This document shows positions 1 through 54,659 of a DNA stretch of 54,659 nucleotides, one piece after another (positions within the stretch are counted from its first letter, which is position 1; each line of letters opens with the position of its first letter). The DNA lies in assembly GCA_902539145.1 (NCBI GenBank), contig CACBHX010000003.1, forward strand, positions 1 to 54,659, in the 5' to 3' direction. The notes under the pieces are model-generated. The model was not told where the DNA came from and did not search any database. It saw only the letters and a list, made by a program, of their open reading frames with translations. A program made the translations under genes and the position numbers. This stretch comes from an uncultured Pelagibacteraceae bacterium. Its GTDB lineage: Bacteria > Pseudomonadota > Alphaproteobacteria > Pelagibacterales > Pelagibacteraceae.

Positions 1-1
1 C

Positions 2-217
2 ATATTATTAATTCCTTTGTTAAGCTTTGATATAAAATTGAACAGAGTAGGTTATGGGGGAGGATTCTATGATAGATACATACATAAAATCAAAAAAAAG
101 AAAAAACCTCTTCTAATTGGGTTGGCTTACTCTTTTCAAAGAGTTAAAAAAATATCAACAAATAAACATGATGAGAAACTAGATTTTGTGGTAACAGAAA
201 GAGATTTCCTAGAATGA
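2..217 (+). CDS. 5-formyltetrahydrofolate cyclo-ligase, C-terminal fragment (5' end outside window)
   Basis: Frame open from the window edge (ILLIPLLSFDIKLNRVGYGGGFYDRYI...LLIGLAYSFQ); GYGGGFYDRY motif typical of 5-FCL. Confidence 0.85.
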   Translation: MLLIPLLSFDIKLNRVGYGGGFYDRYIHKIKKKKKPLLIGLAYSFQRVKKISTNKHDEKLDFVVTERDFLE

Positions 218-1017
218 GAATATTATTTTTAGGTGATGTGGTAGGTAGTTCAGGCTGTTCGAAATTAGTCGAGAGTCTTCCTTCTCAAAAAAAGCAAAGA
301 AAGATCGATTTCGTGATAGTTAATGGTGAAAATGCTGATGAAAGCGGGGTTGGTCTTACAAAAATGATTTGTGAAAAGTTTTATTCTAGCGGTGTTGATG
401 TAATTACAAGTGGAAATCACATTTGGGATCAAAAAGATATTATGAAATTTATTGAGTATGAGAAAAGATTATTAAGACCAAAAAATTTTTTTGAACCATC
501 CCCAGGAAAAGGTTTTGAAATTTTTACTACTGTAAACAATTTTAAAATTGGTGTTTTAAATTTAATTGGAAACGTTTTTATGAAAAAAAGTAACGATGTT
601 TTTGAAACTGTAAATCAATTTTTGAGTAAGTTTAAACTAAAAAAGGATTTTGATTTTTTAGTCGTTGATTTTCATGGAGAAATTACGAGTGAAAAAAATG
701 CAATTGGACATTGCTTTGATGGAAAAGCATCACTTGTGGTAGGTACACATACTCACATACCAACTAACGATGCAAGAATTTTAGAAAATGGCACTGCTTA
801 TCAAACTGATGCAGGTATGTGTGGTGATTATGACTCTGTAATTGGGATGAATAAATTTAATTCAATAAATAGATTCATGAAAAAAAACTCTGTGAAACAT
901 TTTCCAGCAAATAGTGAGTCAACATTAAGTGGAGTTATCGTGGAGTGTAATATTGAAACAGGTTTGGCAAATAGTGTAGAAAGTTATATCTTCGGAAAAC
1001 AATTAAAGAATATTTGA
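214..1017 (+). CDS. YmdB-family metallophosphoesterase
   Basis: MRILFLGDVVGSSG, NGENADESGVGLT, SGNHIWDQKD, GTHTHIPTND motifs. Confidence 0.9.
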   Translation: MRILFLGDVVGSSGCSKLVESLPSQKKQRKIDFVIVNGENADESGVGLTKMICEKFYSSGVDVITSGNHIWDQKDIMKFIEYEKRLLRPKNFFEPSPGKGFEIFTTVNNFKIGVLNLIGNVFMKKSNDVFETVNQFLSKFKLKKDFDFLVVDFHGEITSEKNAIGHCFDGKASLVVGTHTHIPTNDARILENGTAYQTDAGMCGDYDSVIGMNKFNSINRFMKKNSVKHFPANSESTLSGVIVECNIETGLANSVESYIFGKQLKNI

Positions 1018-1020
1018 TTT

Positions 1021-1743
1021 ATGGCAGGACACTCTCATTGGGCTGGAATTAAACACAAAAAAGGAAAGGCTGATAAAGAAAGGTCTAAAATTTTTTCCAA
1101 GTTATCAAAAGAAATTACTGTTGCTGCAAAGTTAGGAGACAAAGATCCAGCTATGAATCCTCGATTAAGGTCAGCCATACAAGCAGCAAGATCTGCGAAT
1201 ATGCCAAAAGATAATATAGAGCGAGCTGTGAAAAAATCATCAGCTACTAGTGGTGCAAATATAGAAAATTTAAGGTATGAAGGTTTTGGACCAGATAAAG
1301 TTGCTGTAATTGTAGAGACATTAACAGACAACAAAAATAGGACTGCATCCAATATAAGAACTATTTTTCAAAAAGCTGGGGGCAGTCTTGGAACAAAGGG
1401 TTCAGCAACACATAATTTCAACCAAGTTGGAGTAATAAAAGTTGACAAAAAAGAAATTTCAGAAGAAAAAATTTTAGAACTAGCCATAGAGGCTGGTGCA
1501 AATGAATGTATATCAAATAATACATTACATGAAATTCAGTGTTCAGTGAGCGACATATATAATGTTAAAAAGAAATTAGAAAAAATAATTATTAATTTCA
1601 TATCTACTGAAATACAATGGCTACCAATTAACAATGTGCAAATTCCAAAAGAAAAGCAAGAAATTCTTATAAATTTTTTTATTTCTTTAGAGGATGATGA
1701 TGATGTTCAAAATGTGTACTCAAATGCAGAGTTTTTAAATTAA
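1021..1743 (+). CDS. yebC: YebC/PmpR family translational/transcriptional regulator
   Basis: MAGHSHWAGIKHKKGKADKERSKIFSKLSKEI N-terminus is characteristic. Confidence 0.95.
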   Translation: MAGHSHWAGIKHKKGKADKERSKIFSKLSKEITVAAKLGDKDPAMNPRLRSAIQAARSANMPKDNIERAVKKSSATSGANIENLRYEGFGPDKVAVIVETLTDNKNRTASNIRTIFQKAGGSLGTKGSATHNFNQVGVIKVDKKEISEEKILELAIEAGANECISNNTLHEIQCSVSDIYNVKKKLEKIIINFISTEIQWLPINNVQIPKEKQEILINFFISLEDDDDVQNVYSNAEFLN

Positions 1744-1746
1744 GGT

Positions 1747-2241
1747 ATGCTAATAATAGGTATAGATCCTGGAATTTCTGGTTCAATTTGTTTTTTTAAA
1801 GATGGAAATATTTTAGATGTAATTGAAATGCCGATAATGACCGATGGAAAAAAAAATAAAAAACAGATAAATGGTGCTCAAATTTATAATGAAATTTTAA
1901 AAAGAATTAATAGTAACCCAAATAATAATATAAGAGTTGTAATAGAGCATGTTACAGCTATGCCTGGGCAAGGAGTAACAAGCATGTTCAATTTTGGTCA
2001 GTCTTTTGGAATTTTGAAAGGCATTTGTTCTGCGATGAGGCTACCAATGTTTTTTGTAAGACCTGCAAAATGGAAAAAATATTATAATTTGATTAATTCT
2101 GAGAAAGATGCTAGCCGAACAAGAGCTATTGAGATATTTCCAAATTTTTCATCTCAGTTATCTAGAAAGAAAGATTCAAATAAGGCTGATGCTATATTAA
2201 TTGCTAGTTTTTATTATGAAACTTATAAAATTGAAGATTAA
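1747..2241 (+). CDS. RuvC-like crossover junction endodeoxyribonuclease (phage-type subfamily)
   Basis: IGIDPGISGSICFF, VVIEHVTAMPGQGVTSMFNFGQSFGILKGI, C-terminal DSNKADAILIASF; located between yebC and tolQ. Confidence 0.75.
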   Translation: MLIIGIDPGISGSICFFKDGNILDVIEMPIMTDGKKNKKQINGAQIYNEILKRINSNPNNNIRVVIEHVTAMPGQGVTSMFNFGQSFGILKGICSAMRLPMFFVRPAKWKKYYNLINSEKDASRTRAIEIFPNFSSQLSRKKDSNKADAILIASFYYETYKIED

Positions 2242-2277
2242 ATCTCAATAAATAAGTCAAAATCATGACACATTTAA

Positions 2278-2967
2278 GTGAAAGAAGCACGTATGGAAGC
2301 TGATATATCATCTCAAGCAGTTGGTCTTGCATCAAGCGCTGATTTTTCATTAATGAATTTGTTCATTAGAGCAGACATAGTTGTAAAGTCAGTCATTATA
2401 ATTCTTATTGTTTGTTCAATTTATTCATGGGCCGTAATTATAGAAAAAATTAAGCTATTTAAAAAAATAAATAAATCTACGGATGATTTTGAAAGTAAGT
2501 TTTGGAATTCTAAATCTGCAGAGACTTTTTATAATAATCTTCCTGCTACAACTGAAGATCCAATGGCTTTACTTTTTAGAGACGCAATGCAGAATTTGCT
2601 TAAACGAAGATCTAAAACAGATATGAATAGTCGAATGACAACATTACTTGAAACTGGAATTGAAAAACAAATAACTAAAATTAATAAGGGTTTTACTTTT
2701 TTGGCCACAGTTGGATCTACCGCACCGTTTATAGGTCTATTTGGAACTGTTTGGGGGATAATGAACTCATTTCAATCTATCGCAATTTCTAGAAATACTA
2801 GCTTGGCAATTGTTGCACCTGGAATTGCCGAAGCACTTTTTGCTACTGCTTTAGGGTTGCTAGCTGCTATACCGGCAGTGGTTGCCTATAATAAGTTTAA
2901 TAACGACTCAATTAAATATTCTCAGAAATTAGAAAATTTTTCTAGGAGATTCTTAACAATAATTTAA
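2278..2967 (+). CDS. tolQ: Tol-Pal system proton channel TolQ
   Basis: MotA/TolQ/ExbB family: GLFGTVWGIMNSF, GIAEALFATALGLLAAIPAVVAYNKF; followed by tolR. Confidence 0.93.
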   Translation: MKEARMEADISSQAVGLASSADFSLMNLFIRADIVVKSVIIILIVCSIYSWAVIIEKIKLFKKINKSTDDFESKFWNSKSAETFYNNLPATTEDPMALLFRDAMQNLLKRRSKTDMNSRMTTLLETGIEKQITKINKGFTFLATVGSTAPFIGLFGTVWGIMNSFQSIAISRNTSLAIVAPGIAEALFATALGLLAAIPAVVAYNKFNNDSIKYSQKLENFSRRFLTII

Positions 2968-2970
2968 ATA

Positions 2971-3387
2971 ATGGCTTTTAAGTTAAATCATTCTTCAAAA
3001 GAACCTATGAGTGAAATAAACGTCACACCTTTTGTTGATGTAATGTTGGTACTTTTGATAATTTTTATGGTTACAGCACCATTACTTACGGTTGGAGTAC
3101 AAGTTGATTTACCCGAAAGTTCTGCTGATTCACTTCCTGAGGAGGCTGAACCCTTAACATTATCGATAAATTCAAAAGGTGAAATTTTTATACAAGAATC
3201 AAAAGTCGAATATGAAAAAATAATTGCAAAAGTTTTAGCAGTATCAAAAAACAGAACAGATACTAGAATTTATGTGAGGGGAGACAAGACCATAAATTAT
3301 GGGAGAGTGCTTGAAATAATGGGTCTATTATCTGGGTCAGGTTTTACAAAAGTCGCTTTGATTTCAGAACCATTTAAGGAAAGGTAA
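2971..3387 (+). CDS. tolR: Tol-Pal system protein TolR
   Basis: MSEINVTPFVDVMLVLLIIFMVTAPLLTVGVQVDLP, ExbD/TolR signature. Confidence 0.95.
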   Translation: MAFKLNHSSKEPMSEINVTPFVDVMLVLLIIFMVTAPLLTVGVQVDLPESSADSLPEEAEPLTLSINSKGEIFIQESKVEYEKIIAKVLAVSKNRTDTRIYVRGDKTINYGRVLEIMGLLSGSGFTKVALISEPFKER

Positions 3388-3391
3388 AGAC

Positions 3392-4201
3392 TTGAATAGA
3401 AGTGTCATTATATCTTCTGTTTTGCATGCGGTATTTATATTTCTAACAGCTATGAGTTTACCATTTTTAACAAAGAAACCTATTGATCTCCCACCAATTG
3501 TCTCCATAGAACTAATACAAATTACAGATAAGACAAATATTCCTTTTGCTCCAAAAGCAAAAAAAATTATCGAAGAAGTTAAAAAAAAGGAGGAAAAATT
3601 AGTGTCTGAGCAGGCACCACCCAAAAAAATAAAAAAAATAAAACCTGATTCTGTACCTATGCCAGATGATCTTATAAAAAATGAAAAAGAGCTTAAAGAA
3701 GATAAGCAAAATCCAGAAGTAATTGATAATGAAGTAAAACAAGTTTCAGAGTTTGAAAAAGATGAACTTTTTGATCCAAACAATATCGCAGCATTGATAG
3801 ATAAATCAAAAGAAGACACGGCTGAAACAACAAAAAAAAATGACAAGGTTACCCAAGATCAAAAAAGAAATGTTGAAAACGCAGGTTTGTCCTTGAGTGA
3901 AGAGGATGCTCTTAAAGCACAAATATTTGGTTGTTGGAGCATACCTTTAGGTTTACCCTATAATGAAAATTTGTTAGTTAGAATCAAATTGTCCTTAAAA
4001 AGAGATGGCACAGTTGTTAAATCTGAAATTTTAGATCATGCGAGAATGAATAAACCAGGACAAGGTTTTTATAAAGTATTAGCAGAAAGTGCACTTAGAG
4101 CTGTAAAATTATGTCAACCATTGAGGGTGCCGACCACAGGTTACGAAAGGTGGAAAGAATTACAATTAAACTTTGATGCAAGAGAAATGTTAGAGGGTTA
4201 G
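3392..4201 (+). CDS. tolA: TolA-like cell envelope protein
   Basis: N-terminal TM segment, Lys/Glu-rich middle, C-terminal QIFGCWSIPLGLPYNENLLVRIKLSL domain; between tolR and tolB; TTG start. Confidence 0.85.
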   Translation: MNRSVIISSVLHAVFIFLTAMSLPFLTKKPIDLPPIVSIELIQITDKTNIPFAPKAKKIIEEVKKKEEKLVSEQAPPKKIKKIKPDSVPMPDDLIKNEKELKEDKQNPEVIDNEVKQVSEFEKDELFDPNNIAALIDKSKEDTAETTKKNDKVTQDQKRNVENAGLSLSEEDALKAQIFGCWSIPLGLPYNENLLVRIKLSLKRDGTVVKSEILDHARMNKPGQGFYKVLAESALRAVKLCQPLRVPTTGYERWKELQLNFDAREMLEG

Positions 4202-4210
4202 TATAATTTT

Positions 4211-5554
4211 ATGAAAATCTTAATAAAAATAATCATTCTTTTGATTTTACTCCCATCAAAAAGCTTTGGTCTTATTGAAGTTGACATTACAAGGGGAAAT
4301 CTTGATCCACTGCCAATTGCAGTTTCGCCTCTGTCTATTGATGAAAATTCAAGACAAAATTTTGAAAAAATTTTAAAAAAAAGAAATATTGGTGACGAAA
4401 TTTCAGAAATAATTGAAATAAATTTAAAAACATCTGGTCTTTTTAATCCTTTAAACAAAGATGCATTTTTACAAGCACCAGATATTGCAAATTTAAAACC
4501 AAGATTTGAAGATTGGAACTTAATTAAAGCTCAAGCTTTAATTACTGGAAAAGTCAGTTTCATTGATGAAAAATTACGGGTTGAATTCAGACTTTGGGAT
4601 GTGCTTGCTGGAAAAGAAATGGTCGCACTAGCATTCACAACCGTTCCTACAAACTGGAGAAGAGTTGGACATATTATAACTGATAAAGTTTATCAGAGAT
4701 TGACTGGTGAAAAAGGTTATTTTGATACAAGAATAATTTATGTTGCAGAAGAGGGTCCAAAAACTAAACGAATAAAAAAACTAGCAATAATGGATCAAGA
4801 TGGAGCAAACAATAAATATTTAACTTTAGGTAATGAGCTTGTTTTGACTCCTAGATTTAATCCAACAAGTCAAATGGTAACCTATCTTTCATACTTTAGA
4901 AATTTACCGAGGGTATATCTATTAGATATTGAGACGGGAATGCAAGAGGTTGTAGGTGATTTTCCTGGAATGACTTTCGCTCCACGTTTTTCACCAGATG
5001 GAAAAAAAATTATTATGAGTTTTGCTAAAGATGGTAACTCAGAAATTTATACTATGGATTTAGAAAATCGAATTGTAGAAAAAATTACCAATCATCCTTC
5101 AATAGATACTTCACCTTCTTTTTCCCCAGATGGAAAGTTTATATGTTTTAATTCTGATAGAAGTGGTTACCAACAAATTTATGTTATGAAAAGTGATGGA
5201 AGCAATGTTAAAAGAATTTCGTTTGGCAAAGGCCTATATGGTACACCTGTTTGGTCACCAAGAGGTGACTTGATAGCATTTACAAAACTTCATAAGGGCA
5301 AATTTTATATAGGTGTTATGAGAACTGATGGCAGTGGAGAAAGACTTTTGACCGAAAATTTTTATCAAGAAGCACCTTCATGGTCACCCAATGGAAGAGT
5401 TTTAATATTTTATAGAGAGACAAAAACTGATGATAAGGGGGAGGGATTTTCTGCTAAATTATGGTCTATTGATTTAACTGGATACAATGAGAGGATGGTA
5501 AAAACGCCTACAGATGCCTCTGACCCATCATGGTCATCATTATTAAGCAATTAA
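4211..5554 (+). CDS. tolB: Tol-Pal system beta-propeller protein TolB
   Basis: Signal peptide; repeated FSPDGKKI / [15 protein letters not shown] / WSPNG propeller repeats. Confidence 0.95.
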
Positions 5555-5639
5555 TCTAAATTATCTTGATTTTTTAACTTGAAACATCTATTTAGTTGTG
5601 AAAAAGTCAAGAATAAGAAATATTGATCAAGGAGCAATA

Positions 5640-6119
5640 ATGAAATTAAACAAAATTCTAAAAAACACTTTATTAATTGTTTTTGCGTGTTTCGCACTAT
5701 CAGCGTGTGCGACATCAAAAAAAACAACAGGTCAAATGCAAGGGGACGTTTATACTGGTACAGATACTGTTGAGTATTTAGCATCAGGGGTACCTGACAG
5801 AGTGTTTTTTGCAACTAACGAATCAGTTTTGACTACAGCATCAAGAGAGACTTTAAGAAAACAAGCTGCATATTTGAGAAAAAATTCAAAAATCACAATT
5901 GTTCTCGAAGGTCATGCAGATGAAAGAGGTACAAGAGAATATAATTTAGCTCTTGGTGAGAGAAGAGCAAATGCCGCTAAAGATTATTTGATGACATACG
6001 GAATTTCTTCAAACAGAATTTCAGTTTTAAGTTATGGAAAAGAACGTCCGGTTGACTCGGGTTCAAATCCTTTAGCTTGGTCAAAAAATAGAAGATCTGT
6101 AACAGTCAAAGCAAACTAA
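5640..6119 (+). CDS. pal: Peptidoglycan-associated lipoprotein Pal
   Basis: Start moved to ATG 5640 behind GGAG; lipobox LSAC; OmpA motif GHADERGTREYNLALGERRA. Confidence 0.95.
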   Translation: MKLNKILKNTLLIVFACFALSACATSKKTTGQMQGDVYTGTDTVEYLASGVPDRVFFATNESVLTTASRETLRKQAAYLRKNSKITIVLEGHADERGTREYNLALGERRANAAKDYLMTYGISSNRISVLSYGKERPVDSGSNPLAWSKNRRSVTVKAN

Positions 6120-6131
6120 GTTTTAAATTTA

Positions 6132-6170
6132 AGACCCTTAAACGAGTTGTTGTTTAAGGGTCTTTTTTTT
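6132..6170 (+). terminator. Intrinsic terminator after pal
   Basis: 12-bp perfect stem AGACCCTTAAAC/GTTTAAGGGTCT, 8-nt loop, followed by a T8 tract. Confidence 0.9.
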
Positions 6171-6197
6171 GCCATTATTTTAATAATAAACTTATGA

Positions 6198-7184
6198 ATG
6201 AAGTTAATTATTAAAAAATTAAAATTAAGTATCTTATTTATAATTTGTTTTTTTTATCCATTACATTTACTTGCAGACAATCATAACATTTATGAAACTA
6301 TAGAACAGTTGCAAAAAGATATCAAAACACTCGAGAAAGCTGTTTATTCAGGATCAACAAATTTTAACAATGTTACTAACAATCAAGATATATCTTTAGA
6401 CTCAAATTCGGAAGATGTACTAACAAGGCACCTATTAAAACTTACAGAAATTGAAAGCCAATTTCAAGATTTGACCAACAGATTTGAAGAAATTAACTTT
6501 AAACTTGATAAGTTATCAAATAGATTTTCAAAAGTTCAAGCAGATAATCAAATAAGATTTCAGGATTTAGAAAACGTTTCAATTACAAATGATAATAAAA
6601 AAATTTTAACTAAGGATGATACAAAAGATAAAATTTTACCTGGCAGCTCCCAGCCTCAAGATTTAGGTTCAATATCTTACAAAGATACAGATACTAATGA
6701 GATCACTCAACAAACACAATCAATAGACTCAGCTGCAACTGTAGTTACGGAGACTTTTCAAGCTGAAGAAAAAATTCTTCCAAGTGAGTCACCAGAAAGC
6801 CAGTATGAATTTGCAACAAGTTTTCTAAAGGTTGGAGATTATTCTACAGCAGAGAGAGCTTTTAGAGAATTTGTACAAACAAACCCAGAGCATAAACTTG
6901 CTGGCAACGCGCAATACTGGTACGCTGAAACTTTTAGAATAAGACAACTTTATACAGATGCAGCGTCTGCGTATCTAGAAGGATATCAAAAATACCCTAA
7001 AGGAGAAAAAGCTCCTGTAAATTTATTAAAGTTAGGTGTATCAATGGTTCAGATTGGGGAGAAAGATCAAGGTTGCAAAATGATCAATGGTGTCGAAAAA
7101 CAATATCCAGATGCAAATCAGTCTGTGATACAAAAAGCTAAATATGAGTCTCAAAAATTTGAGTGTAAAAACCAAAATTCCTAA
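6198..7184 (+). CDS. cpoB: Tol-Pal associated TPR/coiled-coil protein CpoB (YbgF)
   Basis: Signal peptide, coiled coil, C-terminal TPR (QYEFATSFLKVGDYSTAERAFREFVQTNPEHKLAGNAQYWYAETF). Confidence 0.88.
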   Translation: MKLIIKKLKLSILFIICFFYPLHLLADNHNIYETIEQLQKDIKTLEKAVYSGSTNFNNVTNNQDISLDSNSEDVLTRHLLKLTEIESQFQDLTNRFEEINFKLDKLSNRFSKVQADNQIRFQDLENVSITNDNKKILTKDDTKDKILPGSSQPQDLGSISYKDTDTNEITQQTQSIDSAATVVTETFQAEEKILPSESPESQYEFATSFLKVGDYSTAERAFREFVQTNPEHKLAGNAQYWYAETFRIRQLYTDAASAYLEGYQKYPKGEKAPVNLLKLGVSMVQIGEKDQGCKMINGVEKQYPDANQSVIQKAKYESQKFECKNQNS

Positions 7185-8172
7185 AGTTCTTAAGAATAAA
7201 CTACATAATAAAAAAATTGGTCAGATTTACAAAAACTTTGCAAAGTCTCTAAGAATTAAAGAGAATTTTATAGTTGCTGTATCTGGAGGTCCTGATAGTC
7301 TTGCTTTGGCATTCCTCTCTAAAATTTACTCAATTCAAAAAAAACTTAAAGTAAAGTATTACATCATTGATCACAAGTTACGAGTAGAGTCTACTATCGA
7401 AGCAAAATATGTAAAAGAAATACTTAAAAAATTTTATATCAGTTCTGAAATTTTACGCTGGCATGGTAAAAAGCCTAGAAATAATATTCAATCTTCAGCA
7501 AGAACAAAAAGATTTGAATTTTTGTTTTCAAAATGTAAAAAATTTGGAATTACCAAAATATTATTGGGACATCATCAGGAAGATTTGTTTGAAAATTTTT
7601 TCATAAGAATTCTAAGGGGTTCAGGATTAAAAGGTTTGATTTCATTTGGTAAAGAAACTAAGTTGGACAATATAACGATTTTAAGACCATTAATTAATCA
7701 AAAAAAAGAAGACTTAGTTTTTATTTCAAAAAAAGTTTTTGATTTTTATGTTAAAGACCCATCAAATGATGATGAAAAGTTTCAAAGAGTGAGAATCAGA
7801 AAACTTTTAAAAGCGCTCGAAAATGAAGGTTTGGATCAAAAAAAATTTATTAAAACTATTCAAAATTTAAAAAGATCCAATGATGTAATTGATTATTATG
7901 TCAATAAAAATTTAGAAGAAAATACCTTTTTTTCATCAAAAGAAAAACAATTGATAATTAAAAATGAATTTTTTGAACAACCATATGAGGTAGTATTCAG
8001 ATCTTTATCTAACTCGTTAAATTTTGTAAGTAAAAAATATTACGCTGTTAGGGGAAAAAAAATTGACAAAATTATTGCTGATATTCGTAAAAGTTCATTT
8101 TTTAGGAGCACATTGGGAGGCTGTCTAATCAAAAAAGTAAACCAAACAGTAATTATCTCAAAAGAATATTAA
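7144..8172 (+). CDS. tilS: tRNA(Ile)-lysidine synthase TilS
   Basis: PP-loop VAVSGGPDSLALAFL, GHHQEDLFENFFIRILRGSGLKGL; exact start uncertain (41-nt overlap with cpoB). Confidence 0.92.
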   Translation: MSLKNLSVKTKIPKVLKNKLHNKKIGQIYKNFAKSLRIKENFIVAVSGGPDSLALAFLSKIYSIQKKLKVKYYIIDHKLRVESTIEAKYVKEILKKFYISSEILRWHGKKPRNNIQSSARTKRFEFLFSKCKKFGITKILLGHHQEDLFENFFIRILRGSGLKGLISFGKETKLDNITILRPLINQKKEDLVFISKKVFDFYVKDPSNDDEKFQRVRIRKLLKALENEGLDQKKFIKTIQNLKRSNDVIDYYVNKNLEENTFFSSKEKQLIIKNEFFEQPYEVVFRSLSNSLNFVSKKYYAVRGKKIDKIIADIRKSSFFRSTLGGCLIKKVNQTVIISKEY

Positions 8173-8201
8173 CATTCACTGATATTTACCAAAATTGCCA
8201 C

Positions 8202-8229
8202 TTGTTAAATCTCAAATAATTCTTATTTT
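8202..8229 (+). promoter_or_regulatory. Candidate promoter for ftsH (TTGTTA-16-TATTTT)
   Basis: -35/-10-like boxes with the -10 ending 6 nt before the ATG at 8236. Confidence 0.35.
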
Positions 8230-8235
8230 AGACAC

Positions 8236-10143
8236 ATGAATTTCAAAAATATAGCAATGTGGGCAGTAATAGTTTTCTTGACCATTGGGCTTTATAATAT
8301 GTTTAAAAATCCTCAATCGAACATTCGAGGTGCAAACAAGGTAATATTCTCCGAATTCTTAAAAGCAGTTGATAATGGGGAAGTAGTTAAAGTAGAAATT
8401 CAAGGTAACAACATTAAGGGTGTTTACTCAGATGGAAATAATTTTACAACATACTCACCGAATGATCCAAACTTAATAGAGAAACTTTCTGAAAAAGGTG
8501 TAAGCATTTCTGCAGCTCCTATTGAAGAAAAAATGCCATCACTTTTTGGAGTATTGCTTTCTTGGTTTCCGATGTTGTTATTAATTGCGGTATGGATTTT
8601 CTTTATGAGACAAATGCAAGGTGGCAAAGGTGGTGCCATGGGCTTTGGAAGGTCTAAGGCAAAAATGATGAACGAGCTTAAAGGCAAAGTTACTTTCAAT
8701 GACGTAGCAGGTGTGGAGGAAGCTAAAGAGGAGGTAGAGGAGATAGTAGAATTCTTAAAGGATCCAAAAAAATTTAGTAGACTTGGGGGCAAAATTCCTA
8801 GAGGCGCATTGTTAGTTGGTCCTCCTGGAACTGGAAAAACTTTACTTGCTCGAGCTATTGCTGGAGAAGCTGGTGTCCCATTTTTTACAATATCAGGTTC
8901 AGATTTTGTTGAGATGTTTGTGGGTGTTGGTGCATCAAGAGTTAGAGATATGTTTGAACAAGGTAAGAAAAACTCTCCTTGTATAATTTTTATCGATGAA
9001 ATTGATGCTGTTGGTAGAAGTCGTGGAGCAGGTTTGGGCGGTGGAAACGATGAAAGAGAGCAAACACTCAATCAGCTCTTAGTCGAAATGGATGGTTTTG
9101 ATACTAACGAAGGTGTGATTATAATCGCTGCAACAAATAGACCAGATGTTTTAGATCCTGCTTTATTAAGGCCAGGTAGATTTGATAGACAAGTTGTTGT
9201 TTCTAATCCGGATATTATAGGGAGAGAAAAAATTTTGAAGGTTCACGTAAAGAAAATTAAAATGGCTCCAGATGTAAATTTAAGAACCATTGCAAGAGGT
9301 ACACCAGGTTTCTCAGGAGCAGATTTGGCAAATCTTGTGAATGAAGCAGCGTTGTTAGCAGCAAGAAAAAATAAAAGAATAGTTACCTTGATGGAATTTG
9401 AAGAAGCAAAAGATAAAGTAATGATGGGAGCTGAGAGAAGATCCATGGTAATGACTGAGGATGAGAAAAAACTTACAGCTTATCACGAGGGCGGACATGC
9501 TCTTGTCTCTTTTAATATGCCAAGCTATGATCCAATTCATAAAGCAACAATTATACCAAGAGGAAGAGCCCTAGGTATGGTGATGAATTTACCTGAGAGA
9601 GATAAGCACGGTTACTCTATAAAATATTTGAAAGCTAGACTAGCTGTATGTTTTGGCGGTAGAGTTGCAGAGGAGCTTATTTTTGGTAAAGATGATATTA
9701 CTACTGGTGCAGGTGGAGGATCAGGATCAGACATTAACCAAGCAACTCAGCTTGCAAGAGCTATGGTAACCAAGTATGGAATGAGTGAAGAAATGGGACC
9801 AGTCGAATATGGTGAAAATCAAGAAGAAGTGTTTTTAGGTAGATCAGTGACACAGACACAATCTGTATCGGAGGCTGTTGCTCAAAAAATTGATAAAGAA
9901 ATAAGAAAGCTTGTTGATGAAGGTTATAATCAGGCAAAAAAAATATTGTCTGAAAAAATTGATGATTTACATAAAATTGCCAAAGCGTTAATGACTTATG
10001 AAACTTTGACTGGAGAGGAAATTGAAAATATTATCAATAAAAATGTCTATCCAAAAGATAAGATATTGGAAAAACCAGAGGACAAGGATGATAAAAGTTC
10101 TGCCTTAGGTGCAATGGGTTTAAAACCAAAAATTATTCATTAG
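8236..10143 (+). CDS. ftsH: ATP-dependent zinc metalloprotease FtsH
   Basis: Walker [24 protein letters not shown] zinc site. Confidence 0.98.
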
Positions 10144-10149
10144 AAAATA

Positions 10150-11202
10150 ATGGAGAGATATTACACAAGAGCGTGTAATTTCTATTACGGTAATCAATCA
10201 AAAAAACTTTTACAAAAAAAAAAAACTATATCTTTACATCAGATAAAAGAAATATCTTTTGATCACATAGAAATTATTACTAGAAAATCAAAAAAAAGAA
10301 TTCCTATTAACCAAATTAAATATTTACCCAAATATTTAAAAAAAAAAGTAATTTTAGATTTAAAAAAAATTAATTTAAAAAAAAAAAATTTCTCTAACTT
10401 TAATTTTAAAAAAGTCCCAAATATATTAGGAGTTTTAAACCTTACCCCTGATAGTTTTTCTGACGGTGGAAAGTTTAATTCAAAAAATAGAGGTATAAAT
10501 CATGCAATAGAGTTATATCAAAAAGGTGCAGACTTAATTGACATTGGTGGAGAATCTACAAGGCCAGGATCAAGGTCAGTGAGTGAAAAAAAAGAGTGGA
10601 ACAGAATTAATAAAATTTTAAAACGTATTGTAAAAAAAATACCTATTTCTTTAGACACAAGAAAGTCAAAAATTATGCAAAATGGCATTAAACTAGGTGT
10701 CAAGCTAATAAATGATGTTTCTGGATTAAGCTATGATTCTGACACTTTGACAGTCTTAAAAAAAAATAAAATTCCTTTTGTCATTCAACATTCAATAGGA
10801 ACACCGGAGAATATGCAAAAAAATCCTAAATATAAAAATGTGTTATTAGATATTTATGATTTTTTTGAGGAAAAGATTAAATTAATTAGGTCCAAAGGTA
10901 TTAAACATAATAACATAATTTTAGATCCAGGAATTGGGTTTGGAAAAAATTTGAAACATAATATGAATCTGATTCGAGGAATTTCTGTTTTTCATTCTCT
11001 TGGTTTTCCTGTACTTGTTGGAAATTCTAGAAAAAGGTTTATCAAAGATATATCTAAAGAAAATGACAGTAATAAAAGAATTGGTGGAACAATGTCTTCC
11101 ACTATATATTTAATGATGCAAGGCGTGCAGATATTAAGAATACACGATGTAAATGAAATTATGCAAGGAGTTAAAGTTTTTCAGAACTTAATCAAAAATT
11201 AA
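10150..11202 (+). CDS. folP: Dihydropteroate synthase with about 90-aa N-terminal extension
   Basis: GVLNLTPDSFSDGGKF, DIGGESTRPGS, DPGIGFGK, GNSRKRF. Confidence 0.95.
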   Translation: MERYYTRACNFYYGNQSKKLLQKKKTISLHQIKEISFDHIEIITRKSKKRIPINQIKYLPKYLKKKVILDLKKINLKKKNFSNFNFKKVPNILGVLNLTPDSFSDGGKFNSKNRGINHAIELYQKGADLIDIGGESTRPGSRSVSEKKEWNRINKILKRIVKKIPISLDTRKSKIMQNGIKLGVKLINDVSGLSYDSDTLTVLKKNKIPFVIQHSIGTPENMQKNPKYKNVLLDIYDFFEEKIKLIRSKGIKHNNIILDPGIGFGKNLKHNMNLIRGISVFHSLGFPVLVGNSRKRFIKDISKENDSNKRIGGTMSSTIYLMMQGVQILRIHDVNEIMQGVKVFQNLIKN

Positions 11203-12533
11203 TGGCAAAGAAATACTTTGGAACTGATGGAATAAGAGGAGCTATTAATAGTAAATATATAAATGGAGACATGTTTTTTAAATTCGGCCTTGCGAGTGGA
11301 ACTTATTTTAAATCTCAAAAAAAAAGAAAGCAAATAGCAGTTATTGCAAAAGATACTAGACTATCCGGTTACACTCTTGAACCTGCTCTTGTTTCAGGCT
11401 TAGCATCTGCTGGTATGCATGTGTATACACTGGGGCCTTTACCAACTAATGGGTTAGCAATGCTTACAAAAGAAATGAAGGCAAATATGGGTATAATGAT
11501 AACAGCCTCACACAATCCACATTATGATAATGGTCTAAAATTATTTGGTCCAGATGGAATGAAATTATCAGATAAAATTGAGAGAAAAATTGAAGGCCTT
11601 ATAGATAAAAAAATTTCAAAATATTTCTCCCAACCTAAAAAGTTGGGAAGGGTTAAAAGATTAGAAACTGGCACTGAAAAGTATATTAAGATATTAAAAA
11701 AAAATTTTACAAAAGATTTCACTCTAAAAGGGTTGAGAATAGTAATTGATTGCGCTAATGGTGCAGGTTATAAAGCAGGGCCTAAATTATTAAAATCATT
11801 AGGAGCCAAAGTTATATCAATAGGCGTGAACCCAAATGGTTTAAATATTAATAAAAATTGTGGATCAACCTTTCCTAGAAAAATTAGATCAGCTGTAAAA
11901 AAATATAAAGCTCATATTGGAATATCTTTAGATGGAGATGCTGATAGAGTTATAATGTGTGATGAGAAAAGCAATATTATTGATGGAGATCAAATTATTG
12001 CTGCATTAGCGACAAGATGGAAAGTAAAAAAAATGTTAAAAGGTGGAGTAGTTGGAACCTTAATGTCAAACTATGGATTAGAAATATATTTTGTATCGAA
12101 AAAAATAAAATTCATTAAAGCAAATGTTGGTGATAGATATGTAAAAGAAAAAATGCAAAAATATAAATTCAATCTGGGCGGTGAACAATCTGGCCATATA
12201 ATTTTAGGTAAATTTGCAACAACTGGAGATGGTCTGTTAGTAGCTTTAGAGGTTCTTTTCGCTTTAAGGAAAGGAAAAAAAGCAAGCGAATTTTTTAATA
12301 CATTTAAAAAAACACCTCAACTTTTAGAAAATATCTATGTTAAAGATAAAAGTATTATCAATAAACCAGATATTAAAAAAACTATAAAAATTGCTGAAAA
12401 ATTAATTAGGGGTCAAGGAAGAATTTTGGTGAGAAAATCAGGAACAGAATCTAAAATAAGAGTTATGGGGGAAAGTGAAAATAAAATACTTTTATCTAAA
12501 TGCGTAAATATAATATCAAAAAAAATAAAATAA
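11202..12533 (+). CDS. glmM: Phosphoglucosamine mutase
   Basis: KYFGTDGIRGAIN, TASHNPHYDNGLK, DGDADR, GEQSGHII. Confidence 0.96.
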   Translation: MAKKYFGTDGIRGAINSKYINGDMFFKFGLASGTYFKSQKKRKQIAVIAKDTRLSGYTLEPALVSGLASAGMHVYTLGPLPTNGLAMLTKEMKANMGIMITASHNPHYDNGLKLFGPDGMKLSDKIERKIEGLIDKKISKYFSQPKKLGRVKRLETGTEKYIKILKKNFTKDFTLKGLRIVIDCANGAGYKAGPKLLKSLGAKVISIGVNPNGLNINKNCGSTFPRKIRSAVKKYKAHIGISLDGDADRVIMCDEKSNIIDGDQIIAALATRWKVKKMLKGGVVGTLMSNYGLEIYFVSKKIKFIKANVGDRYVKEKMQKYKFNLGGEQSGHIILGKFATTGDGLLVALEVLFALRKGKKASEFFNTFKKTPQLLENIYVKDKSIINKPDIKKTIKIAEKLIRGQGRILVRKSGTESKIRVMGESENKILLSKCVNIISKKIK

Positions 12534-12534
12534 A

Positions 12535-15529
<2,995 letters not shown>

Positions 15530-15570
15530 AGAGGTGTTTATTTAATTTATTATACTTAATTTTCAATAAT

Positions 15571-16551
15571 TTATTTTTCAGTATTTTTCAGCTTTTTTAA
15601 AATATTATTAAGGTCTTTTGGCAAAAGAGAGGAAAAAATCAGTGGTTTTTTAGTATCAGGATGTGTGAAACCCAAAGTTTTTGCATGAAGAAATTGTCTT
15701 TTTAATCCGTAAATTGAATTTTGGAGATCTAAATCAATATTTTTTAATTTTTTATATTTTTTTTTATATTTATCATCTCCTAATATGCTGTTACCCTTGT
15801 AGTTCATATGTACTCTAATTTGATGTGTTCTTCCAGTTTCTAATTTACATTCAACTAAACTTAAAGTCGGTATCTTTTCATTTTCAAAAACTTTAATAGT
15901 TTTATAATTGGTTATAGCTTTTTTACCTTTAAAACTACTAACCGTCATTAGTTGTCTGTTTTTTGGACTACGAGTAATAAAAGTTTCAATTCTTCCAGAA
16001 GACGGCTTGAGCTTCCCCCATATTAAAAGCTGGTAGATTCTTGTAATTGTGTGGTCATTAAATTGCTTAGATAAATTTTCATGAGTCTTATTATTTTTTG
16101 CAATTACAACTAAACCAGATGTGTTTTTATCAATTCTATGAACAATACCAGGTCTTAATTCATCACCAATATTTGATAAAAAGTTTTTGTTATAATTCAT
16201 TAAGGCATTAACAATCGTTTTATCATAATTTCCAGCTCCTGGATGCATTATTATGCCAGCAGGTTTATCAATTACTAGTAAATCTCTATCTTCATAAATT
16301 ATATCTAATCTAAAATTATAAGGTTTAAGAGATGCTATTTTTGGCTCTGGAATTTGAAGATCTATAGAGTCGCCAACAGAGACTTTTTTTGACGGACTTT
16401 TAATAATTTTGTTATTTAATTTTAATTTTTCTTTAAGTATTAAATTTTTAATCCTAGTTCTGCTGATAAATTCATCTCTTTTGTTAATTAAAACATCAAC
16501 TCTTAAATTCTTCTCCTGCTCATTAACTATAAAACTAATGTTTTTTTCCAT
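15571..16551 (-). CDS. rluD: RluA/RluD family 23S rRNA pseudouridine synthase
   Basis: S4-like N-terminus, GIVHRIDKNTSGLVVIAK catalytic motif, GRTHQIRVH. Confidence 0.88.
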   Translation of the reverse strand: MEKNISFIVNEQEKNLRVDVLINKRDEFISRTRIKNLILKEKLKLNNKIIKSPSKKVSVGDSIDLQIPEPKIASLKPYNFRLDIIYEDRDLLVIDKPAGIIMHPGAGNYDKTIVNALMNYNKNFLSNIGDELRPGIVHRIDKNTSGLVVIAKNNKTHENLSKQFNDHTITRIYQLLIWGKLKPSSGRIETFITRSPKNRQLMTVSSFKGKKAITNYKTIKVFENEKIPTLSLVECKLETGRTHQIRVHMNYKGNSILGDDKYKKKYKKLKNIDLDLQNSIYGLKRQFLHAKTLGFTHPDTKKPLIFSSLLPKDLNNILKKLKNTEK

Positions 16552-16574
16552 AAAATATAATATTAATACTATAT

Positions 16575-16651
16575 GCGTCTGTAGCTCAATTGGATAGAGC
16601 GCCTGACTTCGGATCAGGAGGTTCTGGGTTCAACTCCTAGCAGGCGCACCA
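16575..16651 (+). tRNA. tRNA-Arg (anticodon TCG), CCA encoded
   Basis: Manual cloverleaf: GCGTCTG/CAGGCGC acceptor (one G-T), CCTGA-CTTCGGA-TCAGG anticodon arm, GGTTCAACTCC T-arm region, 3' ACCA. Confidence 0.93.
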
Positions 16652-16652
16652 A

Positions 16653-17444
16653 TTATTCTCCCATATTTATTAAAGTTCCTTTAATTCGAGCTCTTAAAAA
16701 AGATAAATAAAATAGGACTATTCCAATAACTAAATAGATAAGGTTCAATACATATGCTTGTTTTAAATTTTCATAATCAATTGATCCGTTTAAAAGTATA
16801 TTTCTAGTTTCATCAAAAATATAAACAAGTGGTAAACATTTTGCTATGAATTGAAATATATCTGGTAGAATTTCTATTGGATAGTAAATGCATCCCAGAG
16901 GAGCTAGCAAAAATAATGATGACCACGCAATATTTTCAAAAGACGGACCAAATCTAATTAGTCCTGAACTTACAAATAATCCAAGTGTTATCCCAAAAAG
17001 ATATAAACTAAGGAATAGGAATAAAAGTGGTAATCCTAATTTTAAAATTGATACACCAAATAGAGGAGAGGTTAGCATTATCGCAGGAACCAATCCTATC
17101 AAAGTCCTAATCAAAGCAGTAAAAATTAATGAAACAATTATTTCTTTTAGTTTAAGTGGCGCTATAAACAAATTTGTGAAATTTCTACTCCAGATTTCTT
17201 CTAAAAAAAGCATGTTAAAACTAATACTTGATCTAAAAAGAATATCGTAAAGTATTGCGCATGTTAAAATTACTCCTAAAGTATTGCTATAGTAGTCACT
17301 ATGTATTGAGAAGAACTTTGAGATAAAACCCCACAAAATTATTTGAATTGTCGGCCAATAAATTAAATCTAAAATTCTTGGTAAAGAACTTTTAATTAAA
17401 TAAAAGTGTCTTAGGAAAAGACCATACATTTTATTGAAATTCAT
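16653..17444 (-). CDS. ABC-2 type transporter permease
   Basis: Multiple TM segments; NodJ/ABC-2-like; overlaps start of the ATPase gene. Confidence 0.85.
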   Translation of the reverse strand: MNFNKMYGLFLRHFYLIKSSLPRILDLIYWPTIQIILWGFISKFFSIHSDYYSNTLGVILTCAILYDILFRSSISFNMLFLEEIWSRNFTNLFIAPLKLKEIIVSLIFTALIRTLIGLVPAIMLTSPLFGVSILKLGLPLLFLFLSLYLFGITLGLFVSSGLIRFGPSFENIAWSSLFLLAPLGCIYYPIEILPDIFQFIAKCLPLVYIFDETRNILLNGSIDYENLKQAYVLNLIYLVIGIVLFYLSFLRARIKGTLINMGE

Positions 17445-18169
17445 ACTTTTTCTCTTGTTAGTTTTAAAAAAACTTCTTCCATATTTTTTCTTCCATGTTT
17501 TTTAATTAATTCCTCTGGTCTACCCTCATCAATAATTGACCCTTTATTCATCATTAAAACTGAAGAACATAGTCTCTCTACCTCTGCCATATTGTGAGAT
17601 GCTAATAGAATTGATGTTTTATTTTCCTGTTGATATTCCTCTAAAAAACTTCTAACAAAATCACCTGTTTCAGGATCAAGTGATGCCGTAGGTTCATCAA
17701 GAAGTAAAACTTTTGGATTATTAATTATTGACTTTGCAAGACTCACCCTATTTTTTTGACCAGATGACAACTCCCCAGTTAATTTATCTATAAATTCGTA
17801 GAGTCTTAATTTTTCACACAGATATTCAATTTTTTCCTTATGTTTGATCACATCATAAAGCCTCCCATAAACTTCTAAATTTTGTCTAACTGTCAATTTT
17901 TTTGGCAACTCTATATAAGGTGATATAAAATTTAATTGATTTAATAAATCTACACGTTGATTTTCAATTTCGACTCCATTTATTAAAACTTTTCCTTTTG
18001 ATGGTTTTAATAAACCTAAAATCATACCGATTGTAGTAGTTTTTCCACAACCATTAGGACCAAGTATACCAATAATTTCATTTTGATTTACTTTAAAAGA
18101 AACTTCTTTTACTGCTTCTTTTGTATTATAAGTTTTTGATAATCCTATTACTTCAAGTGGTTTTTTCAT
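17441..18169 (-). CDS. ABC transporter ATP-binding protein
   Basis: GPNGCGKTT Walker A, LSSGQKNRVSLAKSI signature, LLLDEPTASLDP. Confidence 0.93.
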   Translation of the reverse strand: MKKPLEVIGLSKTYNTKEAVKEVSFKVNQNEIIGILGPNGCGKTTTIGMILGLLKPSKGKVLINGVEIENQRVDLLNQLNFISPYIELPKKLTVRQNLEVYGRLYDVIKHKEKIEYLCEKLRLYEFIDKLTGELSSGQKNRVSLAKSIINNPKVLLLDEPTASLDPETGDFVRSFLEEYQQENKTSILLASHNMAEVERLCSSVLMMNKGSIIDEGRPEELIKKHGRKNMEEVFLKLTREKV

Positions 18170-19100
18170 TGAATCTTGATGCTCTTAATAACCTATCATT
18201 AATTGTTTTACCATATCCTCTATCAGGAATTTTACATACTGCAATCGAGCTGTATTTCTTTTTTTTTATTTTTCTTAAAGTAGAATATAAATTTTTTACA
18301 GCTTCTTTTAGATTTCCTTTTTTTGACAAAAAATAATAATTTGGTTTACTTACTTTTTTCTTTCTAATCAATAAGTATGCCTCATCTTTACGAATATTTT
18401 TTGCATTAAGTCTGATGGGCAAACCTGGTGAATAATGAACCTTAAGTTGGCCTGGTGAAACAATTTTTGAAGATTTGTTATTTATTGTTATTTTTTTTCT
18501 TAGTATTTTTTGAATAGTTGAAACATTTAAGCCTCCCAATCTTAAGATTTGAGGATTCTTTCTGAGATCAATAATTGTTGATTCTACTCCAATAGATGAT
18601 TTTCCGCCCTCAAGTATGTACTTAATTTTTTTTCCAAAATCTTCTTTTACATCATTTGATGTAACAGCACTAACCCTAGACGAGGGATTAGCACTTGGAG
18701 CTGCTAAAGGAAATTCTAAAATTTTTAGTAATCTTCTTGTGACCGAGTGCCGCGGAAATCTTACCGCTAATGTATTTTTTTTGTTAGTAATTATTTTTGA
18801 AATTTTTGATGATTTTTTAAGATTTAGTATAAACGTTAAAGGACCAGGACAAAATTTTTTATAAAGTTTAATAAAGTCATTGTTTAAATGACAATCTTTT
18901 TTCAACCTTTGAATATTCAAATAATGAACTATTAGAGGGTTATTTTTTGGTCTTTTTTTAAGCTTATATATTTTTTGACAGGCTTGGTCTGAGTAGGCAT
19001 TACCCGCTAAACCATAAACTGTTTCTGTAGGTATAGCAATACACTCCCTTTTATTTAGAAGTTTTTTTGCTTTTTTAATATTTGCAAGATTCATTTTCAT
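18153..19100 (-). CDS. L-threonylcarbamoyladenylate synthase (Sua5/YrdC family, with C-terminal Sua5 domain)
   Basis: AIPTETVYGLAGNA, KKRPKNNPLIVHY, PSANPSSRVS, SPGQLKVHYSPGLP. Confidence 0.93.
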   Translation of the reverse strand: MKMNLANIKKAKKLLNKRECIAIPTETVYGLAGNAYSDQACQKIYKLKKRPKNNPLIVHYLNIQRLKKDCHLNNDFIKLYKKFCPGPLTFILNLKKSSKISKIITNKKNTLAVRFPRHSVTRRLLKILEFPLAAPSANPSSRVSAVTSNDVKEDFGKKIKYILEGGKSSIGVESTIIDLRKNPQILRLGGLNVSTIQKILRKKITINNKSSKIVSPGQLKVHYSPGLPIRLNAKNIRKDEAYLLIRKKKVSKPNYYFLSKKGNLKEAVKNLYSTLRKIKKKKYSSIAVCKIPDRGYGKTINDRLLRASRFNEKTT

Positions 19101-19120
19101 GTATTATCTGAGAGTATTAT

Positions 19121-19375
19121 ATGAAAGATAAAGATTTACCAAATGATTATGAATATTCGTCTCTGGAGGAATTAACTCTCGAAGCTAATAAGTTAATTGA
19201 GGATTTAGAAAGTCAAAAAGATTTACAAAATTCAATTGAAAAATATCAAAATTTGATAAAACTTAACAATATCATCGAGAATAAATTTAAAAAAAAAGTC
19301 ATCGATATCAATACAACAACTAAAAATACTATATCTAAGATAATTACAAAAAATAATGCAAAAAAAACTAAATAA
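19121..19375 (+). CDS. xseB: Exodeoxyribonuclease VII small subunit
   Basis: SSLEELTLEANKLIEDLES...SIEKYQNLIKL; precedes ispA-dxs. Confidence 0.8.
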   Translation: MKDKDLPNDYEYSSLEELTLEANKLIEDLESQKDLQNSIEKYQNLIKLNNIIENKFKKKVIDINTTTKNTISKIITKNNAKKTK

Positions 19376-20228
19376 AATTGCTAAAGACACAAATATTTTT
19401 TTAAAAAGATTTATAAAAAAGCAAAAAAAATCAGAACTGATTGTCCCAATGCAATATGGATTATTTTCGGGTGGTAAAAAAATAAGATCAAAAATACTAG
19501 TCGATGTCGGTTCAATGTTTAATTTAAATTACAAAACTTTACTAATTATTGGTGCTGCTGTTGAATGTATTCATGCTTATTCACTTATTCATGATGATTT
19601 ACCATGTATGGATAATGATTTAATAAGACGAGGTAAGCCTTCTACTCATATCAAATTTGGAGAGTCTACAGCTGTTCTTGCTGGAAACTCACTCTTAACT
19701 ATGGCATTCGAAATTTTGAGTCACAAAGATTTGAATGTCAATGAAAAAACAAAAATTAGATTAATTAATAAAATTTCAGAGAGTTCTGGACATCTCGGGA
19801 TTGCTGGTGGTCAATATTTAGATCTTAGCTATGAACATAAGAAAATTTCAGAAAAAAAAATAATTGAAATGGAAATAAAAAAAACTGGAAAACTTTTTAG
19901 TTTTTGTTGTGTAGCTCCATTAATTTTAAAGAACAAAAGTAAAAAAGATATTCAAAAGTTTGAAAATATTGGAGCTGATATAGGTTTACTATTTCAGGTT
20001 GCTGATGATTTAATTGATTATAATGGAAACCTTTTAGCTGCAGGAAAAAAAACTGGAAAAGATAAGAAAAAAGGTAAAGCAACTCTTATTAGTTTACTGG
20101 GAGATAAAAATACTATTAAATATGCGAAAAAGCTAATTTTAAAAATAAATACTAAGTTAAAAAAATATGGACCTAAATCTAAGAATTTAACCGAAACCTT
20201 AAATTATATTTTAAATAGAAATAAATGA
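19356..20228 (+). CDS. ispA: Polyprenyl (farnesyl/geranyl) diphosphate synthase
   Basis: [47 protein letters not shown]. Confidence 0.93.
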
Positions 20229-22138
20229 AAAAAAATTACGAATTTTTAGATCAGATTAATTTTCCATCAGACTTAAAAAAAGTTCCTGAAACAAAACTGC
20301 AAAAGGTTGCTGATGAATTAAGAGAGGAAATGATCGATGCAGTATCAGTTACTGGAGGACATTTGGGTGCTAGTTTAGGTGTCGTAGAATTAAGCGTTGC
20401 ATTACATTATATTTTTAATACACCAAGTGATAAATTAATCTGGGATGTGGGACACCAATGTTATCCACACAAAATTTTAACAGGAAGAAAAGATAAAATA
20501 AGAACACTTCGGCAAGGAGGTGGTCTTTCAGGATTTACCAAGCGTTCAGAAAGTGAATATGATCCCTTTGGAGCTGCTCATAGTTCCACCTCAATTTCAT
20601 CAGCTTTGGGAATTGCAGAGGCAAATAAATTATCAAAAAAATCAGAAAATGTTATAGCAGTGATTGGTGATGGTGCAATAAGCGCAGGCATGGCTTATGA
20701 AGCCATGAATAATGCAGGTGCCTCTAAGACTAAAATGATTGTGATATTGAATGATAACGACATGTCAATTGCAAGACCTGTTGGAGCAATGGGAACATAT
20801 CTAGCTAAAATTTTTTCTGGTAAAATTTATTTTAGCTTAAGAGAAACTATAAAATTGATTACATCAGCATTTTCAAAAAGATTTAGTGCAAAAGCGGGTA
20901 AAGCTGAAGATTTATTAAGATCAGCTGTAACTGGTGGAACTTTATTTAGTTCATTAGGTTTCTATTATATTGGCCCTATAGATGGTCATGACCTCTCTTC
21001 ATTGATTCCAATTTTAAGAAATGCAAGGGACACAAAACATCAAGGTCCTATATTAATTCATATAAAAACAAAAAAAGGCAAAGGGTATTCTTTTGCTGAA
21101 GAAGCAAAAGATCATTATCATGGGGTATCCAAATTTAATGTAAAGACTGGAGAACAGGAAAAAAGTTCAAGTAAAGTACCATCATACACCAAAGTTTTTG
21201 CTGATACTTTGATACAACACGCAAAAAAAGATAGTAAAATAGTTGCAATAACAGCGGCTATGCCAGATGGAACTGGATTAAGTAATTTTCGAAAAGAATT
21301 TCCAGATAGAACTTATGATGTTGGTATTGCTGAACAACATGCCGTTACATTTGCCGCTGGTTTGGCGACTGAGAATTATAAACCCTATGCAGCAATTTAC
21401 TCAACATTTCTTCAAAGAGCATACGATCAAGTTGTTCATGATGTTGCAATTCAGAGTTTACCAGTAAGATTCGCAATAGATAGGGCTGGATTAGTTGGAG
21501 CTGATGGACCTACACATGCAGGTAGTTTTGACACGACTTATTTAGCAACACTACCAAATTTTATTGTAATGGCTGCAAGTGATGAGGCTGAGTTAGTTAG
21601 AATGATTAACACTTCTACAGAAATAAATGATAGACCCTGCGCATTCAGGTATCCAAGAGGGACTGGTATTGGATCAATATTGCCATCAATTAATGAAAAG
21701 ATAGAAATTGGTAAATCAAGAATTATTCAAGATGGAAAAAAGTTAGCTTTAATCAATTTTGGTGCGAGATTAAGTGAAAGTTTAAAGGCATCAGAAAATT
21801 TAAAAAAAAAAGGTGTTAATATTACAATAGTGGATGCAAGATTTGCTAAGCCGTTGGATGAAAATTTGATTTGGCAATTAGCAACAACACACGAGGCAAT
21901 TGTAACTATTGAGGAGGGGTCAATTGGTGGATTTGGTTCTCATGTAATTGATTTTCTATCAAAAAAAGGATTAATGGACTCAAATTTAAAATTCAGATCA
22001 ATGAAACTTCCAGATATTTTTATTGATCAAGACAAACCTGAAAATATGTATAAACTCGCAAATTTAGATAGCATTTCTATTGAAGAACAAATTTTAGATG
22101 TATTAAATTCAAATATTATCTTACAAAAACAAAAATAA
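20225..22138 (+). CDS. dxs: 1-deoxy-D-xylulose-5-phosphate synthase
   Basis: [58 protein letters not shown]. Confidence 0.98.
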
Positions 22139-22143
22139 AGTGA

Positions 22144-23226
22144 TTATCCACATTGAGCTTGATTCAATAAATAATGATCAAGTAAAACGCATGATAGCAT
22201 AGCCTCACCTACTGGAACTGCTCTAATTCCAACACACGGATCATGTCTTCCCTTAACAGATATTCTAGTATTTTTTCCAAATTTATTAATTGTCTTTCTG
22301 CTCTTTAAAATTGATGATGTAGGCTTTACAGCAAATGAAACAATTATTTGTTGACCAGAAGAGATGCCACCAAGAATTCCACCTGCATTATTTGAGTTAA
22401 ACTTTAATTTATTTTTTGATTTTGAAATTTCATCTGAATTTTCTTCTCCAGACAATTGAGCGGAATTCATTCCAGAACCAATATTAACACCTTTTACAGC
22501 ATTAATACTCATCATTGCAGATGCAATATCAGAGTCTAGTTTTGAGTAAATTGGTGCCCCCAGTCCTGCAGGAATACCATTAGCTCTAATTTCAATTATA
22601 GCACCACAAGATGAACCTGCCTTTCTAATACTTAAAAGATATTTTTCCCATATTTTAAGCACAGATTTATCAGGACAAAAAAACGGATTTTTATAAATTA
22701 TCCTATCATCCCACTTGTTTGTATCGCATCCAAGAATTCCAAGTTGAGTAACTGCACCAGAAATTTTAAATTTTTTACCTAATTTTTTCTCCAAAACTTT
22801 TTTTGCCACAGCTCCTGCTGCAACTCTAGAAGCAGTCTCTCGCGCAGAAGACCTTCCGCCACCTCTATAATCTCTAATTCCATACTTTTTAAAGTAGGTA
22901 TAATCAGCATGACCTGGTCTGAATTTATCCTTAATATCACTATAATCTTTTGAGCGCATATCCTCGTTATAAATTATTAAAGAGATCGGAGTTCCAGTTG
23001 TTTTACCTTCGAAGACTCCTGAAAGAATCTTAACTTTATCACTCTCTTTTCTTTGAGTAGTAAATTTAGATTGACCAGGTTTTCTTTTGTTGAGTTCTGT
23101 CTGAATATCTCCTTCATCGAGGTTTATTAGTGGTGGACAACCATCTATTATACAACCAATTGCAGGACCATGAGATTCTCCCCATGTAGTGAAACGAAAA
23201 ACCTTTCCAAAAGTATTAAATGACAT
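22144..23226 (-). CDS. aroC: Chorismate synthase
   Basis: [60 protein letters not shown]. Confidence 0.98.
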
Positions 23227-23259
23227 TATTTATATTGTATAGATTATTTTGTTAAAATT

Positions 23260-23886
23260 ATGAATGAAAAAAACTCACTAGGGCTTAATAAATGCTTTCT
23301 AGATTTAGATGATCCTTTTAAATTATTTGAAAGTTGGTACGAAGAGGCAAAAAAGAATGAAATTAACGATCCAAATGCCTTAGCTCTTGGAACTGCAACA
23401 AAACAAGGCGTTCCATCAGTAAGGATGGTGCTTCTTAAAGGTTACGATAAAAATGGATTTGTTTTTTATACTAATCTTAATAGTCAGAAAGGGAACGAAA
23501 TTAAAGAAAACCCTAATGCAACGATGTGTTTTCATTGGAAAAGTTTGTTAAGGCAAATTAGAATTGTAGGTACTTTGAGCCAAGTAGATGATGAGGTAGC
23601 TGATAATTATTTTAATTCTAGAACTTACGAAAGTAGAATTGGAGCTTGGGCATCAAAACAAAGTAGTGAATTAGCCAATAGAGAAGAATTGATAAAATCA
23701 CTAGAACAATTTAAAAATAAATACCAAGACCAAAATAATGTTCCAAGACCAAATCATTGGTCTGGCTGGAATTTAAAACCTACAAGTATAGAGTTTTGGT
23801 TAGATGGAGATAATAGAATACACGAAAGACTAAAGTATAAATTGACAGCAAATAATGATTGGACAAAAAGTCTTTTAAGCCCCTAA
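23260..23886 (+). CDS. pdxH: Pyridoxamine 5'-phosphate oxidase
   Basis: ALGTATKQGVPSVRMVLLKGYDKNGFVFYTN; C-terminal EFWLDGDNRIHERLKY. Confidence 0.96.
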   Translation: MNEKNSLGLNKCFLDLDDPFKLFESWYEEAKKNEINDPNALALGTATKQGVPSVRMVLLKGYDKNGFVFYTNLNSQKGNEIKENPNATMCFHWKSLLRQIRIVGTLSQVDDEVADNYFNSRTYESRIGAWASKQSSELANREELIKSLEQFKNKYQDQNNVPRPNHWSGWNLKPTSIEFWLDGDNRIHERLKYKLTANNDWTKSLLSP

Positions 23887-24896
23887 AAATTTCTTGATAA
23901 ACTAAAAGACGTTAAATTTTCGAGGATATTTTTTTCCTCAGAGTCTTTAAATACTGACAATGAATTTGATGACAAATTAATATAGTGCTTGGCCTTTTGA
24001 TAACAACTATTTATGATATCGTATTTCTTTATTAAAGATAAAGTATAATTTAAATCATTTTGATTTCTCTCTTCTTTTGCAAAAGTTTTTTTAAGAGTTT
24101 CTTTTTCATCTTTATTAGCTTTTTGAAACAAAAGAATTATTGGTAGTGTAATTTTTCCCTCATAGAAGTCTTGACCAATATTTTTTCCAAATAGTTTTAA
24201 TTCTGAATTATAATCTAAAGTGTCATCAGCAATTTGAAAAGTTAAACCTAAATTCCTACCATAAAACTCTAAAGCTTCTTTCTCTTTAGTTTTCATTTCT
24301 GATAAAATTGCTCCTACTTTAGTTGCGGCAGCAAATAACTCAGCCGTCTTTGAAGAAATTATTTTCAAATAAGTTTCTTCAAGCATATCAACTTCACCTT
24401 TATATTGGAGTTGCAAAATTTCACCTTGAGCAATTATTGATGATGTTGACGATAATAGTTTTAAAACTTCAATATTTCCATCTTCTACCATCATTTCAAA
24501 ACACCTACTAAGAAGATAATCGCCAGCCAGAACAGATGAGTGGTTACCCCAAATTTTATTTGGTGTTTTTTTACCTCTTCTAATTGAACCATTATCTATA
24601 ACATCATCATGCATCAAAGTTGCAGCATGAATTAGTTCCACGCAAGCTGCCAAATTTATATCTCTGGTCCCTTTTGTATAACCACATAACTTTGATGAGC
24701 CTAAAGTTAATAAGGCTCTTAACCTTTTGCCACCAGTATTTAAATGATAATCTGTCATTTTTTTAACTAGCTCAACATTACTATCTAATTTTGATTTAAT
24801 TTTTTCTTCAACAAGCATTAGCTTATTTTCAACTGAGTTTTTAAGTTGAAAGTAAGAGTTATTAATTTGTTTTTTAAGTCGAATTACACTTCCCAT
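23883..24896 (-). CDS. ispB: Long-chain polyprenyl diphosphate synthase (octaprenyl-type)
   Basis: GGKRLRALLTL, LIHAATLMHDDVIDNGSIRRGKKTPN, QIADDTLDY. Confidence 0.9.
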   Translation of the reverse strand: MGSVIRLKKQINNSYFQLKNSVENKLMLVEEKIKSKLDSNVELVKKMTDYHLNTGGKRLRALLTLGSSKLCGYTKGTRDINLAACVELIHAATLMHDDVIDNGSIRRGKKTPNKIWGNHSSVLAGDYLLSRCFEMMVEDGNIEVLKLLSSTSSIIAQGEILQLQYKGEVDMLEETYLKIISSKTAELFAAATKVGAILSEMKTKEKEALEFYGRNLGLTFQIADDTLDYNSELKLFGKNIGQDFYEGKITLPIILLFQKANKDEKETLKKTFAKEERNQNDLNYTLSLIKKYDIINSCYQKAKHYINLSSNSLSVFKDSEEKNILENLTSFSLSRNF

Positions 24897-25009
24897 AATG
24901 TGAGCAAATTAGTTTAATAAGTTTCTTTTGATACTTATCAATTGACGCACCTAAATCTTCAATTATAAGGTGTCTTTATATTAATACAAAAATTCTATAA
25001 AGTTTTGTT

Positions 25010-25816
25010 ATGCTCTCAATTTTTAAAAAGAAGAAAATTATCCCTCATATTAAATTAGCTGGTGTTATCGGAAACGTGGGTAAATTTAAACAAGGTATAG
25101 ATTTTTCAGGTCAAGAAGAGATAATTTTAAAGGCTTTTTCTGTAAAAAAAGCACCATGTGTTGCTATTACAATTAATTCTCCTGGTGGATCACCTGTTCA
25201 ATCACACTTGATCTTTAATTTTATAAGACAACAAGCGAAAAAAAATAAAAAAAAGGTAATAGTTTTTGCAGAGGATGTTGCTGCATCAGGAGGCTATTTG
25301 ATTGCGTGTGCTGGTGATGAAATTTATGCAAACTCTAGTTCAATTATTGGATCTATAGGTGTAATTTATTCATCATTTGGTTTTACCGAGTTAATTAAAA
25401 AAATTGGAGTTGAAAGAAGAGTTCATACTGCTGGTAAAAATAAAAGCACTCTCGACCCGTTTCTTGAAGAAAAAAAAGAAGATATAGAAAGATTAAAAAA
25501 TATACAATTAGATTTGCATAAAGATTTTATTAATGTTGTTGAAAAAAGTAGAGGTGAAAAACTAAAGAAATCAGAAGTTGAGTTATTTTCTGGAGAGTTT
25601 TGGTCTGGAAGTAAATCCAAAGAACTTGGTTTGATTGATGAAATAGGCGATGCCAATCAAGTGTTGAGAGAAAAATTTGGAGAAGATGTAATAATCAAAA
25701 AATTTGAAAAATCTAAAAGTTGGTTAAGTAAGAAATTATCATCATCTAACGATCACGTCGATCAGGTCGCAAATATATTAGAAGAAAAATCTATTTGGCA
25801 AAAATATGGCCTCTAA
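25010..25816 (+). CDS. S49 family signal peptide peptidase (SppA/SohB-like)
   Basis: [49 protein letters not shown]. Confidence 0.9.
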
Positions 25817-26687
25817 AAAAAGTAAAAAAAAACCAAAGTTTCAAACTTTTCAGGATACAATTTTAAATCTCCAAAAATATTGGAGTAAACATGGTTGTAT
25901 AATTTTACAACCATATGATATGGAGGTTGGAGCAGGAACTTTTCATCCAGCCACAACTCTGAGGTCACTTGGACCAAAACCATGGAAAGCAGCTTATGTA
26001 CAACCTTCTAGAAGACCGACTGATGGAAGATATGGAGATAACCCTAATAGACTTCAGCATTATTATCAATTTCAAGTTATAATTAAACCTTCTCCATCAA
26101 ATATAAAAAAACTTTATTTAAATAGTTTGTCTACAATCGGTATTGACCATAAAAATCATGATATTAGATTTGTTGAGGACGATTGGGAAAGTCCAACTTT
26201 AGGCGCAGCAGGTCTTGGTTGGGAAGTTTGGTGTGATGGAATGGAAATAACTCAATTTACATATTTTCAACAAATGGCTGGCTTTGAATGTAAACCTGTT
26301 TCAGTAGAAATTACTTATGGCTTAGAAAGAATTTGTATGTTTACACAACAAAAAAATAATGTTTATGATTTAATTTGGAATAACGAAAATGTTGAATACA
26401 GAGAAGTTTTTCATCAAGCGGAGAAAGAATTTTCGGCTTATAACTTTGAACATGCTAATACCTCGAATCTGCTAAAAATATTTGATATGTTCGAAAGTGA
26501 GGCTAAATCATTAATAAATAAAAAGATATCGCTCCCAGCTTATGATCAATGCTTAAAAGCAAGTCATGTATTTAATATACTTGATGCAAGAGGAGCTATC
26601 AGTGTTGCCCAGAGAGCAGAATATATTGGACGTATAAGAGAAATTACAAAATCTGTTGCTTCAATTTGGATTGATACACAAATATAA
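25806..26687 (+). CDS. glyQ: Glycyl-tRNA synthetase alpha subunit
   Basis: [33 protein letters not shown]. Confidence 0.98.
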
Positions 26688-26688
26688 A

Positions 26689-28761
26689 ATGGCGGAATTT
26701 TTTTTAGAATTATTTAGTGAGGAAATTCCAGCTAATTTACAAAAAAATTTTCGTGAAAAACTTTTAGAGGAATTTAGAGAATATTTTATCAATAAATCTA
26801 TAAAATCAAAAAAAAGTTTTTCATTATCAACTCCAAACAGAGTAATTATCGTATTTGAGGGTTTACAAAAAAAAATTAAAGTTGTGTCTGAGGAAATAAA
26901 AGGACCCAAAACTAGTGCTCCTGTAGAAGCAATTGAGGGTTTTTTGAGATCAAATAAAATTGACAAAAAACAACTTATTAAACGTGATACAGAAAAAGGA
27001 GAATTCTACTTTTTTAAAACACCCTCAAAAACATTGAACACTTCAGATTTGTTAAAAGATTTAATACCAAAACTTTTAGGTAGCTACCAATGGAAAAAAT
27101 CAATGAAATGGGGTGAATTTAACCTTAATTGGGCAAGACCCTTAAAGTCTATTTTATCAGTGTTTGATGAAAAAATAATAGATTTCAAATTTTACCATCT
27201 AACTTCGTCTAATAGGACCTTTATTGATAAGGATTATGAAGAAAAAACAAGAGTATTTAAAAATTTCAAATCTTATGAAAGATTTTTGAAGATACATGGA
27301 ACGATTGTTGATCAAACTAAAAGAAAACAAATTATTCAAAAGGAATTCACAAAGATATTAAGTAAAAAAAAATTATTTATTTTAGAAAATTTAAAATTAT
27401 TTGATGAGGTTGTAGATTTAGTTGAATGTCCAAACGTTTTACTATGTGATTTTGATAAAAAATTTTTGTCAATCCCAAGAGAAATACTTATTTTGACTAT
27501 GCAGTCACATCAAAAATATTTTCCTACGATTGATAAAAATAATCAAATTACAAATCAATTTTTACTCATTGCAAATAAAAAAGACCAAAAAGGGTTAATC
27601 AAACTTGGAAATCAAAGAGTTGTTGATGCTAGATTGAGCGATGCAGAATTTTTTTGGAATAAAGATAAAACGCAAAATTTAGTGAAAAAAGTATCTGAAC
27701 TAAAAAGAATTAATTTTTTCAAGGGACTTGGAACCTATTTTGATAAGGTTCAGCGAATGAGAAAATTAGGTGGAATGATATCTGATGAATTATTAATTAG
27801 TAAAGAAAAAGTAGAGTTATCAGCATCTATTTGTAAAACAGATTTAACTTCTGATTTAGTTGGTGAGTTTCCTGAATTACAGGGAATTATGGGAGGATAT
27901 TTTTCCGCACAACAAGGTTTTGATAAAGATATTTGTTTATCGATAACTGAACAATATTTACCGATTGGAATAGATTCAAATGTACCAAAAAAACCTTTCA
28001 GTATTGCTTTGTCGATGACAGACAAAATAGATAATCTTGTTGGTTTTTTTGGGATTGATGAAAAACCCACAAGTTCAAAAGATCCGTTTGCACTTAGAAG
28101 AGTGGCGCTAGGCATAATAAGAATAATAATTGAAAATAAAAAAGACTTAAAATTAAATGATTTTTTAAATTATTCGATTGGCTTATATCAAGAACAAAAT
28201 TTTACTCTTACTAATGAAGAATTGAAAAAAGATTTAAATAACTTTCTAAAAGACAGATTTAGATATTATCTTAAAGAAAAAGATGTCAGATTTGATATCA
28301 TTGAGGCTTCAATTTCAAATTTTTCAACTAATAAATTGTTTTCATCTTTCGAAAAAGCAAGATGTGTAAACAAAATAATTAATAATCAAATTGGTATAGA
28401 TATAACATCAAGCTATAAAAGGGCTTCCAATATACTTCAAAGTGAAATGGAAAATAAAGAAATTGAAATAACTAATTCAACAGATCCTGGTATTTTTAAA
28501 AGCGATTACGAAAAAAATTTGTTTAAAAAGATTACTGATATAAAAAAGTATTATTCAGATATAGATAATAATGAAAATTATGAGGAGTCTTTATCAGTCT
28601 TAGCTGGAGCAAAAAAAGAAGTATTTGAATTTTTTGATAATGTAAAAGTTAATGAAGATAATGAAGATTTAAGAAAAAATCGTTTGGAACTTATAAATAT
28701 GTTATGTAAAACCTTTCAAAATTTTATGAATTTTCAATTATTAAAAGCCAATAATGAATAA
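26689..28761 (+). CDS. glyS: Glycyl-tRNA synthetase beta subunit
   Basis: MAEFFLELFSEEIPA start placed at ATG 26689; DPFALRRVALGIIRI. Confidence 0.97.
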   Translation: MAEFFLELFSEEIPANLQKNFREKLLEEFREYFINKSIKSKKSFSLSTPNRVIIVFEGLQKKIKVVSEEIKGPKTSAPVEAIEGFLRSNKIDKKQLIKRDTEKGEFYFFKTPSKTLNTSDLLKDLIPKLLGSYQWKKSMKWGEFNLNWARPLKSILSVFDEKIIDFKFYHLTSSNRTFIDKDYEEKTRVFKNFKSYERFLKIHGTIVDQTKRKQIIQKEFTKILSKKKLFILENLKLFDEVVDLVECPNVLLCDFDKKFLSIPREILILTMQSHQKYFPTIDKNNQITNQFLLIANKKDQKGLIKLGNQRVVDARLSDAEFFWNKDKTQNLVKKVSELKRINFFKGLGTYFDKVQRMRKLGGMISDELLISKEKVELSASICKTDLTSDLVGEFPELQGIMGGYFSAQQGFDKDICLSITEQYLPIGIDSNVPKKPFSIALSMTDKIDNLVGFFGIDEKPTSSKDPFALRRVALGIIRIIIENKKDLKLNDFLNYSIGLYQEQNFTLTNEELKKDLNNFLKDRFRYYLKEKDVRFDIIEASISNFSTNKLFSSFEKARCVNKIINNQIGIDITSSYKRASNILQSEMENKEIEITNSTDPGIFKSDYEKNLFKKITDIKKYYSDIDNNENYEESLSVLAGAKKEVFEFFDNVKVNEDNEDLRKNRLELINMLCKTFQNFMNFQLLKANNE

Positions 28762-31414
28762 GTTAATTTTAAATTTTAAATCTAAAGACTCAAAAAAAAT
28801 TAAAGATCCCAAAAATTTTTTAGGCGGCAAAGGTGCTAATTTATCAGAAATGGGAAGAATGGATCTTCCTGTTCCACCTGGATTTACAATTTCAACAAAA
28901 GTCTGTGATATTTTTTACCAAAATAAAAAGAGATTGAATTCTTCATTGATAAATCAAATTAAAAAAGAGTTAAAGATAATCGAGAAAGATGTAAAAAAAA
29001 AATTTGGAGATCTTAAAAATCCACTTTTATTATCTGTGAGATCTGGTGCTAGAGTATCAATGCCCGGTATGATGGATACAATACTTAATCTTGGTTTGAA
29101 TGACAAAACTGTTAAAGCACTAGCTAACAAAACCTCTAATGGAAGATTTGCCAAAGATAGTTATAGAAGATTTATTCAAATGTATGGAAATGTTGTTCTT
29201 GGGGTAGAAAATTATCATTTTGAGGAACTTATAGAAAATTATAAATTAACTAAAGGAGTTTTGCTAGATACAGATCTTGATGAAGATGATTGGGATGGTT
29301 TGATAAAAGATTTTAAAAACATTGTTAAAGAAAAAACAAAAAAAGAATTTCCTCAAGATACATATCATCAATTATTAGGAGCAATAAGTGCAGTATTTTT
29401 ATCTTGGGACAGTAATAGAGCTAAAATTTATAGAAAGTTAAATCATATACCATCTGAATGGGGAACAGCAGTTAATGTGCAATCTATGGTTTTTGGAAAT
29501 ATGGGAAATGATTGTGCTACTGGAGTTGTTTTTACGAGAAATCCATCAGACGGAACAAATGATATTTATGGAGAGTATTTAATTAATGCTCAAGGAGAGG
29601 ATGTTGTAGCAGGAACAAGGACACCACAATATATTACGAAAAAAGCCAAACGAGAGGCAAAAGTTGAGACACTTTCCATGGAAGAGTCTATGCCAAAAGT
29701 TTATTTAGAACTTCATAAAATTTTAAAAAAGTTAGAGGTGCATTACAAAGATATGCAAGATGTAGAATTTACAGTTGAGAATGAGAAATTATGGATCCTA
29801 CAAACTAGGTCAGGTAAAAGGACTGCAAAATCAGCAGTTAAGATCGCTGTAGATATGGTTAAAGAAAAATTAATCACTAAAAATGATGCTGTTTTAAGAG
29901 TTGATCCTAATTCTTTAGATACACTTTTGCATCCCACTTTAGATGAGAAAAGTCCAATCAAGGTTATTGCAAATGGTCTCCCAGCATCTCCTGGTGCAGT
30001 AAGCGGAAAGGTAGTTTTCACTTCGGAAGAGGCTGAAAGATTAAATGATATGATGCAAGATACAATTTTAGTTAGAGTTGAAACTTCTCCAGAAGATATT
30101 CAAGGAATGCATGCTGCAAAGGGCATTTTAACCTCAAGAGGAGGAATGACTAGTCATGCTGCAGTTGTAGCTAGGGGAATGGGAAGACCTTGTGTCTCTG
30201 GTTCTAGTGAAATTGAAATTAATTACGATAAAAAAATATTTAAAACATCTTCAGTTGAGGTCAAAGAGGGAGAAATAATCACTATTGATGGCTCTACAGG
30301 AAGAATAATTTTAGGTACAGTTCCAACTATAAAACCTGAGATATCAGGAGATTTTTCAAAATTGATGAGCTGGGCTGATAAAATTAGAAAACTTAAAGTA
30401 CGGACTAACTCTGAGACTCCGCTAGACACTAAAACAGCCAGAGATTTTGGAGCAGAAGGTATCGGGCTTTGTAGGACTGAACACATGTTTTTTGATGAGG
30501 AAAGAATTTTATCTGTTCGAGAAATGATTTTATCAAAAACACTCGATGATAGATCTAAAGCTTTGCAAAAAATTCTCCCACATCAAAAAAAAGATTTTAT
30601 GGAGATATTTAAGATTATGCATGGGCTTCCAGTTACTGTAAGATTATTAGACCCACCCTTACACGAATTTTTACCTAAATCTGATAAAGAAATTTCTGAA
30701 GTAGCTAATGTTATTGGATCAGACAAAAAGGAAATTGAAAGCAGGATAGAGGAACTGCACGAACAAAATCCTATGTTAGGACATAGAGGCTGTAGGCTTG
30801 GTATCTCATTTCCTGAAATTTATGAAATGCAATGTAGAGCAATATTCGAGGCTCTTGCAGACCTTAAAAAAAGTAAACAAAAATTTGCTTTTCCTGAGAT
30901 AATGATACCATTAGTTTCAACCGAAGCTGAGATTAAAATAATGAAAAATTTAGTAATTAATACCGCAAGAAAAGTTCAAAAGGAAAACAAAACAAAAATT
31001 GAATTTCTTGTAGGAACAATGATTGAGTTACCTAGAGCAGCGATTAAGGCTGATGATATAGCAAAACATGCTGAATTTTTTAGTTTTGGTACCAATGATT
31101 TAACCCAAACAACTTTTGGAATAAGTAGAGATGATAGTGGTAAATTTTTGAATGATTATATAGATAATAAGATTTTTACTATTGATCCGTTTGTATCTAT
31201 TGATGATGGAGTAAAAGACTTAGTGGAAATAGCGGTTTATAAAGGAAAAAAACAGAACAAAAAAATTAAACTCGGTATATGTGGTGAACATGGTGGTGAT
31301 CCAAAGAGTATCAATTTTTGTTCAAAAGCAGGACTTGATTATGTCTCATGTTCCCCTTACAGGGTTCCAATTGCAAGGTTGGCTGCTGCTCAAGCAGAAT
31401 TAAAAAAAAAGTAA
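28754..31414 (+). CDS. ppdK: Pyruvate, phosphate dikinase
   Basis: FLGGKGANLSEM, GGMTSHAAVVARGMGRPCVSG, GTNDLTQTTFGISRDD, GICGEHGGDP. Confidence 0.98.
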   Translation: MNKLILNFKSKDSKKIKDPKNFLGGKGANLSEMGRMDLPVPPGFTISTKVCDIFYQNKKRLNSSLINQIKKELKIIEKDVKKKFGDLKNPLLLSVRSGARVSMPGMMDTILNLGLNDKTVKALANKTSNGRFAKDSYRRFIQMYGNVVLGVENYHFEELIENYKLTKGVLLDTDLDEDDWDGLIKDFKNIVKEKTKKEFPQDTYHQLLGAISAVFLSWDSNRAKIYRKLNHIPSEWGTAVNVQSMVFGNMGNDCATGVVFTRNPSDGTNDIYGEYLINAQGEDVVAGTRTPQYITKKAKREAKVETLSMEESMPKVYLELHKILKKLEVHYKDMQDVEFTVENEKLWILQTRSGKRTAKSAVKIAVDMVKEKLITKNDAVLRVDPNSLDTLLHPTLDEKSPIKVIANGLPASPGAVSGKVVFTSEEAERLNDMMQDTILVRVETSPEDIQGMHAAKGILTSRGGMTSHAAVVARGMGRPCVSGSSEIEINYDKKIFKTSSVEVKEGEIITIDGSTGRIILGTVPTIKPEISGDFSKLMSWADKIRKLKVRTNSETPLDTKTARDFGAEGIGLCRTEHMFFDEERILSVREMILSKTLDDRSKALQKILPHQKKDFMEIFKIMHGLPVTVRLLDPPLHEFLPKSDKEISEVANVIGSDKKEIESRIEELHEQNPMLGHRGCRLGISFPEIYEMQCRAIFEALADLKKSKQKFAFPEIMIPLVSTEAEIKIMKNLVINTARKVQKENKTKIEFLVGTMIELPRAAIKADDIAKHAEFFSFGTNDLTQTTFGISRDDSGKFLNDYIDNKIFTIDPFVSIDDGVKDLVEIAVYKGKKQNKKIKLGICGEHGGDPKSINFCSKAGLDYVSCSPYRVPIARLAAAQAELKKK

Positions 31415-31455
31415 GTAAAGAAAATATTGGTTTTTAGAAACTTAATAGTAAGATT

Positions 31456-31484
31456 TTGTTATTTTCATAATTCTGTGGTATTAA
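31456..31484 (+). promoter_or_regulatory. Candidate promoter for the GNAT gene (TTGTTA-17-TATTAA)
   Basis: Two boxes at 17-bp spacing in the gap after ppdK. Confidence 0.4.
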
Positions 31485-31518
31485 ATTTGTTTAAAACTTA
31501 TACATCGCCCAGAAACAA

Positions 31519-32124
31519 ATGGTTAAAAACAATCTTGTATTTAAAGAAATAACTAGTTGTACTGATGAACAAATTAGAAAAATCAGAGATCTAAGAAATT
31601 CAGAAAATGTTAGAAAATTTATGTATACAGATCACATTATAACTGAACAAGAGCATCTAAATTATATTACAAAATTAAAGAATGATAAAAAAAATTTAGT
31701 CTTCATTATTTTTGATCATACAAATGAAACTATTGGATCAGCATATTTGTATTTTATTGATAGATTGCATAAAAAAGCTGACTGGGGATTTTATACTAAC
31801 CCAGAAATAAAAAATATTGGCGGTGTTATAGAATACTATTTTATTGAATTTTTTTTTAATCAACTAAACTTTGAAAAACTTAATTGTGAAATAACAGAAA
31901 ATAATTTTTCTACTTTAAAATTACATAAAAAATTTTTATTTGAAGAAGAGGGAATAAAAAAAGAAAATATAATAAAAAATAATAAAAGAATTAATGTTCA
32001 TTTTTATGGTTTAACAAAATCTAATTGGAATAATAGAAAATCAGAACTTTCAAAATTCAATAATTTATTTAACAAATATAGTGTGAAATTTGAATTTAAT
32101 AAAAATAATCTAAAATTAAAATAA
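31519..32124 (+). CDS. GNAT family N-acetyltransferase, resembles PseH-type (nucleotide-sugar amine) acetyltransferases
   Basis: RDLRNSENVRKFMYTDHIITEQEHLNYITKL...ADWGFYTNPE...NFSTLKLHKKFLFEEEG. Confidence 0.72.
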   Translation: MVKNNLVFKEITSCTDEQIRKIRDLRNSENVRKFMYTDHIITEQEHLNYITKLKNDKKNLVFIIFDHTNETIGSAYLYFIDRLHKKADWGFYTNPEIKNIGGVIEYYFIEFFFNQLNFEKLNCEITENNFSTLKLHKKFLFEEEGIKKENIIKNNKRINVHFYGLTKSNWNNRKSELSKFNNLFNKYSVKFEFNKNNLKLK

Positions 32125-32211
32125 TTATTGATAAATATAATATTTTGATTATTTAGGGGCGTTCTGTTGCCAGGTGCCCCAAAACCCCGTTTGCTTAATT
32201 AACAAAGTTAA

Positions 32212-32241
32212 TTAGGCAGCAAGTGCGTAACTTTCGTTAGC
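32212..32241 (-). other. tmRNA tag reading frame, ANESYALAA-stop
   Basis: Direct translation of minus strand; stop codon sits at the base of an 8-bp TAATTAAC/GTTAATTA hairpin. Confidence 0.9.
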
Positions 32242-32323
32242 AATTATAAATTAGCCCTTTGCGGAGGAACAATTCCGAACGAAAGAATAGCCTTTAGTCA
32301 CCCGTCGAATCTAGTTCACCCCC

Positions 32324-32335
32324 ATAAGTTGTAAA
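32324..32335 (-). other. tmRNA intervening segment between acceptor piece (ends 32336) and coding piece (starts 32323)
   Basis: 12 nt between encoded CCA and the 5' GGGGGTG. Confidence 0.8.
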
Positions 32336-32419
32336 TGGTGGAGGTGGTGGGTACTGCCCCCACGTCCGCAATGGTTATTACGAAATTCGTTTATCGTCAT
32401 AGTTGGAAAACCAACATGT

Positions 32420-32449
32420 TTAATATAAAAGTAATTCTTGAAGATTCAA
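32420..32449 (-). promoter_or_regulatory. Candidate tmRNA promoter (TTGAAT-18-TATTAA)
   Basis: Box positions predict a start near the GTTGGttttCCAAC hairpin at the acceptor-piece 5' end. Confidence 0.5.
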
Positions 32450-32459
32450 TAAATTATTC

Positions 32460-33407
32460 ATGAAATTAACTAAGGAACAACAACAAGAAATTAAAGATCA
32501 ACAGTCTCAAGAAAATAAGACAAAGAGAGTTACTGTAGCGGAACTAGAAAATATTCTTTACGAGGCAATACCCATTTTAGATCATGGTTTTATAAGAGTG
32601 ATTGATTATATGGGTGATGACACATCTATAGTTCAAGCAGCAAGAGTCTCCTATGGAAAAGGTACTAAGAAAGTTTCAACTGACTCTGGTTTGATAAAAT
32701 ATTTAATGAGGCACTGGCACAGTACTCCATTTGAAATGTGTGAAATTAAATATCATGTTAAACTTCCAATTTTTATTGCTAGACAATGGATTAGACATAG
32801 AACCGCTAATGTAAATGAATATTCCGCAAGATATTCTATTTTAGATAAAGAGTTTTATCTTCCTGCTATAGAAAATTTAGCAGCTCAATCTCAAAGCAAC
32901 AGACAGGGAAGAGGAGATGTTCTCTCGGGAGATCAGGCAAAAAAAGTTTTAGATTTATTAAAAAAAGATGCAGAACAAACTTATGATAATTACGAAACTA
33001 TGCTTAATGAGAGATATGATGGCTCCGTAATTGATGAAAAACAAGTTGGTTTAGCAAGAGAACTAGCAAGAATGAATTTAACTTTAAATACTTATACTCA
33101 ATGGTACTGGAAAACAGATCTCCTGAACTTGATGAACTTTTTAAGATTAAGAGCTGATCATCACGCTCAATATGAAATAAGAGCTTACGCAGATGCAATG
33201 TTGGATACTGTTAAAAGATGGGTACCGATTACTTATGAGGCATTTTTAGATTATAGAGTGGGTGGAACAGAGGTATCCTCAAAAGGAAAAAAGATAATAC
33301 AAAAACTCATCAGTGGTGAAAAAGTAGATGCTGAAAAGTCTGGCTTATCAAAAAGAGAGTGGAATGAGCTCATGTCTGCTTTAGAGCTTAAAGATAAATT
33401 GATTTAA
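32460..33407 (+). CDS. thyX: FAD-dependent thymidylate synthase ThyX
   Basis: [19 protein letters not shown] (ThyX motif RHRxxSxNExSxRY variant). Confidence 0.95.
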
Positions 33408-34212
33408 TCTTTTTTGCTAAATTAATATAGATTTGAGATATTTTATTGTTTGGTTTACTCTCTACTATAGGCTTTCCGTGATCCCCAAATTTACCAACAT
33501 CTGGATCAATTGGTATTTCAGCCAAAAATTCTTTATTGAATTCCTCTGCAGTTCTTTTAACTCCACCTTCTCCAAAAATTGCATATTTTTTTCCATCATC
33601 CCCTGTAAAAGAACTCATATTATCTATAAGACCCAAAATTTTTACCCCTAGCTTATCAAACATTTTTATTCCTCTTTTGACATCTAAAAGCGCTACTTCT
33701 TGTGGTGTAGATACTATGATTGCTCCGTTCATTTCAATGCCTTGAGAAAAAGTTAGTTGAGTATCACCGGTTCCAGGTGGCATATCGACAATTATAAAAT
33801 CTAAATTTTTCCAGTTAACCTGTTGAGTGAATGTTTTTATAGCACTTGTTACCATTGGACCTCTCCATATCATTGGAGTTTTTTCATCTGTTAGAAAGCC
33901 TATAGACATACATTGAATATCGTATTTGATAATAGGCTCTAACTTTTTACCGTCACTTTTTGGCTTCTCATTTATCCCAAACATTTTAGGAATAGAGGGT
34001 CCGTATATATCAGCATCCAACAACCCAACTTTACAGCCAATTTGTTTTAAAGCTAAAGCTAGGTTTGTAGCAAAAGTTGACTTACCAACTCCACCTTTAG
34101 CACTTGAAATGGCAATTGTGAATTTTGTTCCACTAATTGGCCTCATTTCAGTTGATTTTCCGCTCAACTTTTTTCGCATTGCGTCACTTAATTCTGGCTT
34201 TTCTTTAGGCAT
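33388..34212 (-). CDS. mrp: Mrp/NBP35-type P-loop ATPase (iron-sulfur carrier family)
   Basis: [46 protein letters not shown]. Confidence 0.92.
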
Positions 34213-34264
34213 ATTGTGATCTTACCTTGTTTTTCAGCATAAAGACATTATATAGATTGTCATC

Positions 34265-35368
34265 ATGTCGGATGATTTCAGACAAGGCGGTGGAAGTCCT
34301 TGGGGTAAGCCCCCAGGAGGAGGAAGTGGAAATGGTTCAGGTAGAGGTCCGACTCCACCAGATGTTGATAAGATAATAAGAGAATTTCAAGAAAAACTAA
34401 AAAGGTTTTTGCCAGGTGGGAGTTCCTCTGGTGGAAAACAAGCTATCTTAGTTTTACTTATTTTAGGTTTTGTTTGGTTAGCAAGTGGTCTATACAGAGT
34501 ATTACCAGATGAGCAAGGTGTAGTTTTAAGATTTGGAAAGTTTGTGAAAACTACTCAACCAGGATTAAATTATCATATTCCTTTTCCCGTTGAGTCTGTT
34601 CTAACTCCAAAAGTTACAAAGGTGAACAGAATAGATATAGGCTTTAGGTCTGAGAGAGACAGTGGATTTTCTTCTCAAGGTGGTGTTGCTGATGTTCCAC
34701 AGGAAAGCTTGATGTTAACTGGTGATGAAAATATTGTTAATATAGATTTTTCTGTTTTTTGGGTAATTAAAGATGCTGGAAATTTTTTATTTAAAATTCA
34801 AGATCCAGAGGGCACTGTTAAAGCTGCAGCGGAAACCGCAATGAGAGAAGTTATTGCTAGATCAGATATTCAACCCATTCTTACAGAAGGAAGATCTTTA
34901 ATAGAAACTGACACCCAAGAGATTATTCAAAAAATTTTAGATGAATACACAAGTGGTATTCAAATTACTCAAGTTCAAACGCAAAAAGCTGATCCGCCAG
35001 ATCAAGTAATTGATGCTTTTAGAGATGTACAGGCTGCAAGAGCTGATATGGAAAGATCTAAGAACGAGGCTGAAGCATATGCAAATGATGTTATACCAAG
35101 AGCGCGTGGGGAAGCAGCTAAAATATTGCAAGCTGCTGAAGCGTATAAAAAAGAGGTTGTTGCAAAAGCCGAAGGTGAAGCAAGTAGATTTTTAGCGATT
35201 TATAATGAGTACAAAAATGCTAAATCAGTAACACAAGAAAGAATGTATTTAGAAACTATGGAAAAGGTTTTAGCCGACATAGATAAAGTAATTATAGAAA
35301 AAAATGCTGGATCAGGTGTAGTACCATATTTACCATTGCCTGAATTAAAAAAGAAAGTGACTAATTAA
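34265..35368 (+). CDS. hflK: FtsH protease modulator HflK
   Basis: Gly-rich N-terminus, single TM, SPFH domain; followed by hflC. Confidence 0.94.
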   Translation: MSDDFRQGGGSPWGKPPGGGSGNGSGRGPTPPDVDKIIREFQEKLKRFLPGGSSSGGKQAILVLLILGFVWLASGLYRVLPDEQGVVLRFGKFVKTTQPGLNYHIPFPVESVLTPKVTKVNRIDIGFRSERDSGFSSQGGVADVPQESLMLTGDENIVNIDFSVFWVIKDAGNFLFKIQDPEGTVKAAAETAMREVIARSDIQPILTEGRSLIETDTQEIIQKILDEYTSGIQITQVQTQKADPPDQVIDAFRDVQAARADMERSKNEAEAYANDVIPRARGEAAKILQAAEAYKKEVVAKAEGEASRFLAIYNEYKNAKSVTQERMYLETMEKVLADIDKVIIEKNAGSGVVPYLPLPELKKKVTN

Positions 35369-35371
35369 ATT

Positions 35372-36244
35372 ATGAATATAGGAAAAATTATTGCTGGTAT
35401 TGCTGTTGCGATTGCTGCAACATTATTCTTCTCAATCTTTATTGTAAAAGAGGTAAATCAAGCTATCGTTTTGCAATTTGGTGATCCGAAAAGAATAATT
35501 GTAAATCCTGGTTTGAATTTTAAAATTCCATTTATTCAAAACGTGGTCTTTTTGGATAAAAGAATTTTAAACTTAGATACTCCACCTGAAGAAGTTATTG
35601 CATCAGATCAAAAAAGATTAATTGTAGATGCTTTTGCAAGATTTCAGATAGTAGATCCCTTAAAATTTTATATTTCTGTTGGTAACGAACGGGTAGCTAG
35701 ATCAAGATTAGCAACAATTATTAATTCGAGAATTAGAAATGTTTTAGGTCAACAAGAGCTTCAAACTTTGTTATCAGAGGATAGAACAAAGCAAATGGCA
35801 TTAATTCAAGAAGGAGTTAATAACGAAGCTGAAAACTTTGGGATAAAAATTAATGATGTAAGAATTAAAAGAGCAGATCTTCCTCAGGCAAACAGTGATG
35901 CGATTTTCAGAAGAATGCAAACTGAAAGGGAAAGAGAAGCAAAAGAATTTAGAGCAAGAGGTGCAGAGATGGCAGTAACAATCACTTCCACGGCAGACAA
36001 AGAAGTAACGGTTATTTTAGCTGATGCGCAAAAAAAATCAGAGATTATGAAGGGTGAAGGTGATGGTAAAAGAAATAATATATTTGCTAGCGCCTTTGGA
36101 CAAGATCCAGAATTTTTTGCATTTTATCGAGCAATGCAAGCATACGAAAAAGCTTTGATAGGAGGTGAAACTTCGTTGATTTTATCACCTGACAGTGAGT
36201 TTTTTAAATTTTTTGGAAATATAAATCAGCCTCAATCAAATTAA
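35372..36244 (+). CDS. hflC: FtsH protease modulator HflC
   Basis: SPFH domain; RADLPQANSDAIFRRMQTEREREAKEFRARG. Confidence 0.95.
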   Translation: MNIGKIIAGIAVAIAATLFFSIFIVKEVNQAIVLQFGDPKRIIVNPGLNFKIPFIQNVVFLDKRILNLDTPPEEVIASDQKRLIVDAFARFQIVDPLKFYISVGNERVARSRLATIINSRIRNVLGQQELQTLLSEDRTKQMALIQEGVNNEAENFGIKINDVRIKRADLPQANSDAIFRRMQTEREREAKEFRARGAEMAVTITSTADKEVTVILADAQKKSEIMKGEGDGKRNNIFASAFGQDPEFFAFYRAMQAYEKALIGGETSLILSPDSEFFKFFGNINQPQSN

Positions 36245-36250
36245 ACATTA

Positions 36251-36436
36251 ATGAGAGAATTGATCATTGCATTTGGTCTATTCTTATTTATCGAGGGTGT
36301 ATTATATGCCATATTTCCATCAAAAATGAAAAGTATGCTTAAAAAATTGGAACTAATTTCCTCAGGACAACTTAGGGCTGGTGGATTATTTTTTGCAATA
36401 ATAGGGTTTATAATTATTTATTATGCGAAGATTTAA
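36251..36436 (+). CDS. DUF2065 family small membrane protein
   Basis: 61 aa, two TM segments, location between hflC and the Do protease. Confidence 0.8.
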   Translation: MRELIIAFGLFLFIEGVLYAIFPSKMKSMLKKLELISSGQLRAGGLFFAIIGFIIIYYAKI

Positions 36437-37844
36437 AATAAAAAAAATAAGAGTATTTCTTGTCTCTATTTTATTGTTATTTAACAATTCAATCTCCTCT
36501 TTTTCAAAGGAAATTCCAGGATCATTTGCTGATTTAGCAGAAAAATTAATGCCATCAGTTGTAAATATTTCAACTACCACAACTGTTACCACTCAATCTA
36601 ATCCCTTTCCATTTCAGTTTCCTCCTGGCTCACCATTTGAGGACATGTTCAAAGAATTTGGAGCTCCTCAAGAAAGAAAGTCTGCTGCACTAGGATCGGG
36701 TTTTATTATTGATGAAAAAGGATTAGTGATTACGAATAACCATGTAATTCAGGATGCAGAGGATATCATTGTAAGAGTTAATGGTGACAAAGAGTTTAAA
36801 GCCCAGGTAATTGGAGCAGACCCTCTTTCTGATATAGCTGTTTTAAAACTAGATTCTAATGAGAAATTTATTCCAGTTAAATTTGGAAATTCTGATAAAG
36901 CAAGAATTGGTGATTGGGTAATTGCAATTGGTAATCCATTTGGATTTGGTGGAACTGTGACATCTGGAATTATTTCAGCAAGAAATCGTTCTTTAGGATT
37001 AACTAGATATGAGGATTACATACAAACAGATGCATCAATTAACTCTGGAAATTCTGGTGGTCCCCTTTTTGATTTAAACGGAGATGTAATTGGTATCAAT
37101 ACAGCTATTCTTGGAAGAAGTGGTTCTATTGGAATTGGTTTTGCAATACCATCTAACAGTGCAAAAATTGTAATAGATCAGTTGGTCAAATTTGGTGAAA
37201 CCAAAAGAGGTTGGTTAGGTGTTAGAATTCAGGATGTTACAAAAGAGATTGCTGACGTTGAAAATTTAGATGAGCCTAGGGGTGCATTAGTTGCTAGTGT
37301 TGCTGAAAATAGTCCTTCTGAAAAAGCTGGAGTAAAGGCAGGCGATATCATACTTGAATTCAATGGTGAAAAAATAAAAGAGATGAAAGAACTTCCAACA
37401 ATCGTTGCGAGAACAGAAGTTGGAAAAAACGTAAAAGTAAAAATTTGGCGAAATAAAAAAGAGATAATTAAAACCATCACACTTGGTAGATTAGAAACCT
37501 CAGAGGATTTTAAAGTCGCTGAGAAAAAAACTCCATCAAAAGAGACTTCAATAGATGAATTAAAAATAAACGTAAGGCTGATTAATAAAGAAGATATTAA
37601 AAGTAGAAATTTACCAAACCAGACTTCAGGTTTAGTAATTACTAAAATTGAAAACGATAGCCCACTTAAAGGGTCTATTGAATTAAATAGTATTATTTTA
37701 GAAGCTCAAAAGAAAAAAATAAGATCAATCGAGGACTTATCTAACATTGTAAATAATGTTTTGAAAAGTGATCAAAAAACAATTTTACTAGTTATTTATA
37801 ATAGTCAAAATCAAAGAAGATATATTGGTATTAAATTAAATTAA
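36423..37844 (+). CDS. Do/DegP-family periplasmic serine protease with PDZ domains
   Basis: GSGFIIDEKGLVITNNHVI, SDIAVLKL, GNSGGPLFDLNGDVIGIN. Confidence 0.95.
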   Translation: MRRFKIKKIRVFLVSILLLFNNSISSFSKEIPGSFADLAEKLMPSVVNISTTTTVTTQSNPFPFQFPPGSPFEDMFKEFGAPQERKSAALGSGFIIDEKGLVITNNHVIQDAEDIIVRVNGDKEFKAQVIGADPLSDIAVLKLDSNEKFIPVKFGNSDKARIGDWVIAIGNPFGFGGTVTSGIISARNRSLGLTRYEDYIQTDASINSGNSGGPLFDLNGDVIGINTAILGRSGSIGIGFAIPSNSAKIVIDQLVKFGETKRGWLGVRIQDVTKEIADVENLDEPRGALVASVAENSPSEKAGVKAGDIILEFNGEKIKEMKELPTIVARTEVGKNVKVKIWRNKKEIIKTITLGRLETSEDFKVAEKKTPSKETSIDELKINVRLINKEDIKSRNLPNQTSGLVITKIENDSPLKGSIELNSIILEAQKKKIRSIEDLSNIVNNVLKSDQKTILLVIYNSQNQRRYIGIKLN

Positions 37845-37847
37845 TTT

Positions 37848-38756
37848 ATGGATTTAAAATCCAAAATTATTTTAATCTACGGACCAACAGCATCAGGAAA
37901 ATCAGAATTCGCAGTAAAACTTGCAAAAAAAATGAGGGGTGAAATTATAAATGCTGATAGTATGCAGGTATATAAAGAGCTTAAAATTTTATCTGCTAGA
38001 CCATCTAAAAAAGATTACAAAAAAATTAAGCATCATTTATACGGATTTCATTCTGTAAAAAAAAATTACTCATCAGGAGAATGGCTTAAAGCTGCGAAAA
38101 AAAAAATTTCTGAAATTAGAAAGAGAAAGAATGTTCCAATAATAGTTGGAGGTACTGGTTTATATTTCAAAACGTTAACTGATGGGATAGTTAATATTCC
38201 GAAAATTCCAATTCAAATAAGAGAAAAAGTTAGGAAATTGAACAGTTCTATGGGTAATAAAATTTTTCTAAAAAAATTAAAAAAACTTGATCCAAAAATT
38301 CAAGATTATGTCAATCCATCTGATACTCAAAGATTAATAAGAGCTTATGAAGTTAAATTATTTACCAAAAAAACATTACTTGAGTGGTTTAAGACAACCA
38401 AATCAATTTTTGAAGATAAAGACTTTTATAAAATTTACATCGACTACCCAAGGGATATTTTAGTAAAAAAGATTCACAATCGTGCTCAAGACATGATCAA
38501 TAAAGGAGCCATTTTAGAGGCTAAAAGATTTTTGAACATGAAAATTTCAAAAAAAAGAACTGCTAGTAAAGCAATAGGTCTGACAGAAATTAAGGAATTT
38601 ATTGATAAAAAAATTGAAATTGATGAGGTTGTAGAGAGAATATCAATAAAGACCAGGCAATATGCCAAAAGACAGGTCACGTGGGGCCGGGGAAACATGG
38701 TTGATTGGAATAAAATCAAGCACAATAGACTTAAAAACTTTCTAAAAAATATTTAG
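37848..38756 (+). CDS. miaA: tRNA dimethylallyltransferase
   Basis: LIYGPTASGKSEFAVKLA, INADSMQVYKEL, GGTGLYFKTLTDG, RQYAKRQVTW. Confidence 0.96.
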   Translation: MDLKSKIILIYGPTASGKSEFAVKLAKKMRGEIINADSMQVYKELKILSARPSKKDYKKIKHHLYGFHSVKKNYSSGEWLKAAKKKISEIRKRKNVPIIVGGTGLYFKTLTDGIVNIPKIPIQIREKVRKLNSSMGNKIFLKKLKKLDPKIQDYVNPSDTQRLIRAYEVKLFTKKTLLEWFKTTKSIFEDKDFYKIYIDYPRDILVKKIHNRAQDMINKGAILEAKRFLNMKISKKRTASKAIGLTEIKEFIDKKIEIDEVVERISIKTRQYAKRQVTWGRGNMVDWNKIKHNRLKNFLKNI

Positions 38757-38774
38757 ATATTTTTTTACTTTACC

Positions 38775-38804
38775 TTGACCAATTAGCACAACTTCAGCTA
38801 GATT
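38775..38804 (+). promoter_or_regulatory. Candidate promoter for ilvB (TTGACC-18-TAGATT)
   Basis: -10 ends 6 nt before the ATG at 38811. Confidence 0.45.
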
Positions 38805-38810
38805 GCTTAA

Positions 38811-40576
38811 ATGTCTAAATTATATTCGGGTGCTGAAATTGTTTTTAAATGTCTTGAGGATCAAGAAGTAGATTTTATTTTTGGTTATCCTGGAGGTGCT
38901 GTTCTTCCAATTTATGACGAATTAAAAAATCACTCTTCAATAAAACATATATTGGTCAGACATGAACAAGGTGCTGGTCATGCAGCTGAAGGCTATGCCA
39001 GATCGTCTGGTAAACCTGGTGTTGTTTTAGTGACTTCAGGGCCTGGAGCCACAAATGTAGTTACAGCTCTAACGGATGCCTATATGGACTCAGTTCCATT
39101 AGTTTGTATTTCGGGACAAGTACCAACTCATTTAATAGGCACCGACGCCTTTCAAGAGTGTGATACGACAGGAATTACCAGACCGTGCACTAAACATAAT
39201 TGGTTAGTAAAAGATATAAAAGATTTATCAAAAACTTTACATGAAGCTTTTAAAGTAGCGACAACTGGAAGACCAGGCCCAGTCTTGGTAGATATCCCAA
39301 AAGATATTCAATTTGCAAAAATTAAATATACGAAACGAAAAAAAGAAAAAAAATCTAATGGAAAGTTGCATAATAATTTTTCTCAAAAAGAAATTAATGA
39401 ACTAGTTGATTTAATTTCAAAGGCTAAAAAACCTGTGGTTTACACAGGTGGCGGTGTAATTAATTCAGGCCCAAAAGCAAGTGAGTCTCTAAGAGAGTTC
39501 GTACGAATGATTGGTTTTCCAATTACGTCAACATTACAAGGTCTAGGAGCCTTTCCTGGAGACGATAGTCAGTTTATTGGAATGCTTGGTATGCATGGAA
39601 CTTATGAAGCAAATAATGCTATGCATGATTGTGATTTATTAATAAATATTGGAGCCAGATTTGATGACAGAATTACTGGAAAGATAGATGAATTTTCTCC
39701 GAAATCTAAAAAAGTTCATATTGATATTGATCCATCTTCAATAAATAAAATAATTAAAGTTGATTTAGCAATCGTGGGTGATGTTAATGAGGTTCTCAAA
39801 GCAGCCGTTAAAACTATTAGTCAAAAAAAAAATGGTTTTAAAAATTCAAATAAACAAAATGTTTCTAAATGGTGGGAAAAAATTGAAAAATGGAGAGAAA
39901 AAGACTCACTCGGTTTTATAAATAGTAAAGAATCTATTAAACCACAGCATGCGGTCCAAAGATTATATGAATTAACAAAAAATCAAGACACATTTATTAC
40001 TACAGAAGTTGGTCAACATCAGATGTGGGCGGCACAACATTATAAATTTAATAAACCAAATAGATGGATGACATCTGGCGGACTTGGGACGATGGGATAT
40101 GGTCTCCCAGCTGCGGTAGGTGTTCAAATTGCACATCCTGATAAGCTTGTTATTGATATTGCTGGAGAAGCATCGGTATTAATGACTATGCAAGAGATGT
40201 CAACAGCAGTTCAGTATAATTTGCCAATTAAAATATTTGTTTTGAATAATCAATATATGGGAATGGTAAGGCAATGGCAGGAATTACTTCATGAAAAAAA
40301 CTATTCTGAAAGTTATTCAGAAGCATTGCCAGACTTTGTAAAATTAGCAGAGGCATATGGGTGTAAAGGAATTAAAGCTGATAATCCAGATGAATTAGAT
40401 CTTAAAATAAATGAAATGTTAGATCATAATGGTCCAGTAATTTTTGATTGCAGGGTTGACCCTAACGAAAATTGCTTTCCGATGATACCATCAGGAAAAC
40501 CTCACAATCAAATGATTTTAGGTCCAAACGATAAAAAAGATAATAAGATTACGGGTAAAGGAAAAGCTTTAGTTTA

Positions 40577-40577
<1 letters not shown>
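38811..40577 (+). CDS. ilvB: Acetolactate synthase large subunit
   Basis: FGYPGGAVLPIYDEL, RHEQGAGHAAEGYAR, GGLGTMGYGLPAAVG. Confidence 0.97.
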
Positions 40578-42168
<1,591 letters not shown>

Positions 42169-42251
42169 ATTCTTGTTTCAAATTGGTCTAATTTAGTTGA
42201 TTTATTTTGCAATCTAAACGATAGGTTGTATATTTCCTTAAAGAAAATTTT

Positions 42252-44863
<2,612 letters not shown>

Positions 44864-44866
44864 AAG

Positions 44867-46093
44867 ATGGCCTCTAGCAGAGATGATTTTATAATTGCAA
44901 TTCGTTCTGCTTTTTTAAAAAAAAGCACTCAACAAAAGTTTTCGTTATTAACGTTAGTTTTCATATCTATTTTTATTATTGTTTTATCTAGTTTTGATTT
45001 AAAGTTTATAAGGTATTTAAAGGCAGGAATTAGTGAAGTAGTATACAGATCATCTTTTATTGTTTCAATACCTGAAAACTTTTTAAAAAATACTTTTTTT
45101 GAAATAAGAGAATATTCAACTTTTTTTCAAAATTATAAAATAAATAAAGAAGAACTTAACGAATTAAAGTCTAAAAGTATCTCAGATAAAATAACTCAAT
45201 TTGAAAATGAAGAATTAAAAGAGCTTATCAATAATTATACTTTAAGTTCAGATAAATTATTAGCCAAAATAATTGTTGATCATGATAGCCCATATTTAAA
45301 AAGCATTATTATCAACAAAGGGAGTAAGGATAATATTAAAATTGGCACTAACATTTACGACAGATCATATTTGGTTGGTAGAGTGGTTGAGGTAAATTAT
45401 AAAACCTCAAGAGTTTTATTACTATCTGATCTTAATTCCAATGTACCGGTAACGATAGCGCCGCAAAATGTTCAAGCAATTATAACAGGAACTGGTGAGA
45501 ACTATGGAGAAATAAAATATATTAGAGAGGGTATTTCAAATTTAAATTTAGAGGATAGCATTGTTTATACGTCAGGTACTGGTGCAATTTTTAAAAGCGG
45601 AACTCCTATCGGAAGAGTCGTAGCTGTCACAGGAAGCTCAAACAGATTTAAAGTAGACTTTTATAGCGATTTTAGTCAATTAAAGTATATTTTCGCTGAA
45701 TTAGTTACCAAGACTGAAGTTAAGAATGAAGATCAACAAGTTGAAATAGAAAATTCACAAATAAATAATACTGCAGATACAAAATTACAAATATTAGAAG
45801 ATGAAAAAAAAATTATTGAACAAACAAATTTAAAATTTAAAGAAGAAAATGAATTATTAAAAATCAAAATTAATAATTTAAATAAACAAATTGTAGACTT
45901 TAGAAACGAAGTTTATGATCAGAAACAAATTATTGCACAGTACAATATTGACTTGGATGAAATTGAGTTTTTAAGATTGAATTTGAAATTTGGTCATACA
46001 TGTCGTAAGTCTTTTTTAAATAATGACGGTTTTGAAGTAGGAACTTTAGAATACAAAAGTTGTGTGATGAATAAAGGACAGGCTAATGACTAA
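44867..46093 (+). CDS. mreC: Rod shape-determining protein MreC
   Basis: Position after mreB; DRSYLVGRVVEVNYKTSRVLLLSDLNSNVPV. Confidence 0.92.
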   Translation: MASSRDDFIIAIRSAFLKKSTQQKFSLLTLVFISIFIIVLSSFDLKFIRYLKAGISEVVYRSSFIVSIPENFLKNTFFEIREYSTFFQNYKINKEELNELKSKSISDKITQFENEELKELINNYTLSSDKLLAKIIVDHDSPYLKSIIINKGSKDNIKIGTNIYDRSYLVGRVVEVNYKTSRVLLLSDLNSNVPVTIAPQNVQAIITGTGENYGEIKYIREGISNLNLEDSIVYTSGTGAIFKSGTPIGRVVAVTGSSNRFKVDFYSDFSQLKYIFAELVTKTEVKNEDQQVEIENSQINNTADTKLQILEDEKKIIEQTNLKFKEENELLKIKINNLNKQIVDFRNEVYDQKQIIAQYNIDLDEIEFLRLNLKFGHTCRKSFLNNDGFEVGTLEYKSCVMNKGQAND

Positions 46094-46592
46094 TTTTAAA
46101 CAAAGAGGATTTTACTTTAAATTCTACTCCTTTTTACCAATAATGGTATTATTCATTTCTGTATTAAATGAATTTGACCTAAATTATTTGAAGCTTAAAT
46201 ACTTTTCATTCAATTTTCCTTTTATTCTAATTTTTTTCTTTACTTTAAAAGATTTTAAAAATTTTGATTACCTTTTAGTTTTTTTAGCGGGCTTAGTAAA
46301 TGATACAGTTGTTGGACTGCCCTTAGGAATTAGTAGCTTATCTTACATATTAATCTGTATTGCGACATCTTATTTGAGAAATATTACAATTAGACCTAAT
46401 CCAATAAAAGATTGGTTTTATTTTTTATTAGTAATAGGTTTGATAAATTCAATAAATTATTCAATTTTGACTTTATTTTTTTCATATGATCTTTTACTTT
46501 TAAGTTATCTCGTAAATATTTTTTTTACTTTTATTTTGTACATGTTTTTTGCTTATTTATTTAAATATTATCTAAAAGGTCTAAATGATTAA
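46086..46592 (+). CDS. mreD: Rod shape-determining protein MreD
   Basis: Five or so TM segments; DTVVGLPLGISSLSY; between mreC and mrdA. Confidence 0.85.
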   Translation: MTNFKQRGFYFKFYSFLPIMVLFISVLNEFDLNYLKLKYFSFNFPFILIFFFTLKDFKNFDYLLVFLAGLVNDTVVGLPLGISSLSYILICIATSYLRNITIRPNPIKDWFYFLLVIGLINSINYSILTLFFSYDLLLLSYLVNIFFTFILYMFFAYLFKYYLKGLND

Positions 46593-48459
46593 TTCATCAA
46601 GTGATAACGTAAAAAAATTAAATTCTATTAATCGTAGAATGTTCATAACGGGATCACTAAAGTTTTTTATAATGGTTGGAATTATAAGCAGATTGTTTTT
46701 TCTACAAGTTAAAGAGAACAAAAAATATCTTACACTCTCGGATAAGAACAGAATTAGAGAATGGAAATTAGCTCCTGTTAGAGGTGAGTTTCATGACTAT
46801 TTTGGTAATGTGATAGCCGGTAACTTTGAAGCCTATCAGCTGCACGTGATACCTGAGCAAGTAGAAAATTTCAAATATGTTATTTATAGGCTAAAAGATT
46901 TATTAGAGTTATCTGACACAGAGTTTAAAAAAGTTTTAAAAAAGAAAAAAGAGAGTAAACCTTGGGAAACCCTAATAGTTTCAAATAATTTAAGTTGGGA
47001 AAAATTTTCAAAAATAAATAACCATTTGTATGACTTAAACGGAGTAAAACCTGTTATTTCTATTTCAAGAAATTATCCTTTTAATGAAAATTTTACTCAT
47101 GTTATTGGTTATGTTAGTCAAGCAAATGAACAGGACATTGAAAATACAGAGCTAATAAAAAAAAATTTCGTACCTGGTCTTAAAGTTGGGAAAATTGGAT
47201 TAGAAAAATCTTTTGAGGAAAAATTAATTGGAACTAATGATATCGAGAGATATGAAGTAAACGCTTATGGTAGAAGAATAAGTCAGCTTGAGTTTCAAAA
47301 AGGTAAAAAAGGTCAAACCCTAAAACTCACAGTTGATACAGAAATTCAAAAATTAGCAAACGAACTATTGAAAGATAAAGCAGGATCTATATGTGTAATG
47401 GATATATTTACTGGTGAGGTTATTGCCATGCACTCATCTCCCTCATTTGATCCAAATTTGTTTGTTTTCGGTATTAGTCAAGATAATTGGCAAATAATCC
47501 GTAATGATCCAATGAAACCACTATTGAACAAAACTTTGCAAGGTAGATATTCTCCAGGTTCAACATTGAAACCAATTGTAGCCTTATCTGCCTTAGAAAA
47601 TGGAATTATAAATACAAACTTTACTGTCAGATGTACTGGAAAAACTGAATTGTATGATCAAACTTATCATTGTTGGAAAAAAGAAGGTCATGGATATGTT
47701 AGCCTTAGAAATGCTATGAAGATGTCATGTGATACTTATTTTTATGAGATAGCGAGGAAACTTGGAGTAGATAAGTTAAGCGAAACAGCAAAAAAATTTG
47801 GATTAGGAAAAAAAGTTTTTGATAACTTATTCGAAATTGAAAAAGATGGATTGATTCCAAATACTCAATGGAAAAAAAATGCTTTAGGTAAAGGGTGGTT
47901 ATTAGGAGAAACAATAATTACTGGAATTGGCCAGGGATATATTCAAACTACACCAATACAATTATGCCTAATGACAGCACAAATTGCTAATGGTGGATAT
48001 AAAATATATCCAAAAATAGTCATAGATGATAAAGATAAAATAAAGCCAAGTGATTATTACACGCCTCTTTATAAAAATTCTAGAAATATAAAAATTATTC
48101 AAGATGCAATGTTTGGTTCTACGAATGAAGTAATGGGAACTTCTTATCGATCAAGAATTGATAATCCAAAATATCAATTTGCTGGTAAAACAGGTACAGC
48201 TCAGGTTAAAAAAATTACTGAGAGAGAAAGAGAATTAGATTTAAAAACTTCTGAAATTCCTTATGAACAAAGAGATCATGCTTTATATATCGCTTATGGT
48301 CCCTATGTTAATCCAAGATACGCGTTAAGTATTGTTGTGGAGCATGGTGGTAATGGAAGCACAACCGCTGCTCCAATGGCAAAGAGGTTATTCAAACTTA
48401 TTATTGATCGACATGAAATGAGACAATCAATTAATCAAAAAAAATATTTGGAGATTTAG
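46585..48459 (+). CDS. mrdA: Penicillin-binding protein 2
   Basis: SPGSTLKPI (SxxK), SCDTYFYE, AGKTGTAQ (KTG). Confidence 0.96.
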   Translation: MINSSSDNVKKLNSINRRMFITGSLKFFIMVGIISRLFFLQVKENKKYLTLSDKNRIREWKLAPVRGEFHDYFGNVIAGNFEAYQLHVIPEQVENFKYVIYRLKDLLELSDTEFKKVLKKKKESKPWETLIVSNNLSWEKFSKINNHLYDLNGVKPVISISRNYPFNENFTHVIGYVSQANEQDIENTELIKKNFVPGLKVGKIGLEKSFEEKLIGTNDIERYEVNAYGRRISQLEFQKGKKGQTLKLTVDTEIQKLANELLKDKAGSICVMDIFTGEVIAMHSSPSFDPNLFVFGISQDNWQIIRNDPMKPLLNKTLQGRYSPGSTLKPIVALSALENGIINTNFTVRCTGKTELYDQTYHCWKKEGHGYVSLRNAMKMSCDTYFYEIARKLGVDKLSETAKKFGLGKKVFDNLFEIEKDGLIPNTQWKKNALGKGWLLGETIITGIGQGYIQTTPIQLCLMTAQIANGGYKIYPKIVIDDKDKIKPSDYYTPLYKNSRNIKIIQDAMFGSTNEVMGTSYRSRIDNPKYQFAGKTGTAQVKKITERERELDLKTSEIPYEQRDHALYIAYGPYVNPRYALSIVVEHGGNGSTTAAPMAKRLFKLIIDRHEMRQSINQKKYLEI

Positions 48460-49587
48460 ATGTATCAACATACCAGATTAACAAATAACAATTTTACTTT
48501 TTTTCAAAAATTTAGAAATTTTGATTATATTTTACTAATTTGTATTTTATTACTCGGTTTTATTAGTTTAGCAACTATGTACTCGACAGATGGTGGAAAG
48601 ATTTTGTTTCATACAAAAAGTCATTTTATAAAGTTAATGGTTTTTACAATGATGATGCTTTTTATTTCATTTATTAATATAAAATTTTGGTTTTCTATTG
48701 GCTATCTATCTTACATAGTCGTGGTGAGCTTATTAGTATGGACCTATTTTTTTGGAATAACATCTTCAGGGTCAAAAAGATGGATGGACTTATATTTTAT
48801 AAATTTACAACCATCAGAACTTATGAAAATTTTTATAATTTTGTGTCTGGCAAAGTACTTTCATAGGATGAAATTAGAGAATGTTAATTCCGTCTATACA
48901 ATTTTAACCTCACTCATAATAATTTTATTACCTATGGGTCTTGTGATAGTTCAACCTGATTTGGGTACTTCAGTACTAATAGCTGTTAGCGGAGTAGCTG
49001 TTTTGTGGTTTGCAGGAATTAATCACAAATATTTTATTTATACTATGTTAGGTTTTGTAATTTCGTTACCATTTGTAATAGCATTTTTAAAACCTTATCA
49101 AAAGTTGAGGGTTTTAACTTTTTTAAATCCAGATAAAGATCCTCTTGGTGCGGGTTATCAGATTATTCAATCCAAAATTGCGGTTGGATCTGGAGGTATT
49201 TTTGGAAAAGGGTTTTTAAAAGGGACTCAAAGTTATTTGGAATTTTTGCCAGAAAAGCATACTGACTTTATTTTTACTCTTTTTTCAGAGGAGTTCGGCT
49301 TTGTTGGTTCAGTGGTTCTGCTTGTAATTTATATTATTATAATTTACCGCATAATTGCTATTGGAGCTAATTCTAGAAGTTATTTTGCTAAACTTTTTTG
49401 TTATGGTTTTGGAGCCGCTATTTTTGTTTTTATTACAATAAATATGAGCATGGTTCTAGGCTTGCTACCTATAGTTGGATCTCCATTGCCAATAATGTCT
49501 TATGGAGGCTCTTCAATGTTAGCTACCATGATTGGTTTTGGAATAGTAATGAGTGCGAGGGTACACAGCCAACAATTAATCGCCTAA
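48460..49587 (+). CDS. rodA: Rod shape-determining protein RodA (SEDS glycosyltransferase)
   Basis: QPDLGTSVLIAVSG, FLPEKHTDFIFTLFSEEFGF, GLLPIVGSPLPIMSYGGSS. Confidence 0.97.
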   Translation: MYQHTRLTNNNFTFFQKFRNFDYILLICILLLGFISLATMYSTDGGKILFHTKSHFIKLMVFTMMMLFISFINIKFWFSIGYLSYIVVVSLLVWTYFFGITSSGSKRWMDLYFINLQPSELMKIFIILCLAKYFHRMKLENVNSVYTILTSLIIILLPMGLVIVQPDLGTSVLIAVSGVAVLWFAGINHKYFIYTMLGFVISLPFVIAFLKPYQKLRVLTFLNPDKDPLGAGYQIIQSKIAVGSGGIFGKGFLKGTQSYLEFLPEKHTDFIFTLFSEEFGFVGSVVLLVIYIIIIYRIIAIGANSRSYFAKLFCYGFGAAIFVFITINMSMVLGLLPIVGSPLPIMSYGGSSMLATMIGFGIVMSARVHSQQLIA

Positions 49588-49637
49588 GTATAATTTGTCG
49601 CTTAAATTTTTTCAGAGAATAATTGTATATTTTTTCA

Positions 49638-50879
49638 ATGAATAAAAATTTAAATATAGGTGTTGTTGGTGCTGGTATTCAAGGTATTTCCAATGCTCTA
49701 TTTTTACAAAAAAAAGGTTTCAAAGTAACAATATTTGATCGAGAAAAACCTGGTAGTCCTGTCGCCTCATATGGCAATGCTGGTCACTTTTCACCATACG
49801 CATCCTTATCGTTGAATAGAACAGATATTTTAATGGATGTTCCCGCTATGTTATTAAGTTCAACAGGTCCTTTAGCTTTAAAATGGAATTATGTACCAAA
49901 AATGATTCCTTGGTTTTTAAAATTTATTTTTAATACGACTGAAAGTAAAATGATGCATACTGCAAAAAATATGCACCAAATTTTAGACTTAGCTCTTCCC
50001 GCTTATGATGAATTATTTGAAGAAATTAATCTAGAAAACTTAGTTGAAAATAAAGGAATTCTTTACGTTTGGAATGATAAAAATCTAAAAAGTAGAGAAC
50101 TAGAAATCAGAGTAAGAGAAGAGTTAGGTGTTAAACAACAACTGGTAGATAAAAAAGATATACATGATTTAGAACCGAATCTTAAAAAATTTTATCATGC
50201 GGGAGTTTATTATCCATACGCAAGACATGCCAGAAACCCAAAAAAGATTTTATTAAAACTTTTTGAACTTTTTTTAAAAAAAGGTGGGAAATTTGAAAAT
50301 AAGAATATTTTAAACATTAATTTTGAGGGAGAGAGCCCTGTTTTGCTGAGTGAAAATGAAAGTTTTGGCTGTGATAAGATTGTAATAACTTGTGGCGCTT
50401 TTTCTAAGAAACTAACTGATAAATTGGATGAAAAAATTCCATTAGATACAGAGAGAGGTTACCACGTTCATTTTAAAGATTGTGATCATCTTTTAAGTAG
50501 ACCAGTCATATTTCATAATAGAGGTTTCGGTATAACGCCAATGGAACAAGGCCTAAGAGTAGTTGGAACTGTAGAATTTGGTGGTTTAGATAATCCCGCC
50601 TCAAAATCAAGAATAAATAATTTAATTAATAATGCAAAATATATGTTGGGGGACCTTCCTGAGCATGAGGATGAGTGGTTAGGCTTCAGGCCAACATTGC
50701 CAGATTTTTTGCCAGTAATGGGTCCATCTAAAAATTATAAAAACGTGTTTTATTGTTTTGGACATCATCATTTGGGATGGACATTAGGTCCAATATCTGG
50801 AAAGATAGTCTCTGGAATGATAGCAAAAGAAAATACAAATTTAAACTTAGATCCTTATAGTTCGAGAAGATTTTCTTGA
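49638..50879 (+). CDS. FAD-dependent oxidoreductase, D-amino-acid dehydrogenase (DadA)-like
   Basis: IGVVGAGIQGISNALFLQKKGFKVTIFDRE, GFRPTLPDFLPVMGPS; start moved to ATG 49638. Confidence 0.85.
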   Translation: MNKNLNIGVVGAGIQGISNALFLQKKGFKVTIFDREKPGSPVASYGNAGHFSPYASLSLNRTDILMDVPAMLLSSTGPLALKWNYVPKMIPWFLKFIFNTTESKMMHTAKNMHQILDLALPAYDELFEEINLENLVENKGILYVWNDKNLKSRELEIRVREELGVKQQLVDKKDIHDLEPNLKKFYHAGVYYPYARHARNPKKILLKLFELFLKKGGKFENKNILNINFEGESPVLLSENESFGCDKIVITCGAFSKKLTDKLDEKIPLDTERGYHVHFKDCDHLLSRPVIFHNRGFGITPMEQGLRVVGTVEFGGLDNPASKSRINNLINNAKYMLGDLPEHEDEWLGFRPTLPDFLPVMGPSKNYKNVFYCFGHHHLGWTLGPISGKIVSGMIAKENTNLNLDPYSSRRFS

Positions 50880-50883
50880 TTTC

Positions 50884-51780
50884 GTGTCTAATAAAAACTA
50901 TTTAGCATATCTATTTTTAGTGCTTGCAACATTTTGTTGGTCAGGCAATTTTATAGTTGGAAAATTTGCAACATTATTTGAAATCCCTCCTTTAACTTTA
51001 AATGTTTTTAGGTGGATTTCTGTTTGGTTTATTCTAATACCTTTTACCTACAAAGAAATTTTCAAAAATCTATCCTATATAAAAAAAAATTGGCTTGTAA
51101 TTAGTTTTATGGGAGTAATTACAATAAGCACATTTAATTCTGTAGTTTATCTTGCTCTTAATTATACACAAGTAATTAATGCTGTGCTTATGCTTTCGGC
51201 TATTCCTGCAGCGACGATTGTTCTTTCATCACTAATGAAAATAGAAAAAACAAATATTTTCCAATTAATTGGATTATTAATTTCTATAGCTGGAATTGGC
51301 TCAATAATTTCTAACGGAGATTTTCAAAAGATAATTTCTCTAGATTTTAATAAAGGTGATATATTGATGTTGGTTTGTGTAATTACCTGGTCTCTTTATT
51401 CAACTTTACTAAAAAAAAATAAATTTAAATTTTCACAATTTACATTGATACAATTAATGGTTTCTGTAGGGATACTGTTTTTAATTCCGCAATTTTTTTA
51501 TGAAAAATCTATCGGTCTTGAATTAAATTTAGATAAAAATTTTTTTTTAATATTAACTTATGTAGCAATTTTTCCAGCTATAGCTGCTTATTATTTTTGG
51601 CAAAAAGGTATTGAGTTAATTGGTCCAAATCGAGCCTCTATGTTTATTCAATTAATGCCGTTATTTAGTGCCATTATGGCAATTATTATTTTCAAAGAAA
51701 AATTTGAAATGTATCATTTTGTAGGAGCATTTTTCATATTGTCTGGCATTTATTTATCTAATAAAAAAGTTCATGCTTAA
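50884..51780 (+). CDS. EamA/DMT family transporter
   Basis: About ten TM helices, two EamA repeats; GTG start. Confidence 0.9.
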   Translation: MSNKNYLAYLFLVLATFCWSGNFIVGKFATLFEIPPLTLNVFRWISVWFILIPFTYKEIFKNLSYIKKNWLVISFMGVITISTFNSVVYLALNYTQVINAVLMLSAIPAATIVLSSLMKIEKTNIFQLIGLLISIAGIGSIISNGDFQKIISLDFNKGDILMLVCVITWSLYSTLLKKNKFKFSQFTLIQLMVSVGILFLIPQFFYEKSIGLELNLDKNFFLILTYVAIFPAIAAYYFWQKGIELIGPNRASMFIQLMPLFSAIMAIIIFKEKFEMYHFVGAFFILSGIYLSNKKVHA

Positions 51781-52723
51781 AGTTGCAATTTTAGATGATT
51801 ATCAAAATGTTTCACAACAATTTGTGGATCTAAAAAAATTATCAGGAAAATATGAAATAAAAATTTTTAGTGAGCCCTTTGTAGATGAAGCTGATGCTAT
51901 AGAGAAATTAGCAGAATTTGAGGCTCTCCTTATAATGAGAGAAAGAACTCCTATAACAAAAAATTTGATAGAAAATTTAACTAAATTAAAATTTATAATT
52001 ACTAGCGGGTTAAGAAATAAATCAATTGATCTAGATACTGCGAAAAAAAGAAAAATTGTTGTCAGTGGCACTGAGAGTAATACTAATCCAACACCTGAAT
52101 TAACTTGGGCATTAATACTTGGATTAGCAAGAAACTTAAAAGAGGAAATTGATAATATGTACCAAGGTTATTGGCAAACTTCAGTTGGTGTAGAATTAAA
52201 AGGTAAAATTCTTGGTTTGATTGGCCTTGGAAAAGTAGGAACGCAGGTTGCTAAAGTTGGTAAGGCATTTGGTATGCAAGTGATGGCTTGGAGTGAAAAT
52301 TTAAATTTAAACACCTGCAAAGAGTTAGACGTTCTGCCTTGTAGCAAAGAAGATCTAATAAAAAACTCTGACTTTTTATCTATCCATGTACAAGGTGGAG
52401 AAAGATATAAAAATTGTATTACTCTTAAAGAAATGGATAAGATGAAAAAGACTTCATTTTTAATTAATACCTCTCGGGGTCCTATAATAAACGAAGACGA
52501 TTTGATAATTGCATTATCAACAAATGTAATTGCAGGTGCTGGATTAGATGTTTATGAAAAAGAGCCTTTATCAGAAAATAATAAATTAAGATTTTTGCCC
52601 AATGCCTTACTCACACCTCACATCGGATATGTGACAGCTGAAAATTATCATATTTATTTTACTCAAATGATCGAGTCACTAGAGGCTTGTGTTAATGGGG
52701 AACCAATTCGGGTGATTGAGTAA
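51773..52723 (+). CDS. D-2-hydroxyacid dehydrogenase family protein
   Basis: GKILGLIGLGKVGTQVAKVGKAFGM, INTSRGPIINEDDLI, LLTPHIGYVT. Confidence 0.93.
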   Translation: MLKVAILDDYQNVSQQFVDLKKLSGKYEIKIFSEPFVDEADAIEKLAEFEALLIMRERTPITKNLIENLTKLKFIITSGLRNKSIDLDTAKKRKIVVSGTESNTNPTPELTWALILGLARNLKEEIDNMYQGYWQTSVGVELKGKILGLIGLGKVGTQVAKVGKAFGMQVMAWSENLNLNTCKELDVLPCSKEDLIKNSDFLSIHVQGGERYKNCITLKEMDKMKKTSFLINTSRGPIINEDDLIIALSTNVIAGAGLDVYEKEPLSENNKLRFLPNALLTPHIGYVTAENYHIYFTQMIESLEACVNGEPIRVIE

Positions 52724-52724
52724 A

Positions 52725-53618
52725 ATGGATTTACCTGTAGTTAATCATGAAGATTATTTTGCTAAAATTGGCGATGATCATAAATTTCCTATTAATAAAT
52801 TTGGTGATCTTGCAGATTTTTTATTAAAGAATAAGATAGTAAAAAAGTTTCATAAACCATATCCATGTTCAGATGAAACTTTAAAGGGTGCCCATTGTGA
52901 AAAATATATAAAAGAAATCAAAAACAAAACATTAGATGAAATTGGAGTTAAAAAAATTGGTTTTCCATTAGTTGATAGTGTAGTTCAAAGGTCGTTAGTT
53001 GCCACAGGAGGAACAGTACTTGCGTCTAAACTTGCAATAAATCATGGCATTGCTTGCAACACAGCAGGAGGAAGTCATCATGCAAATTATAACAGCGGTG
53101 CAGGGTATTGCGTTTTTAACGATGTAGCAGTTGCTTCCCAATTTTTATTAGATAGAGAATTGGTAAAAAAAATACTAATTGTCGATTTGGATGTTCATCA
53201 AGGAAACGGTAACTCAGATATATTCAAGGACAATAAAAATGTTTTTACTTTTAGTATGCATTCAAAATCAAATTATCCTGCCAAAAAATCGATTAGTGAT
53301 TGTGATGTAGAGCTTGAAGACGACACTGAGGACAAGGAATATTTAAATTTACTTAAATTTCATTTAAATGAATTAAATAAAGAAAATTTTGATTTTGTTT
53401 TCTATATTGCAGGAGTTGACATCCATTTTAATGATCGCTTGGGTAAATTAAAGATTTCAGATGATGGGATAAAAAAAAGAGATGAAATTGTTACAGAGAA
53501 TTTTTTTTCTAAAAGAATTCCTCTTTGTGGAGTTTTAGGAGGTGGTTACAATAAAAATATTAATAAACTTGTTGAATTACACTCTTTTTTGCACCAGTCA
53601 TGTGCTAAATTAATATAG
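52725..53618 (+). CDS. Histone deacetylase-family (zinc amidohydrolase) protein
   Basis: AGGSHHANYNSGAGYCVFND, LIVDLDVHQGNGN, AGVDIHFNDRLGKL, GVLGGGYNKN. Confidence 0.9.
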   Translation: MDLPVVNHEDYFAKIGDDHKFPINKFGDLADFLLKNKIVKKFHKPYPCSDETLKGAHCEKYIKEIKNKTLDEIGVKKIGFPLVDSVVQRSLVATGGTVLASKLAINHGIACNTAGGSHHANYNSGAGYCVFNDVAVASQFLLDRELVKKILIVDLDVHQGNGNSDIFKDNKNVFTFSMHSKSNYPAKKSISDCDVELEDDTEDKEYLNLLKFHLNELNKENFDFVFYIAGVDIHFNDRLGKLKISDDGIKKRDEIVTENFFSKRIPLCGVLGGGYNKNINKLVELHSFLHQSCAKLI

Positions 53619-53623
53619 TAATT

Positions 53624-54001
53624 ATGAATAAGAAAAATCCAGATCTTACAACAGAACAAAAATTAGTTATGTTTGAGGATGGTACTGAACCACCAGGTAC
53701 AAGTGAATTAAATAATGAAAAGCGAGAAGGCAGTTACCATTGTGCTAATTGTGGAGAAAAATTATTTGATTCCAAAACAAAATATGAAAGTGGTTCAGGT
53801 TGGCCATCTTTTTATGAATCACTACCTGATGTTTTTGAAACAAAAACGGATCACTTATTAGGTTATGCTAGGACTGAATATCATTGTAAAAACTGTAATG
53901 CTCATCATGGACATGTCTTTAATGATGGTCCACAACCGACTGGAAAAAGATATTGTAATAACGGTATTTGCCTAGTTTTTGAACCAAAGAGTAAACAATG
54001 A
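53624..54001 (+). CDS. msrB: Peptide-methionine (R)-S-oxide reductase MsrB
   Basis: YHCANCGEKLF, SGSGWPSFYE, EYHCKNCNAHHGHVF, GKRYCNNGICL. Confidence 0.95.
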   Translation: MNKKNPDLTTEQKLVMFEDGTEPPGTSELNNEKREGSYHCANCGEKLFDSKTKYESGSGWPSFYESLPDVFETKTDHLLGYARTEYHCKNCNAHHGHVFNDGPQPTGKRYCNNGICLVFEPKSKQ

Positions 54002-54339
54002 TAATTAAATATATTAGTTTTTTAATGGGTATTATTTGGTCATATTCAATTATAAAAACACAATCTGTTTTTAGTAAAAAAGCTGGGTTAATTTTTAAAA
54101 TTCTTATTACAAAAGTTTCTTGGTTTACCTTAATTGCAGCTTGTTACTTTGGTTATAAAAATTTTTCAATTAAATTTACTATAATTGGTATTATTATCGC
54201 TATCTTATTAGTTAATATTGGATTTTATTTTTCAAAAAAGTTTATCAATGAAAGGTTTAGTGAAAAACAAATCACAATATTTAAAAGTTTTTTTGAATAT
54301 ACTTTAATTTTTTGGGTTCTTTATTATGTTTTATTTTAA
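53998..54339 (+). CDS. Hypothetical membrane protein
   Basis: 113 aa with about four hydrophobic segments; ATGA overlap with msrB. Confidence 0.6.
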   Translation: MIIKYISFLMGIIWSYSIIKTQSVFSKKAGLIFKILITKVSWFTLIAACYFGYKNFSIKFTIIGIIIAILLVNIGFYFSKKFINERFSEKQITIFKSFFEYTLIFWVLYYVLF

Positions 54340-54586
54340 AAGATCTTGTAGTTTATTTTCTTTCTCTAAAGCTCTAACTTCATCATAACCACCAATATGC
54401 CGATCATCAAAAAATATTTGTGGTATTGTTTTTTTTTCCATTAGCTTTCTTTATCATCTCGTCTTTTGCACCTTCGACTTCAGCTACATTAATTTCTTTA
54501 TAAGGCGCATTATTTCTTGTTAATAATCGTTTTGCTGCATCGCAATAATTACAGTATGGTCCAGTATATATCGTAACATTTTTCAT
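54331..54586 (-). pseudogene. Glutaredoxin 3-like gene interrupted by a +1 frameshift at a 9-nt homopolymer
   Basis: Minus strand frame 1: MKNVTIYTGPYCNYCDAAKRLLTRNNAPYKEINVAEVEGAKDEMIKKANGKK; continues in another frame as TIPQIFFDDRHIGGYDEVRALEKENKLQDLLK*; span 256 nt (3n+1); T9 at 54429-54437 on plus strand. Confidence 0.85.
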
Positions 54587-54589
54587 AGA

Positions 54590-54659
54590 CTATAGATAAT
54601 CACCTTTTTTAATTTTACTAGATATTTGTTTTCGAGAGTATTCAAATTTTTTTCTATGT
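54590..54659 (-). CDS. C-terminal fragment of an unidentified CDS (5' end beyond window)
   Basis: Open minus frame HRKKFEYSRKQISSKIKKGDYL* ending 3 nt upstream of the glutaredoxin ATG. Confidence 0.45.
   Translation of the reverse strand, partial: HRKKFEYSRKQISSKIKKGDYL

Follow-up and report, generated by a model that had tools for sequence, protein, structure and literature searches.

A circularly permuted ssrA gene beside thyX in a SAR11 bacterium and the recurrence of its 3' end in relatives

The window, i.e., the whole stretch of DNA that was analysed (54,659 nucleotides), carries an ssrA locus on the minus strand between two plus-strand genes, which are given here as context only. The divergent neighbour is thyX (32460..33407; Pfam Thy1, E 1.3e-56), and the neighbour convergent with ssrA is a GNAT acetyltransferase gene (31519..32124; Pfam Acetyltransf_3, E 1.9e-7). 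When all of Rfam was searched against the whole window with cmscan, RF01849 (alpha_tmRNA) and RF04321 (tmRNA_permuted) each gave a single match. The RF01849 match, at 32453-32152, spanned the full model (positions 1-355) with 224.2 bits and an E value of 1e-63, exceeding the gathering cut-off of 50 bits. The RF04321 match also covered the entire model (133.2 bits, E 6e-26), and no notable difference from that family was seen. Furthermore, ARAGORN independently called a permuted tmRNA at 32430-32121 on the same strand, with the tag ANESYALAA. The permuted order of acceptor piece, spacer and coding piece was found in the sequence itself, in the ARAGORN class (tmRNA*) and in the RF04321 match. 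The earlier note had read a two-piece circularly permuted tmRNA on the minus strand and had suggested alpha_tmRNA and the permuted mode of ARAGORN as checks; both were positive, the Rfam matches far beyond chance, and bear the reading out. The extent given there, 32156-32415, fell on the right locus but was too short, as the gene continues to a promoter-like element (32449-32422) on one side and to the end of the Rfam match (32152) on the other. The source assembly (629 kb, 65% complete) contained a single copy of ssrA.

The features of the gene were read along the minus strand. The promoter-like element (32422..32449) sits in the thyX-ssrA gap and consists of a -35 hexamer TTGAAT and a -10 hexamer TATATT, 16 nt apart. 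The pattern by itself was not above chance (4 found versus 3.5 expected); both hexamers were kept in nearly all the close relatives displayed, while the intervening bases varied. The 5' hairpin GTTGG-TTTT-CCAAC (32402..32415), which is among the pairs modelled in RF01849 and lies close to where the precursor presumably starts, was conserved in relatives with loop variants. According to the RF01849 and RF04321 alignments, the acceptor piece (the tRNA-like 3' part) occupies 32336..32398, with a putative 5' end at 32398. It comprises the T-stem GTGGG (32363-32359), the T-loop GGCAGTA (32358-32352), the 3' T-stem strand CCCAC (32351-32347), the acceptor strand CACCTCC (32346-32340), the discriminator A (A73, 32339) and the encoded CCA (32338-32336). 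It is followed by the 12-nt intervening spacer TTTACAACTTAT (32324..32335), the removal of which is expected.

The coding piece (32152..32323, reaching RF01849 model end 355) begins GGGGGTGAACTAGATTCGACGGG at 32323 and contains a D-like region, the tag frame and a 3' hairpin/pseudoknot. Its first seven bases (32323-32317) form the 5' acceptor strand GGGGGTG. The tag frame reported by ARAGORN (32212..32241), GCT AAC GAA AGT TAC GCA CTT GCT GCC TAA, encodes ANESYALAA with a hydrophobic end and a stop. The 3'-end hairpin GGGGCACCTGGCAACAGAACGCCCC (32156..32180) is a 25-mer that is single-copy in the source genome and recurs in relatives. The T-arm, acceptor strand, encoded ACCA, spacer and coding piece were all found where they had been noted, and so was the 7-bp acceptor stem with one G-T pair. 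This stem, GGGGGTG/CACCTCC, has its single G-U pair at G3-U70 in tRNA numbering. G3-U70 is the alanine identity pair recognised by AlaRS, so a G-U at this place is no defect but what one would expect. In addition, the minimum free energy fold of the strand (z -2.46) contained the T-arm, and in it the spacer formed the loop that closes the acceptor helix.

The nearest thyX neighbours belonged to SAR11 single-cell genomes and MAGs (Pelagibacteraceae), and the locus was compared across these and more distant relatives. Across the order, the alpha_tmRNA family was detected in 223 of 247 genomes (142 of the 149 of high quality), and across the class in 133/142. No alpha_tmRNA match was obtained in the SAR11 genomes G044, G112 and G121 despite completeness of 94-97%, which may reflect either an assembly gap or a genuine loss; SmpB was present in G044 along with a single copy of the 25-mer, of which G112 had none. 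A readable tmRNA core was present in 74 of 80 loci beside thyX. The T-stem was GTGGG/CCCAC in 74 SAR11 loci, CCGGG/CCCGG in the sister family and other alphaproteobacteria, and CAGGG/CCCTG in two. The acceptor stem alternated between GGGGGTG/CACCTCC and GGGGGCG/CGCCTCC, with G3-U70 kept. Both stems are thus backed by compensatory changes among relatives. The CCA was encoded in 127 of the 128 relatives read. The tag ANESYALAA was found in most close relatives, and similar short tags also occurred among relatives.

Two features that had been thought unusual proved to be shared. The letters of the T-loop had been read correctly, but the loop is not odd: GGC(A/G)GT(A/G) was found in 128/128 relatives read with a search pattern that itself required GGC(A/G)GT. 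This pattern matched all but 7 of the 135 loci to which it was applied, and a looser one gave the same loops. Similarly, the very short spacer is indeed 12 nt long, but this is a SAR11 trait; spacer lengths were 11-16 nt in SAR11, 6-7 nt in the sister family and 10-76 nt in 29 other alphaproteobacteria. Since relatives have the same T-loop and this range of spacers, neither feature is peculiar to the source gene.

The comparison also bears on whether the gene is active. A decayed, non-functional tmRNA pseudogene left near thyX might be suspected from a spacer below the Rfam consensus length and from SmpB, which was not found in the source assembly. However, the Rfam match is full-length, the tag frame, encoded CCA and stems are all intact, the gene is the sole ssrA copy in the assembly, and equally short spacers are common to dozens of SAR11 relatives. 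Across the order, SmpB was present in 82 of 97 genomes, and in 57 of the 59 of high quality; because it is common there and the assembly is just 65% complete, its absence is best read as incompleteness and carries little weight. Decay is accordingly extremely improbable. A tmRNA borne by a phage or island instead of being the host's own is hardly credible either, for although relatives of the SAR11 two-piece tmRNAs occur in marine phages (PMC9004378) and the ssrA 3' end resembles an integration hot spot in relatives, the position beside thyX is conserved over dozens of SAR11 genomes and this synteny, together with the sole copy in an assembly missing 35% of the genome, contradicts it. A phage origin was also tried as a candidate and rejected, with no match among 50,697 phage records. 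Judged from sequence, the minus strand at 32453-32152 is almost certainly a functional circularly permuted ssrA of the SAR11 (Pelagibacteraceae) bacterium.

Such a gene would be transcribed from the minus strand as one precursor. Enzymes of tRNA processing would cut it at two sites, just past the encoded CCA (32336) and in front of the G at 32323, freeing the 12 nt; the cleavage sites named in the earlier note, near 32323 and 32336, are those expected for a two-piece tmRNA. We infer this two-site cutting, and with it the two-piece processing of the source ssrA, from the established behaviour of the Caulobacter RNA and of the Rfam family. Both pieces would be held together by the 7-bp acceptor stem, and AlaRS would charge the acceptor end via the G3-U70 pair seen there. 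With SmpB, the RNA would then rescue stalled ribosomes and add the tag (A)ANESYALAA, the frame of which is present, marking the protein for proteolysis.

Split permuted tmRNA is carried by nearly all SAR11 and most alphaproteobacteria. The tmRNA next to thyX in 'Ca. Pelagibacter ubique' was reported as split and permuted in 2009 (PMC2704228), and a 2025 database holds 11,946 permuted tmRNAs (PMC11915505). The source gene resembles that of strain HTCC1062 (between SAR11_0010, thyX, and SAR11_0011; PMC2704228) in being SAR11, split, permuted and transcribed away from thyX. However, the downstream neighbour in HTCC1062 is COG4696, whereas the source locus has GNAT and then PPDK. The source gene also shares with RF01849 and the Caulobacter two-piece tmRNA the permuted order, the GGC(A/G)GTA T-loop, the encoded CCA, the 7-bp acceptor stem with G3-U70 and an alanine-rich tag ending in LAA. 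It differs from them in its short 12-nt spacer and short tag (9 encoded residues), and its length is 302 nt compared with 355 RF01849 model positions. The gene is an ordinary member of a known tmRNA family at a known place, and as such was already known. Identifying it fills in the annotation of a SAR11 genome and shows that the T-loop only seemed odd.

On the other side of ssrA, the GNAT gene lies between ssrA and PPDK. A tblastn search of 80 thyX loci of relatives found no GNAT counterpart beside ssrA, and in some of these loci PPDK directly follows ssrA. For these reasons the GNAT gene is probably a strain-specific local insertion at an ssrA 3' hot spot. A second copy of the 25-mer was not found elsewhere in the source assembly at up to 3 mismatches. 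A remnant of the repeat between GNAT and PPDK was also sought and rejected, as the best local match was no better than those in shuffled sequences (364/500 as good). Insertions may enter at the ssrA 5' end as well. In L065 (reverse complement, 3977 and 5754), the ssrA promoter and 5' hairpin have stayed next to thyX, whereas the full ssrA, with another 5' hairpin in front of it, lies 1.8 kb away. In L085 (reverse complement, 3976), thyX is flanked by just the 5' part of ssrA. The duplicated 5' hairpin was discarded as a second integration site, since it occurred in only 1/80 loci (L065).

Several SAR11 genomes gave weak extra alpha_tmRNA matches. These proved to be direct repeats of the final ~25-45 nt of the coding piece, located downstream of the gene in the same orientation. 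The 25-mer, with up to 2 mismatches, occurred in 160 of 197 Pelagibacteraceae genomes, and a reversed control pattern in none. By a hand count of the table, about 72 of the 197 had 2 to 6 copies, i.e., 1-5 extra ones, and the genomes with arrays include L162, L163, L164, L201, L202, L205 and L206. The copies were mostly direct, and the spacing between them was usually 0.3-3 kb and occasionally about 11-15 kb. They bounded small units, from a single gene to a few, in which the short cargo genes had their 3' ends mostly toward the tmRNA. Those few cargo genes that were tested encode, among others, a cupredoxin-like protein, surface-adhesin E, redoxin and an inverse autotransporter domain. Extra copies had a common left arm with the consensus GAATAATG.TA.AAAGTT, unlike that of the tmRNA. 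Moreover, 12 of 49 extra copies had a right flank matching that of a tmRNA copy from a different genome, and the match mostly began with the first bases past the core. Occupied sites (L077, L099) and empty ones (L070, L081, L097, L098) gave a clean comparison, with PPDK after the repeat in each.

The tyrosine recombinase family was looked for in 17 genomes, most of which had arrays, and no integrase adjoined an array; one such recombinase per genome was found in 15 of them, two in one and none in one. The repeats look as though a recombinase acting in trans had carried out site-specific integration at the 3' end of the permuted ssrA, which is the end that is not tRNA-like, and the 25-mer probably serves as the attachment site of a cassette array. 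That same end of permuted ssrA is, reportedly after Williams in 2003, used in cyanobacteria. Comparable repeats of a tRNA-Lys end are described in Methylophilaceae (PMC10872708). The literature searched, with most subscription journals outside its coverage, yielded no paper on ssrA-end cassettes in SAR11, and the docking-site role of the ssrA end in relatives seems the only fresh point here. These streamlined, very abundant ocean bacteria appear to dock small cargo units at the end of the tmRNA gene, which could help explain the exchange of surface and stress genes in compact genomes. The arrays in relatives are well supported, which the membership of the source GNAT gene in them is not. The fuller reading, in which the source 25-nt end (32180-32156, minus strand) is an attachment site of integrase-less, head-to-tail SAR11 cassettes moved in trans and GNAT is cargo whose far repeat was lost, is conceivable and on balance doubtful. 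In L165 (5212 on the reverse complement) and L204 (14948), a copy of the 25-mer with cargo behind it stood apart from any full ssrA and instead lay downstream of a pnp-like gene, at a distance of a few hundred bases; this may be a second landing site.
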